From Thermococcus alcaliphilus (lineage in GTDB: Archaea; Methanobacteriota_B; Thermococci; Thermococcales; Thermococcaceae), in NCBI RefSeq assembly GCF_024054535.1, contig NZ_JAMXLV010000023.1, positions 1 through 64,000 on the forward strand: a DNA stretch of 64,000 nt, given 5' to 3'. A program made the translations under genes and the position numbers. The stretch's first letter is position 1, and each line of letters opens with the position of its first letter. Shown here piece by piece: positions 1 to 64,000 of this stretch. The notes under the pieces were generated by a model that saw nothing but the letters and a program-made list of their open reading frames with translations, ran no database searches and had not been told where the DNA came from.

Positions 1-117
1 ACTGGAAAAGAGTTCATAGGTTTGTTTTTCTGTTTGCTTTTTGGTATAATTTTGTCAGAATTCATTCTAGGTTTGGTGGACCTCCGGGTGATGTTACTGA
101 ATGGCTTCAGGAGGTGA
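1..117 (+). CDS. C-terminal end of a possible membrane protein (partial)
   Basis: Frame 1 is open from the first base of the window to a TGA at 115-117. The 38 residues include a strongly hydrophobic stretch (around FIGLFFCLLFGIILSEF) followed by a short basic tail (FRR). This is what the last transmembrane helix of a membrane protein looks like. It ends 13 bases before the end of the convergent small gene on the other strand. The family cannot be told from so short a piece, and a chance open frame is possible. Confidence 0.4.
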   Translation, partial: TGKEFIGLFFCLLFGIILSEFILGLVDLRVMLLNGFRR

Positions 118-130
118 TACCCCAGTTATC

Positions 131-292
131 CTAACAGTATCCCTTTCGCTTTAGAAAACTCCCGCCATCTTTGTAAAATTTATTAAGGCTCTCGTAAATG
201 AAGTTATTTATCCTCTCCTTATCTCCTATAAGCACTACCAAATCTATCAGCTTTCCTTTTGATATCTCCTCTTTAACGAGCACATATACCAT
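131..292 (-). CDS. Small hypothetical protein, 53 aa
   Basis: A 53-residue ORF starts with ATG at 292 behind a GGTGAA ribosome site and ends with TAG. The protein begins MVYVLVKEEI, carries LIDLVVLIGDKE and ends in a basic stretch (SFLKRKGYC). It is soluble and of mixed alpha/beta character. A TATA-like element at 343-352 on the same strand lies about 50 bases upstream, so it probably has its own transcript, downstream of the antiporter pair. I do not recognise the family. Confidence 0.6.
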   Translation of the reverse strand: MVYVLVKEEISKGKLIDLVVLIGDKERINNFIYESLNKFYKDGGSFLKRKGYC

Positions 293-342
293 AAAATTCA
301 CCTAATAACTTTTTGGTCCTTACTCTATTGTGTAGTTTCTTC

Positions 343-352
343 AAATATAAAT
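343..352 (-). promoter_or_regulatory. TATA box for the 53-aa gene
   Basis: On the minus strand this reads ATTTATATTT, preceded by GAAAATT as a plausible BRE. Transcription would begin near 320 and give a leader of roughly 30 bases that carries the GGTGAA ribosome site of the gene at 131-292. Confidence 0.45.
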
Positions 353-409
353 AATTTTCTTTTGAATTTTTAAGGGAATTGGTTTATTGGCTTTCACAAG
401 TCTAATTGA

Positions 410-1534
410 TCATCGCTTATACGCCCATTTTAGCAAAGGAGGTGTTGATATAGTTGTTACAAATACCATGAATATTGCTATGGTCAATGCCTCCGGCCCA
501 ATAACTCCACTTGAAAGTGCTATAGTCAGCATAGCGAGCTCAACTCCAAGCCTCGGGATCATTCCAATGCCAATTCTCAAAGATGCTTTAAGATCAAAGC
601 CCGCCAAATATGCCCCCATGCCGCATCCTGCTACTTTGCTTGCTATTGCCATAGCAGTGTAGAGAACTGCAAAGAAGCTTGCGTGGAGTATGTAGCTTAG
701 TTCGATTCTCATACCAACTTCAACAAAGAAGAGAGGTATGAACAAAGAATAGCCCAAAATACTTACATGATCCTCAACCTGTTTTCTGTAGCTTGTCTGT
801 CCTATGGTGAGTCCCACCATATACGCCCCTAGGATAGAAGCTAGGTTTAGATGTTCAGCCATATACGCAAAGAGTATCAAAAACACAATCGCAAATGCCG
901 TTGTTGACTCGGGCAAATCTATGCGTGAGATTCTCTTAAAAGCCTTTTCCGCAAATATGGGGCCAAGGTAAAGGAATATCGCCAGAAAACCGCTGACTTC
1001 TATAATAATCTCCATAATAGTTCTGTAGTCTATGCTGCCTTCACGTAAGAGTGAGATAATCACAGTAAGAACGAGAATCCCAAGGACGTCATCAACAACC
1101 GCAGCTGCCAAGATAGTTGTACCCTCTTTCGTTCTAAGCCTTCTAAGTTCCATTAAGACCCTTACAGTTATGCTAACGCTTGTTGGGGTCATTATTGCAC
1201 CGTAAAGCAAAGCCTCATGAAACTCTACAAATGGATATGCCGCTAGGAACCCTAATATGAATGCAAAGAGAACTCCAACTCCAGCAACAAAGATGCTTGG
1301 CTTTCCGACTCGTCTAAATTCTTGCAGATCACTTTCTATACCCGCAAGGAATAGAAGTAAGAGGACTCCAAGGTTTGAAAACTCTCTAATTATCTCGTTG
1401 CTCTCCGCAAAAACCCCTATAATCAGCCCGCCAAGAATCTGACCGAGAACAACTGGTTGCCCAAGTTTTTCAAATACCCATCCGAGGAGCTTTGCGGTAG
1501 CCAACATCAGTGCCAACATAATGAGCGTTTCCAT
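410..1534 (-). CDS. CPA2-family Na+/H+ antiporter (374 aa)
   Basis: A membrane cation:proton antiporter of the monovalent cation:proton antiporter-2 family. The chain is almost wholly hydrophobic, with about 10-12 membrane segments. It has the paired aspartates (AAVVDDVLGI, around residue 150) that carry ions in this family, and the GxxxxGxxIG pattern near the N-terminus (GQILGGLIIGV). It ends soon after the last helix, with no RCK/TrkA regulatory domain. The start at 1534 follows GGGAGTAGC. The preceding antiporter gene ends at 1536, so the two are translated together. It probably regulates cytoplasmic pH or Na+; ion preference cannot be read from sequence. Confidence 0.88.
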   Translation of the reverse strand: METLIMLALMLATAKLLGWVFEKLGQPVVLGQILGGLIIGVFAESNEIIREFSNLGVLLLLFLAGIESDLQEFRRVGKPSIFVAGVGVLFAFILGFLAAYPFVEFHEALLYGAIMTPTSVSITVRVLMELRRLRTKEGTTILAAAVVDDVLGILVLTVIISLLREGSIDYRTIMEIIIEVSGFLAIFLYLGPIFAEKAFKRISRIDLPESTTAFAIVFLILFAYMAEHLNLASILGAYMVGLTIGQTSYRKQVEDHVSILGYSLFIPLFFVEVGMRIELSYILHASFFAVLYTAMAIASKVAGCGMGAYLAGFDLKASLRIGIGMIPRLGVELAMLTIALSSGVIGPEALTIAIFMVFVTTISTPPLLKWAYKR

Positions 1535-1535
1535 G

Positions 1536-2678
1536 CTACTCCCTCGAGAACACCCACTTCAAGAGTGGGGGAGTTATAAACGTTGTCAATATAACCATCG
1601 TAACTGGAATCGAGAATATTCCTTTGTCAAAAACACCCTCGGTAAGGGCAACGTTAGCCATAATCAGTGCAACCTCCATTCTTGGAATCATTCCGACTCC
1701 AACTCTGAGGGCCTCTTTAGGTTTAAACTTGGCTATTAATGCGCCTACTCCACATCCTATGATCTTTCCTATTATGGCAATTATTGAATACAGAATTGCA
1801 AACATTCCTGCATGCAGGAGAATCCCGATGTCAGTTTTTATTCCGATTCCCACAAGAAAAACAGGAACGAAGAGAGAGTACGAGAGGGTTATCATTCTAT
1901 CGCTTATTCTCTTTGCCTCATCTGTTTGTGCTATCAATACCCCCGCCAAATACGCCCCAGTTATCCCTGCTATCCTGAACTGCTCGGCTATATATGCAAA
2001 AATAAGGGTTAAGGCAAGGGCGAATGCCGTTAAGGTTTCCGGTAAATCGATCCTTTCTGAAAGTAACAGAACTTCCTTAACAACAGGTCTTCCAACAAGC
2101 CAGCTCACTATAAAGAACACTGCTATCTCACCAACTAAAATTCCCAAGTCTTCTATGTAAACATGTCCCTTCCTGTGCATGGCAATTAGGGTTGTGAGTA
2201 CTATAATCCCAAGGACATCATCAACGACAGCACTAGCTAAAATGGCTGTTCCTTCCTTTGTGCGGAGCCTTTTCATTTCCATCAATATACTTGCGGTTAA
2301 CCCAACACTTGTAGCTGTTAAAACCCCACCTAGGAACAGAGCTTCAGTTCTTCCATATCCGAACCATTCTGATAGGTAATAACCCATCACAAAAGGAACA
2401 ATAACACCGCCGAGGGCGATAAGAAAAGCAGGCACCCCAACGCTCTTGAATTCTTCAACATCTGTTTCAAGGCCAGCAAGAAAGAGTAGCAAAACCACTC
2501 CCATCTCGCTTATTAAGTGAACCCCTTCCGAATAACTCACTATGTTTAGAATAGAGGGACCAATAAGCATTCCTCCAATAAGCTGGCCAAGAGCCCCCGG
2601 CATTTTGACTTTCGTTGCCAAATATCCAAACAGTTTAGCAACTATCAGGATCACTGCGAGTTCAAGGAACACGTCCAT
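1536..2678 (-). CDS. CPA2-family Na+/H+ antiporter, tandem paralogue (380 aa)
   Basis: A second antiporter directly upstream of the first. The two share the same blocks in the same order: GQLIGGMLIG near the N-terminus, VLLLFLAGLETD, LRTKEGTAILASAVVDDVLG and a closing TTFITPPLLKW. The DD pair at the ion-binding site is present. It starts with ATG at 2678 behind GGGAGATGA. The close block-for-block match suggests tandem duplication. It lies 18 bases downstream of the CBS-domain gene, so the three form an operon in which the CBS protein may be a soluble regulator. Confidence 0.88.
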   Translation of the reverse strand: MDVFLELAVILIVAKLFGYLATKVKMPGALGQLIGGMLIGPSILNIVSYSEGVHLISEMGVVLLLFLAGLETDVEEFKSVGVPAFLIALGGVIVPFVMGYYLSEWFGYGRTEALFLGGVLTATSVGLTASILMEMKRLRTKEGTAILASAVVDDVLGIIVLTTLIAMHRKGHVYIEDLGILVGEIAVFFIVSWLVGRPVVKEVLLLSERIDLPETLTAFALALTLIFAYIAEQFRIAGITGAYLAGVLIAQTDEAKRISDRMITLSYSLFVPVFLVGIGIKTDIGILLHAGMFAILYSIIAIIGKIIGCGVGALIAKFKPKEALRVGVGMIPRMEVALIMANVALTEGVFDKGIFSIPVTMVILTTFITPPLLKWVFSRE

Positions 2679-2696
2679 GCTTTCATCTCCCGCTGA

Positions 2697-3251
2697 TTAA
2701 AGCGCAACAATCCTAATAAGTCGGATTATGTCCTTAACTTCCAGCAAGCCATGAACTTTTTTCTTATCGTCTATGACTGGCAGATGATGCTTCCCAGTCT
2801 CCGTCATGAGCTTAATAGCGTGCCCAAGGTTGTCATCTACATGAATGGTTATGGGCTTCGTCACCATTATGTCCTCTACCCTGGAGGCGCGGGTTAAAGT
2901 GTATTTTTTCAGCAGGCCTAGACCAACGACTGAATATCTTCTCGGTGTTGTAAAAAAGTGCAGAAGGTCTTTCATCGTTATAAACCCTAGGAGTTTCCCA
3001 TCTTCGTCAACAACTACTGCAGAAGTTTCTTCGCTTGTGAACCTGCCGATTAGAACTGTTAGAGGATCCTCAGGATGAACTGTTAAAAATTCTCTGTCCA
3101 TAACAAGCTTGACCGGAACTTTAGAGATGTACCTGATGTTGTGGCTTAGTTCCTCTTTTCTTTGAAGCATCATATGGCGCTTTTTACCGACGATTATTGA
3201 TATCTTTTTATTTTTCGCGTCTTTGGGTTTGCTTGGGAAAGGGTCGTTCAC
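2697..3251 (-). CDS. CBS-domain pair protein
   Basis: This 184-residue soluble protein holds two CBS motifs. The first is around residues 48-110 (VMDREFLTVHPEDPLTVLIG ... LLGFITMKDLL) and the second around 125-184 (IMVTKPITIHVDDNLGHAI ... HGLLEVKDIIRLI). CBS pairs bind adenosyl ligands and act as energy or ionic sensors. The start is GTG at 3251 behind GGGGGTAAAT; the overlapping ATG at 3253 is out of frame and stops at once. It leads the operon of two antiporters that themselves lack regulatory domains, so a role in gating them is a reasonable inference. The basic N-terminal 45 residues are not part of the CBS fold. Confidence 0.85.
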   Translation of the reverse strand: MNDPFPSKPKDAKNKKISIIVGKKRHMMLQRKEELSHNIRYISKVPVKLVMDREFLTVHPEDPLTVLIGRFTSEETSAVVVDEDGKLLGFITMKDLLHFFTTPRRYSVVGLGLLKKYTLTRASRVEDIMVTKPITIHVDDNLGHAIKLMTETGKHHLPVIDDKKKVHGLLEVKDIIRLIRIVAL

Positions 3252-3396
3252 ATTTACCCCCTATAATTTTTGTTCACTTTCCACTTAAAATTTTCTCCTA
3301 GCTGTAAAGCAGAATCTCTCCACGTGGTTGATATATACATATACAAAGCAAAAATCCAGAGGGAAAAAGCTCTTCTTAACCTTGTATCAGGCAAAA

Positions 3397-3406
3397 GTTT
3401 ATAAAG
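3397..3406 (+). promoter_or_regulatory. TATA box of the FAD-dependent oxidoreductase gene
   Basis: The element GTTTATAAAG lies about 31-40 bases upstream of the ATG at 3437, at the right distance for a very short leader. It sits in the divergent gap between the CBS-antiporter operon and the oxidoreductase. Confidence 0.5.
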
Positions 3407-3436
3407 TGGTTATACCCAAATATCGGTAAGGGAAAT

Positions 3437-4891
3437 ATGAATTTTGATGAAAGGTTTGATGTTGTTATAATAGGTGCAGGTCCAGCAGGCCTTTTTGCGG
3501 CTTACGAGCTTGCAGAAAAAAGCGATTTGAAAATTGCAATTTTTGATGAAGGTGGAGACATAGACCAGAGAACATGCCCAATGGACGAACTCGGCTACTG
3601 CATTGAGTGCAAGCCCTGTCATATAATGAGCGGTGTCGGAGGAGCTGGCGGCCTTAGTGATGGAACAATAAATCTAAGACCTGATATTGGAGGAAACTTG
3701 ACTGACCTTACAAAAGATGAAAACTATTCTTGGCAGCTTGTATGGGAAGTCGACCAGATTTTCATAAGGCATGGTGCGCCCAAGGGAGTTTACAAGGGGA
3801 ATGAAGACGAAATCAGGGAATGGGAAAGAAGAGCCGCTCAGGCAGGGGTAAAATTCATACCAATAATTCAACGCCATATCGGCTCGGATCATACAAAAGA
3901 AGTCATAAAAAGCATTAAAGACTACTTAGAAGCCAAAGGAGTGAAATTTGTCTTATGGACAAAGGTTGAGAAGTTTAGGAAGGGAGAAATCACAGCGAAG
4001 AAGGGAAGGGACAAATTCACGGTAAAGTCCAAATACATAATAGTCGCTCCCGGTAGGGGAGGGGCGGAGTGGTTCCATGATGTTGCCCAAAAAATTGGAC
4101 TAAAAGCCAGACACGGCCCAATAGATGTGGGTGTTAGGGTGGAAGTACCTGCCATAATAATGGAGCCCATAACAAGGATAAACCACGACCCGAAGTTCCA
4201 CATATACACAGACACATACGATGATTTTGTAAGGACTTTTTGCACCAATCCAAACGGCTTTGTTGTCGAAGAAAAATATGACGGCTACGTTGGTGTAAAC
4301 GGCCACTCCATGAGGGACAAAAAGAGCAACAATACAAACTTTGCGTTTCTCACAAGGATAGAGCTAACCGAGCCGGTTGAGGATACAACAGCATACGGCA
4401 AAAGCATAGCCCAGCTTGCCACGACCATTGGAGGGGGGAGGCCAATACTCCAAAGACTCGGAGACTTGAGAAGGGGGAGAAGGAGCACATGGGGCAGAAT
4501 TAGGAAGAGTGACGTTGAGCCGACACTGAAGCATGTAACGCCCGGAGATATAGCAATGGCATTGCCCCACAGAGTTGTGACAAACATAATTGAGGGACTT
4601 GAGAAGCTTGATAAGGTAATCCCCGGTGTTGCGAGCGACCACACCTTGCTCTACGCACCGGAGATAAAGTACTATGCAATGCAGGTTGAGGTTAATGAGC
4701 TCCTTGAAACCAGCATAGAGAACATATTCGCAGCAGGGGATGGGGCTGGGTTGAGCAGGGATATAGTTAATGCGGCAGCCACGGGCATTTTGGCAGCGAG
4801 AGGAATATTGATCAAGGAGGGCTTATACACGGAGAAGGACTTCAAAAAACCGGGCAACTGGAAGAAAGTTGTTGAAAGTTTGGAGGCATGA
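3437..4891 (+). CDS. NAD(P)/FAD-dependent oxidoreductase of the COG2509 type
   Basis: A 484-residue flavoprotein. The FAD-binding dinucleotide fold is at the N-terminus (VVIIGAGPAGLFAAYE, residues about 9-24), and a second FAD contact near the C-terminus reads IFAAGDGAGLSRDIVNAAATG. A cysteine group (TCPMDELGYCIECKPC, about 49-64) could bind a cluster or metal. Members of this family (uncharacterised FAD-dependent dehydrogenases) have no settled substrate. It appears to be a single gene with its own TATA box. The next gene, ttuA, starts 47 bases after its stop. Confidence 0.8.
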   Translation: MNFDERFDVVIIGAGPAGLFAAYELAEKSDLKIAIFDEGGDIDQRTCPMDELGYCIECKPCHIMSGVGGAGGLSDGTINLRPDIGGNLTDLTKDENYSWQLVWEVDQIFIRHGAPKGVYKGNEDEIREWERRAAQAGVKFIPIIQRHIGSDHTKEVIKSIKDYLEAKGVKFVLWTKVEKFRKGEITAKKGRDKFTVKSKYIIVAPGRGGAEWFHDVAQKIGLKARHGPIDVGVRVEVPAIIMEPITRINHDPKFHIYTDTYDDFVRTFCTNPNGFVVEEKYDGYVGVNGHSMRDKKSNNTNFAFLTRIELTEPVEDTTAYGKSIAQLATTIGGGRPILQRLGDLRRGRRSTWGRIRKSDVEPTLKHVTPGDIAMALPHRVVTNIIEGLEKLDKVIPGVASDHTLLYAPEIKYYAMQVEVNELLETSIENIFAAGDGAGLSRDIVNAAATGILAARGILIKEGLYTEKDFKKPGNWKKVVESLEA

Positions 4892-4938
4892 AGGCAAAGA
4901 TTTAAATTTATCCCTCTTTTTCTCATTTTGGTGAGAGG

Positions 4939-5871
4939 ATGAGGTGCAAGGTTTGTGGAGAGAGGGCGTTTATAAAACTCCATTATCCGAAAATGTATCT
5001 TTGCGCTGATCACTTTGTGGAATATTTTGAGAGGAAAGTCAAGAGGACAATTGAGAAATACAAACTGCTCAGGCCGTATGAAAAAGTTCTTGTGGTCATT
5101 AGCGGAGGGAAAGACTCTGCCGTTACAGCTTACGTTCTAAAGAAGCTCGGCTACAATGTGGAATGCCTCCATATAAACCTTGGCATAGGGGAATACTCGG
5201 AAAAAAGCGAAAAATATGCAAGAGAGCAGTGTAAGCTTATAGGGGCTCCGCTTCACGTGATTAACGTCAGGGAACTTCTCGGAAAGGGCATTGGCGAGGT
5301 AAGGACTAGGAGACCAACCTGCTCTTACTGCGGCCTTACGAAGAGGTATCTCTTCAACAAGTTTGCCTACGACAACGGCTTTGATGTCATTGCAACGGGG
5401 CATAACCTGGATGATGAGGCGAGCTTTATCTTCTCCAACCTCATGAACTGGAACACAGAGTATCTGGCAAAGCAGGGACCTCTTTTACCGGGGGAGGGGA
5501 AGTTTGTAAGAAAGGTCAAGCCCCTTTACGAGCTCACCGAGAGGGAAGTAGTGGCTTATGCCCTTGCAGTCGGATTGGAGTATATAATCGATGAATGCCC
5601 CCACGCAAGAGGGGCTACAACAATAGAGTACAAGCAAATTTTAAATGAGCTTGAAGAAAAAAGGCCTGGTACTAAGATAAACTTCGTCAAGGGCTACCTG
5701 AGGAAAAGACACTTATTTGAGGCTGAGCTTAAGGAGATAGAGCTCAAGGAATGCAAGGTCTGTGGAATGCCCACCCAGGGGGAAAAATGCTCATTCTGCA
5801 GATTCTGGGGCTTGGAAGAGCCTATCAACCTTAGGATAGTAAATACCGATGAAGAAACTTTCGGGCCCTGA
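4939..5871 (+). CDS. ttuA: tRNA-5-methyluridine(54) 2-sulfurtransferase TtuA
   Basis: This enzyme makes 2-thio-ribothymidine at position 54 of tRNA, a modification that stabilises tRNA at high temperature. The 310-residue protein has the TtuA layout: an N-terminal zinc finger (C3, C6, C22, H25), the PP-loop ISGGKDS near residue 54, catalytic and Fe-S cysteines (RPTCSYCG and DECPH), and a C-terminal zinc finger (ECKVCG ... KCSFC). ATG at 4939 follows GGTGAGAGG. It belongs to the TIGR00269/Ncs6-like group; the two zinc fingers favour TtuA over Ncs6. Its sulfur carrier would be a ubiquitin-like TtuB; none lies next to it. Confidence 0.88.
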   Translation: MRCKVCGERAFIKLHYPKMYLCADHFVEYFERKVKRTIEKYKLLRPYEKVLVVISGGKDSAVTAYVLKKLGYNVECLHINLGIGEYSEKSEKYAREQCKLIGAPLHVINVRELLGKGIGEVRTRRPTCSYCGLTKRYLFNKFAYDNGFDVIATGHNLDDEASFIFSNLMNWNTEYLAKQGPLLPGEGKFVRKVKPLYELTEREVVAYALAVGLEYIIDECPHARGATTIEYKQILNELEEKRPGTKINFVKGYLRKRHLFEAELKEIELKECKVCGMPTQGEKCSFCRFWGLEEPINLRIVNTDEETFGP

Positions 5872-5923
5872 GGGGGGTGATGAGGGCCTTCCTATCTGAG
5901 GAATAAAGTTAAAAAAGAGAGAT

Positions 5924-7903
5924 TCAGAGCTCCCTAAACTTTATTGTGAACTCTAATTCCTTTTCTATTGGGAAGAGCATGGTATAGCTTACTCCCTGCT
6001 GTATGAAGTCCCATCCAGCCTCACTCTGGCTGAGCGTTTTTATCGGGAACTTCCAAATTTTTGCTTCTCTATCGAGTTCTATCCTAACTTTTCCTATGCC
6101 GTATGGGTCATTCACTTCAAACTCTTTTGTCCCAAACTCTTCTGGCTTTTCCATGACGCTGTGTACTGCTAGGTTAATCTCAACTCCGAAAAGGGCTTTA
6201 TATGGTTTTTCAAGCGAGACTCTGTATTTTGCAATGAAGCCGTCTTCCGTTAGCTCTATCTTCTTCTCCACTCTTGCAGGAATCTTCTCTTCTGGATAAA
6301 CTCCTCCTTCGCGCCACAGCTTTACTCCGTTTTCTATCATTTCATACTCGTAGGGCTGATTTACAAAGTCACCGAGCTCGCGATACTTTACAAGGCGATA
6401 GTTGTCGAGGGTTTCCTCTGGTTTGATGAAGTGGTCTTGTAGGATAGCCCTCAGCTGCCAGTCATAGGCAAGCTCCCTCCTTATCTCTTCTGGAATTTGC
6501 TTTCCAAGCTCGTGTATGCTTGCAACACCTTCTTCGCTTTCCTCTTCTGGCGTAGCGGCTTCTGGAACTTCATGGTAGTGTTCCCATCTTCTCGGAAGAA
6601 CATCATTGTAGTTCACGGCCTTTCTCTTGGAGCTTAGTTCAAAAATGCTGCCCCCATAATGGGGCTTTATCGTGGCAATAAATCCATCGTTTTCAACCAT
6701 AATCTCCGCTCTTCCATCAAAATCAACATCAAGGATTTTGTTTTCTGGCTTTAGGTATCTTTGGGCTTTTATTATGTTCTCCCACACAGTTCTTCTCAAG
6801 TGAGGCAGATAAATTCCTCCAAAGACGCCGTGCCAATATGCGTCATTGCACTGTGCTTTGAGAATGTATTTTCTAGCTTCGGGGTTATCTCTCACGGCTT
6901 TGCTTACCATGAGCATTCTTTTGTGCATAAAGTTACTCTCCGGATATTTGAAGAAGAAGTTCTTCCATATACCGCCCCTGACAAAGACGCGGTACTTTTC
7001 AAACTTCCCCTCTTCCTTTAGCTGTTCTACAAACTCAACAAACAGCTTTGCCTGCTTTGCCGGTAGAGACCATTCGCTCATCTCAAAGTATGATGCTATT
7101 GGGAGGTACACAAGTCCTCTTGGAGTGAACTTACTTAAATACTCGCTGTAAGTCATGAGGTTAATCTTTTCGTTGCTTGTAATTGTGTCAAAGAACTCTC
7201 TAAGCCATCCTTTTTCATAGACCCATTCATAAGTGCCCGGCCATACTCCGAACTTTTCGCCGTCGTCATGGAACACAGCTACCTTTGAGGGATCATCACT
7301 TGCAAGACTCTCTAAATATTCGATGGTCTTCTTAACCGGACGGAAGGGTATCAAATAGCGCAATTTTTCATCTATTGGGAACACTGTTATGACTTCTCCA
7401 CCGTCTTCCGTATAGTACGGCCAGAAGAGTTCTTCTTTGCTCAATCCAGCACTCATGAAGTGATAATCATCAACGACTACGTACTCTATTCCAGCCTCTC
7501 TAAGCGACTTTACCAGTTCCGGCTGCCATACCCTCTCTGTAAGCCACACGCCTTTTGCATCATAGCCGAGCTTTCTTGTGTAATCCTTCAGCATCTCTAT
7601 CTGAACCAATCTGTCTTCTTTTGGAATGGCCGCTAATACTGGTTCATAAAATCCCGCCACAACGATCTCAAGTTGCCCCCTTTTTATGAGGGATCTAAGA
7701 AGATCAAGATAATCTGGTTTGTTTTCTTCAATCCATTCCAAAAGCGGTCCACTAAAGTGAACGTTTACTTTCATCTCTGGGAATTCCTCTAAAATCTCCA
7801 TAAAAGGCCTGTAAGAGCGGTTATACGCTTCCTCAAACACCCAGCCAAAGTTACCCAGGGGCTGATGATTGTGAATGCCAAATATGAAGTTTATTCTTTC
7901 CAT
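5924..7903 (-). CDS. 4-alpha-glucanotransferase, GH57
   Basis: A cytoplasmic enzyme that transfers maltosyl and longer alpha-1,4-glucan chains in maltodextrin metabolism. The 659 residues match my memory of the T. litoralis enzyme almost throughout. The GH57 signatures are visible: HNHQPL at 11-16, the nucleophile in WLTERVWQPE (Glu123) and the acid in FHDDGEKFG (Asp214). I chose ATG at 7903 because a GAGGTG site sits just upstream and the family begins MERINF; a longer frame to 7930 runs into the operator. The promoter holds a Thermococcales sugar operator, so the gene is probably repressed without maltodextrins. Confidence 0.95.
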   Translation of the reverse strand: MERINFIFGIHNHQPLGNFGWVFEEAYNRSYRPFMEILEEFPEMKVNVHFSGPLLEWIEENKPDYLDLLRSLIKRGQLEIVVAGFYEPVLAAIPKEDRLVQIEMLKDYTRKLGYDAKGVWLTERVWQPELVKSLREAGIEYVVVDDYHFMSAGLSKEELFWPYYTEDGGEVITVFPIDEKLRYLIPFRPVKKTIEYLESLASDDPSKVAVFHDDGEKFGVWPGTYEWVYEKGWLREFFDTITSNEKINLMTYSEYLSKFTPRGLVYLPIASYFEMSEWSLPAKQAKLFVEFVEQLKEEGKFEKYRVFVRGGIWKNFFFKYPESNFMHKRMLMVSKAVRDNPEARKYILKAQCNDAYWHGVFGGIYLPHLRRTVWENIIKAQRYLKPENKILDVDFDGRAEIMVENDGFIATIKPHYGGSIFELSSKRKAVNYNDVLPRRWEHYHEVPEAATPEEESEEGVASIHELGKQIPEEIRRELAYDWQLRAILQDHFIKPEETLDNYRLVKYRELGDFVNQPYEYEMIENGVKLWREGGVYPEEKIPARVEKKIELTEDGFIAKYRVSLEKPYKALFGVEINLAVHSVMEKPEEFGTKEFEVNDPYGIGKVRIELDREAKIWKFPIKTLSQSEAGWDFIQQGVSYTMLFPIEKELEFTIKFREL

Positions 7904-7924
7904 TCCTGCACCTCCATAAATCGT

Positions 7925-7941
7925 TATCACTAAGAGTGATA
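7925..7941 (-). promoter_or_regulatory. Thermococcales glycolytic motif (TrmBL1/Tgr operator)
   Basis: The sequence is TATCAC-TAAGA-GTGATA, an exact match to the TATCAC-N5-GTGATA consensus bound by TrmBL1/Tgr in Pyrococcus and Thermococcus. It lies between the TATA box (7951-7960) and the start codon of the 4-alpha-glucanotransferase. In this regulon a site downstream of the TATA box means repression relieved by sugars. Confidence 0.85.
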
Positions 7942-7950
7942 GTGGGAAAG

Positions 7951-7960
7951 ATATATAAAT
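7951..7960 (-). promoter_or_regulatory. TATA box of the 4-alpha-glucanotransferase gene
   Basis: Minus-strand ATTTATATAT. Transcription would start near 7930, inside the operator at 7925-7941. Confidence 0.65.
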
Positions 7961-7974
7961 ATTTTATGCTCTCG

Positions 7975-7991
7975 TATCACTCCTGGTGAAT
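7975..7991 (-). promoter_or_regulatory. Degenerate second glycolytic-motif site
   Basis: TATCAC-TCCTG-GTGAAT keeps the full left half-site and four bases of the right half-site with the same five-base spacer. It lies about 15 bases upstream of the TATA box, so the promoter is flanked by a perfect and an imperfect copy. It may allow cooperative binding. Confidence 0.4.
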
Positions 7992-8005
7992 ATATTTGCA
8001 CATTC

Positions 8006-8626
8006 TCAAAAGACAACCCTTCTGAACAAGTATATTGCAAACGCTACGGCGAGTTGGTTTGAAAAGTTGTCATCTGGGGGCAACTCATAAAATTCTGCCA
8101 GCATTCCCGCTAAGGCCCCTATAAAAGCATGAGGAAGGTCTATTAAAAGAAAGAGTATCAAGAAAGCGCTTAAAAAGTAGGCCAAGCTTCCTTCTACGCT
8201 TTTTCCGTTTTTAAACCTGTGTTTTCCAAAGGGTTTGCCCACTATCGCTGCAATGGCATCTCCAAGTGTTGCCACCGTTATGGCACCTATGGCTATATCC
8301 CTGGGGAAAAAGCAGACTATTATTAATGCTGCAGCTGTGAAGTATATGTGTGCCCCAATCGAGTGCCTCTCATGTTCTCTTGAAATTGCGTCCAGTTCTC
8401 GCTCTACGAGAGCTATTACTTCATCTCTGACATAAATCCCGAGTTTTCTCTTTACCTTGTCTCTTAGCTCTTCAACTATCCTAAAAGGTTCCAAGATTAG
8501 AAAGACTATTAATGCAAATGCGACAAATCCTATTGCTGCTTTTTGCCCAAATATCAAGTAGATCAATGGGACAGTAAGCCCAGTGAGGTGTAATGCTTTT
8601 CTCTTAAGTTCGCTTTTTATGCTCAT
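8006..8626 (-). CDS. Polyprenol/dolichol kinase-like membrane protein
   Basis: A 206-residue integral membrane protein of the diacylglycerol/polyprenol kinase family (related to SEC59 and phosphatidate cytidylyltransferase). These enzymes use CTP to phosphorylate an isoprenoid alcohol for lipid-linked sugar transfer. Seen here: an N-terminal KRKALHLTG segment, about five or six hydrophobic segments, and the polar loop ATLGDAIAAIVGKPFGKHR ... GKSVEGS, the family's active-site region. It overlaps the HAD gene upstream by 23 bases, so the two are cotranscribed. The exact lipid substrate is inferred only from the family. Confidence 0.75.
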   Translation of the reverse strand: MSIKSELKRKALHLTGLTVPLIYLIFGQKAAIGFVAFALIVFLILEPFRIVEELRDKVKRKLGIYVRDEVIALVERELDAISREHERHSIGAHIYFTAAALIIVCFFPRDIAIGAITVATLGDAIAAIVGKPFGKHRFKNGKSVEGSLAYFLSAFLILFLLIDLPHAFIGALAGMLAEFYELPPDDNFSNQLAVAFAIYLFRRVVF

Positions 8627-9296
8627 TCTTTATCACCTCTAATGCCTCTCTGAGATCCTTAACTACATAATCGGCATGCTTTGGCAAGAGTGACTTGAAA
8701 TAGCCTCTCCTTACGAGAATCGTCGTTGCGCCTATCTCTTTCCCTCCCCTCATGTCTGTATCGTCTCTGTCCCCCACCACATAGATTTCATTCTCCTTGG
8801 GGAACCTTTTCTTTGCAAGTATAAAATTATATGGTTCAAGCTTGCTGTGTCCTGTTTCTCCACTTATTATGAGGTGATCAAAGTATTGCTTCAAGTTGAG
8901 GTACTCCAGCTTCTTTCTCTGCCACTCAGAGGAAGAATCCGTTACTAAAACAACCTTCGCGTTCATCTCTTTTAAACCCTTTAAAAACTCAACGGCATCG
9001 GGATAAAGCTTTAAATTCGAGAAAAATGTTCTATCAACAAGTTCAAACATCTCTCTAAGATCATCTTCCGAGATTTTTTGATAGATCCTCTCCATAAAGT
9101 TCTCAACGAGTTCATCTAAATCAAGTAGATGCAGCTCTCTTGACTGCTCCAGCTCTTTGTATCTCTGGGTAAGGATGTATAGGAGTGCCCTGAACTTTCT
9201 TTTTCTAATTAAATGGGGTAAGAGCCTTAGAACGCTCCATCTTGCGGCTTCCCATGTGTTGCAGAGGGTATCATCAAGATCAACAATCACAAGCAT
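8604..9296 (-). CDS. HAD-superfamily hydrolase (230 aa)
   Basis: A haloacid dehalogenase-type phosphatase. The nucleophile motif I is VDLDDTLCNTW (Asp6 and Asp8), motif II is VLVTDSSS, the motif III lysine lies in the SKLEPYNF region, and motif IV is YVVGDRDDTDMRGG. A helical cap occupies about residues 15-100. The ATG at 9296 has only a weak GGGAGGG site some distance upstream. It overlaps the polyprenol kinase-like gene, so it may act on a phosphorylated intermediate of that pathway, but the substrate is unknown. Confidence 0.8.
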   Translation of the reverse strand: MLVIVDLDDTLCNTWEAARWSVLRLLPHLIRKRKFRALLYILTQRYKELEQSRELHLLDLDELVENFMERIYQKISEDDLREMFELVDRTFFSNLKLYPDAVEFLKGLKEMNAKVVLVTDSSSEWQRKKLEYLNLKQYFDHLIISGETGHSKLEPYNFILAKKRFPKENEIYVVGDRDDTDMRGGKEIGATTILVRRGYFKSLLPKHADYVVKDLREALEVIKNEHKKRT

Positions 9297-9373
9297 AAGC
9301 TAACTTCCCTCCCCTTTTAATAACTTTAGCGTTAAAGCTTAAAAACTCTAAGCGTAGTTTTCCATGAGGGGCC

Positions 9374-9619
9374 ATGAAGGGAGAGTTACTTTTACTGGCA
9401 GGGATGGGATTAATATTCATAGGTTTCATGCTGATATTCATAGGAACTTTAATGGCGGCATCATATGGGGAAGCTGATGTTGAGAGTGGGGGAGTGATAA
9501 TGATTGGCCCCATCCCGATAGTCTTTGGAACGAGCAGAGGGGCCACCTTGGCAATGATACTCGCAATCTTTCTAATGCTCTTGTGGATAATAGGAGCTTT
9601 GCTGAGTAGGAGGGTATGA
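9374..9619 (+). CDS. DUF131/TIGR00304-type small membrane protein
   Basis: An 81-residue protein with two hydrophobic segments (about 5-30 and 58-78) around a short loop with GEADVESGGVIMIGPIPIVFG. The GPIPIVFG stretch is typical of the DUF131 family, whose function is not known. It starts at 9374 and stops two bases before the GTG of the antiporter that follows, so the two are cotranscribed. Confidence 0.75.
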   Translation: MKGELLLLAGMGLIFIGFMLIFIGTLMAASYGEADVESGGVIMIGPIPIVFGTSRGATLAMILAIFLMLLWIIGALLSRRV

Positions 9620-9620
9620 A

Positions 9621-10799
9621 GTGGAGTACATCCTCGACCTTTCCATTCTTCTGGTCTTTGCAAAGACGTTGGAGTGGCTTTTCGAAAAGAAAGAAATCCA
9701 CCCTATAATTGCCCATATACTTACTGGAATGATACTTGGACCGTTTCTTCTCAACGTTATCTCTCCTTCCGAGCCGTTAAAAGTTCTATCCGAGTTTGGC
9801 CTTTTGATGATGATGCTTTATATGGGTCTCACGAGCAACTTTTCATCAATTGCCTCCAACAAAGCAAAAGCAATTTCAGTAGCTGGTTTAGGTGTTGCAT
9901 TTTCATTCCTTTTTGGCTTTTCAACGGTTTACTTCTTTGGAAAGGGCTTAGCTGCTGCTATCTTTGTGGGAGTGACTTTGGGGAATACCGCAATTGAGGT
10001 GACAAGCGGGGTATTGCTGAAATCGAGGGTTAGGAAGGAAATCTCATCAATATTGATGGGAGCCGCCTTTGCCGATGACATAATGGCCGTTTATTTAATT
10101 GGTATAATAACAGCAATGACAAAAGGCGAGCTTGCACTCTTTCCCCTTGTTATCTTGACGATTAAAATAGCCATATTCATAGCAGCGGTTCTCTTGCTTT
10201 CAGAATACATTTTCAAGCGTTCTGCGAGGTTTTACAGTATATTGAGGAACCTCAATATATTCTTTACCTTCACGATAATTCTTACGTTTCTCTTGGCAAT
10301 AGTGGCGGAAAGAGTTGGCTTGCACCAGATAATCGGCGCTTATCTTGCAGGTTTAACAATAAGCAGGCTCAGGGAAAGGAGGGATCCGCTTGTACTAAGC
10401 AAGATAAAGCTTAACGAACTCATTGGAGACCTGCAGGTGGTCCTTACAGAGTTCTTCATACCCCTATTCTTCATTTATGTGGGGTTAATGTTTAATCCAT
10501 CCCTCAGTGAGCTCAGCATTGCTTTGATAGTCCTTCTTTACCTGGCTGCGGTTTTAGGAAAGCTTCTTGGCTGTGGATTGGGAATGAAGATGTTTGGATT
10601 CGATTGGAAATCAGCGACGCTGGTTGGCATTGGTATGGGTGGAAGAGGTAGCTTGGAGCTTGCCATATTAAAGTTCGGGATTGAAGAAGGCCTAATAGAC
10701 CAGAGCCTCTTTGCCACTGTTGTCATAGTCTCGATGCTAACAGCCATAACCACTCCCCAGTTCTTCAGGCTTTATTTATCCCACATAAGAGGCGAGTAA
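9621..10799 (+). CDS. CPA2-family Na+/H+ antiporter, third copy (392 aa)
   Basis: A third antiporter of the CPA2 family. It has the hydrophobic repeat pattern, a GMILGP segment near residue 38, the ion-binding DD pair (AAFADDIMAVYLIG, about 150-165) and a closing TTPQFFRLYL. It starts with GTG at 9621, right after GGAGGGTATGAA. It differs more from the tandem pair at 0.4-2.7 kb than they do from each other, so it is an older paralogue. No RCK domain follows. Confidence 0.86.
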   Translation: MEYILDLSILLVFAKTLEWLFEKKEIHPIIAHILTGMILGPFLLNVISPSEPLKVLSEFGLLMMMLYMGLTSNFSSIASNKAKAISVAGLGVAFSFLFGFSTVYFFGKGLAAAIFVGVTLGNTAIEVTSGVLLKSRVRKEISSILMGAAFADDIMAVYLIGIITAMTKGELALFPLVILTIKIAIFIAAVLLLSEYIFKRSARFYSILRNLNIFFTFTIILTFLLAIVAERVGLHQIIGAYLAGLTISRLRERRDPLVLSKIKLNELIGDLQVVLTEFFIPLFFIYVGLMFNPSLSELSIALIVLLYLAAVLGKLLGCGLGMKMFGFDWKSATLVGIGMGGRGSLELAILKFGIEEGLIDQSLFATVVIVSMLTAITTPQFFRLYLSHIRGE

Positions 10800-10843
10800 C
10801 AAAAGCTTAAATGCTATGCCGATAAGTCTAGACTGGTGGGAGC

Positions 10844-12001
10844 ATGATTCCAAAGGAAGGGATGAGCGAAGAGGAAGTACTTGCTGAACTTGAGGAGAGG
10901 CTCAAAATCGACTTGACTTTTAATTCAGGTAAGATTTTAGGATCAATGTGCACTTACCCTCATCCGCTTGCTCAAAAGATAATTCAAAAATATATAGACA
11001 GAAACTTAGGCGATCCTGGACTGCACAAAGGGAGCAAGAAGATTGAGGAAGAAGCTGTTCAGATGCTTGGAGAACTTTTGCACCTGAAGAAAGCCTATGG
11101 CAACATAGTAAGCGGTGGTACCGAGGCGAATATCTTGGCCGTTAGGGCTTTTCGCAATATATCTGATGTTGAGAATCCCGAATTAATTCTCCCAAAAAGC
11201 GCCCACTTCTCTTTTCTAAAGGCGAGTGATCTGCTGAGGGTAAAACTGGTTTGGGCTGAGCTTAATGAGGACTATTCTGTTAATGTTAAAGATGTTGAGA
11301 GCAAGATAACCGACAGCACTGTTGGGATAGTTGGAATTGCCGGTACAACCGGGTTAGGTGTTGTGGATGACATCCCTGCTCTTTCAGATATTGCCGTAGA
11401 TTACGGGATTCCCCTTCACGTTGATGCAGCCTTTGGTGGGTTTGTGATACCCTTCGCAAAAGCTCTAGGTTATGAGTTGCCAGATTTTGATTTCAAGCTC
11501 AAAGGTGTACAGAGCGTTACCATAGACCCACATAAAATGGGCATGGCTCCAATTCCAGCTGGTGGGATAGTTTTTAGGAGGAAAAAGTACATGGATGCTA
11601 TAAATGTTCTAGCGCCATACCTAGCAGGCGGGCAAATATTTCAAGCTACAATAACTGGCACTAGGCCTGGAGCTAATGCAATAGCCGTTTGGGCTCTCTT
11701 AAAGCATCTGGGCTTTGAAGGATATAAGAGAGTCGTTAAGGAAGCTATGGAAAATGCATACTGGTTTGCAGAGCAGATAAAGGCTCTAGATGGGGTGTAC
11801 CTAATAAGGGAGCCAATGTTGAATATAGTTTCCTTCGGCTCCAAGAAGCTTAAGAAACTTGAGGGGGAACTTAAAGCTAGAGGATGGGGAATAAGTGCCC
11901 ATAGAGGGTACATAAGAATCGTTATGATGCCCCACGTAAAGAGAGAGCACCTTGAGGAGTTTCTAAAGGATCTGAGGGAAATTCTGAGAAAGGTTCTCTA
12001 G
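10844..12001 (+). CDS. mfnA: PLP-dependent L-aspartate/L-tyrosine decarboxylase (MfnA type)
   Basis: A group II PLP decarboxylase of 385 residues. Family features are SGGTEANILAVRA (PLP phosphate region), HVDAAFGGFVIP (the Asp that holds the pyridine nitrogen) and the PLP lysine in SVTIDPHKMGMAP. In methanogens MfnA makes tyramine for methanofuran; in Thermococcales the homologue is reported as an aspartate 1-decarboxylase giving beta-alanine for coenzyme A. The second role fits here because there is no methanogenesis and coaBC is in the same window. ATG at 10844 follows GGTGGGAGC. Confidence 0.85.
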   Translation: MIPKEGMSEEEVLAELEERLKIDLTFNSGKILGSMCTYPHPLAQKIIQKYIDRNLGDPGLHKGSKKIEEEAVQMLGELLHLKKAYGNIVSGGTEANILAVRAFRNISDVENPELILPKSAHFSFLKASDLLRVKLVWAELNEDYSVNVKDVESKITDSTVGIVGIAGTTGLGVVDDIPALSDIAVDYGIPLHVDAAFGGFVIPFAKALGYELPDFDFKLKGVQSVTIDPHKMGMAPIPAGGIVFRRKKYMDAINVLAPYLAGGQIFQATITGTRPGANAIAVWALLKHLGFEGYKRVVKEAMENAYWFAEQIKALDGVYLIREPMLNIVSFGSKKLKKLEGELKARGWGISAHRGYIRIVMMPHVKREHLEEFLKDLREILRKVL

Positions 12002-12040
12002 TTTTGTGTTTTTGTTATTTTTCAAAAATTAAAAAAAGTC

Positions 12041-12205
12041 TCAAATCCAGCACTGGTGCTCGGGTTTAGTTGTACTATAAAACCTCACAAATTCTCCATG
12101 TTCTTTTATCTCGTAAAACCCTTCTGGCAAGTCTTGAAGTAGCTCCTCTAAATTTTCACCCGTCCCAATAATTTCGCCGGTAGACAAGTTCATAAGCTCG
12201 TACAT
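12041..12205 (-). CDS. Small conserved-looking protein, 54 aa
   Basis: A 54-residue ORF with ATG at 12205 behind a GAGGTAG ribosome site. The protein starts MYELMNLSTGEIIGTGENLE, is acidic, and ends EHQCWI. It lies tail to tail with the mfnA gene, 39 bases from its stop. Composition and the strong ribosome site favour a real gene. I do not recognise the family. Confidence 0.65.
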   Translation of the reverse strand: MYELMNLSTGEIIGTGENLEELLQDLPEGFYEIKEHGEFVRFYSTTKPEHQCWI

Positions 12206-12342
12206 TTTGACTACCTCAACTATGAATATTCATCGACAGAATATAAATTTTACGGAATATTTTTCGTCTATATTGGGTATTAACAAGAAATTTTTCCCAA
12301 TTCATGTGACAAACATTCAAGGTGCGCAGCAGAAGATTGCAG

Positions 12343-12372
12343 CAAAAGAGCTTTTTGAAGTCTTATTGGAAC
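12343..12372 (-). repeat. Degenerate terminal CRISPR repeat
   Basis: The right 20 bases (TTTTGAAGTCTTATTGGAAC) match the array repeat with one change; the left ten do not. It is followed by a 38-base spacer-sized gap before the first intact repeat. Decayed repeats usually mark the leader-distal end, which agrees with the leader lying at the right. Confidence 0.7.
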
Positions 12373-12410
12373 ATGGTATTCTCGTGTTGTTGATGAGCTA
12401 AAGAAAATTT

Positions 12411-13667
12411 CTTTCAATTCTTTTAAAGTCTTATTGGAACAGGCGTGGGGAGTGGTGAGGTTTTTCCTTTTCTTTTTCTTTCAATTCTTTTAAAGTCTTA
12501 TTGGAACGACGAGTTTGACAACTTTCACTTTAAAGTCCTCAACTTTCAATTCTTTTAAAGTCTTATTGGAACCAAGTGAATACAACGAGTTCAGAAAAAT
12601 CTTTGATGTTCTTTCAATTCTTTTAAAGTCTTATTGGAACAAGCCCTCAATATCCCTCGCAACAATCACCTCATCCTTCTTTCAATTCTTTTAAAGTCTT
12701 ATTGGAACGAAAATGAGCGTATTTATCCTGATGAATACAAGCAATTGATAAACTTTCAATTCTTTTAAAGTCTTATTGGAACGGAGTTGGAGAATGATGA
12801 AGAATTAACGAAAGTGATACTTTCAATTCTTTTAAAGTCTTATTGGAACCGTTCACTTCCCTTGGGGTTACGCCACTACTCATCCTATCTTTCAATTCTT
12901 TTAAAGTCTTATTGGAACATGCTGTGTTTAGTGTGAAACAAATAGATGTGCTCACCTTTCAATTCTTTTAAAGTCTTATTGGAACTAACAATAAATCTTA
13001 ATGTGAATTGTGAAACTACTAAGTTACTTTCAATTCTTTTAAAGTCTTATTGGAACCGGATGAAATATTTCCCCAGGATGCTACAGGTTTTCAACTTTCA
13101 ATTCTTTTAAAGTCTTATTGGAACCTAGTTTTGCTATTTGTTGGCTCATTTTTGCTATTTCTCTTTCAATTCTTTTAAAGTCTTATTGGAACTAACCACC
13201 AGCCGAACCCAAAAAGATAGTTATAAAGCTCTTTCAATTCTTTTAAAGTCTTATTGGAACGCAACTTTAGTAGTCGAGAGCGGGACTTTTAAGAATGCTT
13301 TCAATTCTTTTAAAGTCTTATTGGAACTTATAGAGGAGCGTGATGGCGATGGTTGAAGAGGTTGTCTTTCAATTCTTTTAAAGTCTTATTGGAACGAAGC
13401 CTAGGTTTGATATTCTCCCAGAGCTAGACTATTCTTTCAATTCTTTTAAAGTCTTATTGGAACCCGCTTAGAGTACTTACCTCTACAATATCGTACCCGC
13501 TCTTTCAATTCTTTTAAAGTCTTATTGGAACCTGTACATGAAAGTCTCAAGCGTATCGATGGAAAAATGCTTTCAATTCTTTTAAAGTCTTATTGGAACA
13601 CTCGGTTTTTGTTGAGGTATCACATCCTCCTTCGCTACTTTCAATTCTTTTAAAGTCTTATTGGAAC
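12411..13667 (-). CRISPR. CRISPR array, 19 repeats and 18 spacers
   Basis: Nineteen identical 30-base repeats, on the plus strand beginning CTTTCAATTC and ending TTATTGGAAC. They start at 12411, 12478, 12543, 12611, 12679, 12753, 12820, 12889, 12956, 13027, 13095, 13163, 13231, 13298, 13366, 13434, 13502, 13570 and 13638. Spacers are 35-44 bases, mostly 37-38. Read on the minus strand the repeat starts GTTCCAATAAGACT and ends ATTGAAAG, the 5' handle of Pyrococcus crRNAs, so the array is transcribed leftward from a leader beyond 13667. No cas genes are in the window, so the effector must be encoded elsewhere. Confidence 0.98.
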
Positions 13668-13990
13668 AGGGGCGAATTTTCCTCTAAACTCCCTATAAAG
13701 TACCTAAAGGGTTTAAATCTTATAAGCTTTTCCTCAAAGGGCCAATAAAACAACCATAAGAAAGCTCGAATCCAAGCCACTAGAAAAGACTTTAAAGCAC
13801 TCACTCGCCTGAACTTACCACTTTTCTTTCATGCACAAAAATGTTCACAAGACTTCCAGAGACAAAATAAAAGCCAAAATCAAAAACAAGTACATAAAAC
13901 ATCTTTAAATTCAAAAAGGTTAAATTTCCACGAGGAGAGAGCATTAAAGAAGTGTTAGGGATTCCCAGTTCAAAATTCCGAAAAAATTTC

Positions 13991-14017
13991 GTTACAAAAA
14001 CCTCAAAATTTTGTAAC
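13991..14017. repeat. Inverted repeat, 9-bp perfect arms
   Basis: GTTACAAAA at 13991-13999 and TTTTGTAAC at 14009-14017 with a 9-base spacer. It lies in the distal part of the CRISPR leader and just beyond the end of thiDN. It could be a protein-binding site or a terminator-like hairpin. Confidence 0.6.
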
Positions 14018-14029
14018 TCTTCGTCTGAT

Positions 14030-14046
14030 AGTAACTTTTAGTTACT
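14030..14046. repeat. Palindrome AGTAACT-TTT-AGTTACT
   Basis: Perfect 7-bp arms with a TTT centre, 13 bases from the preceding inverted repeat and sharing its GTAAC half-site. Two related dyads so close together suggest a binding site for one protein. Confidence 0.6.
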
Positions 14047-14141
14047 AAAGACTTCCAGAGCAACCTTAGAGCCTTAACATCAAAACTGGCCCACCAGAAG
14101 AAAGAAAATCCAAAAAAGGAAAAGCTAAACGTGATACAAGA

Positions 14142-15482
14142 CTATTCGATAAGCATTTTGAGTTTTCTCAATACAACCTCTGGGCTCTCTCCAAATATTA
14201 GGATCATTGCCTCTTTGCCCCAGTCTCCGAGATGGTAAATTATGTCGGGCTTGCCGTTTATCCTTTCAATGGCAGTTCTTATTCCCCAGGGAATGGTGCC
14301 TCCTTCTTGGGCTTTTATCTCCTCTGGCTCCTCCCTTCTATCGTAGAAAGATACTCTAAGTCCCAAGTTAGAAGCTTTTTTAATCAGCTCTTCGCTGTAT
14401 TTTAAGTTTAGCACACTTCTGGTTTCGGGGAAGAAGTTCATATAGGTTAAAATAGCCCTTGCCAGATGATCAGAGGCTCCAAATTCCACTCCTCCTACCG
14501 GCTTTACAGCACTTCCAAACTTTACTATCCTTCCTTTGACTCCGGCAACATCATCTTTGCTCCTTGCATACAGCCTGGGCAGTGCGTAGACAAAGTTCAT
14601 GCCCACCTCCGGAACGTGTTGAGGAAGATTTTCAATCGCTACAAGTTCCTTAATGGCATTTCTTAGGGACTCATAAACTCTCCATTTTTCAGCTGGAATT
14701 TCTATCCAGGCATTCTGATTAACGGGACAGTGCCCATGACCTATTTTTGCTCCATAATAAATTCCCATTGTGATGAATTCCTTCGCTATTCTAACGGCTT
14801 CTTCGAGCTCCTTTCCTTTGGCTAAATTTGCCGCTATTGCTGCAGAGAAAGAACATCCGGTACCATGGGTGCAACCATCAACAAACGGTGCTCTGTATTC
14901 CTTGAACTCGCCGTTAAAATAAAACACATCCACAGCTTCACTTAATCCTAGATGTCCTCCTTTAACTATTGCGCCCTCCGCCCCTAGTTCTTCCACTATG
15001 ATTTTTGCGGCTTTTCTTGCATCTTCAAGGTTTTCAATCCGTATTCCGCTCAGCTTTTCAGCTTCTGGCTTGTTGGGAGTTACAACCTTTGCAAGGGGAA
15101 TTATCTTCTCAATCAAAGCGTCCATTGCGTCTTCCCTTAACAAGGGCGCTCCACTTTTGGCTATCATTACCGGATCTACCACGAGGGGAAAGCTGTATTT
15201 TTTTACCGTTTTTGCAACGGCTTTAATAATCTCAGCATTGCTCAGCATTCCGGTCTTTGCGGCATCAACTCCAATATCATCGGCAACTGCCTCTATTTGC
15301 TTTGCAACAACTTCTGGATCAACATCGTGGATTGCCCTTACTTCTTGAGTGTTTTGAGCTGTTACTGAGGTAATTGCAACCAAACCGTGAACACCAAAAG
15401 CAGAGAAGGTTTTCAAATCTGCCTCTATTCCGGCTCCCCCTCCACTATCACTGCCGGCAATTGTTAAAGCTTTTCTAATCAT
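14142..15482 (-). CDS. thiD: Bifunctional HMP/HMP-P kinase fused to ThiN thiamine-phosphate synthase domain
   Basis: The N-terminal domain (about 1-260) is ThiD: it phosphorylates hydroxymethylpyrimidine twice. Signs are TIAGSDSGGGAGIEAD, VVDPVMIAKSGA and the ATP-site DGCTHGTGCSFSAAIAAN. The C-terminal domain (about 275-446; NFVYALPRLYARSKDDVAGV, GGVEFGASDHLARA, YHLGDWGKEAM) is ThiN, an archaeal thiamine-phosphate synthase unrelated to ThiE. I chose ATG at 15482 behind GGAGGTGATAG; the longer frame to 15575 only overlaps thiW. The start overlaps the thiW stop. A separate thiE in the same operon makes the last step redundant. Confidence 0.92.
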   Translation of the reverse strand: MIRKALTIAGSDSGGGAGIEADLKTFSAFGVHGLVAITSVTAQNTQEVRAIHDVDPEVVAKQIEAVADDIGVDAAKTGMLSNAEIIKAVAKTVKKYSFPLVVDPVMIAKSGAPLLREDAMDALIEKIIPLAKVVTPNKPEAEKLSGIRIENLEDARKAAKIIVEELGAEGAIVKGGHLGLSEAVDVFYFNGEFKEYRAPFVDGCTHGTGCSFSAAIAANLAKGKELEEAVRIAKEFITMGIYYGAKIGHGHCPVNQNAWIEIPAEKWRVYESLRNAIKELVAIENLPQHVPEVGMNFVYALPRLYARSKDDVAGVKGRIVKFGSAVKPVGGVEFGASDHLARAILTYMNFFPETRSVLNLKYSEELIKKASNLGLRVSFYDRREEPEEIKAQEGGTIPWGIRTAIERINGKPDIIYHLGDWGKEAMILIFGESPEVVLRKLKMLIE

Positions 15483-15964
15483 TCTATCACCTCCATCTTT
15501 CTTAGGGCTTTGAGGGTTAGAAAACCAAGAGTCGTTCCAACAAGGGTGCTGGGAGCAAAGGCTATCCAAAACCACACAACACCTTTATGGACGTTTATAA
15601 TGGGTCCAAAGAGAAGGGAGCTTAGGGTTCCTCCTATAAAAACAGTTGCAAAGGGCTCGCTAAATGCTGCCCAGTCCTTTTTTACTATTTTATACACCAA
15701 ACCAACAGTAAAAGCTCCTGGAATTCCACCAGGAATTGAGAATATCGTGCCCACTCCTAGGGACATTCTCAGTATCCCTATGAAAAGTGCCGTTAAAGAG
15801 GCCCACCAGGGGCCTAACAGGACTCCCGTTATTACGTTTATAAAGTGCTGGAAAGGAGCGACTTTTGTTGGACCAACTGGAAAAGAAATCGTGCCCAGAA
15901 TTACTCCCAATGCCGTGAAAATGCCTACATAAGCGAGCTTTTGTGTCTTTGTTTCAGCCTTCAT
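15479..15964 (-). CDS. thiW: ThiW, substrate-binding membrane subunit of an ECF-type thiamine-precursor transporter
   Basis: A 161-residue membrane protein with five or six hydrophobic segments. Its N-terminal signature TQKLAYVGIFTALGVILGT and the following VGPTKVAPFQHFINVITGV belong to the ThiW S-component family, thought to take up a thiazole-type thiamine precursor. It would need a shared ECF energising module encoded elsewhere. It overlaps thiE upstream and thiD downstream by four bases each. Confidence 0.85.
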   Translation of the reverse strand: MKAETKTQKLAYVGIFTALGVILGTISFPVGPTKVAPFQHFINVITGVLLGPWWASLTALFIGILRMSLGVGTIFSIPGGIPGAFTVGLVYKIVKKDWAAFSEPFATVFIGGTLSSLLFGPIINVHKGVVWFWIAFAPSTLVGTTLGFLTLKALRKMEVIE

Positions 15965-16584
15965 CTGATAACCTCCTCTATAATCTTTCTCATTCTTTCA
16001 GTGGCTTCTCTTACGTTTTCTGCCCCCATTATTGCAGATATCACAGCAATCCCATCTACTCCGGCTTTGAGGACTTCCCGGACGTTTTCATGGTTTATGC
16101 CCCCTATTGCCACCACGGGAATTTTTACCGACTCCACTATTCTCTTAAGACCATCTATGCCAATAATCTTAACATCTTTCTTTGTAGGAGTAGGAAAGAC
16201 AGAACCTGCCCCCAAATAGTCTGCCCCCTCCTTTTCTGCTTGCAGGGCTTCTTCCAGACTGTAGACGGAGGCACCTATGATTAGATTGGGTGCTATCTCT
16301 TTAGCAATTGAGATGGGCATGTCTTCAGAACCCAGTTGAACTCCATCTGCGTTTGTTGCTAAAGCCACATCTAACCTATCATCCACAAAGTAGAGAGCAT
16401 CGTATTCCTCTGTGAGCTTCCTTATTTCCTTACCGATCTCTATCATTTCTCTTGTTGAGGCATTTTTTATCCTCAGTTGAATGGAGGTTGCGCCACCCTC
16501 TAATGCCTCTTTGACGCTTTCTACCTCTGGTCTTAGCCTCCTATCAGTGATGACATAAAGCTTCAGCTTTTTTCTAAGGTTCAA
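15961..16584 (-). CDS. thiE: Thiamine-phosphate synthase ThiE
   Basis: This enzyme joins HMP-PP and thiazole phosphate to give thiamine phosphate. The TIM-barrel signatures are YVITDRRL, ATSIQLRIKNAST, LYFVDDRLDVALATNADGVQLG, DYLGAGSVFPTPTK and VVAIGGINHENV, over 207 residues, the normal length. The start is an unusual TTG at 16584, supported by a GGTGAGGG site five bases ahead and by the family's N-terminal LKLYVITD. It overlaps thiM by 11 bases. Confidence 0.93.
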   Translation of the reverse strand: MNLRKKLKLYVITDRRLRPEVESVKEALEGGATSIQLRIKNASTREMIEIGKEIRKLTEEYDALYFVDDRLDVALATNADGVQLGSEDMPISIAKEIAPNLIIGASVYSLEEALQAEKEGADYLGAGSVFPTPTKKDVKIIGIDGLKRIVESVKIPVVAIGGINHENVREVLKAGVDGIAVISAIMGAENVREATERMRKIIEEVIR

Positions 16585-17374
16585 TTTCCCTCACCTTAGC
16601 TCTCTCTTTTATGAGCGCTCCATCAATCCTGTAGAGCCAGTCGTAGAGCTTCATGTGAAAGCTTCCCGGATACGGGGATTCTTCAAAGGCTTTCTCTGCG
16701 GCAATTTCAAAGGTTGTTAGTCCTGCTATAGATGCTTTCAAGGGTTCTTCAACCGCTAAAAACGCCCCTATTATCGCAGTAGCCATGCATCCAGTTCCCG
16801 TCACCCTTCCGAGCATGGGGGTTCCGTTTTCTATAGCGTAAGTTCTCTTGCCATCGCTTACGTAATCCACAGCACCAGTGACTGCTGTCACTGTGTTGAA
16901 TTCTTCAGCCGCTTTCTCCGCTAAGTCCTTTGCAGCTTCTTTATCATAAACTGCTGAATCTACACCCCTAGTTTTGCCGTGTTCACCTAAAAGAGCTGCT
17001 ATCTCCCCAAAGTTGCCCCTGACTACGCTTATATCTCCTACCTCCAACAGTTTTAGAGAGGTCTTTGTTCTCAGCTTTGTTGCCCCGGCACCAACGGGAT
17101 CAAGGATTACAGGCTTTTTGAGCTCCTTGGCTATCTCAACGGCTTTAAACATTGAGTATATCTTATGCTCATCGAGGGTTCCAATGTTTATAACCAGCGC
17201 GTCTGCTAGGGCTATCATCTCTTCAAGTTCCTCTATTGCATGGGCCATTACTGGAGATGCTCCTATAGCTAAGAGGGCGTTTGCAGTGGTGTTCATAACG
17301 ACGTAGTTGGTTATATTGTGCACTAAAGGTTTCTTTTCTCTAAGCTTTTCCAAATCTTTACTAATCCATTCCAT
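16574..17374 (-). CDS. thiM: Hydroxyethylthiazole kinase ThiM
   Basis: This enzyme phosphorylates the thiazole alcohol for thiamine salvage. Family blocks are PLVHNITNYVVMNTTANALL, ASPVMAHA, PVILDPVGAGATKLRT, VVRGNFGEIAALLG and the ATP/anion-hole GRVTGTGCMATAII. I chose ATG at 17374 with GGAGGTG six bases upstream; a GTG at 17383 lies inside that ribosome site. That gives 266 residues. The permease gene ends at 17380, so translation is coupled. Confidence 0.94.
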   Translation of the reverse strand: MEWISKDLEKLREKKPLVHNITNYVVMNTTANALLAIGASPVMAHAIEELEEMIALADALVINIGTLDEHKIYSMFKAVEIAKELKKPVILDPVGAGATKLRTKTSLKLLEVGDISVVRGNFGEIAALLGEHGKTRGVDSAVYDKEAAKDLAEKAAEEFNTVTAVTGAVDYVSDGKRTYAIENGTPMLGRVTGTGCMATAIIGAFLAVEEPLKASIAGLTTFEIAAEKAFEESPYPGSFHMKLYDWLYRIDGALIKERAKVREIEP

Positions 17375-17379
17375 TTCTT

Positions 17380-18657
17380 TCACCTCCCAAACAAATAATA
17401 CAAAGCACTTACAAGGAGGAATGTTGGGATACTAGAGCCAAGTCTGAAGCCGAGTTCACTTAAAACTGGAATGTGGAGTCCAAAGAGACCTTCTACAGCC
17501 AAACCCATGTAGAACGCAAACCCTATCGCCCAGATTATTATTGCCTTTAAGTTGTATCCAGCAAATGGACCGTTTTCATCAAGCAGTTCCTCTGGGACAT
17601 AGGTTTTCCTTACAAGGAAGTAGTCAGTTACCATTATTGCCGCTAAAGACACAAATGCCCCGCCTATAAGTAGTAGAAAACTTTCATACTGTTCCATTGG
17701 GAAAACAAGGGCTAATAGAGTTCCAAGGAAACCAACTAAGAGTACCTGTTTCTTTGCATCTGCTTTAGGTGAGATGTTCTTGTAGGTTATTGCCGCTGAA
17801 TAGACGTCGAGGAATGTTGTGGTGACCGTAGAGAAGATGACTATCAGCATAGCTGGAATTCCAATGCCGTAAGCTGCTATGATTCCGATTGGATCTCCTT
17901 CACCAATTGCCATGTTGGTTAGTGCTCCAACAAAGTAAAACAGGCTTGAGGATATGAAGTAACCTAAATATGTCCCCCAGAAGGCCGAGCTTTTATCCTT
18001 GGCAAACCTTGAGTAATCCGCTATTAACGGTGCCCATGAAAGGGGCATCGCTATTACCAGATCTAGGGCAAGCATAATGCCTATTTCTCCAGTTCCGGGT
18101 TTGGAAAGGAGCTCCTCTAGAGAAAATCTCTTGAGTGTAACGTATGTGAGCCACAGGCTTAATGCAAGTAAAAGCAAGGCTGCCATTTTTTCAAGCTTTT
18201 CCCAGTTCTTTGGCCCTATATACGTCCATCCAGTAACGAGGATGCCTAAGAGGATTACCCAGAGGGCATAGCTTTCAAAACCGAAGACTTTTGACACTGC
18301 GTTCATTGCGTTTGCTCCAACTATGAGCATTATTGCCGTCCACCCTATAAGCTGGAGGTAGTTCAAGACCGATGGTAGAATCGAACCTTTAATCCCCAAG
18401 GGGGTTCTTGAGAGCACCATAGTTGGCAGCCCTGTTTCCTCACCTTCGAGAGCTATTAGGCCCATTACTGTATTTCCAAGAACGTGTCCGATGATTATTA
18501 CCAGTATCGCCATGCCAAGTGAAAGTGCTGGAGTTAGCAATGCCCCTGCCCAGAATTCTGCAATGCTTATTCCTGCTCCGAACCATATTGCAAAGATCGT
18601 CAAGAGGGTAAACGTCCTTTTACTCTTCTCTACAGGTCTTATATCGTACCCTTCCAT
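17380..18657 (-). CDS. NCS1-family permease, probably for a thiamine precursor
   Basis: A 425-residue membrane transporter of the cytosine/purine/allantoin permease (NCS1) family with about 12 helices, for example IFAIWFGAGISIAEFWAGAL and the later YSAAITYKNI. As first gene of a thi operon it most likely imports HMP or thiamine (CytX-like); this is inferred from context. ATG at 18657 follows GAGGTGGAAAC; a longer frame to 18723 would run through the promoter. A minus-strand TATA candidate, AGTTATAAAA, lies at 18691-18700. Confidence 0.83.
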   Translation of the reverse strand: MEGYDIRPVEKSKRTFTLLTIFAIWFGAGISIAEFWAGALLTPALSLGMAILVIIIGHVLGNTVMGLIALEGEETGLPTMVLSRTPLGIKGSILPSVLNYLQLIGWTAIMLIVGANAMNAVSKVFGFESYALWVILLGILVTGWTYIGPKNWEKLEKMAALLLLALSLWLTYVTLKRFSLEELLSKPGTGEIGIMLALDLVIAMPLSWAPLIADYSRFAKDKSSAFWGTYLGYFISSSLFYFVGALTNMAIGEGDPIGIIAAYGIGIPAMLIVIFSTVTTTFLDVYSAAITYKNISPKADAKKQVLLVGFLGTLLALVFPMEQYESFLLLIGGAFVSLAAIMVTDYFLVRKTYVPEELLDENGPFAGYNLKAIIIWAIGFAFYMGLAVEGLFGLHIPVLSELGFRLGSSIPTFLLVSALYYLFGR

Positions 18658-18782
18658 GTTTCCACCTCTAGCTTTTAAATCTTCCAAGCGTTTTATAACT
18701 TTTTTGTTGAAATTTAAAACCAAGTTGTAAAAGCAAAAAAGAAGAAAAAGAAGAATATGTGGCGGATTTCACGAAAGATGCT

Positions 18783-19784
18783 TCAGGTGCGCATAACGTA
18801 AAAATATCTATCCAGAGAAGAGTGAACTCTCTGGTAGTATTTTTCCAAAACTTCAAACCCAATTTTCTCAGCTACTCTCTCTGCATTAAACTGAGCAGGA
18901 AACGCTATGCTTAAGTAGCCGTCAAGAACCTCATATATGCTTGATAAGGCTTTTTCATACAGTTCCTCTCTTTTTCTCCCACCGAGAGTGGCAGAGCTCC
19001 CATAGGGTGGATCTGTCGCAACGGTCTCAAAAGTTTTATCAGGAAAGAGCTCTCTAAGTTTCGTAGCGTCTCCTTGCTTTAAAACGTAGTTTTTGACTCC
19101 ATAATGTTCCAGATTCCTTTTAGCGCCTTCAACCATGTCTCTCCTCAGATCAACTCCATAGACTTTTAGACCCATAAGACCCGCTTCGATAAGGATTCCA
19201 CCAGTGCCCATAAAAGGATCAAGAACTTCTTTTTTTGCCCTTGCCAGATTAACCATTGCTCTTGCTACTCTTGGAGGCAAAGCTATAGGTTTGTAAAACG
19301 GCCTTTGATCAGCTTTTCGTTCATTAAACGACTTTGCTTTAAAAAATCTCTCTCTAATCCCAACCCAAAGCTTTTTCCCACAGTAAACTCTGATTAATGT
19401 TTCGGGAGAGCTTAGGTTAACTTTGAACCCTCTTTTTGATATTATTGCCCCCAATTTCCTCTCAACGTTCTCTACTAAATGGGAACAGTTTACCATTGTC
19501 TCTCTATCTACTTTAAAAGTTCCCCTGATGTAGTTTTCCCATTTGACATTTTCTGCTTTTGAATACAGCTCCTCTAAGCTTTTAGCAGAGAACAAAAGCT
19601 CGCCGTATTCATGTGCTAAGCCAAGTCTGTTGAGGAAGGGAAACGCCTTTTTATCCCCTTTAAGGGCAAGAAAAAGGTAATCTCTTTCTATGATCCTAAA
19701 CTCTGGACTAGCCATTTCTAGCAACGCCCTAACTTCACCTTGAGCCATCTCTGGAAGATTCCCAAGTATCTCGACGTAGAGCAT
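18783..19784 (-). CDS. tRNA (guanine(10)-N2)-dimethyltransferase Trm-G10
   Basis: Archaeal Trm11/Trm-G10 methylates guanine 10 of tRNA using S-adenosylmethionine. The 333 residues divide into an N-terminal THUMP region (about 1-160, with [15 protein letters not shown]) and a Rossmann methyltransferase domain: SAM motif [35 protein letters not shown] and the amino-methyltransferase catalytic motif DPPYG. The permease operon starts about 125 bases downstream on the same strand. The next gene upstream (MFS) is a separate function. Confidence 0.9.
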
Positions 19785-19808
19785 GTAGACATCTTCTTTT
19801 AAGGGCTT

Positions 19809-21050
19809 TTAAGATTTTGGAATGAGAATTAGAATGAGTGCCAGAGTGAGTGGTATTAACGAAGAGAGGAAGTTAATTTTAAAGCTTATTCCACTTAGAT
19901 AGCCTCCTATTAAAGGCCCAACAACCCATCCAATGCTCATCATCGTATTTAGCATTCCCATAGCCTGTGCCCTTATCTTATCTTCTGTGTTTAATGCCAC
20001 ATAAGAAGATGAGGCACTAATAAAGGCCGACCATTTTATTCCTGAAAGGATGGAGAGGACTATCATTGGATAAATGGTTGCGATTATGCCATATCCGTAG
20101 AACACTATCATGTAGCCCACTAGTGATAAAATGAAGATCTTTTTTGCGCCTTTTTTATCAATGGCTTTCCCTATGAAGGGGGCACCTAATGCTGCTGCCA
20201 GAGAGTCAACACCAAAGAGAATTCCAACCCATTGACTCCCAAATCTTTCTTCAAAGTATACAGAGAGCACGGAGTAAACTTGACCAGATGCTACCATTGC
20301 AAACAAAACAGACAAGTAAAAGATGCCCAGTTTGCCCTTTAAAAGATTCTTAAAAGCGTTGCCCTCGAAAATAACCCTCTCGCTCTCTCTGCTTTCTTGC
20401 GGAATTATTAATCGTTTGGAACGTGAAGGTTGATGGGGAGTTTCCTCTATGAGCATCACAATTCCGGCTGAAACAATTGATATTACAGCTGATATTACAA
20501 AAGCGCTTTTGATGCCAAGGAGTTTGACTATCCCACTCCCTAGAAAGTTGCCCAGCATGTACCCTATATTTTCAATGAAGTTAAAGAAACCAAAGGTCGA
20601 GCCCACCTTTTCCAGAACCGAAAGCTCGGAAATAAAGGCCGTATGAGCGGGGAAAAGTGAAGAGCCTAAAACTCCCTGAAGAATTCTTATCCCAAGGAGC
20701 ATGGATGGCGTTGTGGCAAATATTACAAAAAGGTACGCAACACCTGAAGAGAATATTCCAAACGCTATGAACGGCTTTCTTCTTCCAGTTCTATCGGAGA
20801 GATATCCAAAAGGATACTGGGCTATGCTAGAGGTTAAATTGAAAGCAACGCTCAAAAGCCCGACAAGAAAAAGCGACCCTCCTAGAATTTTCATGTACAC
20901 CCCGAGGTATGGAAAGGCTATTCCCCAGCTTACATTTGCCAAGAACATTGAAATTGCAAGAAGAAGGAGGTTTCTTTTTCTCTTTTTTCTTATGGAGATT
21001 TTTGCAGTGCGCTCTCTAATGATTTGAAGCAGAGAACGTTCCCGCTTCAT
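19809..21050 (-). CDS. MFS transporter
   Basis: A 413-residue major facilitator with 12 predicted membrane segments in two halves. The conserved loop between helices 2 and 3 reads GYLSDRTGRRKPFI, and the matching loop in the second half is FIGKAIDKKGAKKIF. A long basic N-terminus (residues 1-27) precedes helix 1. ATG at 21050 follows GAGGTAAGAAC. Substrate unknown; the family includes drug and sugar exporters. It lies 12 bases downstream of the PP-loop gene, so the two are probably cotranscribed. Confidence 0.85.
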   Translation of the reverse strand: MKRERSLLQIIRERTAKISIRKKRKRNLLLLAISMFLANVSWGIAFPYLGVYMKILGGSLFLVGLLSVAFNLTSSIAQYPFGYLSDRTGRRKPFIAFGIFSSGVAYLFVIFATTPSMLLGIRILQGVLGSSLFPAHTAFISELSVLEKVGSTFGFFNFIENIGYMLGNFLGSGIVKLLGIKSAFVISAVISIVSAGIVMLIEETPHQPSRSKRLIIPQESRESERVIFEGNAFKNLLKGKLGIFYLSVLFAMVASGQVYSVLSVYFEERFGSQWVGILFGVDSLAAALGAPFIGKAIDKKGAKKIFILSLVGYMIVFYGYGIIATIYPMIVLSILSGIKWSAFISASSSYVALNTEDKIRAQAMGMLNTMMSIGWVVGPLIGGYLSGISFKINFLSSLIPLTLALILILIPKS

Positions 21051-21062
21051 GTTCTTACCTCC

Positions 21063-21803
21063 TCAATTTTTGAGGATGTCTCTGATGAGGGCATTTGCTA
21101 TCTCTTTGTCTATCGCTCCCGCCCTGAGCTCCCTCAATACCCTCTGAATACCAAAGCGTTTTAAAATCGGCGCACTTTTGGTGGCGTTCTTCCACAGAGG
21201 ACACCCAAAGCCCAATGCGTATTTTCTGCCAAGTATGCTTATTGCTTCCCTTTTATCGAGGGCTAAAAAGGCTGGAAGGTTCAGCTTTATTAGGTCTCCC
21301 TCTTTATAAATTGAAATACTTCCAAAGCTGAGCAGATCTCCGGAGGCTACTATTTTTATTCCATTTTTTCTCGCATAGTTCTTAATCGCTTCCATTATCA
21401 TTGAATGGCATTTTCCACAGATTGGAGCCCTTTTCTTTATTTGAGAGCTTATGACTTCGGCATAGTTTGGAACTTCAACAAAAACTGCCCCATACCCCTG
21501 GGCTCTTAGGAGTATTACATCCCTCATTTGGGGGAGTCTTACCATTACCGGAACTACATCGAACCCTGCCCACCTAAGGATTAAAAACGATGCCGTACTG
21601 TCACTACCCATTGAAAAAGCCAAAGCAATTTTTTCTTTGATTTTATCTCTATTAAATTCCTTTCCGTAAAGTCTGTAATAAACGAGGGCTTTTAATCTCT
21701 CGTAAGCTTCTTCACTAATCTCTCCCCTAACCCGCTCGAGGGCTTCAAGGCTTTGGTGTAAACGATAGGACTTAACAAAGTCGTCTTTTACTGCTTTTAT
21801 CAT
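21063..21803 (-). CDS. PP-loop ATPase-like protein of unknown substrate
   Basis: A 246-residue protein with a variant PP-loop (ALAFSMGSDSTASFL, about 60-75; the usual form is SGGxDS). A CxxC pair in APICGKCHSMIMEA and a later GFGCPLWK cysteine could bind a metal or carry sulfur, as in tRNA-thiolating or QueC-like PP-loop enzymes. It therefore probably adenylates a substrate and may transfer sulfur or nitrogen. It is not TtuA, whose gene is at 4.9 kb. The first ATG at 21803 has no clear ribosome site, so the transcript may be nearly leaderless. Confidence 0.65.
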   Translation of the reverse strand: MIKAVKDDFVKSYRLHQSLEALERVRGEISEEAYERLKALVYYRLYGKEFNRDKIKEKIALAFSMGSDSTASFLILRWAGFDVVPVMVRLPQMRDVILLRAQGYGAVFVEVPNYAEVISSQIKKRAPICGKCHSMIMEAIKNYARKNGIKIVASGDLLSFGSISIYKEGDLIKLNLPAFLALDKREAISILGRKYALGFGCPLWKNATKSAPILKRFGIQRVLRELRAGAIDKEIANALIRDILKN

Positions 21804-21934
21804 CGTGAATGGGTTTAGGGATATGCTTTTAAAGGATTTCTATACGGGGGAACTTTCGCTTAAAACATCACTAATATGTGCCAAAAAGAAAAAGATTATA
21901 TAAACTGAAACACTCAATTTTCCTTGGTGAGAAC

Positions 21935-22612
21935 ATGGCTGAGGAAAAAGCTAGTATCACCAAGATTGTAAGAGACATCGTATCTTCGAGGCCTGCTATC
22001 AAAGAGTGCCTAATTTTGGACATAGTAAATTACAGCGCCCTTGCAAGGCTAATCGTCAAGGAGCTTGAGGAAAAAGGGATAAAGACCTCTGTTGGAGCTG
22101 TTAAAATGGCATTAATACGAATTGGGGAAGAAACTAAGGGAGAAAGAACATTTTTTGAGGAGAAAATTAGAAAAGTGATAGCAAAAACCGTCATAGAACT
22201 GCAGTCTGACCTAACCGTGATAACCTTTAAAAAAGCACCTTTTTTGAACAGGATTGCTCAAACATTTAAAATAATGGAAAATGCCAGATTTTTCCAGCTC
22301 ACTCAAGGTGTTGAGACATTCACACTGGTTATCTCAAGTGAAGATGCAGAGGACGTTATTAAAATAATTGGAAACCCCGCTATAGTAGATTTAATCGAAG
22401 GGCAAACGGCAATAATCCTAATAAGCCCGGATGATATCATTGAAACACCAGGTTTCGTGGCTTTCGTTACATCAGTTCTCTCTTCGGCTGGGATAAACAT
22501 CACCCAGGTAATCTCATGCCATAAAGACACAATATTTGTGTTGGATAGAAAAGACGCTCCCAAGGCATATCAAGTTCTTGAAGAGCTGATTCTAAAGATG
22601 AGGAGAAGGTAG
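21935..22612 (+). CDS. ACT-domain protein, candidate regulator of the arg/lys genes
   Basis: A 225-residue protein. The N-terminal 85 residues are helical (SITKIVRDIVSSRPAIKECL ... VGAVKMALIRIGEE) and could form a DNA-binding helix-turn-helix. The C-terminal part (about 150-225) looks like an ACT domain, with GFVAFVTSVLSSAGINITQV and a final KAYQVLEEL helix. ACT domains bind amino acids. ATG at 21935 follows GGTGAG; a longer frame from 21878 crosses the promoter. It lies about 100 bases upstream of argG and the palindrome shared with lysW, so a regulatory role is a sound guess but unproven. Confidence 0.7.
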   Translation: MAEEKASITKIVRDIVSSRPAIKECLILDIVNYSALARLIVKELEEKGIKTSVGAVKMALIRIGEETKGERTFFEEKIRKVIAKTVIELQSDLTVITFKKAPFLNRIAQTFKIMENARFFQLTQGVETFTLVISSEDAEDVIKIIGNPAIVDLIEGQTAIILISPDDIIETPGFVAFVTSVLSSAGINITQVISCHKDTIFVLDRKDAPKAYQVLEELILKMRRR

Positions 22613-22625
22613 CAACTCACTTTTC

Positions 22626-22684
22626 GTTGCATTTGCAACATCTTTTGTATATTTTGAAATATAAGTTACAAAAAATATATAAGC
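22626..22684 (+). promoter_or_regulatory. argG promoter block with palindromic operator
   Basis: The perfect palindrome GTTGCATTTGCAAC (22626-22639) lies about 46 bases upstream of the TATA box centre (AAATATATAAG, 22674-22684); TTACAAAAA forms the BRE side. The whole block aligns without gaps to the lysW promoter at 33600-33659. A palindrome upstream of BRE/TATA suits an activator, or an amino-acid-dependent repressor that wraps the promoter. Confidence 0.7.
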
Positions 22685-22714
22685 TGTTCTATTCATCTTC
22701 GCTTGGTGATTTAC

Positions 22715-23941
22715 GTGAGAGTTGTTTTAGCGTACTCTGGAGGTTTGGATACATCGGTTATCCTTAAGCTGATGCAGGAAAAGCTGAACGCCGAGGTGAT
22801 AACAGTTACAGTAGATGTTGGGCAAAAGGACGATTTCGAAAAAATTGAAGAGAAAGCCCTGAAATTGGGAGCAGTAAAGCACTATACAATCGACGCAAAG
22901 GAAGAGTTTGCCAAGAACTACCTAACTAAGGCTATCAAATTTAATGCCCTTTACGAGGACGCTTATCCACTGGCTACAGCACTTGCAAGGCCGTTAATAG
23001 CGGAAAAGATTGTTGAAATAGCTAAAAAAGAAAACGCAGATGCAGTAGCCCACGGTTGCACGGGAAAAGGAAACGATCAAGTAAGGTTTGACCTAGCGGT
23101 TAAGGCGCTTTACCCCGAAATTCAGATTGTCGCTCCTGTAAGGGAATGGGGACTAACTAGGGATTGGGAAATGGAATATGCAAAGAAAAATGGAATTCCA
23201 GTTAAAGAGAAGATTTACAGCATTGACGAAAATCTTTGGGGCAGGAGTATAGAGGGAGGAATACTGGAAGATCCATCCGAAGAGCCTCCAGAAGAAGTTT
23301 TTGAGTGGACTCTTTCACCAGAAAAGTCCCCAGAAAAGCCTGAATATGTGACTATTGAGTTCGAAGAAGGAATTCCAGTGGCATTAAACGGAAAAGAAAT
23401 GGGTCTCGTTGAACTTATAGAAACTTTAAATCTCTTAGCTGGAAAACACGGTGTTGGCAGGATAGACCACATTGAGGACAGGACAGTTGGGATAAAGAGT
23501 AGGGAAGTCTATGAAGCCCCAGCTGCTGTGACCTTAATCAAGGCTCACAAAGACCTTGAAAAGTTTGTTCTTACTAAGTGGGTTCTTGAGTTCAAAGAAA
23601 TAGTAGACTCCAAGTGGGCTTGGCTTGTTTACAATGGCCTCTGGTTTGAGCCTCTAAGGGAAGCACTTGATGCCTTTGTTGATGCAGTAGAGAAAAATGT
23701 TAGTGGTACTGTTAAATTGAAGCTCTACAATGGAAACGCCATTGTTGTTGGAAGGGAGTCACAAAACGCATTATATGACCTTGACTTGGCAACGTATGAG
23801 AAATCCAAATACGATCAAAAGCGTGCCATAGGGTTTATCGAGCTCTTTGGAATGCAGAGCGTTTTGGCATACAGTACAGCAAGCAAACATAAGCTAAAGG
23901 ATTTTGAGAGCAAGAAGGCAGCGGAAAAAGTTGCTAGTTAG
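22715..23941 (+). CDS. argG: Argininosuccinate synthase
   Basis: Joins citrulline and aspartate with ATP to give argininosuccinate. The PP-loop [12 protein letters not shown] is at the N-terminus, followed by [27 protein letters not shown] and [16 protein letters not shown] chose GTG at 22715 (protein begins [10 protein letters not shown]) with GGTGAT upstream; in-frame TTG and GTG codons at 22703 and 22706 lie within that site. It encodes 408 residues, the normal length. argH follows after eight bases. Confidence 0.95.
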
Positions 23942-23949
23942 GTGGTGCT

Positions 23950-25320
23950 ATGTACAGGAAAAATCTGCTTGGCGATATAGATCCGGGTATTCTTTCCTAC
24001 ATCTCTTCAATGAAGGAGGATAAAGAACTGGTTGAGGAAGTTATTGAGAGCCTAATAGCTCATGTGAAGACTCTGCTCTGCCAAGGTGTCGTACCCCAAG
24101 AAAAAGGAGAGAGAATATTGAAGGAATTACAAAGCCTTCTCAAAAACCCCTCGGTGTTGTTTGAAATTGAAGCTGAGGACATCCATGAAGCTATTGAAAT
24201 TTACCTTAAAGAAAAGTTGAAAGAAGATGAAGGATATTTGGCGCTGGGAAAAAGCAGAAATGACCATGTAGCTTCCGCATTAAGGCTAAAGGCGAAAAAA
24301 CTTCTAATTGAACAGATAATGAGCCTGATAACTTTTAGGGAAGTACTCTTGGAAAAGGCTAAAGCCCATTTAACCACAGTAATGCCCGCGTTCACCCATC
24401 TACAACCAGCACAGCCCTCAACTTTTGCCCACTATCTCTGCTACATAGAGGAAACATTATCAACATACACGAAAGCCCTCTTCTTCGCACTTGAGGTGGT
24501 TGATGCTTCACCTCTTGGTGCAGGAGCCGTGGGGGGAACAAGCGTACCTTTGGACAGGAAAAAGCTTGCAGAAGGTTTTTTCGGGGGAATTGTCTTCAAC
24601 ACCATAAACGCAACGAGCAACAGGGATTTCTTGGGAATAGTATGTTCGATTAACGTGAATCTTTCAGTATTCCTTTCAAGAATAGCGGAGGATATGGTGG
24701 TCTTTTCAACACCTCAGTTTAACTACTTCAAATTCCCGAGTGAGCATTTAGCAACGAGCAGCATGATGCCTCAAAAGAAGAACCCCGTTACTATGGAGAT
24801 AGCTAGGGCTTGGGGAGCTGAGAGCATAGGCCATCTCGTGGCATTGCTAACTATCTTGAAAGGTTTGCCAACAGGGTATAATTTGGACATGCAGGAAGCA
24901 AACAAGCATGCCTTAAAGATACTAAAAGGAACCCTCACCACCATCAGGATTTTTGTCGATCTTTTCGCTAAAATCGAAGTCAATAATGAGAACTTGCTGA
25001 GGGATGCTAGGGTATTTCCCATTTTAGCTACAGACATTGCCGAAAAGATTGCTTTGGAGAGTGGAAGACCGTATAGGGAAGTTTATGGAGAGATAGCAAG
25101 GCTCGTGAGGGACTCAAAAAGTACTGAGGAATTCTACAACAAGGTTCGGGAAAAATACGGCATCAAAGTAAGCTTGAAGGAGGGTATTAAAAAACCTGTT
25201 GTGGGTTCCCCAAATCCCGAGAAAACCAAAGAGTACATAGGTATTGCAGAAAAAATTATTGAAGATGATTTAAATAAGATAAATGGCTTGCTAAAAGCAA
25301 TAGAGGGGGATTTTGAGTGA
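23950..25320 (+). CDS. argH: Argininosuccinate lyase
   Basis: Splits argininosuccinate into arginine and fumarate. The 456-residue protein has the fumarase/aspartase superfamily signature SSMMPQKKNPVTMEIARAWG (around 275), the early GKSRNDHVASALRL, and THLQPAQPSTFAHYL with the catalytic His. ATG at 23950 follows GGTGGTGCT. It overlaps carA by four bases (GTGA). Confidence 0.95.
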   Translation: MYRKNLLGDIDPGILSYISSMKEDKELVEEVIESLIAHVKTLLCQGVVPQEKGERILKELQSLLKNPSVLFEIEAEDIHEAIEIYLKEKLKEDEGYLALGKSRNDHVASALRLKAKKLLIEQIMSLITFREVLLEKAKAHLTTVMPAFTHLQPAQPSTFAHYLCYIEETLSTYTKALFFALEVVDASPLGAGAVGGTSVPLDRKKLAEGFFGGIVFNTINATSNRDFLGIVCSINVNLSVFLSRIAEDMVVFSTPQFNYFKFPSEHLATSSMMPQKKNPVTMEIARAWGAESIGHLVALLTILKGLPTGYNLDMQEANKHALKILKGTLTTIRIFVDLFAKIEVNNENLLRDARVFPILATDIAEKIALESGRPYREVYGEIARLVRDSKSTEEFYNKVREKYGIKVSLKEGIKKPVVGSPNPEKTKEYIGIAEKIIEDDLNKINGLLKAIEGDFE

Positions 25321-26438
25321 AAGCTTACTTGCTGTTGCAGGATGGAACCATTATAGAGGGTAAAGGTTTTGGAGCTGAAGGGGTTAAGTTTGGGGAAGTT
25401 GTTTTCACGACGTCAATGGTTGGTTATCCGGAATCACTAACAGATCCATCTTACAAAGGGCAGATTCTGGTTATGACATATCCATTAATCGGAAACTATG
25501 GTGTTCCGAGCAAGAAAATCAAGGAAAACGGAATTCCGGTTCACTATGAATCTGATAAGATTCAAGTTGAAGGATACGTAGTTTCAAAGCTCATGCGGCC
25601 AAGCCATTGGGCAAGTGAAATGAGCCTTGAAAAGTGGCTTAAGAAGGAAGGAGTCCCGGGCATAGAAGGGGTGGATACAAGGGCTCTGGTAAAGAAGATT
25701 CGAGAGACGGGGGTTATGATGGGAGCCTTGGCGGTGGGTAACTACGAAAAGGAAGAACTTGGAGAGATAATGGAGAAGCTCAGGAGGGTAAATTACGATA
25801 AAATGAACTTTGTTGAGGAAGTTACTCCAAAAAAACCAATAATCCACGAACCTAAAGACTATGAAAAAACCGTTGTTGTCATTGACTGCGGGATTAAGTA
25901 CGGCATACTTAGGGAGCTCTTAAAAAGGAAGTTCAAAGTTATTAGGGTGCCATGCACTTATGATCCCATCCAAGCCTTTGAAGAGTTCGATGCTGAAGGA
26001 ATACTTCTAAGCAATGGTCCAGGGAATCCATCTGTTTTAGAGGGGTTAATAGCAAAAGCAGAGGCAATAATTGAATACAGCGTGCCCACACTTGGAATAT
26101 GTTTAGGCAGTCAGATACTGGCCTTGGCTGATGGAGGAGAGATTTACAAGCTTAAATATGGCCATAGGGGGATTAACAAGCCCGTAAAAGATCTAAAAAC
26201 TAGAAAAGCCTTTGTTACGACTCAAAACCACGGCTACGCTGTAAAGCCCGATAGCTTAAACGAATTTAAGGTGTGGATGATTAATCTAGATGACGGAAGC
26301 GTTGAGGGTATTTATCATCCCAATAAGCCTATTATTGCAACTCAGTTCCATCCAGAGGCTTCTCCTGGACCTCTGGACTCTACGTGGGTTTTCGATCTCT
26401 TCTCAAAGCTAATTAAAGGTGATTCTCATGGTATCTAA
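25317..26438 (+). CDS. carA: Carbamoyl-phosphate synthase, small (glutaminase) subunit
   Basis: Hydrolyses glutamine and passes ammonia to CarB. The 373 residues comprise an N-terminal CarA domain (GEVVFTTSMVGYPESLTDPS) and a class I glutamine amidotransferase domain with the nucleophile in TLGICLGSQILA and the catalytic His/Glu in TQFHPEASPGP. The usual GICLGHQ has Ser for His here. It starts with GTG at 25317 overlapping the argH stop. Carbamoyl phosphate feeds arginine and pyrimidine synthesis; the operon context points mainly to arginine. Confidence 0.94.
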   Translation: MKAYLLLQDGTIIEGKGFGAEGVKFGEVVFTTSMVGYPESLTDPSYKGQILVMTYPLIGNYGVPSKKIKENGIPVHYESDKIQVEGYVVSKLMRPSHWASEMSLEKWLKKEGVPGIEGVDTRALVKKIRETGVMMGALAVGNYEKEELGEIMEKLRRVNYDKMNFVEEVTPKKPIIHEPKDYEKTVVVIDCGIKYGILRELLKRKFKVIRVPCTYDPIQAFEEFDAEGILLSNGPGNPSVLEGLIAKAEAIIEYSVPTLGICLGSQILALADGGEIYKLKYGHRGINKPVKDLKTRKAFVTTQNHGYAVKPDSLNEFKVWMINLDDGSVEGIYHPNKPIIATQFHPEASPGPLDSTWVFDLFSKLIKGDSHGI

Positions 26439-29400
26439 GGTTTTGGTTCTAGGCTCGGGGGCAATAAAAATCGGCGAGGCAGCTGAATTCGACTATAGCG
26501 GCAGTCAAGCACTCAAGGCCCTTAGGGAGGAGGGTATTGAGACTATCTTAATCAATCCTAACGTTGCTACAATCCAGACAAGCCATGAACTCGCTGATAA
26601 GGTTTATCTCCTGCCGTTAGATGTCAAATTTGTTGAAGAAGTAATAAGGAAGGAGAAACCGGACGGTATCTTGCTAGGATTTGGAGGGCAGAGTGCTCTA
26701 TCTTTAGGTGTGAAGCTCCATGAGGCTGGTATACTGCAGAAATACGGGGTTGAAGTTCTTGGGACACCTGTGGGAGGCATAGAAAAGGCATTAGATAGGG
26801 AAAAGTTCAGAGAAACCATGGTAAAGGCAGGTCTTCCCGTACCACCTAGTGGAGCAGCTAAGAGCATTGAGGAGGCCATTGAAATAGCGGAAAAAATTGG
26901 CTTTCCTGTTATTGTTAGGGTGAGCTTTAATCTTGGAGGAAGGGGCTCCTTTATTGCTTGGAACGGAAGGGAATTTGAGAACTACATAATGAGGGCCTTT
27001 GCTCAAAGTGAAATAGGCGAAGTATTAGTCGAAAAGTACCTTCACCACTGGAAGGAAATAGAATTCGAAGTTGTGAGGGATAAAAACGGGAACACCATTG
27101 CAGTTGCATGCTTGGAGAATGTTGATCCAATGGGAATTCACACTGGTGAATCAATCGTCGTGGCTCCATCTCAAACCCTAACAAACAAGGAGTATCAAAT
27201 TCTGAGGGATACCGCAATAAAGGTAGCTGAAGCCATAAGTCTTGTGGGTGAGTGCAACGTTCAGCTGGCTTTAAATCCAAATTCTGAGGAATTTTACGTT
27301 ATAGAGACAAACCCAAGGATGAGTCGTTCATCTGCGTTGGCAAGCAAGGCAACTGGCTATCCCTTAGCGTACATTGCTGCAAAACTCGCCTTAGGGTATA
27401 CCTTGGATGAACTCCTGAACGGTGTAACTAAAGCCACTACCGCAGCATTTGAGCCGAGCTTGGACTATGTGGTCGTTAAAATACCCCGGTGGGATTTGGA
27501 GAAGTTTGACGGCATAAATAAAAGGTTAGGCTCTGAAATGAAGAGTATTGGCGAGGTAATGGCAATAGGAAGAAACCTGCACGAGGCTTTCCAGAAGGCA
27601 ATTAGAATGGTAGGTATTGGAGACGAGCTTATTGGGGATTATTATGAGGAGAAAGAACCCCTGGGAGATGTCATGGATAAGATAAAAAATCATCGACCTT
27701 ATATACTCATGCACATAGCTAAGGCACTAAAGCTTGGGGCGACAGCTGATGAAATTCACACTCTAACTGGGATAGACCGCTTTTACCTTTACATAATTGA
27801 AGACCTAGTTAGGATAGCAGAGGAGCTAAAAGCCAATCCGACTGAGGAGCTCATAAAGGAGGCCAAAAAGCTCGGCTTCAGTGATAAACAAATAAAGAAG
27901 CTAGTCAGCAAAAAGCTAAAGGATTTCAAGAAGCCGAAAATATTCGTAAAACAGATTGATACTCTCGCCGGTGAATTCCCTGCAAAAACGAACTATCTCT
28001 ATATGACTTATGATGCTCAAGAAAACGATATCCTTCCCGGGGAAAAACCAAAAATCTTAGTCTTAGGTGCTGGGGTGTTTAGAATAGGTGTCTCCGTCGA
28101 GTTTGACTGGGCAGTGGTTAACTTTGCAAACGCAGCTAAGAGGAGGGATTATGAGGTAATAGTTCTTAACTACAACCCAGAGACAGTTTCAACCGATTGG
28201 GACATTAATGACAAGCTATACTTTGAAGAGATAACGCTCGAGAGGATTATGGACATCTACGCTTTTGAAAAGCCCAAGGGGGTTGTAGCGTTTGCCGGAG
28301 GTCAACTTGCTAACTCACTTGCTAAACCCCTTGAGCAGAGCGGGGTTAAGCTTCTGGGGACAAGAGGAACGAACGTAGATATAGCTGAAAACAGGGCAAA
28401 GTTTTCTAAACTCTTGGAAGAGCTGGGAATAAAGCAGCCTGCCTGGACAATTGCCAAGAGCGTTAAGGACGTCTTAAAGTTTGCTGAAGAAGTTGGGTAT
28501 CCGATCATAGTGAGGCCTAGCTACGTTCTAAGCGGAACCGCAATGAAAGTTGCCTATAATGAGGATGAGCTCAGGGCATATCTCTCATTGGCGACGAAAG
28601 TGTCTCCAGAGCATCCGGTTGTTATCTCGAAGTTCTTCGATGCTATAGAGGCAGAGATAGATGGGGTCTCAGATGGAAAAAGGGTCATTGGGATTACCTT
28701 AGAGCACATAGAGAAAGCAGGGATACATAGCGGGGATTCTACGATGGTAACGCCTTATCGCTATTTAAAGCCCCATCAAGTCGAAAAAATGCAGGAAATA
28801 GCCTTAGAACTCGCCATGGCCTTGGGCATTAAGGGCCCATTTAACATACAGTTCCTAGTTAACGACGACGTTTACGTATTGGAACTAAACCTAAGGACGA
28901 GCAGGTCGATGCCCTTCTCGAGCAAAGCAAGGGGCATAAACCTAATGGAACTGGCAGCTCAAGCAGTTTTTGACGGAAAGCTCTCTATTGGAGAGGATTA
29001 TAAATACTATGAAATACCAGCAAAAGCGTTTGCCGTCAAGAGCCCTCAATTCTCGTGGTCTCAGCTTCAAAACGCCTATCCCTTCCTAGGCCCAGAGATG
29101 CGCTCTACCGGGGAAGTGGCTGCTCTTGGTAGTGAATTCGAGGATGCACTGCTCAAAAGCTGGCTTTCAGCAAAGCCGAACAAAATGCTCGAAAAGAGTG
29201 TGCTGGTTTACGGCTATGGGAAAGAAAAAGACAAGCTGAGTGAAGCTGCTAAAACCCTTAGCTCTCTGGGATACGAAGTATTAACGCTTGAAAGCACTTT
29301 AGACATCGAAAAGTCAATAAATGAAGAGAAAGCCGTAGAACTAATGAAAGGCGGCAAGATTGACTTGGTAATGACCTCGGGCTATGCAAAAGACAAGGAC

Positions 29401-29601
29401 TATAAAATTAGGAGGACTGCAGTTGATTTAAACGTTCCAATTGTCTTGGATGCAAACTTGGCTTACGAGCTTTCAAAAGCCTTTGCTTGGGCTAAAGAGA
29501 ACGACTTTGAGATAAGAGAACTGGGTGAATACTATGGAAAAGTAAGGACGGAAGATACACTGGAACATGTAAAACAGGTAATTCAAGCTTTTGAACTTTG
29601 A
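26428..29601 (+). CDS. carB: Carbamoyl-phosphate synthase, large subunit
   Basis: A single-chain large subunit of 1057 residues made of two homologous ATP-grasp halves. The first has VLVLGSGAIKIGEAAEFDYS, VIVRVSFNLGGRGS and IETNPRMSRSSALASKATGY; the second has VLGAGVFRIGVSVEFDW, IIVRPSYVLSGTAM and LNLRTSRSMPFSSKARG. A C-terminal MGS-like allosteric domain (about 945-1057) follows. ATG at 26428 follows GGTGAT and lies inside the end of carA. An in-frame GTG at 26419 is part of that ribosome site. Many organisms split this chain in two; here it is intact. Confidence 0.96.
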   Translation: MVSKVLVLGSGAIKIGEAAEFDYSGSQALKALREEGIETILINPNVATIQTSHELADKVYLLPLDVKFVEEVIRKEKPDGILLGFGGQSALSLGVKLHEAGILQKYGVEVLGTPVGGIEKALDREKFRETMVKAGLPVPPSGAAKSIEEAIEIAEKIGFPVIVRVSFNLGGRGSFIAWNGREFENYIMRAFAQSEIGEVLVEKYLHHWKEIEFEVVRDKNGNTIAVACLENVDPMGIHTGESIVVAPSQTLTNKEYQILRDTAIKVAEAISLVGECNVQLALNPNSEEFYVIETNPRMSRSSALASKATGYPLAYIAAKLALGYTLDELLNGVTKATTAAFEPSLDYVVVKIPRWDLEKFDGINKRLGSEMKSIGEVMAIGRNLHEAFQKAIRMVGIGDELIGDYYEEKEPLGDVMDKIKNHRPYILMHIAKALKLGATADEIHTLTGIDRFYLYIIEDLVRIAEELKANPTEELIKEAKKLGFSDKQIKKLVSKKLKDFKKPKIFVKQIDTLAGEFPAKTNYLYMTYDAQENDILPGEKPKILVLGAGVFRIGVSVEFDWAVVNFANAAKRRDYEVIVLNYNPETVSTDWDINDKLYFEEITLERIMDIYAFEKPKGVVAFAGGQLANSLAKPLEQSGVKLLGTRGTNVDIAENRAKFSKLLEELGIKQPAWTIAKSVKDVLKFAEEVGYPIIVRPSYVLSGTAMKVAYNEDELRAYLSLATKVSPEHPVVISKFFDAIEAEIDGVSDGKRVIGITLEHIEKAGIHSGDSTMVTPYRYLKPHQVEKMQEIALELAMALGIKGPFNIQFLVNDDVYVLELNLRTSRSMPFSSKARGINLMELAAQAVFDGKLSIGEDYKYYEIPAKAFAVKSPQFSWSQLQNAYPFLGPEMRSTGEVAALGSEFEDALLKSWLSAKPNKMLEKSVLVYGYGKEKDKLSEAAKTLSSLGYEVLTLESTLDIEKSINEEKAVELMKGGKIDLVMTSGYAKDKDYKIRRTAVDLNVPIVLDANLAYELSKAFAWAKENDFEIRELGEYYGKVRTEDTLEHVKQVIQAFEL

Positions 29602-29703
29602 GTGCCTCTTAGTATTTTTAGTTGTTCTGTTCTTGTTTGGCTTTTGACATTTATCAATTCTCATCTTTTTGTTTCGTAACCTCTCCTTTCAATATCAGAA
29701 ATT

Positions 29704-29723
29704 TTTTCGGAAATTTTCGAAAA
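29704..29723. repeat. Dyad TTTTCG-N8-CGAAAA upstream of homocitrate synthase
   Basis: Perfect 6-bp arms around GAAATTTT. A shorter dyad, TCGG-N7-CCGA, lies at 29778-29792 beside the TATA box. Both may be regulator sites for the lysine branch; support is weak because the region is very A/T-rich. Confidence 0.3.
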
Positions 29724-29737
29724 TAATATAAAAATTT

Positions 29738-30940
29738 TTGCAAAAACATAAGATATCTAAAAGCTTATTCGAGAATGTCGGCATTTTTCCGAAAAATTTA
29801 TATACCCTTTACCAAACCTATACTCGGTGGTGCCTATTAAGAAGGGTTCAAATTTTAGATTCTACTCTAAGAGAAGGAGAGCAATCAGCAGGAGTCAACT
29901 TTAATCCAGAGCAGAGATTGAGGATAGCGGTAGCCTTAGATGAGTTTGGAGTCGATTTTATAGAAGTTGGGCACCCTGCGGTAAGCCAAGACGTGATGGA
30001 AGGCATAAGGGCCATAGCAAGCCAGGGACTAAAAGCAAACCTCTTGGCACACTCGAGGGCGATGAAAAGAGATATAGACCTTGTTCTGGATACAGAGGTG
30101 GACTGGATAGGAATTTTCTTGTGTGTCTCTAATTCATGCCTGCAAAAGCGATTTAACATAACCCTCGAGCAGGCACTGGAGAGAATTGAGAACACCGTTC
30201 TTTACGCCAAGGATCATGGGTTGAAGGTACGCCTTACTCCCGAAGACACCACAAGAACGGAATGGCAGAATCTCGAAAGGGTGCTTAGGCTAGCAAAAGA
30301 GATAAACGTTGATAGAGTAAGTGTTGCAGATACAAGTGGAAGTGCTCATCCGCTCTACTTCTATGAGCTCGTTAGGAGAGTAGTTGACTTCGGCATTCCA
30401 ACAAACCTTCACTGCCACAACGACTTGGGATTAGCTCTAGCAAATGCAATAATGGGAATTGAAGCAGGAGCAACGCTTGTGGATGCTACCATAAATGGGA
30501 TCGGAGAAAGGACAGGAATAGTAGATTTAGCCCAGATTTCGACCATTCTCTATCACCACTACGGAGTACGCCGCTATAGGCTCGACATGCTCTACGAGCT
30601 AAGTCAGTTGATTCAGGAAATCACAGGGATCAGAGTGCAGAACAATTATCCCATAGTTGGCAGAAATGCCTTTATACACAAAGCCGGTTTGCACGTGTCC
30701 GCAGTAATCAAAGACCCATTATTTTACGAATTTCTACCGGCAGAACTCTTTGGAAGAAAAAGGGAAATCTACTTGGACAAATACGCAGGAAAAGACTCAA
30801 TAAGGTTCTACTTGAGGCAGACGGGCATTGAGGATGATAAGCTTGCTGAGAAATTGCTTGGCCTCCTAAAAACCTCACAAGAGCCTTTTACAGTGGAAAG
30901 ACTCTTTGAAGAGGCAAGAAAAATGAGGGGAATCGAATGA
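29738..30940 (+). CDS. Homocitrate synthase (start codon unclear)
   Basis: Condenses 2-oxoglutarate and acetyl-CoA, the first step of the alpha-aminoadipate route to lysine. DRE-TIM signatures: [17 protein letters not shown] with the catalytic Arg, [16 protein letters not shown] with metal-binding His residues, and the later [12 protein letters not shown]. It could be isopropylmalate or citramalate synthase by sequence alone; the following homoaconitase and dehydrogenase genes favour homocitrate. The coordinates give the only canonical start, ATG 29738, but that frame runs through a TATA box. Homology and the GGTGGTG site at 29826-29832 place the start near 29837, where the codon is TTA. Confidence 0.85.
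29796..29804 (+). promoter_or_regulatory. TATA box before homocitrate synthase
   Basis: CCGAAAA-ATTTATATA is a strong BRE/TATA pair. Transcription would start near 29826-29830, right at the GGTGGTG ribosome site. This makes translation from the upstream ATG at 29738 unlikely. Confidence 0.65.
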
Positions 30941-32091
30941 CGATAGTGGAAGAGCTGTTAAATGCAAGGGCGGGAGAAACGGTAGTTAGAGAAGTTGACC
31001 TAGTATACGCCCACGATGGCACGATGCCCCTTATCATTGAATCCTTCAAAAAAATGTTTACAAGGGTGAAAAAGCCCAATAGGACTTTTATTTTCTTTGA
31101 TCACGTTTACCCAGCACCAACAACAAAAGTGGCAAACCTGCAGAGGGAAATAAGGGAATTCGCAAGAGAACAGGGGATTAGAGTACTTGAAGGTTATGGC
31201 ATCTCCCACCAGGTTGTTCCAGAAGAAGGCCTTCTGGATGGGGCAAAGATAGTTATTGGAGCGGACTCCCACACACCAACTTTAGGCGCCTTCGGGGTTT
31301 TTGCGATCGGAATGGGGGCGACAGATACAGCTATAGCGCTAGGATTGGGCAAAACGTGGCTGAAAGTTCCAAAAAGCGTTAGGGTGAACTTGGAGGGAAC
31401 ACTCTCAAAATACACAATGGCAATGGACGCTATGCTTCACGTAATTGGACTGCTACGTGACGTAGATATGAACTACAAAGCCTTGGAGTTCTTTGGGGGT
31501 TTCGGACTTTCAGTTGACGAAAGAATGACCATAACGAACTTTAGTGTAGAGACGAATGCAAAAACTGCTGTTTTTGATAACGACACATTTGTTGGAGACG
31601 GCGAATACGTAAAGGAGATCACAATAGAACTCGACCAGATTGAGCCATTGGTGGCTCTACCCCACCATCCAGGGAACACAGAGAGAGCTAACAGAGTTAG
31701 AAGAAAAATTGATCAGGTGTTCATAGGCTCATGCACAAATGGAAGGCTTGAACACCTTAGAAAAGTGGCAGAGGTTCTCAAAGGCGAGCAAGTTAGTGTC
31801 AGAACGTTCGTAAGCCCCGCATCAAGGAGGGTCTATTTCCAGATGATACGAGAAGGAATTCTAGAGACGCTCATGGAGGCGGGAGTTACAGTTCTTCCTC
31901 CTGGCTGCGGACCATGCTTGGGAAGACACATGGGAGTTGCTGGAGATGGGGAGGTTATTCTAAGTACCACTAACAGGAACTTCAGAGGGAGGATGGGCTC
32001 TCCAAATGCTGAGATATACCTCGCCAGTCCTCTTACTGCGGCAGTAAGTGCGATTTATGGGGAAATAACGAATCCGGAGGATGCACTATGA
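30937..32091 (+). CDS. Homoaconitase, large subunit
   Basis: Isomerises homocitrate to homoisocitrate via homoaconitate, with a [4Fe-4S] cluster. The 384-residue protein has [39 protein letters not shown] and [13 protein letters not shown], which supply the three cluster cysteines. It belongs to the two-subunit isopropylmalate/homoaconitate isomerase group and is somewhat shorter than the usual 415-420 residues. It overlaps homocitrate synthase and the small subunit by four bases each. Confidence 0.9.
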
Positions 32092-32567
32092 GGGTATGGA
32101 AATTTGGGGATAACATCTCCACGGACGAAATAACTCCGGGAAGATATAACCTCACTAAAGACCCGCAAGAGCTTGCAAAAATAGCATTCATAGAAGTTAG
32201 GCCGGAGTTTTCCCAAAACGTCAAACCGGGCGATGTAATAGTCGCGGGGAGGAACTTTGGAATTGGCTCTTCCAGAGAGTCAGCTGCTTTGGCCCTAAAG
32301 GCCTCTGGGATAAGTGGGATTATAGCGAAGTCCTTTGGAAGAATATTTTACAGAAATTGCATTAATCTAGGTATCCCTCTCCTGATCGGGGACACAGAGT
32401 GGCTGAACGATGGAGATGAAATCGAGGTAGACTGGAGAAGCGGGATCGTAAGAAAAGACGATGAATCGAGAAGATTTGAGCCGTTAGATGACTTCCTATT
32501 TGCAATAGTTATGGAAGGCGGGATAATAAATTACGTGAGGGGGAGGGATGACTTGTGCATAGAGTAG
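32088..32567 (+). CDS. Homoaconitase, small subunit
   Basis: This 159-residue swivelling domain closes the active site of the large subunit. The substrate-contact motif [17 protein letters not shown] and the N-terminal [13 protein letters not shown] are diagnostic of the LeuD/HacB family. The ATG overlaps the large-subunit stop. Together with its neighbours it serves lysine rather than leucine synthesis, by operon context. Confidence 0.92.
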
Positions 32568-33598
32568 CGGTAATCAAAGGAGACGGCATTGGCATTGAAG
32601 TAACAGAGGCTGCGATGAAAGTCATAGAGGCTGTAACCGACAGGATAGAATTTGTCGAGTTCGAAGGAGGATTTAGAGTATTTGAAAGATACGGAGTTCC
32701 AATAAGGGGGGAGGATATAGAAGAGATAAGAAAAATGGACGCTGTACTGTTCGGAGCAACAACGACTCCATTCAACGTTCCAAACTATAAAAGTCTGATT
32801 CTAACACTTAGAAAAGAACTAGGGCTCTATGCTAACCTCAGAATAATCCCAGACCTGTGGAATGGCAGGGAGATTTATGTAGTTAGAGAAAACAGCGAAG
32901 GCCTTTACTCAGGGATGTTCAGAGCAACGGAGGATAGGGTTATTGATTTCAGAATTATAACGGAGGAAGGTTCAAGGAGAATAGCGAGATTTGCGGTTGA
33001 GCTGGCAAAGAATAAAGAAAGCTTCATTACCCTTGTTCATAAAGCCAACGTTCTCATGGGAGATCGCTTTTTCAGGAAGACAGTTATCAGAGAGGCCGAA
33101 AAAGAGGGAATTGACGTTAGGGAAAGGCTCGTGGATTCCTTTACAATCGACCTCGTTAGAAACCCATGGAACCATGGGATAATCCTAACAGAGAACCTCT
33201 TCGGGGACATTCTCTCAGACTTGGCAGCTATTCATGCGAGAAGCATTGGGGTTATCCCTTCGGGGAACTATGGAATTGACATCGCCCTATTCGAACCCAT
33301 TCACGGCTCTGCACCAGACATAGCTGGGAAGGGAATAGCGAATCCCATTGGCGCTATCTTAAGCGGTGCCATGCTTCTGGACTATCTGGGCCTAGATGGT
33401 TGGAAAATCTGGAATGCCGTGAGAAGTTACGTGAAAGTAGGTAGTCTAACACCTGATTTGGGGGGAGTTGCTATGACAAGGGATGTTGTTGAAGGAGTTA
33501 TCGAGGAAATTGAGTCTGAAATTGATCCTCTGGAATGGGATGAAGTTTGGACTGATGAGATAAGGATAAGTTTTATTCCGACTATGTTCACGAAATAA
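32555..33598 (+). CDS. Homoisocitrate dehydrogenase (isocitrate/isopropylmalate dehydrogenase family)
   Basis: Oxidatively decarboxylates homoisocitrate to 2-oxoadipate. The 347 residues show [25 protein letters not shown] with the substrate arginines, ENSEGLYSG, the catalytic Lys in [13 protein letters not shown] and the NAD site [20 protein letters not shown]. The GTG start at 32555 follows GGGAGGGATGA and lies inside the small-subunit gene. Homologues in this group often accept several 2-hydroxyacids, so it could also serve leucine or 2-oxoglutarate synthesis. Confidence 0.9.
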
Positions 33599-33599
33599 T

Positions 33600-33659
33600 G
33601 TTGTATTTGCAACATAATTTGAGAATTTAGAAATGAATATTACAAAAAGAATTTAAATC
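33600..33659 (+). promoter_or_regulatory. lysW promoter block with palindromic operator
   Basis: GTTGTATTTGCAAC (33600-33613) sits inside the larger imperfect dyad ATGTTG...CAACAT. A TTACAAAAA BRE-side element and an ATTTAAATC TATA box (33651-33659) follow. It aligns base for base, without gaps, with the argG promoter block at 22626-22684, including the spacing. Confidence 0.7.
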
Positions 33660-33691
33660 TTTCCAAATGTTAGACAACGGAGGTGTTTGGA

Positions 33692-33853
33692 ATGGTAGAG
33701 TGTCCGGTTTGTGGTATGGAAATTGAAGTTGAGGGGGTAGAGTTACACGAGATAGTGGAGTGCTCAACATGCGGCTCAGAGCTTGAGGTAGTTAGCACAG
33801 ACCCTCTGATACTTGAAGAACTTCCAGAAGTTGAGGAAGACTGGGGAGAGTAA
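33692..33853 (+). CDS. lysW: LysW, amino-group carrier protein (53 aa)
   Basis: A small acidic carrier whose C-terminal glutamate gamma-carboxylate is linked to the amino group of alpha-aminoadipate (or glutamate) and carries it through the pathway. Seen here: a zinc knuckle (CPVC at residues 4-7 and CSTC at 24-27), a highly acidic body and the diagnostic C-terminus EDWGE. ATG at 33692 follows GGAGGTGTTTGG. It is the first gene of lysWXYZJK and follows the argG-like promoter. Confidence 0.96.
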   Translation: MVECPVCGMEIEVEGVELHEIVECSTCGSELEVVSTDPLILEELPEVEEDWGE

Positions 33854-33886
33854 TCCTTCGTTTATTTTCTTTTTGGAGGTAAGACA

Positions 33887-34708
33887 ATGAAAATCGGCAT
33901 AACGTACACCATAATGCGACAAGAAGAAAAAATGCTTAGAGAGAGTGCGAAAGAATTTGGAGAGGTTCTAATGTTGCCCGATAGGGAAACAATATTCCCA
34001 GAAATCTTTGATCTAGACGTAGTGATAATAAGAAATGTTAGCCATTTCAAAGCCCTGTACATGGCGAAGCTCTTTGAAGAGGCAGGGATTATAACGGTCA
34101 ATCCATTTAACATAATACTCGAAGCAGGTGACAAGCTCTTTGCTACTTTGAAGCTCAGCAAAAAAGTTCCCGTTCCAAAGTGGGCAGCTGCATTCGACAA
34201 AGAAAGTGCTCTTAAAGCCGTAGAAAAACTCGGTTATCCAGTAGTTACAAAACCGGTTTTTGGAAGCTGGGGGAGGATGGTAAGCAAGATAAACGATAGA
34301 GATGCGGCTGAGGCCGTCATAGAGCACAAATCATGGATGGGAAACCCGCTCCATAAGGTTTACTACATCCAAGAATACGTGGAAAAGCCAGGGAGGGACA
34401 TTAGAAGCCACGTTATTGGTGGGGAATTTGTAACTGCAATATACCGCTATTCGGATCATTGGGTCACCAACACCGCCAGAGGCGGAAAGGCAATCCCGTG
34501 TGATGATGAGGAGGTTAAGGAAATTTCCATCAAGGCATGGGAAGCATTCGGTGAAGGCGCCCTTGCGATAGATATTTTTGAAAGCGAGAGAGGTCTGCTA
34601 GTAAATGAAGTTAATCCCGCTATGGAGTTCAAAAACGTCGTTAGGGTTACAGGGGTTAATGTTGCCCAAAAAATCGTTGAGTATGCGGTTGAGGTGGCTA
34701 AAAAATGA
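33887..34708 (+). CDS. lysX: LysX, alpha-aminoadipate/glutamate-LysW ligase
   Basis: An ATP-grasp ligase (273 residues, RimK-like) that attaches alpha-aminoadipate to the LysW C-terminal Glu. Family features: GYPVVTKPVFGSWGRMVSKI, IQEYVEKPGRDIRSHVIGGE and the metal-binding LVNEVNPAMEFKN. In Thermococcus the enzyme is reported to accept both aminoadipate and glutamate, serving lysine and ornithine; the nearby argG/argH set fits that double use. ATG at 33887 follows GGAGGTAAGACA. Confidence 0.93.
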   Translation: MKIGITYTIMRQEEKMLRESAKEFGEVLMLPDRETIFPEIFDLDVVIIRNVSHFKALYMAKLFEEAGIITVNPFNIILEAGDKLFATLKLSKKVPVPKWAAAFDKESALKAVEKLGYPVVTKPVFGSWGRMVSKINDRDAAEAVIEHKSWMGNPLHKVYYIQEYVEKPGRDIRSHVIGGEFVTAIYRYSDHWVTNTARGGKAIPCDDEEVKEISIKAWEAFGEGALAIDIFESERGLLVNEVNPAMEFKNVVRVTGVNVAQKIVEYAVEVAKK

Positions 34709-35697
34709 TTAAAGCAGCAGTTGTTGGTGCAAGCGGTTATATCGGTGGGGAACTTGTCAGACTCTTAGCAATGCACCCCGAGGTTGAAATAGTAGCAATA
34801 ACTTCACGAAAACATGCCGGAAAAAAAGTTCATAAAGTTCACCCAAATCTCAGAGGTTTAAATTTGCGCTTTACGGATAAATACAACTTCGATGCGGATG
34901 TTATATTTTTAGCAGTTCCTCACGGAGAATCCATGAAGATCATTAACGAATTCCTTGGGGGTGCGAAAATAATTGACCTGAGTGCAGATTTTAGAGTACG
35001 TCCGGATCTTTACAGGAAGTACTACGGGGAGCACATGCTCCCAGAGCTTATAGATGAGTTCGTTTACGGGTTGCCTGAGATTCACAGAGAAGAGATCAAA
35101 AAAGCTGAGCTGATAGCGAATCCAGGTTGCAATGCTACTGCAGCTATCCTGGCTTTATATCCGTTTAAGGGGTATGTTGACGAGGCAATAGTAGATTTAA
35201 AAGTCAGCTCAAGTGCCGGGGGAAGAAGGGAAAATGTCGCAAGCATTCATCCCGAAAGATCCCACGTGGTTAGGGTTTACAAACCGTTCCACCATAGGCA
35301 TGAAGCCGAGGTAATCCAGGAAACTAATGTAAAAGCTCAATTCACGGTTCACTCCGTTGACTTGGTAAGGGGACTTTTAGCAACAATTCACTTCAAGATG
35401 GATACAAGCGAAAAAGAACTCTACAGGAGGTTTTTCCGCTATCTAGGGGAGCCGTTCATAAGAATTGTTAAAGAGAGAGGGGGAATGCAGAGGTTGCCCG
35501 ATCCAAAGTATGTAATAGGGAGCAATCTCGTAGACATAGGTTTTGTTTATGACGAAGAGAACCAGAGGGTTATACTATTTTCCGCGTTAGACAATCTGAT
35601 CAAAGGCGGTGCCGGGCAGGCTGTACAAAACATGAACATAGCTTTTGGGTTGGACGAAACAATGGGGCTGAACTATCTGCCAGTGTATCCCATTTGA
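34705..35697 (+). CDS. lysY: LysY, LysW-aminoadipyl/glutamyl phosphate reductase
   Basis: An NADPH-dependent reductase of the ArgC family (330 residues). It has the Rossmann start VVGASGYIGGELVRLLAMHPE, the catalytic Cys in ANPGCNATAAILAL and the SSSAGGRRENVASIHPERSH loop near the substrate site. The start overlaps lysX by four bases. Confidence 0.94.
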   Translation: MIKAAVVGASGYIGGELVRLLAMHPEVEIVAITSRKHAGKKVHKVHPNLRGLNLRFTDKYNFDADVIFLAVPHGESMKIINEFLGGAKIIDLSADFRVRPDLYRKYYGEHMLPELIDEFVYGLPEIHREEIKKAELIANPGCNATAAILALYPFKGYVDEAIVDLKVSSSAGGRRENVASIHPERSHVVRVYKPFHHRHEAEVIQETNVKAQFTVHSVDLVRGLLATIHFKMDTSEKELYRRFFRYLGEPFIRIVKERGGMQRLPDPKYVIGSNLVDIGFVYDEENQRVILFSALDNLIKGGAGQAVQNMNIAFGLDETMGLNYLPVYPI

Positions 35698-35711
35698 AAA
35701 GGTGAAGAGAA

Positions 35712-36440
35712 ATGAGGGTCGTTAAAATCGGAGGTGCAGTTTTGGATAACCTTGAGCGCTTTGAGAGTGCCATTGTGGGCGACGTAATAGCTCACGGCGG
35801 CTCGGATTACGTTAATGAGCTTTCTGAAAAAATGGGGATAGAAGTTACATGGCTTAAAAGTCCTTCTGGGGTGGAATTTAGGTACACCCCAAAGGAGGTC
35901 ATAGAAGTTTACCTCATGGCCATAATGAAGGCCAATAAAAGGATAGTTTCTTTCCTTCAGAGTCAGGGGATTAACGCTGTGGGGGTAAGTGGGCTTGATT
36001 TGGGCCTCATAAAAGCCGAAAGGAAAAAACTTGTTAAGGCTATAATTAACGGAAAAAAAGTTGCTATAAGGGATGATTATTCGGGTATCATTAAAGAGGT
36101 TAATGTCGAGGCCTTAAAAGAGCTCATTAGAATCGGAGTTCCTGTTATAGCCCCAATAGCAATGAGTGAAACCTTCGAGCCTTTAAATATAGATGGGGAT
36201 AAGCTCGCTTATGAAGTAGCTCTAAGCCTAAAGGCAGAGGAGCTTGTGTTTTTGACTGATACAGCGTTCTTAGTTAATGGGGAGATAGTTAGGAGCATTA
36301 AGACTAACAAAATTGAAGAGTTCATGCCGTTTGCAGGAGGAGGGATGAAGAGAAAACTGCTAATGGCTAAAAAATCTGTCGAGAGCGGTATTAAAAGAGT
36401 GATCATTCAGGGATTTAACGGCAGGACGGTGATTGAATGA
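35712..36440 (+). CDS. lysZ: LysZ, LysW-aminoadipate/glutamate kinase
   Basis: An amino-acid kinase of the ArgB family (242 residues). The N-terminal phosphate loop is [11 protein letters not shown], followed by VVAHGGS-like [23 protein letters not shown]-like [15 protein letters not shown], and [20 protein letters not shown] near the C-terminus. It phosphorylates the LysW-bound side-chain carboxylate for LysY. ATG at 35712 has a GGTGAAGAG site. Confidence 0.93.
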
Positions 36441-37534
36441 AGGAGATGAGCCTTTACAAAAAGAGGCTGAAACTTGTTAGGGGAAAGGGAGTATACGTCT
36501 GGGACGAAGAGGGGAATAGATACCTTGACGCTATAGCAGGAATTGGTGTGGCAATACTAGGTCACTCAAACGAAAGGTTGGCAAGTATAATAGCAGAGCA
36601 GATGGAGAAGCTTGTGGTTGCAGGTCCAATGTTCAATCACGAGGAAAAAGAAGAAGCCCTCGAGGAGCTTTCAAGGTTTGTCAGTTTTGAGTATGCATAC
36701 TTCGGAAACTCCGGCACGGAAGCAGTTGAAGCGGCTTTGAAGTTTGCGCGCTTTTACACCGGCAAGAAAGAAATAATTGCGATGACGAAAGCATTTCACG
36801 GGAGGACATTTGGCTCTCTAAGTGCGACCTGGAAGAAAAAATATAGAGAAGGCTTTGGACCGCTCGTACCGGGGTTTAAACACATACCTTTCAACAACGT
36901 TGAAGCCGCAAAAGAAGCAATAACAAAAGAGACTGCTGCGGTGATAGTTGAGCCGATTCAAGGGGAAGGAGGTATTGTGCCGGCTAAAGAAGAATTTATT
37001 AAGACTTTGAGAGACCTAACAGAAGAAAATGATGCATTGCTTATAGTGGACGAAGTTCAAAGTGCTTTTAGAACCGGGAAGTTCCTTGCAATTGAGCACT
37101 ATAACGTCCAGCCCGATATGGTCACTATGGGTAAAGGACTTGCGAACGGCATCCCAATAGGAGTAACGCTGACTAACTTTGATGTGCCTAGAGGAAAGCA
37201 TGGCTCAACTTTCGGGGGAAATCCTCTGGCGTGTAAAGCAATGGCGACAACATTGAGAATCCTAAGGGAGGAGAAGCTCATAGAAAAGGCTTCAGAAAAG
37301 AGTATAACTGTGACTGGGGATAAAGTAATAATGACAAGGGGCAAGGGGTTAATGCTTGGAATTCTCTTGAGAGAGAGCGCGGGGAAATACGTAGAAATGC
37401 TTCAGGGAAAAGGCTTACTTGTAAACACTGCTGGAAGCAGAGTAATCAGGCTTTTGCCTCCATTAATAATCACAAAAGAGCAGATGCTCTGGGTTAAAGA
37501 GACCATAGAGGGTGCTTTGAATGGAAATCAGTGA
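36437..37534 (+). CDS. lysJ: LysJ, LysW-aminoadipate/ornithine aminotransferase
   Basis: A class III PLP aminotransferase of the ArgD family (365 residues). Signs are [16 protein letters not shown] (PLP phosphate), [29 protein letters not shown] with the pyridine-binding Asp, and the PLP lysine in [15 protein letters not shown]. The ATG at 36437 overlaps the lysZ stop and follows GGTGAT. A second ATG at 36446 is less likely. Confidence 0.93.
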
Positions 37535-38504
37535 AGAAGAAAAAATTGAATTCCTAAGAGAACTTGTGAGCATCTACAGCCCAAGCGGAGAAGAGGAAAA
37601 AGTTGCAAAATTTTTATTAGAGTCATTTGAAAGCTTCGGCGTCGAGGCGTACATTGACGAAGTGGGGAATGTTATAGCTGAAAAAAGTGGGAAGGGTAAG
37701 AGAATACTCTTGGCAGGACATATGGATACTGTTAGGGGGTATATCCCCATTAGAATAGAGGACAACTACCTATGGGGGAGGGGGAGCGTTGATGCTAAAG
37801 GTCCATTGGCGGCTTTCTTTTTTGCCTTTCTCGAAAGCGATGCAAATCTAATCTTTGCAGGTTTGGTGGACGAAGAGAGATACTCTCTCGGAGCTAAAAA
37901 TTTGGAAATTCCAAAGCCAGACTTCATAATTATCGGAGAACCCAGCGGATTTGAAGGTGTTACAATTGGATATAGGGGAAGTTTGACCATGAAGTTCGTT
38001 GAAAAAGTAGAGAAGTTCCATGGAAGTCTAAGCTCAAAAGGTGCCGCAGAAAAATTGATTGACACATGGCTGGAGCTTAGCAAGGACTTTGGCGAAGGCT
38101 TTGATAATCCCAGCGGGAGAATCTTGACGTTTAACGCTTACGAGAGGGATTTTGACTTTTATGGAGAGATGATTGTGAATATAAGAACACCACCTAATTA
38201 CGAGCCTTCAATTAAAGGTGAGATTCTGGATTTCGTACCTGCCTATGAGGTATCTCCTCGTAGTTTATTAGTCCGGGCTTTTGTTAGGGCCATACGAAAA
38301 AATGGTGCAAAGCCAAGATTGAAGAGAAAATTGGGGACGGCGGACATGAATATCCTTGCTCCTAAATTTGGAGTTGATGCCGTTGCCTATGGACCGGGAG
38401 ATTCAAGATTGGATCATACTCCTTACGAACGTTTGAACTTGGAGGAATACATAGCGAGCATAAAAATATTAGAAACAGCATTAGGGGAGCTAGCGAATAT
38501 CTAA
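37521..38504 (+). CDS. lysK: LysK, LysW-lysine/ornithine hydrolase
   Basis: An M20-family metallohydrolase (327 residues) that frees lysine or ornithine from LysW. Metal ligands are seen in [25 protein letters not shown] and [10 protein letters not shown]. The last gene of the cluster; its final 15 bases overlap, tail to tail, the last gene of the histidine operon. Confidence 0.92.
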
Positions 38505-39215
38505 AAGCCTCTCTATAGCTTCATTTACATCTCTAACATCTTGTCCTACCATAAGAAAGTCAAAGTCTTTTCCATATGTTTTCTTGTAATTCTCTACTAA
38601 AAGGCCGTCGTTTACTGTGTCACCAATGTAAATTCCTTCTTCACCTTTTGGTAGATGCCATAGACTTCTTGGATCTGGTTTGGTGTAGAGCTCTCTTGTT
38701 ACAGCATTTTCAAAACGAAAATCGAGTATTGTCTCTGCTAACCTAAGCTCTAACGCACTTCTCCCTGTTACAACTCCAATCTTAAATCGCTCACTAGCTT
38801 TTTCTAAAAGTTCTTTCCTTACTATTGGTTTCTCCTTCTTCCAGAGCCCTTCAAACTCAAAGACTCTATTCTCATACATTTCACCGAGATAGAATGTGTT
38901 AAAAACTCTCTCGATGCTTTTTGGGTCTATCATAATTCCAAAAGTTTCTCTGACCCATTCTATGCCAGTTCCTGCTGGAAAGTCTTGCACGAATTTTCTT
39001 AGATCCCCGGTTAATGCACCGATTATTAGAGCTTCACTGACTTTAAAGTCGTCTCCAAAAGCTCCTTTTTTCCGGAGATTCCTTATTAACTCTAATTCTA
39101 CCTCAATGTTTTTTCCAAAAAATTTTAGGAAGTGCTCGGCAGTGAATTTAGTTGCTAAGTCGTAGCTTTCCCTCACATCAATTAAAACACCATCGATGTC
39201 AAATATTAGCCACAT
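38490..39215 (-). CDS. HAD-family phosphatase, likely histidinol-phosphate phosphatase
   Basis: A HAD hydrolase with motif [18 protein letters not shown], motif II VVTGRSALE, motif III KPDPRSLW and motif IV YIGDTVNDGLL, plus a helical cap between I and II. It is the last gene of a his operon that has every other enzyme but no histidinol-phosphate phosphatase (HisB here is only the dehydratase), so this step is its most likely job. That is inference from context; the HAD type sitting beside hisC is known in other archaea. I chose ATG at 39215; an in-frame TTG one codon upstream is also possible. Confidence 0.8.
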   Translation of the reverse strand: MWLIFDIDGVLIDVRESYDLATKFTAEHFLKFFGKNIEVELELIRNLRKKGAFGDDFKVSEALIIGALTGDLRKFVQDFPAGTGIEWVRETFGIMIDPKSIERVFNTFYLGEMYENRVFEFEGLWKKEKPIVRKELLEKASERFKIGVVTGRSALELRLAETILDFRFENAVTRELYTKPDPRSLWHLPKGEEGIYIGDTVNDGLLVENYKKTYGKDFDFLMVGQDVRDVNEAIERLLDIR

Positions 39216-40215
39216 CAAGGAACTCCTCCAGCGCTTTTATTAGCTCTTCATTCTCTTCCTTTCTACCCACGGTAACTCTTATGTGCCCCTGAAGTCTTCC
39301 CTCAAGTTTTCTTACTACAATCCCCCTTTCAAGCAAGAATTCGTAAGCATTAAGTCTCATCAAAAGGAAGTTCGCGTCGCTTGGATATGCATACTCCTTA
39401 AATTTTTTATAGAGTCTTTCGCGTTCTCTAACTATGTATTTTACTCTCTCTTCGATCACATTGTAATGATCCAGCATCACCATTGCTGCTATCATGCTTA
39501 AGGAGTTTACACCAAACGGTGGCTTTATTCTGTACAGTGCGTCAATAATTTCTGTATCGGCTAGCAGATAACCTAACCTTATTCCTGCCAGGCCAAAGGC
39601 CTTTGAAAAAGTCCGGAGGATTAGTAGATTATTGTACTCATCCAATAGATCGACGCAGTTTTCCTTTGAAAACTCTGCATACGCTTCATCTATAACAACG
39701 GGGGCTCCACTGTCGAGGACTTTCAAAATTTCTTCTCTTGGCTGACTGTTCCCAGTAGGATTGTTCGGGGAGGTTATGAAAATAATACTTGCTTTTTTGG
39801 CTTTTTTCGCGATCTCCTCGCCGTTTATTAGAAACTGTTCGTTGAGGGGTACCTCAACAATTGGAATCCCCTCCAGCTTTGCATAAAAGTAGTACATGCC
39901 GAATGTGGGAGGGGTAGTGATTATGTAATCCCCCTCAAAAATTTTTATTAAATAGTCCAAGAGTTCATCGCTCCCATTGCCTACAGCGACATTCCTCGGG
40001 CTGAGTCCATAAAATTCTGCAATTTTTTCTCTAAGGGGCATTGACGTTATGTGGGGATAGCGGTTAAAAGGAGTTTTTCTAAGCTTCTCGAAGATCTCAT
40101 CCTTTATTTCATCTGGTAGGTCAAATGGATTTTCATTTTTATCGAGCCAGATTCTGTAGTTTCCTTCAATCACTTTGTATGGTTTGAAAGTTTTAACCAT
40201 CTCTCTAATCTTCAT
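39199..40215 (-). CDS. hisC: Histidinol-phosphate aminotransferase
   Basis: A fold-type I PLP aminotransferase (338 residues) that converts imidazole-acetol phosphate and glutamate to histidinol phosphate. Seen: [50 protein letters not shown] and the PLP lysine in [22 protein letters not shown] at 40215 follows GAGGAGGCGTAGGAA. It overlaps hisIE by four bases. Confidence 0.94.
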
Positions 40216-40838
40216 TTCCTACGCCTCCTCAGCTCGTTCATCACTTCTCCCAAGCTTATTTCATTGTAGGCAAGTAAAACAAGTAAATGATAAAGTAAAT
40301 CGGCTGTTTCATAGATTATATTCTCTCTTTTATCGGCTACTAAAACTTCTATAGCCTCTTCCCCGAACTTTTTGTATATCTTCTCTTTTCCTTCTTTAAA
40401 TAACAAGGAAGTGTAGGATTTCTCTTTTGGAGCCTTCTTGCGTTCTTTTATGAGCTCCTCAAGTTCTCTTAGGATCGTGAGAGAATAATCTATCTCTTTC
40501 TCAGTTTTTTCGGGTTCACCAAGTTTACGATAGAAGCATGAGTAGTTCCCTGTGTGACATGCAACGCCAACTTGCTCAACAATTAAGAGTAAAGCATCGT
40601 TATCGCAGTCTATTCTTACCTCTCGTACTTTTTGAACGTTTCCGCTAATCTCACCTTTCATTCGAATCCTTTTCTGACTTCTTGAATAGTAGTGGGCGTA
40701 TCCTGTCTTAATTGTCTTTTCCAAGGCTTCTTTGTTCATATATGCTAATGTTAATACTTCTCCTTTAGTGTCTTGGACGATTACTGGGACAACGCCGTTG
40801 TTCTTTTTCCAATCAACTTTTTCGAGAAGTCTCTTCAT
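40212..40838 (-). CDS. hisIE: Bifunctional phosphoribosyl-AMP cyclohydrolase / phosphoribosyl-ATP pyrophosphatase
   Basis: A fusion of HisI (about 1-115) and HisE (about 120-208). HisI shows [34 protein letters not shown] and the metal site [13 protein letters not shown] with GVACHTG. HisE shows the acidic helical bundle [20 protein letters not shown] and [14 protein letters not shown]. Together they carry out steps two and three of histidine synthesis. Confidence 0.95.
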
Positions 40839-40844
40839 TTTCCA

Positions 40845-41600
40845 TCACTCTAGTCTTATAGGAATGCCCTTTTTGGCAAGGTACTCTTTTAGTTCTCTAA
40901 CAGTGTATTTCTCATAGTGGAATATTGATGCGGCTAAAGCAGCACTTGCGCCGATTTTAAATGCCTCGTAAAAGTGCTCTGGTTTTCCTGCTCCACCAGA
41001 AGCGATAACAGGTATATCAACGGCATCAACAATGGCCTTAGTTAATGGAATGTCAAAGCCCTGTTGAGTCCCATCTGTGTCCATACTCGTGAGTAGGATT
41101 TCACCGGCCCCGAAATTTTCGACTTCCTTTGCCCACTTTATAGCATCAATTCCCCTCGGCTTTCTTCCACCGTGTGTGTGGACTTCCCAGTATTTACCGT
41201 TCCACTTTGCATCAATCGCTATAACTAAATTTGCAGAACCAACGATCCTTGCAGCCTCTTCTATGAGCATTGGGTTGTCAACAGCGGCAGTATTAAGAAA
41301 AACCTTATCTGCTCCATTTTTGATGATCTCCTTAATCTCATCGACGCTTTTAATTCCACCACCTACAGTAAAGGGAACATAAATTTCTTCAGCTATGCTC
41401 TTAACTAGCTCCAAAAGAATTTTCCTCTTTTCAAACGAAGCTGTAATATCCAAAAAGACTATCTCATCTATTCCCTCTTCTTCATACCTCTTGGCAAGTT
41501 CTATTGGATCGCCTGCATCCCTAATGTTCTTGAATTTTATCCCCTTGACAACTCTACCATTTTTTATATCTAATGCGGCTATAACTCTTTTAGCTAACAT
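40845..41600 (-). CDS. hisF: Imidazole glycerol phosphate synthase, cyclase subunit
   Basis: A TIM barrel of 251 residues that uses ammonia from HisH to form imidazole-glycerol phosphate and AICAR. Catalytic aspartates appear in IAALDIKNGRVVKG and LTSMDTDGTQQGFD; phosphate loops in FTVGGGIKS and VIASGGAGKPEHF. ATG at 41600 follows GGAGGCTTTAAA. Confidence 0.96.
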   Translation of the reverse strand: MLAKRVIAALDIKNGRVVKGIKFKNIRDAGDPIELAKRYEEEGIDEIVFLDITASFEKRKILLELVKSIAEEIYVPFTVGGGIKSVDEIKEIIKNGADKVFLNTAAVDNPMLIEEAARIVGSANLVIAIDAKWNGKYWEVHTHGGRKPRGIDAIKWAKEVENFGAGEILLTSMDTDGTQQGFDIPLTKAIVDAVDIPVIASGGAGKPEHFYEAFKIGASAALAASIFHYEKYTVRELKEYLAKKGIPIRLE

Positions 41601-42283
41601 TTTAAAGCCTCCAGCACCTCTTGTAATTTAATTTTGCCTTCATAAAGGGCCTTTCCGATAATTACGCCCGAAAATCCTGTGCCTTTAAGTTTCAAAATAT
41701 CATCTATGCTTGAAACCCCTCCAGCGTATATGAACTCTTCTTTCCCCCAAAATCGTTTTATGTTCCCTATCCCAGTTAAAGTGCCGTCTTTTTCAGTCGC
41801 TGTGTAGATAAATCTGTCAATGTAATCCTTGAGCATCTCATACGCTTCTTCGACTTTTAATGAACTCTCCTCCACCCATCCCTTCAAAACGATTTTTCCA
41901 CCTCTTGCGTCTAAACTAACGGTTATACCATCGAAATCTCGAACTACTTTTTCCAAAAATTCCGTGTCAAAGGCTTTAGTGCCGATTATAACGTTCTCAA
42001 CTCCAATCTTGTAAGCTTTTGCAATGCTTTCATAACTCCTGAAGCCGCCTCCAATTTGAACTTTCATACCGGTTTTATCTATTATTTCCTTAACAACGTC
42101 GAGATTTTGTGGGTTCCCTGTAAAAGCCCCATCTAAGTCGACAATATGTATTTTGTCAACATAATTCGCAAATCTTTCGGCAATCTCTACGGGATTGCCA
42201 TAAACTTTTACATTCTCCTTTCTTCCTTTGTAAAGGCGGACGGCCTTTCCGCTCATGATGTCAATAGCAGGGTATACCTCCAT
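41594..42283 (-). CDS. hisA: HisA, ProFAR isomerase
   Basis: A half-barrel-duplicated TIM protein of 229 residues that isomerises ProFAR to PRFAR. It begins VYPAIDIMSGKAVRLYKG with the catalytic Asp and carries IVDLDGAFTG, VQIGGGFRS and FIYTATEKDGTLTG with the second catalytic Asp/Thr region. It overlaps hisF by seven bases. Confidence 0.95.
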   Translation of the reverse strand: MEVYPAIDIMSGKAVRLYKGRKENVKVYGNPVEIAERFANYVDKIHIVDLDGAFTGNPQNLDVVKEIIDKTGMKVQIGGGFRSYESIAKAYKIGVENVIIGTKAFDTEFLEKVVRDFDGITVSLDARGGKIVLKGWVEESSLKVEEAYEMLKDYIDRFIYTATEKDGTLTGIGNIKRFWGKEEFIYAGGVSSIDDILKLKGTGFSGVIIGKALYEGKIKLQEVLEALKC

Positions 42284-42284
42284 A

Positions 42285-42872
42285 TCAAAGCCTCCTGAAG
42301 TTTCTCAAAAGCTTTAGGCCAACTTTGCCTGATTTCTCTGGATGGAACTGAACACCAAAGACGTTATCTCTCCAGACTGCTGATGGGAAAACTATCTCCC
42401 TTCCTTTCGATTGATAATCTGTAACGCCGGTAACTATGTCTCTGTTCTCGGGATTTGCATAGTAAGAGTGGACAAAGTAAAAGTAAGCTCCATCCTTTAT
42501 TCCCTCAAACAGGGGACAATCTTTTTTCTGCCACACCTGGTTCCAGCCGATGTGCGGTGTTCTAACTCCTCTAAACCTCACAATGTTACCTTTGAATATC
42601 CCCAACCCCTTTCCTTCACTCTCTTCGCTCCACTCAAAGAGTAACTGGAGTCCAAGACATATCCCGAGGAATGGCTTCCCTTCGTTTATACCATCTATGA
42701 TAGCTCCCCGTAGTGGCTCAAGCTTCTCCATCACTGCTCCAAAATTTCCAACACCGGGGAGGACTATTTTCTCGGCCTTCTCTATCTCGTAGGGATCGTT
42801 TGTTATTTTCCCACCCAAGGCCTTTCTCACGTTGGCTAAGTTTCCTATGCCAAGATCAATTATTGTTATCGT
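42285..42872 (-). CDS. hisH: Imidazole glycerol phosphate synthase, glutaminase subunit (non-canonical start)
   Basis: A class I glutamine amidotransferase partner of HisF: VLPGVGNFGAVMEKL, the nucleophile in PFLGICLGLQLLFEWSEE, and the catalytic His-Glu in VFGVQFHPEKSGKVG. The conserved N-terminal strand ([15 protein letters not shown]) is in frame upstream of the first normal start, a GTG at 42830. Aligned with relatives that begin M-I-x-V-V-D-L-G-I-G-N, the start Met falls on ACG at 42872. The GGGGTG site upstream supports this position. The frame contains no ATG, GTG or TTG there. The coordinates use the ACG. Confidence 0.85.
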   Translation of the reverse strand, partial: TITIIDLGIGNLANVRKALGGKITNDPYEIEKAEKIVLPGVGNFGAVMEKLEPLRGAIIDGINEGKPFLGICLGLQLLFEWSEESEGKGLGIFKGNIVRFRGVRTPHIGWNQVWQKKDCPLFEGIKDGAYFYFVHSYYANPENRDIVTGVTDYQSKGREIVFPSAVWRDNVFGVQFHPEKSGKVGLKLLRNFRRL

Positions 42873-43402
42873 CTTAACACCCCTTTTGTGCTCTTTAAGC
42901 GCTTGCTCTGACTCAGGGCCTGCTTTAGAGCAACTCCCAGTCCCTTAAAGGTCGCTTCTATTATATGGTGGGCATTAATTCCGCTCAATTGCTTCACATG
43001 TATTGTGGCACCAAGAGTCCTCGCTAGGGCCCAAAGAAACTCCCTCACTAAGGTTAGCTCAAAGCCCTCTTCATTTTCCTTGAGATCAAGTTCAAGATTG
43101 AGGTATGGTCTTGAAATATCAACTGCAATGAGAACTAATGCATCATCCATTGGCATTATTGCGTTCCCAAAGCGTGTTATCTTTTTGTTTCTGATCTTCT
43201 CTCTAAGTTCTTCCCCCAACACTATGCCTAAATCCTCCCACAAGTGGTGTCTTAAATCATAAGTGGCCCTGATGTTGACGTTCTCTTCCATGTAAAAGAA
43301 TAAAGCGGTGAGGAGGTGGTCGAATACCCTGTCTCCAGTGTTTATGCTTCCTTCAATGCCAATCTCTACGGTTATGTCAGTTTCTCGTGTTTTTCGTTTC
43401 AT
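42866..43402 (-). CDS. hisB: Imidazoleglycerol-phosphate dehydratase
   Basis: A monofunctional dehydratase of 178 residues. Metal-binding motifs are [46 protein letters not shown] and [15 protein letters not shown]. No phosphatase domain is attached, so histidinol-phosphate dephosphorylation must be done by another gene. ATG at 43402 follows GAGGTAAGAAA. Confidence 0.95.
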
Positions 43403-44532
43403 TTTCTTACCTCCATTGATTTCTTGTGCATTTCAAGGCCCTCAATTTCAGCTAGACGAATTCCCAAGTATCTCTCCCTCAAGAACTCCTCTCTGCTGAC
43501 GTATGCTAAGCTAATCTTTTTCATGAAATCCATCACTGTTAAAACTCCACTAAACCTTGCTGTTCCTCCAGTTGGTAAGACGTGGTTAACTCCAAGGAAA
43601 TAATCTGCTGCCGGCACGGGGGTGTATTCTCCCAAATATATGGCTCCCGCATTTTCTATCAGCTCTACCAGCTTCATAGGCTCCTTTGTGAGTATCTCTA
43701 AGTGCTCTGGAGCTATTTCGTTGGCTTTTTTGGCGCATTCTTCTAGGCTCTCACATAGAACAACTTCAATTCCTTCCACATTACAGTATTCTGCGAGCTC
43801 TTTTGAAGTTGTCAAAAGCCAGGCTTTCGAGTCTTTTCCGTGTTCAAGTTGGGAAAGTAGATCATACAACACATACTCTTTCTTTGCGGTTTCGTCTGCT
43901 ATGACAGCTATTTCCGATGGCCCAGCTAAGCTATCTATCCCTACAATACCAAAAACTTGCCTCTTTGCTTCATTTACGAACTTGTTGCCCGGACCGAAGA
44001 TTTTATCTACCTTCTTCATGCCGATTCCATAAGCCATTGCCCCAATCGCTTGAATGCCTCCAAGCTTGTAAACCTCTTTAATATCAAGAATCTCTGCGAT
44101 GTATAGCACATAAGGATCAACTTTGCCATCTTTAGGCGGTGTTGTAACGACTATCTCTTTAACTCCGGCTATCTTTGCCGGCACACCAATCATCATAAGC
44201 GTTGAAGGTAATGGCTTTCCTCCTGGAACATAGATTCCTATTCTCCTGATAGGTCTATAAATTATCCCGTAAATTGATGCATTTCTTATGTAAAGCTCGT
44301 CCTTTTCTTTTTGTCTTGCGTGATACTCCCAAATTCTTTCTATTATGCGCTTAATGATCTCTTTATCCCTCTCTGGAATTTGCTTTTCTGCCTCGTCAAA
44401 TTCCTCTTCACTTACACGAAATTCTCCATCGTATCCATCGAACTTTTTTGAATATTCTCTAACAGCTTCAACGCCTCTTTCCCTGATATCTCTTAAGATC
44501 TCGGCTACGTAGCTTTCTAATTCAAGATCCAT
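43399..44532 (-). CDS. hisD: Histidinol dehydrogenase
   Basis: A zinc and NAD enzyme of 377 residues that oxidises histidinol to histidine in two steps. Family blocks include [49 protein letters not shown] and [12 protein letters not shown]; the metal and catalytic residues lie in [11 protein letters not shown] and [19 protein letters not shown]. It overlaps hisG by 11 bases and has GGAGGTCATTAAAA before its ATG. Confidence 0.95.
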
Positions 44533-45139
44533 TTTTAATGACCTCCTTAATTTTTAAAACAAGCTTGTTAACCTCCTCAAACTTTGTTTTTTGTGATATT
44601 CTGTTAACCAAAAGGAGAGCAGAAACATCCATAATCTTCTCTATCTCGATCAGGTTATTTGCTTTCAATGTATTGCCTGTCTCAACAATATCAACAATAG
44701 CATCTGCAATCCCGATTCTTGGGGCGAGCTCAATACTTCCGTGGAGCTTTATCACTTCGACTTCAATTCCTTTTTTCTCGAAGAATCTTTTCGTGAGATT
44801 TGGGTATTTGGTGGCGATTCTGAACCCGTCCATTTCCTCAACATCAACTACGTTGTCTTTAGGCATTGCCAAACTTAAGCGACACTTTCCAAAAGGTAGT
44901 TCAAGTGGAACGAGCACGTCACTTCCCCTCTCTTCAACCACGTCGCTTCCAGCTATACCTACATCTATCCCATGTTCCACATATACTGGAACATCGAAAG
45001 ATCTAGCTAAAAGAAGTTCATATCCGCCATTTTTTACTATTAGTTCTCTGTTTTTTGGTGTTTCTAGTCTAATTCCGGCTTTTTTCAAAATTTCAAGTGA
45101 ACCACTAAGCAATCGGCCTTTAGGAAGAACAAATCTCAT
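44522..45139 (-). CDS. hisG: ATP phosphoribosyltransferase, short catalytic form
   Basis: Catalyses the first, committed step of histidine synthesis. At 205 residues it lacks the C-terminal regulatory domain of long HisG and so needs HisZ, which is encoded just upstream. Seen: [34 protein letters not shown] and the PRPP loop [22 protein letters not shown] at 45139 follows GGAGGTGGAAGA. Confidence 0.95.
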
Positions 45140-46026
45140 TCTTCCACCTCCACTGGGACGCCAAGCTTAACGAGCCTTCTTGCAAGTCTGTACGCTTTCT
45201 GGAGATCTCCACCAATCTTTTTTCTGCTCTTCTCGAGTTTCCCTCCGGCAAGTTTTGAAAGCGCGCTCAGGTCAAAAGCAAATCCAAAGGCACTAGTTCC
45301 TTTGAAGATGTACTCTCCTCCCCCACCTAGGGGCTTGCCGAGCTTAGATGAATAAACTTCAAAGATTATGTCGCTGTAGTAGGGTAGAGGTCTTATTGTT
45401 CCGAAGTCTATGAAGATCCTTTCATCGTCAATTATCTCGATGATTTTGTTGAGCTTCTCATATTCGCAACTTTTTCCTCTGAAATTAAATAAACGCCAGA
45501 GTTCTTCTTTTTTCTTCTTGTTTATGGGGAGTTTTTCAATGATTTCAAAATTTCTACTTGTTAGGGCCTTGAATACTTCTGTTTCAAATTCTTCAATCCC
45601 TTTAATGGCATTCTTCCACATTCCCAAACTGCCAACATCAATGTAAAAATCTTCAATCCCGAGTGCTTCGAGGGATGTTATAACCGTTAGCAGAACCTCC
45701 ACCGCCATTTTTGTGATGTCTCCTCCAATGTACTCAACACCGGCCTGCCATTCCCCTTTAACGCCTCCATCTAGAACCTCGCTGATGTAATAAAGCTTAA
45801 GCTTTTTGGGAGCTTTCAGATTCACCAGAATCTGCGACGTCAAATCGGGTTTTATAATGTAAAATTCATTGTTGTATGAGAACTTTGTGCCTTTCCTGAG
45901 TTCTCTATTGAATTCCTCTATTGTTGGCAGGAATATCTCCTTATACCCCCAAAGCTCAAATGTCCTCCTTAAATACTTGGCAATATTCGCTAGTCTCTCT
46001 GATTCGGAAAATATATCCTTCCTCAC
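45136..46026 (-). CDS. hisZ: ATP phosphoribosyltransferase regulatory subunit HisZ
   Basis: A histidyl-tRNA-synthetase paralogue (296 residues) that activates short HisG and confers feedback inhibition. It keeps the HisRS motif 1-2 region ([21 protein letters not shown]) and a later [19 protein letters not shown], but has no anticodon domain. It starts with GTG at 46026, with GGAGGGG upstream. It is the first enzyme gene of the operon, behind a leader ORF ending in three His codons, and its ribosome site can pair with upstream sequence (46077-46082). Confidence 0.9.
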
Positions 46027-46034
46027 AATAGCCC

Positions 46035-46082
46035 CTCCAAAAGCTTTTGGTTTAAAATCTCTTCAGCTAATTGATATTGGAG
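46035..46082 (-). promoter_or_regulatory. Alternative pairing region over the hisZ ribosome site
   Basis: On the minus strand CTCCAA (46082-46077) can pair with TTGGAG (46040-46035), which overlaps the hisZ Shine-Dalgarno GGAGGGG. The perfect palindrome CCAAAAG-CTTTTGG (46050-46037) competes for the same bases. A TGGA just after the leader ORF could instead take up the TCCA. Such mutually exclusive pairs resemble leader-peptide attenuation at the translation level. This is read by eye; no folding was computed. Confidence 0.45.
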
Positions 46083-46101
46083 TACACACTTTCCAGAATA
46101 G

Positions 46102-46206
46102 TCAATGATGATGGTAGTAAGTCACCAGAACAGCAATAGAAGATACACTCTCCCAGGGTTGTATCATTTTTTCACTTTTGGTTCTTAATATCTCTAAGCT
46201 CTTCAT
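46102..46206 (-). CDS. Candidate histidine-operon leader peptide (34 aa, ends YYHHH)
   Basis: An ORF of 34 codons lies between the his promoter and hisZ. It starts ATG at 46206 behind GGTGGT with a five-base spacer and ends TAC TAC CAT CAT CAT TGA, so the peptide closes with Tyr-Tyr-His-His-His. The first ten residues read MKSLEILRTK and the middle contains MIQPWESVSS. Three adjacent His codons at the end of a short ORF in a his leader resemble the bacterial his attenuator, whose ribosome stalls when His-tRNA is scarce. The strong ribosome site and TATA box support translation. The regulatory role is inferred. Confidence 0.7.
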   Translation of the reverse strand: MKSLEILRTKSEKMIQPWESVSSIAVLVTYYHHH

Positions 46207-46238
46207 TTTTTACCACCTTGATTGCTGATATTTTCATG

Positions 46239-46250
46239 CTTTATAAATCT
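46239..46250 (-). promoter_or_regulatory. TATA box of the his operon
   Basis: Minus-strand AGATTTATAAAG. Transcription would begin near 46220, just ahead of the GGTGGT site of the leader ORF. The transcript then has about 190 bases before hisZ. Confidence 0.6.
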
Positions 46251-46325
46251 TATGGCGAAAAACTTTCGGTGCTATCAAGAGAAAGATTAAATCCTCGGAA
46301 ACACAATTGAACTATGGTGGTGAAG

Positions 46326-47081
46326 ATGTTTGCTGAGATAATCACCATAGGAGATGAACTGCTGACCGGCAACACCGTTGACAGCAACTCCGCGTTTATA
46401 GCTCAAAAGCTCACGGAAAGGGGATATTGGGTAAAGAGAATAACAACCGTTGGGGATGATGTTGAGGACATAAAAAGCGTGATCAGAGAGGCTCTCTCCC
46501 GAAAGCCAGAAGTCTTGATAATAGCTGGGGGGTTAGGTCCAACACACGACGATGTTACGATGATTGCAGTTGCCAAAGCTCTTGGCGTTGAATTGGAATT
46601 AAGGGAAGATGCCCTCAGGAGAATTGAGGAATTTTACTTGGATCTCTATAAGAAGGGCTTTATAGATGATCCGGAAATTAATGAGGCACGTAAAAAGATG
46701 GCGTACCTACCAAAGGGAGCCGAGATGCTCAACAACCCCGTTGGGGCTGCTCCAGGCGCTTTTTTGAGTTATGAAAACACAAAAATATTTGTCCTCCCCG
46801 GAATGCCAAGAGAAATGAAGGCAATGCTTGAAAACGAAGTGCTTCCCAGACTTGGAAGGAGAGTGTTCATTCAAAAAAAGCTTCTAGCAGAGATAACAGA
46901 CGAATCGAAGCTTGCTCCAATATTAAATGAAACGTTGAGCAAGTTCAGGATAAAGATACACTCATCTCCAAAGGGCTTTGGGAAATACATTGGAATAATT
47001 CTCTTTGGAGAATCAGAGGAGGAAATTGAAAGAGCAAAGAAATTCATGGAGGAAAAGGGAATAAGGTTTGAAGAGGTTTAA
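46326..47081 (+). CDS. CinA-like MoCF-domain protein (COG1058)
   Basis: A 251-residue protein with the molybdopterin-binding/CinA N-terminal fold: EIITIGDELLTGNTVDSN, IIAGGLGPTHDDVT and FVLPGMPREMKAM. It lacks the C-terminal amidase domain of bacterial CinA. Members are proposed to hydrolyse ADP-ribose or related nucleotides; the archaeal role is unclear. ATG at 46326 follows GGTGGTGAAG; the longer frame from 46314 is just the ribosome site read through. It overlaps pyruvate kinase tail to tail by four bases. Confidence 0.82.
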   Translation: MFAEIITIGDELLTGNTVDSNSAFIAQKLTERGYWVKRITTVGDDVEDIKSVIREALSRKPEVLIIAGGLGPTHDDVTMIAVAKALGVELELREDALRRIEEFYLDLYKKGFIDDPEINEARKKMAYLPKGAEMLNNPVGAAPGAFLSYENTKIFVLPGMPREMKAMLENEVLPRLGRRVFIQKKLLAEITDESKLAPILNETLSKFRIKIHSSPKGFGKYIGIILFGESEEEIERAKKFMEEKGIRFEEV

Positions 47082-48505
47082 GGGATTTGGAAGATACGCA
47101 TTGTATTTGTCCCCACGGTCTTTCCTATTGGTCTTCCCTCTGTTAAAAGCACTGTATCATCTTCTTTGACTATTCCCAATCCCTTTACCAGCATTATTAT
47201 GTCCTTTTCGTTAAAGTTCTCCTCCATGCAGAATGAATAAACGCCATAGGAAAAGGCTAAGTTGTTGCAGACCCTCTCACTGCTTGAAAAAGCTAAAATC
47301 CACTGTTTCGGTTTGAAGCGGGATATTAGCCTTGGAGTTAGCCCGGTCCTTGTGGGGGTTAGGATGTATTTTATGTCTATGGCACAAAGAGCATCTATAA
47401 CACTACGTGTTATCGCTTCTTTTATAGTGCTTCTTTTTGGTAACGAGTCAATCCAAGCGCGCAATCTGGAATAACCTAGGGATTCCCTATACTCCTCCGT
47501 TGTCTTAGCTATCTTTGCCATCATTTCCACCGCTTCAACGGGATACTTTCCTATGGCAGTCTCTTCAGAGAGCATCACCGCATCAGTTCCGTCGAGTATC
47601 GCATTCGCGACATCTGTTACCTCTGCCCTTTTGGGTATCCGTTCGGTGGTCATTGAGACGAGCATTTGGGTGGCAGTTATTACCGGCTTTGCTGCTAAAT
47701 TGGTCTTTTTTATAAGCTGTTTCTGCATTATAGGGAGCTTTTCAATCGGCATTTCAACGCCAAGATCGCCCCTCGCTATCATTATTCCATCAGCAGCGTT
47801 TAGAATTTCATCGAAGTTCCTCACAGCGTCAGGTCTCTCTATTTTCGCAATCACGAAGAGATCTGCATTTTTCTTTTCAAGAAAGCTCTTTACTTTGAGC
47901 ACATCATAAACCGAACCTACAAAAGATAGACCTATAGCATCTACCCCATGTTCAATTGCGAACTCTATTATCTCAAAGTCCCTTGGAGTTATTGCCTCTA
48001 TCGGGAGATTCGCTTTTGGAATGTTTATCCCCTTATGGGAGAACAGTATCCCCCCGTTCACTACAACACATTCGACCTCATTTTCTCTGACTTCCTCAAC
48101 CCTCAGCATTATGTAGCCGTCGCTCAGGTATATGGTATCACCTTTTGAAACCAGCTTTGGTAAGTCTTTAAACTCAACTGGAATAGTTGTTTCGTCACCT
48201 TCGACGTCTCTCGTCGTAAGCACAACTTTATCTCCCTTTCTTAGGGTTACGGAGTCCCCTTTTATCTTTCCCACTCGCATTTTTAATCCTGGCAAATCCC
48301 CTAAAATTGCAACTCTCCTTTCCAATTTCTCGGCGACATCTCTCACTGTCTCAATGGTCTTTGCGTGCTCTTCAAGGGTTCCATGGGAGAAGTTTATCCT
48401 CGCAACACTCATTCCAGCTTTTATCATCTTTTTTATGGTCTCTTTTTGCTTAGAAGCCGGCCCTATCGTGGCAATTATCTTTGTCTTATGAGAGGGAAGC
48501 TCCAT
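47078..48505 (-). CDS. pyk: Pyruvate kinase
   Basis: Converts phosphoenolpyruvate and ADP to pyruvate and ATP. The 475 residues show TKIIATIGPASKQKETI, the active-site block VIAKIERPDAVRNFDEIL, MIARGDLGVEMPIEKLP, ITATQMLVSMT and a C-terminal domain with TRTGLTPRLISRFKP. ATG at 48505 follows GGTGAGAGAA; an in-frame ATG at 48517 lies before that site. No sugar-type TATCAC operator is visible upstream. Confidence 0.95.
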   Translation of the reverse strand: MELPSHKTKIIATIGPASKQKETIKKMIKAGMSVARINFSHGTLEEHAKTIETVRDVAEKLERRVAILGDLPGLKMRVGKIKGDSVTLRKGDKVVLTTRDVEGDETTIPVEFKDLPKLVSKGDTIYLSDGYIMLRVEEVRENEVECVVVNGGILFSHKGINIPKANLPIEAITPRDFEIIEFAIEHGVDAIGLSFVGSVYDVLKVKSFLEKKNADLFVIAKIERPDAVRNFDEILNAADGIMIARGDLGVEMPIEKLPIMQKQLIKKTNLAAKPVITATQMLVSMTTERIPKRAEVTDVANAILDGTDAVMLSEETAIGKYPVEAVEMMAKIAKTTEEYRESLGYSRLRAWIDSLPKRSTIKEAITRSVIDALCAIDIKYILTPTRTGLTPRLISRFKPKQWILAFSSSERVCNNLAFSYGVYSFCMEENFNEKDIIMLVKGLGIVKEDDTVLLTEGRPIGKTVGTNTMRIFQIP

Positions 48506-48594
48506 TTCTCTCACCATTTTCTTTTTCCATCTGGGATTAATTAAGTTTTCTGGAATTCGAAAGATATTTTAAAGCCATCCTCTTAACTTTCTTC

Positions 48595-48795
48595 ATGAGA
48601 AGAAAACTGATAACCGTAATTCCTCCCGAGGAGATACTTAAAATCAAGGAGAGCTCCAAGGCAAGGGTTGATATAAAAATCCGAGAAGCTGAGGCCTATT
48701 TTGGAATGCCCAGATGGGAGATAATCATTGATGGAAGCAACGAGGAAATCGAGAAGTTCATGAACGTCTTGATGAAGTCTAGGGCGGGAGGTTAG
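48595..48795 (+). CDS. Small hypothetical protein, 66 aa
   Basis: An ORF with MRRKLITVIPPEEILKIKES at the start and EIIIDGSNEEIEKFMNVLMK at the end: a compact alpha/beta pattern. ATG at 48595 has no ribosome site, but a TATA-like GATATTTTAAAG lies about 30 bases upstream, so it would be leaderless. The opposite-strand frame over the same bases looks like a shadow. Family unknown. Confidence 0.6.
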   Translation: MRRKLITVIPPEEILKIKESSKARVDIKIREAEAYFGMPRWEIIIDGSNEEIEKFMNVLMKSRAGG

Positions 48796-48958
48796 TAAAG
48801 CTCTCCAATTTTTCGTTTTCCTCAAGTTCTTTCTCCTTTTTCTTTAGGTATTGGGAGTACCAGCGGGTATAGATGCGAAAGATTAGATAAATCACTATCA
48901 CGCTTAGTATTGCTCCTATAAGCTGTTTATCTGTAACTTCTCTCAGCGGAATGGGCAT
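48779..48958 (-). CDS. Small single-span membrane protein, 59 aa
   Basis: Begins MPIPLREVTDKQLIGAILSV, with one membrane helix (about 13-29), then a basic and strongly charged coiled tail (KKKEKELEENEK). ATG at 48958 follows GGGGGAAATA. It overlaps the end of another tiny membrane ORF upstream, and both follow the radical SAM gene. Function unknown. Confidence 0.6.
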   Translation of the reverse strand: MPIPLREVTDKQLIGAILSVIVIYLIFRIYTRWYSQYLKKKEKELEENEKLESFTNLPP

Positions 48959-49077
48959 TTATTTCCCCCTTTTCGTTCCAAATATTCTTCTAAGAGTGTT
49001 TTCAAGCCGAAGAGAATGAAAAACAGCAGAAAAAGAATCAAAACCCATTTTGTGGAAACTCCAGATGTAACCTGCAT
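48943..49077 (-). CDS. Small single-span membrane protein, 44 aa
   Basis: Begins MQVTSGVSTKWVLILFLLFF; one hydrophobic helix (about 11-26), then LKTLLEEYLERKGGN. Its ATG directly follows the TAA of the radical SAM gene (TAAATG), which suggests translational coupling. It overlaps the next tiny ORF by 16 bases. Function unknown. Confidence 0.5.
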   Translation of the reverse strand: MQVTSGVSTKWVLILFLLFFILFGLKTLLEEYLERKGGNKCPFR

Positions 49078-50130
49078 TTATCCCACCAGTGCGTTCTTTA
49101 ATCCGAATTCTTTCACCAGTTCAGCCGCTTTAAGCATCTCATCGTTTGTGAGCCTTCTATCAATTTCGGGATATTCATGAGCCCTGTACTCTGGACGGTA
49201 TTGGAACATTACATTGACCCTAACATTCCTGCCGAGATTTTCGCTTATCCACTCTAAAATTGGCCTTGTGCAGCACTCTAAATGACCCGGCATTACAAGA
49301 TGCCTTATCAAAAACTCGGCTTTGTAGTGTTTTTTAGCTAGTAAAAAGTTCCTTGTAACTGTTTCCCAGTATCTGGGAGCTTTTGAGTATTTAAGTGCAT
49401 CTTCATCGTTGCCCCATTTGAAGTCCCCAAGATAAACATCGACAATCCCATCCAAAAGTTTCATGCTTTTTTCGCTCATGTACATGTTGGAATTCCACAC
49501 TACCGGAATCGGAACTTTGACATACTTTAGAGTCTCAAGGATAAAAGGAAGGTTTGGAGTTGGCTCGCCACCAACGAAGTTAACGTTCTTCGCCCCCTCA
49601 GCATAGGCTACCGCTATCTTAACGGCCATCTCCTTGGGAGAATACCTCAAGCCTACGCGGTATTGGCTTATGTCCCAGTTCTGACAGAAGACGCACCTAA
49701 AGTTGCACCCGGAAAAGAAGACTGTATAAGACGGCACGAGCTCTGGCTCCTCCCCTATGTGGAGAAAATCACTCGCCACTAAACTTTCTTTCACTCTGCA
49801 GTAGCCGATCTCTTCAAATCTATTTGCGTGGCATTTGAACTCGCACAGCTCACAGCTTTCAAGCATTTTATACGCTATCAGGGCTTTTAAATCGAGGAGG
49901 CTCTTTTTGGGATTCTCTTTTAAATCGTTCTCTCTCAACTTTCCCATGCCTTCTTCGTGTGTTTCCCACAGACTCTCAAGATCCTCATCTTCTCCGAAAT
50001 TAACCTCTACCTGCTTTGAATAGAAGAAATTTGGCTTTTCTTCTCCGCTTAAGATTGAAAAGTAATGGGGTAATGCATCTTTTGCTCGTTTAACTTCATC
50101 GAGTTCTACCCGCCTAAACCACATGACCAT
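49078..50130 (-). CDS. Radical SAM protein related to pyruvate-formate lyase activase (PflX/COG1313 type)
   Basis: A 350-residue radical SAM enzyme. The SAM [4Fe-4S] motif is CNFRCVFCQNW (CxxxCxxC), followed by FVGGEPTPNLPF. An upstream cysteine group (CELCEFKCHANRFEEIGYCRV) resembles the extra cluster region of COG1313 proteins. Substrate unknown. The first ATG is at 50130; ATG at 50124 is equally possible, as no clear ribosome site exists. Two tiny membrane ORFs follow at once and may be part of the same system. Confidence 0.82.
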   Translation of the reverse strand: MVMWFRRVELDEVKRAKDALPHYFSILSGEEKPNFFYSKQVEVNFGEDEDLESLWETHEEGMGKLRENDLKENPKKSLLDLKALIAYKMLESCELCEFKCHANRFEEIGYCRVKESLVASDFLHIGEEPELVPSYTVFFSGCNFRCVFCQNWDISQYRVGLRYSPKEMAVKIAVAYAEGAKNVNFVGGEPTPNLPFILETLKYVKVPIPVVWNSNMYMSEKSMKLLDGIVDVYLGDFKWGNDEDALKYSKAPRYWETVTRNFLLAKKHYKAEFLIRHLVMPGHLECCTRPILEWISENLGRNVRVNVMFQYRPEYRAHEYPEIDRRLTNDEMLKAAELVKEFGLKNALVG

Positions 50131-50273
50131 CGATTAATAATAGCACATGAACTATTAAAAGTTTAAACCTCTCCGAATGTAGCCCTGAAATACTTCCTTT
50201 GTTGAATGATTAATCTTCGATAGCATCTCCCTTTTCTCAAAGATTCTTCGAAAGACTATGCTAAACAAAAAAG

Positions 50274-50301
50274 CTTATTTAAGCAATAGTCGTTAAATAA
50301 G
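50274..50301. repeat. Inverted repeat upstream of the FOR gene
   Basis: CTTATTTAA at 50274-50282 and TTAAATAAG at 50293-50301, a perfect 9-bp dyad with a 10-base spacer, about 90 bases before the FOR start. It could be an operator. A TATA-like CTTTATTAAAATT lies nearer the gene at about 50350. The rest of the 261-base gap holds nothing I can support. Confidence 0.45.
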
Positions 50302-50391
50302 GCTGTTTTCTTGGTTTACGTCAATTAAACTATTTTATGAACCCAAAACCTTTATTAAAATTCAAGCATTAATGAACTTTGGTGATCTTCT

Positions 50392-52257
50392 ATGAAAGGT
50401 TGGTGGGGAAGAATCCTAAGGGTTGATTTAACCAACAACAAAGTCTGGGTGCAGGAATATTCTCCGGAAGTTGCAAAGAATTTTATTGGTGGTAGAGGTC
50501 TAGCAGCCTGGATTCTTTGGAATGAAGCAAAGAACGTAGATCCTCTTGGGCCAGAAAACAAGTTAGTTTTTGCAAGTGGTCCATTTAACGGTCTCCCAAC
50601 ACCAAGCGGTGGAAAGATGGTTATAGCTGCCAAGAGCCCCCTGACCGGTGGTTATGGCGATGGTAACCTCGGAACAATGGCCACCGTGCATTTAAGAAAA
50701 GCCGGCTATGATGCCCTTGTCGTTGAAGGAAAGGCCAAAAAGCCCGTCTATCTCTACATCGAGGACGACAACGTGAGCATTCTCAGTGCCGAGGGTCTCT
50801 GGGGCAAAACTACCTTTGAGACAGAAAAAGAGCTCAAGGAGATACACGGTAAGAACGTGGGTGTTCTGAGCATAGGCCCCGGTGGAGAGAACCTCGTTAA
50901 ATATGCCGTTGTTATCTCCCAAGAAGGAAGGGCAGCTGGAAGGCCCGGTATGGGTGCGGTAATGGGTAGTAAGAAGCTCAAGGCGGTTGTCATTAAGGGT
51001 ACCAAAGAAATCCCAGTTGCTGACAAGGAGAAGCTTAGGAAGCTTTCACAAGAGGCTTATAATGCAATTCGCGACTCTCCCGGTTATCCGTTCTGGCACA
51101 GACAGGGAACAATGGCCGCTGTGGAATGGACGAATGAGAACTCTGCATTACCAACAAGGAACTTCAGCGACGGAAGCTTTGAGTTTGCCCGTTCAATAGA
51201 CGGTTACACAATGGAAGGAATGAAGGTCAACCAGAGAGGTTGCCCATACTGTAACATGCCTTGTGGAAACGTGGTTCTTGATGCAGAAGGTAGAGAAAGT
51301 GAACTTGACTATGAAAACGTTGCTTTGCTAGGTTCAAATCTCGGCATAGGAAAGCTTAACGAGGTCTCAGTTCTCAACAGAATTGCAGATGAGATGGGGC
51401 TTGACACGATTTCGCTTGGAGTTTCAATATCCTATGTGATGGAAGCTAAGGAGAAGGGCATAATAAAAGATGACGATGCTCCAGAATTTGGCGATTTCAA
51501 GAAGGCCAAGCAACTTGCCTTAGACATCGCCTATAGAAGAGGAGAGCTCGGAAACTTTGCCGCTGAGGGTGTCAAAGCAATGAGCGAGAAGCTCGGTGCA
51601 AAGGACTTTGCAATGCACGTAAAAGGTCTTGAGGTCAGCGGTTATAACTGTTACATCTACCCGGCAATGGCTTTGGCGTATGGAACGAGCGCAATCGGTG
51701 CCCACCACAAGGAAGCATGGGTTATTGCATGGGAGATCGGTACAGCACCAATTGAAGGTGAAAAGGCCCAGAAGGTTGAGTACAAGATAACCTATGACCC
51801 AGAGAAGGCTGCAAAAGTTATTGAGCTCCAGAGACTTAGAGGTGGTCTCTTCGAGATGCTCACTGCCTGTAGATTGCCATGGGTTGAAGTTGGCCTAAGC
51901 TTGGACTACTATCCAAAGCTTCTCGAAGCAATCACCGGTGTTAAGTACACCTGGGACGACCTCTACAAGGCAGCCGATAGGGTTTATGCTCTCATGAGGG
52001 CATACTGGGTTAGGGAATTCAACGGCAACTGGAGCAGAGAAATGGACTATCCACCAGAGAGATGGTTCAAAGAAGGCCTTAAGAGCGGCCCATACAAAGG
52101 CCAGCACTTGAAGAAGGACAAGTACGATGCTCTACTTTCAGAATACTACAAGCTCAGAGGCTGGGACGAGAGGGGTATTCCAAAGAAAGAGACACTCAAG
52201 GAACTTGACCTTGAGTTCGTCATCCCAGAGCTTGAGAAGGTTACGAAGCTCGAGTGA
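50392..52257 (+). CDS. for: Tungsten-containing formaldehyde:ferredoxin oxidoreductase
   Basis: A member of the aldehyde:ferredoxin oxidoreductase family (621 residues) that oxidises short aldehydes or semialdehydes to acids with ferredoxin, using a bis-tungstopterin and one [4Fe-4S] cluster. It matches my memory of P. furiosus FOR ([13 protein letters not shown] start) far better than AOR or GAPOR. Cluster cysteines are in [12 protein letters not shown], with a further Cys in [13 protein letters not shown] at 50392 follows GGTGATCTTCT. A MoaD-like sulfur carrier follows on the same strand, consistent with pterin cofactor supply. Confidence 0.94.
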
Positions 52258-52315
52258 GCTTTCCTTTTTCAGTAAATTTTTAATTTTCCAAGGCTCATTT
52301 CTAATGGTGATGCAC

Positions 52316-52546
52316 ATGGTGAAAATCAGGCTTATGGGGGCTTTTGCTCATCTTGCCAAAGCTAGAGAGCTTGAGGTAAAGCTCGACAGACCCAAGACAG
52401 TGAATGAGATACTTAGAGAGCTAATCCCGAGGTATGACGAATTCCATGATAAGATAATCTTCATTAACGGCAAGCCTGCAAAGGGAGATGCAGTAGTTGA
52501 GGAAGGGGATGAGATAAAAGTTATGCCCGTTCTCAGCGGGGGTTAG
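52316..52546 (+). CDS. MoaD/ThiS-like sulfur carrier (76 aa)
   Basis: A ubiquitin-fold sulfur carrier: starts MVKIRLMGAFAHLAKARELE, has KIIFINGKPAKGDAVVEEGD and ends with the di-glycine VLSGG needed for thiocarboxylation. ATG at 52316 follows GGTGATGCAC. Lying just downstream of the tungsten enzyme, it is most likely a MoaD for pterin synthesis, though TtuB-type tRNA thiolation is another use of this fold. Confidence 0.88.
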   Translation: MVKIRLMGAFAHLAKARELEVKLDRPKTVNEILRELIPRYDEFHDKIIFINGKPAKGDAVVEEGDEIKVMPVLSGG

Positions 52547-52874
52547 AGTATAAGGAGTTCCCAAAAGCGTCTATTCCCACTATAAGCGGAATTTCCTTCG
52601 TTGCTTTTTCCAGAGCTGAATTTATAGCCTCTTCTATTTCTCTTAGGTACGGGCTTTCGATTCCAGCCTCTACGAAGAAAGTCACCGTCCCGGTGTCTTG
52701 GCATACTGGGATCCCCTCTCGCTTTCCGATTTCAACGGCTTTTAAAATGTTTTCAAGGTTGAACTTTGCAGTTGGGTTATCCTCCTTTTCGTAGGCCTCT
52801 CGCAAGGATTTAACAACGTCGTCGGGAATTTTCGTGACAGCAAGCTTTATCGCTTCAAATATTGCTCTCTCCAT
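52533..52874 (-). pseudogene. Truncated fumarate hydratase alpha (N-terminal fragment)
   Basis: The 113-residue frame matches only the first 100 or so residues of class I fumarase alpha, which is about 280 long. It keeps DDVVKSLREAYEKEDNP and the cluster cysteine in IPVCQDTGTVTFFVEAG, but stops after EIPL, where family members continue, and ends in an unrelated tail (FGNSLYSNPR). The tail runs into the end of the MoaD-like gene on the other strand. The rest of alpha and the beta subunit are absent here. A deletion remnant is the simplest reading. ATG and GAGGTGAG are still intact. Confidence 0.75.
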
Positions 52875-52883
52875 ATACTCACC

Positions 52884-53534
52884 TCAGTACTTGATAAGGG
52901 AGTGGATGAACCTCAAAACGTCTTCAAACCTGAAATGGCCCGTCTCAACCCCATAGATTCTCTCCACCGGGACTTCCTTAACCCTCGCTCCCATTTTCAC
53001 GGCTTTTATTAAAACCTCCGTCTCAACTTCATATCTTTTGCTCTCTATTCCCGGTAGGAATTCCCTTTTGATGGCTCTAAATCCGCTTTGAGTGTCCCTC
53101 ACATCAATACCCAGCTTGAGCTTTATTAAGCCAGTGCTCAGAAAGTTGCTTATCTTTCTTATAAGCGGTCTTTTTCCTTGTGCCTTTATCAGCCGAGAGC
53201 CTATAACAAAGTCTGCCTCTCCCCTCAAAATCGGATAGAGGAGCTTCTCAATTTCCTCTGGATTATGCTGACCATCTGCATCCATAAAAACCACAATGTC
53301 TCCGCTTACATTCTTGATCCCTTCTCTCATTGCCACTCCTTTGCCTTGATTTTCCTCAAGTCGGATTACCTTTGCTCCATAACTTTTTGCGACCTCTGAA
53401 GTGTTGTCTCTGCTCCCATCGTCCACAACAATAACCTCATCAACGAACTCCGGGATTTTTGAGAGAACCTTTCCAATTCTTTTTGCCTCATTGTAAGCTG
53501 GAATAACAATGCTAATCCGTTTTCCCTCTAACAT
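52884..53534 (-). CDS. Family 2 glycosyltransferase, dolichol-phosphate sugar synthase-like
   Basis: A soluble GT-A fold enzyme (216 residues): ISIVIPAYNEAKRIGKVL, VVDDGSRDNTSEVAK, the metal-binding VFMDADGQHNPEEI and the later DTQSGFRAIKRE. It resembles dolichol-phosphate mannose/glucose synthases that load a sugar on a lipid carrier for N-glycosylation. No C-terminal membrane helices. It overlaps the archaemetzincin gene by 23 bases. Confidence 0.87.
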   Translation of the reverse strand: MLEGKRISIVIPAYNEAKRIGKVLSKIPEFVDEVIVVDDGSRDNTSEVAKSYGAKVIRLEENQGKGVAMREGIKNVSGDIVVFMDADGQHNPEEIEKLLYPILRGEADFVIGSRLIKAQGKRPLIRKISNFLSTGLIKLKLGIDVRDTQSGFRAIKREFLPGIESKRYEVETEVLIKAVKMGARVKEVPVERIYGVETGHFRFEDVLRFIHSLIKY

Positions 53535-54162
53535 TTCTTTTCAGCTCCAAAAAGCACTTCTCACAGAAATCGTCCCTTCTTAAGTCCCATTCGGCAATGA
53601 CCTTTGGGGGATTCATAACGCAGTCCTCTTGACAGTGATTTAATCCGAAAGCGTGCCCTATTTCGTGTAAAATCCCTTTGAAAAGTCTATCCTCAAAAAG
53701 TTTCTTGTTTTCAGATTCAAAAGGTTTTATTGAAAGAACCATGACCTTTAGTTCGTGGAAATCCTGCTGAATCCCCAAAAATTTCTCATAAAAATCTAGG
53801 TAGGGATTTCTCGAAACTATGGGGAAGTTCACTATTCCGAATATCTTGTTCATGGTAACCTCTTCTTCGGAACTATTGTTCTTTTCCGCCCTTGCCTTCT
53901 TCTTCTCAAAAAGCTCTTCTTGAGCATGTATAAGTTTCGCATGCAAAAGTTCGGTAATTCCCTCCAGGGGGTACCCCTTAACACTCCCACCATCCGTGTG
54001 GATATTAACGAGATAACCGGGGCCCAATTCAACTTCTCCAAGATAAACAAGCCTTATTGGAAGGTTTTTTGATTTAAAATAGTTGTTAACTCTCCTGTAA
54101 GCTCCGGCGATCACCTTTTCGTTGAATGTGTTGCCAACGTGGACGAATCCAACAAGCTCCAT
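53512..54162 (-). CDS. amzA: Archaemetzincin zinc protease
   Basis: A 216-residue metalloprotease with the extended zinc motif LHEIGHAFGLNHCQEDCVMN (HExxHxxGxxH followed by the archaemetzincin cysteines and the Met turn), and a second CxxC in DDFCEKCF. Substrates in vivo are unknown. ATG at 54162 follows GGTGAGAC. It is divergent from the fluoride operon, with about 75 bases between its start and that operon's RNA start. Confidence 0.92.
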   Translation of the reverse strand: MELVGFVHVGNTFNEKVIAGAYRRVNNYFKSKNLPIRLVYLGEVELGPGYLVNIHTDGGSVKGYPLEGITELLHAKLIHAQEELFEKKKARAEKNNSSEEEVTMNKIFGIVNFPIVSRNPYLDFYEKFLGIQQDFHELKVMVLSIKPFESENKKLFEDRLFKGILHEIGHAFGLNHCQEDCVMNPPKVIAEWDLRRDDFCEKCFLELKRNVRGKTD

Positions 54163-54207
54163 GTCTCACCACTCGCTTGCTTATTATTTTATCTTTCCAA
54201 AAGAAAA

Positions 54208-54218
54208 GCTTATAAAAT
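54208..54218 (+). promoter_or_regulatory. TATA box of the fluoride operon
   Basis: GCTTATAAAAT, centred about 25 bases before GGGCG at 54238. The RNA would therefore start exactly at the first pairing element of the riboswitch. Confidence 0.7.
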
Positions 54219-54237
54219 TACCTAAGAATTTGCCTTT

Positions 54238-54300
54238 GGGCGATGGCGTCCGCCCGGGGCTTCGAGCCCGAACCGCCCGCTAAGGGCTGATGACGCCTGT
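54238..54300 (+). ncRNA. Fluoride riboswitch (crcB motif)
   Basis: All crcB elements are present. P1 is GGCGTC (54245-54250) with GACGCC (54292-54297). The pseudoknot is GGGCG (54238-54242) with CGCCC (54251-54255). The small hairpin is GCCC (54275-54278) with GGGC (54284-54287), and the flanking GATGGCG ... GGGCTGATGA bases match the motif. A further hairpin, GGGCT-TCG-AGCCC (54257-54269), is inserted before AACCGCC; the short Thermotoga petrophila RNA lacks it. The RNA precedes an operon that contains crcB, so the assignment is firm. CGCCT in the P1 3' strand can also pair with AGGCG (54320-54324) at the ribosome site, so fluoride may switch translation on. Confidence 0.95.
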
Positions 54301-54329
54301 TCTCCGCTAAAACTTTAGGAGGCGGTAGA

Positions 54330-55175
54330 ATGGGCTCGAAGCTAGAGAACTATGTAGATCTTAGGTCAGTTTTAAAGTATATTGAAGATAGAAGGCACGA
54401 AGACGGTGGCTATTGCTTTGTTTCCCTGCTAAATGAGACAAACGTAAATGACACCTACTATGCGGTTAAAATCTATGATTTGCTGGACATTGAAATTCCA
54501 GAGAAAGAAAAAACCGTAGAGTTCCTCTATAATTCACTAAAACCCCAACAGGCTGTTGTCGCAATAGCTATGGCAATTGAAGGGCTCGCAATTCTAGGGG
54601 CAAAAGACCTCGCAAAAGAAGGACTTTCACTGGTCTTTGAGAAATATAAACCCCTTGAAGGCAAATTTGCCGTTGGTCTTGGGGGGAGCGAAGAATTCGG
54701 AACTGCAACACCACTTGAAGCAACCTACTGGGTGCTTAGGGCTTTTAAAGCAATAGATTACAAAGTTTCTTCTGAGGAGAGAAGAAAGATAAGGGACTTC
54801 ATTGAAAGCTTTAGAAAAGGGGACGGGTATGGAGTAACGCAGGCAACAACAACCATGACTTATCAAGCGATCTTTTCACTCAATGCACTGGGATATCCAA
54901 TTCCAAAGACGAGACACTTCCACAGGTGCGAAGTTTACGGTGGCTTTACTGAGGTACCTTACTCTCTTCCGCCTTACCTGGAGCCGACATTCTATGCGGT
55001 TAGGGGCTTGAGGCTTATTAACGAAAAACCTCGGTACATAGAACCTCACATAAGGTTCATAAGAGCCCTTCAAAATCCCAATGGGGGCTTTAGAAGGAGT
55101 CTTGAGATGGGGATTTCAAACTTCCAGAACACCTACAGAGCTTTGAGGACACTTGATGATCTTCTGAACTTTTAA
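54330..55175 (+). CDS. Prenyltransferase/squalene-cyclase-repeat (alpha-alpha toroid) protein
   Basis: A 281-residue soluble protein built of repeats of the prenyltransferase-beta/squalene oxidase kind: RRHEDGGYCFV, GLGGSEEFGTATPLEATYW, RKGDGYGVTQATTTMTYQAI and NPNGGFRRSLEMGISNFQNT. A true enzyme would show the zinc ligands of protein prenyltransferases or the DxDD of cyclases; I see neither clearly, so it may be a binding protein. It is the first gene after the fluoride riboswitch, with AGGAGG at 54317-54322. Its role in fluoride response is not known. Confidence 0.75.
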   Translation: MGSKLENYVDLRSVLKYIEDRRHEDGGYCFVSLLNETNVNDTYYAVKIYDLLDIEIPEKEKTVEFLYNSLKPQQAVVAIAMAIEGLAILGAKDLAKEGLSLVFEKYKPLEGKFAVGLGGSEEFGTATPLEATYWVLRAFKAIDYKVSSEERRKIRDFIESFRKGDGYGVTQATTTMTYQAIFSLNALGYPIPKTRHFHRCEVYGGFTEVPYSLPPYLEPTFYAVRGLRLINEKPRYIEPHIRFIRALQNPNGGFRRSLEMGISNFQNTYRALRTLDDLLNF

Positions 55176-55198
55176 TTACTTTTTTAGAGGCGGGAATA

Positions 55199-55927
55199 AT
55201 GGACATTATAGGCGTATACCTCAAAGAAGCTCTTGGCAGGGCTGGCTGTCCTGTATGCTACTTGTTGGACAAATATGAAAAGAGCTCCATAGAGACCATT
55301 CTCTACGAGCATGTAAATGATCCCTTCGTTAGAGAAAAATTTGCAGAAAGCCTTGGTCTCTGTCCATATCATGCATGGAAGCTAAAGGAGATTGCATCAT
55401 CAAATCCACTTTATGGAGGACTTGGAATAGCTGTAATATATGAACATATGCTCTCATTGTATCTTAAAAGCTTACAGAAGGGGGAGAAGATTGAAGAGAA
55501 AGAATGCTATCTCTGTAAGGCTGTAAAGGAGAAGGAGCACGATGTTGTAGAAACATTTGCAGAGCGTTTGAATGAACTTCTCGAGGATTATAAAAATTCG
55601 GAGGCAGTCTTGTGTAAAAGACATTATGAGCTAATTAATTCCCTTCTTGGAGAGGATACTTCCCTGATTGAGTCTTTAAGAGAGATTCAAATTGAAAAAC
55701 TTGAGGGCATCAGGGAAAAAATGAGAAAGTTCATTGAGAAGTTTGACTACCGCTCTAGGGAAGCGCCCACTCAAAAGGAAGCCTTAGCAGTCCTACTGGC
55801 TATTGAGAGCTTGAAAGGCCTTCCGCTAGGGGTAAACTTCGTAAAAAGAGAGAAGACGGGGCATTTTTGGAGGGATTTTAGTTGGCCGTGGAGATTAGAA
55901 TTTCAAAGGAAGAATTCAAAAAGATAA
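55199..55927 (+). CDS. DUF6062-like protein with two CxxC...CxxH units
   Basis: A 242-residue protein with an internal duplication: CPVC (17-20) with LCPYH (C55, H58), and CYLC (103-106) with LCKRH (C139, H142), at nearly the same spacing. This suggests two zinc or other metal sites of Cys3His type. The C-terminus is helical and basic. Second gene of the fluoride operon; the start at 55199 follows GAGGCGGGAATA. The family name is from memory; no function is known to me. Confidence 0.65.
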   Translation: MDIIGVYLKEALGRAGCPVCYLLDKYEKSSIETILYEHVNDPFVREKFAESLGLCPYHAWKLKEIASSNPLYGGLGIAVIYEHMLSLYLKSLQKGEKIEEKECYLCKAVKEKEHDVVETFAERLNELLEDYKNSEAVLCKRHYELINSLLGEDTSLIESLREIQIEKLEGIREKMRKFIEKFDYRSREAPTQKEALAVLLAIESLKGLPLGVNFVKREKTGHFWRDFSWPWRLEFQRKNSKR

Positions 55928-56187
55928 AACGGCAAAAAGAAGATGTACAGAAAAGATTTTACCAGTTGGACAAACTCGAAGCAACTTTGGAAGCCCTTCA
56001 GTTCAAGTTCCTAAGTGAGAAAAAAGAGCACCTTGCGAAAAGACTGGAAGAAATTGAGGAACATTATGAGCAGTTGCTGCTTTTTATTGAACGGGCCAGA
56101 TCCGATAAGGAAGTGATGATGAAACTAAGGGAAATGATAAGTAGAGAAAACAAAGAGCTCAGAAAAGAGTTGGAGGAAAAAGCATGA
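55882..56187 (+). CDS. Coiled-coil hypothetical protein, 101 aa
   Basis: Almost wholly charged and helical (FKKIKRQKEDVQKRFYQLDK, then EHLAKRLEEIEEHYEQLL), with heptad-like spacing. It starts with TTG at 55882 behind GGAGGG, inside the end of the preceding gene, and overlaps the next gene by four bases. It is the third gene of the fluoride operon. No family recognised. Confidence 0.6.
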   Translation: MAVEIRISKEEFKKIKRQKEDVQKRFYQLDKLEATLEALQFKFLSEKKEHLAKRLEEIEEHYEQLLLFIERARSDKEVMMKLREMISRENKELRKELEEKA

Positions 56188-56585
56188 GAATCATTTTAAC
56201 TGCAGGCAATAAGTGGAGAAGGGTAGTTCTTGAGATTCCAGATGATGTATTTAAGAAAATTCAGCACTATAGTGAGAAGTACGGGTTCAGAGTGGAAGAG
56301 AGCATCAAGATAATTTTGAGAGGAGATTTTCTAGAAGAGCCCGAAGGAGATATAGAGAAGCTCAAAGAGGAGGTTAACCAGCTCCAGCAGAAACTTTATG
56401 AGATTGAAGGAAAATGGGCATCGCTGAAGTTCACTTCTTATGGGATTGCTGCAGACAATAAAAATCTGGCAATACAGCTTTCCGGGCTGATAGCTGAAAA
56501 TAAAAGACTCAGGAAAGTTCTAAGAAGAGAAGAAAAGGACTACACGTCGATAGAAAAGCTCATCCGTTACTACCTAGGGTTGTGA
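56184..56585 (+). CDS. Hypothetical protein with N-terminal RHH-like segment and coiled coil, 133 aa
   Basis: The first 45 residues (RRVVLEIPDDVFKKIQHYSE) read as a strand followed by two helices, like a ribbon-helix-helix DNA-binding fold. A coiled coil follows (EKLKEEVNQLQQKLYEIEG), then a basic helix (ENKRLRKVLRREEKD). It could be a regulator or a structural partner of its coiled-coil neighbours. Fourth gene of the fluoride operon, overlapping the third. Confidence 0.6.
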   Translation: MRIILTAGNKWRRVVLEIPDDVFKKIQHYSEKYGFRVEESIKIILRGDFLEEPEGDIEKLKEEVNQLQQKLYEIEGKWASLKFTSYGIAADNKNLAIQLSGLIAENKRLRKVLRREEKDYTSIEKLIRYYLGL

Positions 56586-56589
56586 GATA

Positions 56590-56930
56590 ATGGAGAAGCT
56601 TAAACGTGATGTGCACATGCTCTATGAAAAGTACAAGGAGATAATAGCCGATCAGAAAAAGCTTTTAAATGCGCTTAGTGAGCTAACTGGGAAGAGTTTT
56701 GAAGCTCTGACAGAGCTTTACTTGGATATTGACGAAAGCGACGAGTTGAGATTAAGAGCATTGTTTGCCTCACTCGTTTACAAAATACACGAAGCATGGA
56801 ACGCTAATCGGATGATTTCAATGCAGATAATGGGTTACAATGCAGATAGAAAGTTGAGAGGGGAAAAGACTATTGGGGAAGACATAGAATGCCTTGTGGA
56901 TAAATACTTAGGAATAGGAGGCAGGAAAAA

Positions 56931-56934
<4 letters not shown>
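56590..56934 (+). CDS. Helical hypothetical protein, 114 aa
   Basis: An all-helical soluble protein (DVHMLYEKYKEIIADQKKLL, DIDESDELRLRALFASLVYK). It follows the preceding stop by four bases and overlaps crcB by four. Fifth gene of the fluoride operon. No family recognised; the tight coupling to crcB is the only clue. Confidence 0.6.
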
Positions 56935-57687
<753 letters not shown>

Positions 57688-57782
57688 GTTTGTGCATCGT
57701 TTTAATTCTTGTTACTAATCCAGTTCATTAAAAATTTATTAACAACAATTTTATAAAGCTCTTTACCGTAACTAAAGCCGCC

Positions 57783-58355
57783 ATGATGAGCATTAATTTT
57801 GCAATGTTATTTGTTGCGAAAGATGTCATCGGGGAGGACACTTACCTTGTTCTTTTCTATATTCCGTTTGCTTTTGGAATACTGAAGAACTTTCTTGAGA
57901 TTTTCGTTTCTAAGGATAAGCAAAAGGTGAGTGATAAGCAGCTTCCTCCTGGTGCATACCTCTATCCTTCGCTTGACATTGATCACCTCGTCACTGAGGT
58001 TCTTAGAGATAGGAAGCCGGTAGCAGTCGTTAGAAATCCTCACCTTTTCGAGAAGTATGAGCTCCCCTTTGTGTGGTTGAGCAAAGTGAGAAAAGAGAAT
58101 GCAGTCAGCCCAACTCACCTTGAAAAGATTCTTCACTGGGCGGTGACGACAGTTACAAGCGAAGATGCCTTGATTATTGATGGAATTGAATACCTTATCC
58201 TGGAGAACGGGTTTGAGCCTGTTTTTAGATTCCTCGTTAATTTGAAAGATCAAATTCTCCTTAAAAACTCGGTTCTTGTCCTTGTAGTTGATGAAAGAGC
58301 CCTAGAAGAAAAGCATGCTTTTCTCCTGCAGAGGGAGTTTAAAAAGATCCTCTAA
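57783..58355 (+). CDS. DUF835-like protein with N-terminal hydrophobic segment
   Basis: A 190-residue protein with a hydrophobic N-terminus (FAMLFVAKDVIG ... LVLFYIPFAFGI) and a soluble domain (PPGAYLYPSLDIDHLVTEVL, LIIDGIEYLILENGF, SVLVLVVDE) with the DUF835 pattern found in archaeal signalling proteins. That domain resembles a KaiC-like fold without the P-loop. A TATA box (TTTTATAAAG, near 57750) and no ribosome site imply a leaderless transcript. ATG at 57786 is also possible. Confidence 0.7.
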   Translation: MMSINFAMLFVAKDVIGEDTYLVLFYIPFAFGILKNFLEIFVSKDKQKVSDKQLPPGAYLYPSLDIDHLVTEVLRDRKPVAVVRNPHLFEKYELPFVWLSKVRKENAVSPTHLEKILHWAVTTVTSEDALIIDGIEYLILENGFEPVFRFLVNLKDQILLKNSVLVLVVDERALEEKHAFLLQREFKKIL

Positions 58356-58403
58356 AACAGCAACCTTAAATATTCTCCCTTCCAAACTTTCTCGGTGAGT
58401 GAA

Positions 58404-59621
58404 ATGCTTCATCACGTAAAGCTTATATATGCAACAAAGAGCCGGAAACTTGTTGGAAAGAAGATAGTACTCGCCATACCGGGAAGCATAGCGGCTGTGG
58501 AGTGTGTCAAGCTTGCGAGAGAGCTCATAAGGCATGGAGCTGAAGTTCATGCGGTTATGAGTGAAAATGCTCAGAAGATAATTCATCCTTATGCCATGGA
58601 GTTTGCCACAGGCAACAAGGTTATCACGGAGATCACGGGTTTTGTTGAACATGTTGAGCTTGCTGGAGAGCATGAGAACAAGGCAGATTTAGTTTTGGTA
58701 TGCCCCGCAACAGCCAACACTATTTCAAAAATAGCCTGCGGAATTGACGATACTCCCGTCACTACAGTAGTAACAACTGCCTTTGCCCATACACCAATAA
58801 TGATTGCTCCAGCAATGCACTCGACAATGTACGATCATCCAATAGTTAAGGAGAACATAGAGAAGCTCAAAAAGCTTGGAGTCGAGTTTATCGGGCCGAG
58901 ATTTGAAGAGGGAAAAGCCAAGGTAGCAAGCATCGATGAGATTGTTTATCGCGTGATTAAAAAGCTCCACAAGAAGGATCTTGTTGGGAAAAGAGTTCTC
59001 GTAACTGCTGGGGCAACGAGAGAATACATCGACCCGATAAGGTTTATTACAAACCGGAGCAGTGGAAAGATGGGGGTGGCTATTGCTGAAGAGGCTGATT
59101 TTAGAGGAGCTGAAGTGACCCTCATAAAAACCAAAGGAAGTGTGCCAAGTTTTGTGGAGAATCAGATTGAAGTTGAAACCGTTGAAGAGATGCTTGAAGC
59201 TATAGAGAAAGAACTTTCAAGTAAAAAATACGATGTTGTGGTTTTAGCAGCAGCTGTTAGCGACTTCACCCCTAAGGAGAAAGCGAGGAAGAAGATAAAG
59301 AGCGGTCAGTCCTTAGTTCTCGAGCTCGTCCCAACGCCGAAGATAATCCAGAGGGTCAAGGAAATCCAACCTGATGTCTTTTTGGTGGGTTTCAAAGCGG
59401 AATACGGTGTTAGTGAAGAAGAGCTAATCGAGCAGGCAAGGAAGCAAATAGAAAAGGCGAAGAGCGATGTGGTAATAGCTAACAGGGGAGAGGTTGCCTT
59501 CGAGAGTGAAGTGAACGAAGTCTACTGGGTAACCAAAGAAGGTTATGAGAAATTCCCACTAATGAGCAAAAAGGAGCTGGCAGAGAAGATATGGGACAAG
59601 ATTGTAGGGAGTTTAGAGTAG
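58404..59621 (+). CDS. coaBC: Bifunctional phosphopantothenoylcysteine decarboxylase / phosphopantothenate-cysteine ligase
   Basis: Two steps of coenzyme A synthesis. The CoaC flavoprotein domain (about 1-185) shows IPGSIAAVECVKLARELIRHG, ATANTISKIACGIDD, the catalytic Cys-free PAMHSTMYDHP region and VEFIGPRF. The CoaB domain (about 190-405) shows VLVTAGATREYIDPIRFITN and SSGKMGVAIAEEA. ATG at 58404 follows GGTGAGTGA, which itself contains an in-frame GTG. It fits with the aspartate decarboxylase at 10.8 kb supplying beta-alanine. Confidence 0.94.
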   Translation: MLHHVKLIYATKSRKLVGKKIVLAIPGSIAAVECVKLARELIRHGAEVHAVMSENAQKIIHPYAMEFATGNKVITEITGFVEHVELAGEHENKADLVLVCPATANTISKIACGIDDTPVTTVVTTAFAHTPIMIAPAMHSTMYDHPIVKENIEKLKKLGVEFIGPRFEEGKAKVASIDEIVYRVIKKLHKKDLVGKRVLVTAGATREYIDPIRFITNRSSGKMGVAIAEEADFRGAEVTLIKTKGSVPSFVENQIEVETVEEMLEAIEKELSSKKYDVVVLAAAVSDFTPKEKARKKIKSGQSLVLELVPTPKIIQRVKEIQPDVFLVGFKAEYGVSEEELIEQARKQIEKAKSDVVIANRGEVAFESEVNEVYWVTKEGYEKFPLMSKKELAEKIWDKIVGSLE

Positions 59622-60302
59622 ATCAGGCTCTGAAGTTGCTGGCAAGAAAACAATCCTGTTGGGAGTGATTGTATAATACCATGACCTCAGGTTGTACTCG
59701 ACGAAGGCACTTCTAATTACTGTGAGCTTTCTTTTAATTTCATTTTCTTTAACCTCTATTCCAAACTTGAAGAGGTTAAGGGAGAAACTGTTTACTATTT
59801 CCACGATGTTTTCTGGGAATATTTTGACATTGAAGGTTATAAGGATGTTATTGTTTTTACCCTTCGAGAGAACCCTAATGAGTGCTGGAATGATTACGAC
59901 AAGCTCATCGGGATATTTGACTCCGTAGAGATCGAGACCCAAAACAAGGAATAGAGTATTGCTTTTTGTGCCCAAATTTGACCTAGTTCTGCCTACAATA
60001 ATCTCAGCATCCTTTGTTTTGATGAGAAGATTTGGATTTAGTTCCTCTTCAAGAAATGGATTCACAGATATTAGGTATGCATCTTTAAAGACCTCGTTAG
60101 CATCTTTGTACACCGACTTCAGGTACTTTAAGACGGAAACATATGCATCTTGAAAAGAGATTACTACAAGCTCCTCGTACTCCCCTCTCAGTCTCTTTAT
60201 TAAGTGGTAAAGCACGCTCTCGATATCGCTGCCTATCTCATAGTTAAGGAGCGTTGGAGTTACCCTTTTTGATGCTGCAGTCATTAGCTCTAAAGGGTCC
60301 AT
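59613..60302 (-). CDS. Hypothetical protein of the KaiC-like cluster (229 aa)
   Basis: A soluble alpha/beta protein (ELVVISFQDAYVSVLKYL, TLFLVLGLDLYGVKYPDE, NNILITFNVKIF). Strand order and the final RIVFLPATSEPDLL resemble a RecA/KaiC-like fold that has lost its Walker motifs. ATG at 60302 follows GGTGA; a GTG at 60311 lies inside that site. Third gene of the KaiC operon. It overlaps the coaBC end by nine bases, tail to tail. Confidence 0.65.
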   Translation of the reverse strand: MDPLELMTAASKRVTPTLLNYEIGSDIESVLYHLIKRLRGEYEELVVISFQDAYVSVLKYLKSVYKDANEVFKDAYLISVNPFLEEELNPNLLIKTKDAEIIVGRTRSNLGTKSNTLFLVLGLDLYGVKYPDELVVIIPALIRVLSKGKNNNILITFNVKIFPENIVEIVNSFSLNLFKFGIEVKENEIKRKLTVIRSAFVEYNLRSWYYTITPNRIVFLPATSEPDLL

Positions 60303-60303
60303 T

Positions 60304-60603
60304 CTATTCACCGTAAATCTTGCGTATCTGTTCCACTAATTCTTCTAAAGAATTGACTTCTCCTTCCTCTCCAAGACGCCCTTTGAGTTTGTTTATGATT
60401 ACCATTTCCAGTAATCTAGCACTGTACTCACCAAAAAGCTTTGAAACAGCATCTTTGAATTCTTTTGGATTCTCATATGCTACCTCAAGACCTTTATTCA
60501 AAGTCGCCCTAAGGTGGGCCTCTAAAACCGACTCCAGCCCCGGAGCTACCTCCCTAAGGGCTGCAGAAATTGCTTTAGCCAAAATTTCTTCACCTTTATT
60601 CAT
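60304..60603 (-). CDS. Small helical protein of the KaiC-like cluster (99 aa)
   Basis: An all-helical acidic protein: EEILAKAISAALREVAPGLE, NPKEFKDAVSKLFGEYSA and SLEELVEQIRKIYGE. I chose ATG at 60603 with GGGGGT eight bases upstream; the longer frame to 60633 lies inside the KaiC-like gene. It overlaps the KaiC-like stop and ends two bases before the next gene's start, so the three are tightly coupled. Possibly an adaptor of the ATPase. Confidence 0.65.
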   Translation of the reverse strand: MNKGEEILAKAISAALREVAPGLESVLEAHLRATLNKGLEVAYENPKEFKDAVSKLFGEYSARLLEMVIINKLKGRLGEEGEVNSLEELVEQIRKIYGE

Positions 60604-61957
60604 AAATCTCAACCCCCTTATCGGTGATCTCATATCTGTGTATTTTTCTTGAATGATTTGATCCTCTCGCTTTTACAATTGCCATTTTCCGCTCTATGTT
60701 CCCGTTTCTTACTTGGTACTTGAGCCCTATTATAACATCAACCATGGTGCTCGCTCCCGTAAATGGCACAACCTCAAAGCTGGTCTCTTCATTTAACGTG
60801 AAGTAAGTGGTTACTCTGTTTGCTTTCGTCAGTAAATTAAGATACCTGATCATTTTTGCAAGTTCTTTCTCTTCCATATGCTGCCTCAATGCGGTTAAGC
60901 TGTCTATCACCAACACTTCTGGTTTGAGCTTTTCTATTATCTCCCTAATTTTTAGGAAGGTATATACGGGGGTTTTGCTTTCTGGAATCCAAGTAAAGAT
61001 TTTGAGATTATTAGTTAGGGCTTCGTCTATTGGCATACCGTAGTTTTTGGCTGCCCTTATTATCTGGTCTATTGGTTCCTCAAAGGCAAGGTATACTGCC
61101 TTTCTTCCCTGTAATGCATTGGCTATAGCAAAGTGCAGAGAGAAAGTGGTTTTTCCAGTTCCCGTCATGCCAACAAGTAGTACATTTGCCCCCTTGTATA
61201 TTCCTCCATCGAGCATTTCATCGAGCTTTTCTATCCCAGTTGTAATCTTCTCTACCGTGTACTCCATCTCTTCTCTCTTGAGCTCGGGAACTGCTAAGAA
61301 TTCAATTCCATTCTGGGTTATCACGTACTCATACTGTGGCTTTTCGACGCTTCTTCTTCTCATTTTTGGGATTTCCATTATCCTTCTTGTAACTTCCCCA
61401 AAGGACTCATAGCGGAGTATAACAACCCCATCAACGACGAATTCCTCAACGCCATATCCTATTTTTTCGGTTCCTATTGGTTTTTCGGCAATTAGAAGGG
61501 CTGTTGAGTTGTAAGCTTTTATAAATCTCCCAAGCATCGTGTGAAGGAATACTCTTGTTCTCTCGATACCTAAGACCTGAGCGAAGACACTTATAGGGTC
61601 AATAACAATCCTTTTTGGTTGAAACTTCACTATTTCATTCATTAAAAGTTCTATCTCGTTTTCTATGGTCTCCTCGCTTACAGTAACAAGGTCTACAAAT
61701 TTAAACAGCCCCTTATTTTCGAGTTCTTCGAAATCCATCCCAAATTGTCTCATTGATTCATAGAACTCGCTCTTGGTTTCTGCAAGTGAGATATAGACTC
61801 CTTTCTCTCCAAATTTCTTGGCACCGTTGTATATGAAAGTTGCTGAGAATATAGTCTTCCCTGCTCCTGGCTCTCCGGCAACCAAGACTAAAGAGCCATC
61901 CGGAAAGCCGTCTTTGAGGATATGCTCATCAAAATATTCAATTCCCGTTCTGCTCAT
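60596..61957 (-). CDS. Tandem RecA-domain KaiC-like ATPase
   Basis: A 453-residue RAD55/KaiC-family protein with two complete RecA domains. Domain 1 has Walker A GEPGAGKT (28-35) and a Walker B-like KRIVIDPISVF. Domain 2 has Walker A GMTGTGKT (about 260) and Walker B EVLVIDSLTALRQH. The C-terminus reads VRNGNIERKMAIVKARGSNH. Such archaeal proteins act in signalling or motility, not clocks. ATG at 61957 follows GGTGGGTAGAA. It is divergent from the protein at 62084. Confidence 0.88.
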   Translation of the reverse strand: MSRTGIEYFDEHILKDGFPDGSLVLVAGEPGAGKTIFSATFIYNGAKKFGEKGVYISLAETKSEFYESMRQFGMDFEELENKGLFKFVDLVTVSEETIENEIELLMNEIVKFQPKRIVIDPISVFAQVLGIERTRVFLHTMLGRFIKAYNSTALLIAEKPIGTEKIGYGVEEFVVDGVVILRYESFGEVTRRIMEIPKMRRRSVEKPQYEYVITQNGIEFLAVPELKREEMEYTVEKITTGIEKLDEMLDGGIYKGANVLLVGMTGTGKTTFSLHFAIANALQGRKAVYLAFEEPIDQIIRAAKNYGMPIDEALTNNLKIFTWIPESKTPVYTFLKIREIIEKLKPEVLVIDSLTALRQHMEEKELAKMIRYLNLLTKANRVTTYFTLNEETSFEVVPFTGASTMVDVIIGLKYQVRNGNIERKMAIVKARGSNHSRKIHRYEITDKGVEIYE

Positions 61958-62049
61958 TTCTACCCACCAATGAACTTTTTTCCCAAAATATTTAAGCGTT
62001 TCTTTAGAGGTGCGTATTGTGCGAAAATTTTTTAAAGATTAAGTAATAG

Positions 62050-62062
62050 TAACATAATGTTA
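62050..62062. promoter_or_regulatory. Palindrome TAACAT-A-ATGTTA in the divergent KaiC promoter region
   Basis: A perfect 13-base palindrome about 20 bases before the ATG at 62084 and near the likely RNA start set by a TTTTTTAAAGATT element at about 62029-62041. Its position suits a repressor site for the rightward gene. Confidence 0.45.
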
Positions 62063-62083
62063 TTATAAGTATGGGTGAGAGAG

Positions 62084-62842
62084 ATGGCTCCAAAGAGCGA
62101 ACGTGGAGTTGTGGGAAGTATTTTTCGCGAGAGCATACCTAACGGATCCATCTTAACCATAGTGTACGACGCTTACTCATCTGCATGGATGCTGAGCTTT
62201 GCAATACTTAAAAAAGAACTTTGGAGGAGCTTTGGAATAATATCCAACTACAACTTTCCATTTCAAGGTTTGTGCAGGGCTGCAAAGCAGGTTGGCTTGG
62301 ATATTGAGAAGGAGCTCTTAAATAGTAACCTTGCCGTTATAGATGTTTTTGGCTCGAAGTACAATGTTAGGTATGAAAAGAGAAACGTGTTCTACCTCGA
62401 TTCCGTCTCGCCTGAGCTCATAAATCCAAAGATAGATTTGATATACGCAGAGAACATCAAGCCCATGATAAAAGGCAGGAGAGTTATAAGGCTTATCAAC
62501 ACCCTTGATGGCGCTGCTTTAATGCTTGGGGAAATGGAAACACTTAAGCTGTTAAACCAAACAATTGCCCAAAGATCTAAGGACATGCCGGATTCAATTC
62601 TCATATTACCGATAAATAAGGACGTTGTCTCGCAGAAATTTATCGGATGGGTTGCGGGAGTTAGCGACTACGTTATAATAGCCTCTACGAAGCTCGATGA
62701 AAGCGTTGAGGAGAAGATGTACCTTGTGAAATCTCCGGAAGAGGGCTTCACTTCCACGGTTTATCACCTGTGGATTACCGAGGAGAAAAGCCCCGAAAGG
62801 TTGAAAGTGAGAAAGATAGGAGACGGCAAGCCTCAGGAGTAG
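62084..62842 (+). CDS. KaiC-like fold hypothetical protein without Walker motifs (252 aa)
   Basis: Soluble protein with the pattern of a degenerate RecA domain: GSILTIVYDAYSSAWMLSFA at the P-loop position but without GKT, then LAVIDVFGSKYNVRY, IDLIYAENIKPM and a late VSDYVIIASTKLDE. ATG at 62084 follows GGTGAGAG, which contains an in-frame GTG at 62075. Divergent from the KaiC-like operon and probably part of the same system. Confidence 0.65.
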   Translation: MAPKSERGVVGSIFRESIPNGSILTIVYDAYSSAWMLSFAILKKELWRSFGIISNYNFPFQGLCRAAKQVGLDIEKELLNSNLAVIDVFGSKYNVRYEKRNVFYLDSVSPELINPKIDLIYAENIKPMIKGRRVIRLINTLDGAALMLGEMETLKLLNQTIAQRSKDMPDSILILPINKDVVSQKFIGWVAGVSDYVIIASTKLDESVEEKMYLVKSPEEGFTSTVYHLWITEEKSPERLKVRKIGDGKPQE

Positions 62843-62907
62843 ATAGTGGAATTCTTTTTCACAAAAACCTTCATAAGCTTCTGCTCTATTTTTTGCTTGG
62901 TGGTGCT

Positions 62908-63585
62908 ATGAAGAAGATTGGAATAATAGGTGGCACAAGTCCAGAATCTACCCTCTACTACTACAAAAAATACATTGAGATTTCAAGGGAGAAGTTCGAG
63001 CCCTATTTCTTTCCGGAGCTGATAATCTACTCCATAAACTTCAAGGACTTCAAAGACAACCCCGATGGATGGGAAGGCAGAAAGAGAATTCTGATAAATG
63101 CCGCAAAGGCTCTTGAAAAGGCAGGTGCAGAGGTTATTGGAATCTCTGCAAACACTCCACACATTGTTTTTCCAGAAGTTAAGAAAGAGATAAACGCTGA
63201 AATGGTAAGCATAATCGACGCAGTCGCTGAAGAAGCAAAAAGGAGAAACCTCAAGCGGCTCCTTCTCTTGGGAACAAAAACCACGATGACAATGCCCTTT
63301 TACAAAAACGCTTTGGAGGAGAAGGGATTTGAGGTAATCGTTCCGGGAGAAGAGGAAATCGAAGAAATCAACAGGATAATCTTTGAGGAGCTGATGTTTG
63401 AAAACTTCAGAAGCAAAGGATGGCTCATTGAGCTAATTGAAAAGTACGCAAAAGGCAAAAACATTGAAGGCGTTATACTCGGCTGCACTGAGCTTCCCCT
63501 TGCAATAAAGCCGGGGGATGTGAGTGTTGAAGTTTTGGATAGTGCTGAAATTCACATGAGGGCTTTGATAGAGGCTGCTCTCTGA
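62908..63585 (+). CDS. Aspartate/glutamate racemase family protein
   Basis: A 225-residue member of the Asp/Glu racemase superfamily with two similar halves. It begins KKIGIIGGTSPESTLYYYK. The second-half catalytic Cys is present (LGCTELPLAIK, Cys193), but the first-half motif is SANTPH with Ala81 where two-base racemases have Cys (CNTAH). Activity may therefore be one-sided or different. ATG at 62908 follows GGTGGTGCT; the longer frame from 62770 overlaps the preceding gene and is unlikely. Confidence 0.85.
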   Translation: MKKIGIIGGTSPESTLYYYKKYIEISREKFEPYFFPELIIYSINFKDFKDNPDGWEGRKRILINAAKALEKAGAEVIGISANTPHIVFPEVKKEINAEMVSIIDAVAEEAKRRNLKRLLLLGTKTTMTMPFYKNALEEKGFEVIVPGEEEIEEINRIIFEELMFENFRSKGWLIELIEKYAKGKNIEGVILGCTELPLAIKPGDVSVEVLDSAEIHMRALIEAAL

Positions 63586-63586
63586 C

Positions 63587-64000
63587 TTAAATTTCTTTTG
63601 GCGGTACGAGAATGCCGAGTTCTGTGATTATTCCCCTTATGTATTTCCAAGGTGTTGCATCGAAAAGGTAGTTCCTTATTATTGTGTGGTTTCTCTTGAA
63701 CTTCCTCTCAGTAATCTTAACATCTTCAGCTTTTGCCTCTGGATGTATTTTAAAGCTCTCCGCCGCTACGTAGAAGGGAACTCCATTGTCATGGCAGGCA
63801 AGTGCAAGCAGGTAAGTTCCTGCTTTGTTAAAAACGTACCCGTCTTTGGTTATGTTGTCAGCTCCAACCAAGGCTAAAGTTGCTTTCTTTGCAAAAAGTC
63901 CTAGCTGAGCGTCTGTTATAACCTCAAAAGGTATCTCAAGTTCTTCAAGCTTTTTGGCAAGGAATAATCCTTCATAATCTGGTTCGCTCTCGGTTAAGAT
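63587..64000 (-). CDS. Ribose-1,5-bisphosphate isomerase / eIF2B-like protein (partial)
   Basis: The last 137 residues of an initiation-factor-2B-related isomerase, cut at its N-terminus by the window edge; the frame is open to base 64000. Seen: ESEPDYEGLFLAKKLEE, ITDAQLGLFAKKATLALVG, VGADNITKDGYVFNKAGT with the catalytic Asp, FYVAAESFK and a C-terminal PWKYIRGIITELGILVPP. That ending recalls archaeal R15P isomerase of the AMP-degradation pathway; aIF2B-like or MtnA relatives cannot be excluded from the fragment. It lies tail to tail with the racemase homologue. Confidence 0.82.
   Translation of the reverse strand: MLTESEPDYEGLFLAKKLEELEIPFEVITDAQLGLFAKKATLALVGADNITKDGYVFNKAGTYLLALACHDNGVPFYVAAESFKIHPEAKAEDVKITERKFKRNHTIIRNYLFDATPWKYIRGIITELGILVPPKEI

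Follow-up and report, generated by a model that had tools for sequence, protein, structure and literature searches.

The histidine (his) operon of Thermococcus alcaliphilus is read from the minus strand in the window (the whole 64,000-nt stretch of DNA that was analysed), and a short ORF ending in three His codons lies between its promoter and its first structural gene. The features of this region are:

46240-46247, minus strand: TATA box TTTATAAA of the his promoter, read from the sequence, about 34-41 nt 5' of the leader ATG
46212-46217, minus strand: Shine-Dalgarno (SD) sequence GGTGGT of the leader ORF, with a 5-base spacer to the ATG
46102-46206, minus strand: putative leader ORF of 34 codons, MKSLEILRTKSEKMIQPWESVSSIAVLVTYYHHH followed by a stop, taken from the sequence and the ORF list; kept in 47 of 47 hisZ-bearing Thermococcales
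46206-46204, minus strand: ATG start of the leader ORF, read from the sequence
46104-46102, minus strand: TGA stop of the leader ORF, preceded by TAC TAC CAT CAT CAT (Tyr-Tyr-His-His-His-stop)
46105-46113, minus strand: proposed sensor, three CAT (His) codons adjoining the stop; 2-4 tandem His codons in 47 of 47 genomes
46110-46126, minus strand: possible small hairpin (GGTG...CATC) that starts just ahead of the His codons and runs into the first of them, suggestive only
46095-46101, minus strand: pyrimidine element CTATTCT (consensus CNNTTCT) directly after the leader stop; TTCT placement kept in 47 of 47 genomes
46032-46038, minus strand: SD sequence GGAGGGG of hisZ, the proposed masked target, read from the sequence; pairing weak in the T. 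alcaliphilus genome
45136-46026, minus strand: hisZ, the first structural gene of the operon, with a GTG start at 46026; TIGR00443 match with E 7e-34, below the model cut-off
39199-45139, minus strand: the rest of the operon, hisG, hisD, hisB, hisH, hisA, hisF, hisIE and hisC, by NCBIfam matches over cut-off

The first-pass annotation had described a his operon preceded by an ORF with its own SD sequence, placed between a TATA box and hisZ and ending Tyr-Tyr-His-His-His. Direct reading and the ORF list confirmed the ORF, and NCBIfam models identified the his genes downstream of it, the first of which appears to be hisZ or a hisZ-like gene on the strength of a match that is clear but lies under the curated TIGR00443 cut-off. 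The leader SD sequence is close to the Thermococcus consensus GGDGRD (PMC4247193). Since the distance from TATA box to transcription start site is about 23 bp (PMC4247193), we infer that his transcription starts near 46220, although the start is unmapped. The leader stop is separated from the hisZ GTG by 75 nt, and the divergent neighbour on the other side of the his promoter is a CinA-family gene that starts at 46314.

HisZ was found in 47 of 94 Thermococcales genomes, T. alcaliphilus included, and the region upstream of each hisZ gene was extracted. Directly 5' of hisZ, every one of these genomes carries an ATG-started, in-frame ORF of 12-43 codons whose terminal His run comprises two codons in 23 genomes, three in another 23 and four in one. 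The stop follows the last His codon immediately in 34 of the 47 and one to six codons later in the others (HHLF, HHPF, HHRLF, HHHCRLFYN), and it is TGA in 46 genomes and TAA in one; LLVSYCHHH, PALLVSYRHH, RVSLHH and WVSHCHHHLF, each followed by a stop, are typical ends. In genome G082, TGC replaces the leader stop TGA of close relatives giving a longer peptide that ends ...HHHCRLFYN and a naturally occurring change in the distance between stop and His run. A TATA-like hexamer is present 26-52 nt 5' of the leader ATG in 43 genomes, and the gap between leader and hisZ measures 24-30 nt in five genomes and 36-80 nt in the rest. Searching the 94 genomes with the core pattern GTGASYTAYYRCCATCAT gave 37 matches with at most one mismatch, 33 of them at hisZ; the 29 exact ones among them are all at hisZ, whereas a reversed control pattern gave one match. 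Judged by these searches, hisZ is essentially the only site of the core motif. All of the evidence is comparative, and since the 47 genomes share ancestry, the counts do not represent independent events. The earlier annotation had considered a terminal His run ahead of a his operon unlikely to arise by chance, had proposed comparing the his 5' regions of relatives, and had named absence of the ORF or its His codons from close relatives as grounds for refutation. Our comparison places the run beyond chance, given its presence in all 47 genomes and the tie of the core motif to hisZ; the ORF and the His run are kept while other bases vary, and the refuting outcome, for which we checked, did not materialize.

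The reading frame of the leader is maintained far more strictly than its sequence. With the distance from the core back to the nearest stop as the measure, frame 0 stays open over 18 codons or more in 47 of 47 genomes (median 40), compared with at least 15 codons in only 12 and 17 of 47 for the other two frames. Outside the last residues the peptide is unconserved: differences between close pairs number 146, 165 and 171 at codon positions 1, 2 and 3, without loss of frame, and pairwise sums over close relatives give 287 nonsynonymous versus 79 synonymous codon changes in the leader body (the pairs are not independent). From a body free at all three positions, a frame that nonetheless remains open and a fixed His run, we interpret the ORF as a sensor rather than a protein; on sequence grounds, an open, freely varying body joined to a fixed end of cognate codons would be the signature of a sensor leader. 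The choice of His codon is also skewed, with CAT outnumbering CAC by 115 to 4 among the 119 leader His codons counted, versus 167 to 171 in long ORFs of the his loci. CAT is read through wobble by a GUG anticodon, and wobble decoding could favor stalling; an alternative reason for the bias would be constraint on the nucleotide sequence.

Downstream of the run, TTCT begins 3, 6 or 9 nt past the last His codon in 47 of 47 genomes, whether or not the stop comes before it. CNNTTCT could contribute the 5' strand of a helix formed with the hisZ SD sequence, or could be a U-rich loading site of FttA (aCPSF1); it is not the best possible SD complement and may serve something other than SD pairing. Between the post-His segment and the hisZ SD sequence we counted a mean of 3.05 pairs versus 1.38 for shuffled arms, with 22 of 47 sequences at p ≤ 0.1, and a stricter duplex test of the SD-masking helix gave p ≤ 0.1 in 18 of 47. 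Pairing reaches at least 13 bp and includes the start region in one Thermococcus clade; in another clade the helix is 93.9% paired versus at most 65% when slid and contains two double substitutions, and within-pair shuffles there often equal the observed covariation score. In T. alcaliphilus the helix is weak (-6.0 kcal/mol, p 0.48), as it is in several relatives. Modelling a stalled ribosome shifted the opening of the SD sequence only slightly on average and almost not at 80 °C. A universal anti-SD model was rejected on account of the many genomes, T. alcaliphilus included, that do not bear it out in sliding-window duplex tests and ribosome-occupancy folding. The small hairpin before the His codons (z about -1.1 in T. 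alcaliphilus, mean -1.2 over 47 sequences), for which GGTG stands at the expected place in 34 of 47, overlaps the coding constraint and is suggestive only. No terminator-like sites were found within 45900-46400, and Rfam searches with E values allowed up to 5 returned no His leader or T-box match; the hits were snoRNA, sRNA and lncRNA models at chance level. An archaeal C/D box RNA on the opposite strand, where the antisense reads ATGATGA, was also rejected (sR4, 16.4 bits versus a gathering threshold of 50; snoU2_19, 21.7 versus 39).

Examination of other amino-acid operons as controls brought up an ilvB-ilvC-leuA... operon, which is present in 6 of the 94 Thermococcales genomes and preceded by an Ile/Leu/Val-rich leader ORF in five of them, drawn from two genera; the sixth genome has no such leader. 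The five ORFs end ...VALLVLLSIIIGLIILL, MNVRTSTLTFMSSLPLTLAILILLVIIIIIILI, ...TIIVLLLLILIIIGLIILL, MNTLNLHPRTILQTLLIVILVIIIIIIRA and MTPRRTNLSISCLLLGVSAIAVIIGIIIL (loci L139, L140, L141, L142 and L144, each followed by a stop), for example ...LLVIIIIIILI, so that Ile, Leu or Val make up 11-15 of the last 16 residues, and they lie 46-86 nt from ilvB. ATT accounts for 27 of their 34 Ile codons versus 187 of 964 (19%) in long ORFs there. Inspection by eye of the gaps behind these ORFs revealed no bacterial terminator. Position and codon choice favor reading them as leader peptides, an inference from sequence alone that does not exclude small membrane proteins.

No Trp leader was seen before trpC in 15 genomes; instead, a recurring TGTCCAAA-like element beside the trp TATA box (loci L064-L076) looks like a transcription-factor operator. 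No Arg leader was found before argG, and argG promoters (in the window, match at 22718-23200, plus strand; loci L125-L133) have in common, around their TATA boxes, sequences resembling TTACAAAAAATATAAAA and TTTGTAAC that may be an operator. Nothing resembling the hisZ leader was found before hisS in 20 genomes, nor was there an aromatic leader upstream of the DAHP synthase gene in the 17 genomes inspected, in which the gene lies directly behind another gene and the start of the operon was not covered.

We propose that the leader peptide senses charged His-tRNA through the ribosome and that his-operon expression responds, a reading to which we assign a probability of roughly 0.8 in the absence of RNA, ribosome-profiling or reporter data. 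Transcription would start just 5' of the ORF and the leader would be translated first, as inferred from the TATA box, SD sequence and ATG, with the start unmapped. When histidine is plentiful, the ribosome would pass the tandem CAT codons and leave at the adjoining stop; when histidine is scarce, it would stall on these codons and, by inference, cover about 15 nt on each side, including the stop and CNNTTCT, and this stall would turn the his operon on. The sensing step is strongly inferred, and regulation by the leader is inferred. The open frame, the CAT bias, the tie of the core motif to hisZ, the placement of TATA box and SD sequence that suits the ORF as first cistron, and the independent Ile/Leu/Val-rich leader at ilvB speak for this reading; the lack of a comparable leader at hisS, trp and argG counts against it. 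In the form that we prefer for the last step, departure of the ribosome would allow the post-His segment to pair with the hisZ SD sequence and start region, leaving hisZ untranslated and its RNA prone to FttA-dependent polarity, and a stalled ribosome would hold the post-His segment, thus freeing the hisZ ribosome-binding site (RBS). This unmasking has support in several lineages and is weak in T. alcaliphilus, and our preference for it is tentative, its chances being a little short of even. Control of an archaeal his operon by a His leader peptide, as the first-pass annotation had envisaged by analogy with bacteria, is supported by the occurrence of the leader in all 47 genomes, its free body and its fixed His run. 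Two points refine that proposal: terminator and antiterminator hairpins of the E. coli type are absent, and Thermococcales have a second candidate amino-acid leader, at ilvB.

The last step could also be explained with the same leader and the same sensing if the switch were premature termination by FttA. A ribosome leaving at the stop would expose the U-rich CNNTTCT and the untranslated gap, FttA would terminate transcription before or in hisZ, and a stalled ribosome would shield the RNA. The constant placement of TTCT behind the last His codon, regardless of the stop position, fits this explanation, as do the preference of FttA for U-rich stretches located some 30-36 nt upstream of the RNA 3' end, the possible mutual exclusion of FttA and the ribosome on RNAP/Spt5 (PMC11616081; PMC8116511), the attribution of archaeal polarity to FttA (PMC12548453), and the pyrimidine-rich gaps after four of the five ilvB leaders. 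Nevertheless, no FttA sites have been predicted or mapped at the hisZ leader, a 7-nt pyrimidine element is weak evidence, and the ilvB gap of genome G022 is not U-rich, so that termination by FttA is conceivable as the switch without being probable. A mixture with RBS unmasking is possible, since an untranslated hisZ would itself invite polarity (PMC12548453; PMC11616081).

Leader-peptide sensing, our main reading, must also be weighed against explanations in which the ORF is not a histidine sensor. The core could be an operator, bound as DNA by a transcription factor, in which His codons appear in frame by accident; its conservation at the nucleotide level is strong and includes bases past the stop, and trp and argG in Thermococcales have shared elements near their TATA boxes. 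This is very unlikely, however, because the promoter is about 100 nt upstream of the core, the distances between the parts of the core change by whole codons, the frame through it is open in 47 of 47 genomes, and His codons ahead of his genes would be a coincidence. The translatable ORF in every his-operon genome might instead encode a small protein with a His tail and a function in its own right, an idea that we give hardly any credence in view of a length that ranges from 12 to 43 codons, a sequence unconserved outside the last residues and the lack of third-position bias. Translational coupling, in which ribosomes finishing at the leader stop would reinitiate at hisZ, suits the five genomes with the shortest gaps but not the 36-80 nt gaps of the remaining ones, and coupling in Haloferax and E. 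coli fades past about 30 nt (PMC12548453); it also leaves the His run unexplained and is highly improbable.

With respect to origin, no HisZ was found outside Thermococcales within the same phylum, and the closest hisZ genes in Thermoplasmatota and Thermotogae MAGs are not preceded by a His leader. Because hisZ lacks a leader in those two groups, the Thermococcales leader looks like an invention within the order, or one that was lost elsewhere. In two Thermotogae MAGs (L093 and L094), whose hisZ is 53 and 49% identical to archaeal hisZ, a strong terminator-like hairpin, GGGAACCCGCCCGGGTTCCCTGATTTTTT, lies shortly 5' of hisZ; it might act as a bacterial attenuator or mark where the upstream gene ends.

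In bacteria, attenuation by leader peptides is textbook knowledge. The remark of the first-pass annotation that it knew of no described amino-acid leader peptide of this kind in Archaea agrees with our search, which found no earlier report in the open-access literature and did not extend to subscription papers or preprints; this kind of leader is known from bacteria, and its archaeal member is undescribed as far as that literature shows (cf. the 2014 statement in PMC4247193). With candidates at both his and ilv-leu, it is probable that amino-acid leader peptides serve Thermococcales as a general regulatory device, the stalled ribosome either unmasking an RBS or shielding RNA from FttA. If true, Archaea would gain their first example of ribosome-mediated attenuation, in which codons decoded by wobble (CAT, ATT) would have been selected to make stalling sharper. 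The occurrence of the His-ending ORF ahead of the his operon in all 47 genomes suggests that Thermococcales, like many bacteria, sense amino-acid lack by ribosome stalling ahead of biosynthetic genes. The conservation of the leader across a genetically tractable order makes it testable whether translation controls downstream expression via amino-acid supply in Archaea, in what way the ribosome and FttA compete, and whether the two domains evolved attenuation separately.

Comparison with known systems places the Thermococcales leader beside enterobacterial hisL (transcription attenuation; Rfam His_leader): it too is a short ORF with a His run, is inferred from the TATA-like element 5' of it in 43 of 47 genomes to be the first cistron of the his transcript, and is proposed to stall ribosomes on uncharged His-tRNA. 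The Thermococcales leader differs in being archaeal, in having its His run directly at the stop codon, and in lacking both a terminator-like hairpin with a U-run and an Rfam match. The T-box riboswitch of Firmicutes and Actinobacteria also senses uncharged His-tRNA before his genes, whereas the Thermococcales sensor would be a translated ORF and has no T-box match. With erm-type translational attenuators, in which a stalled ribosome unmasks a downstream RBS, it would share the logic proposed for the last step. In several lineages pairing between the post-His segment and the hisZ RBS is possible, with significance in 18-22 of 47 genomes, but this pairing is not universal, and the signal would be uncharged tRNA rather than an antibiotic. 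The ilvB leaders, for their part, resemble the bacterial ilvGMEDA, ilvBN and ilvBNC leaders in being Ile/Leu/Val-rich and ahead of the same pathway, but are archaeal and have no bacterial terminator visible by eye. Although the Thermococcales his leader fails the terminator and Rfam criteria of the bacterial family, it is inferred to work like a bacterial leader, and the bacterial his-leader criterion of a short ORF with tandem His codons directly 5' of his genes is met in 47 of 47 genomes.
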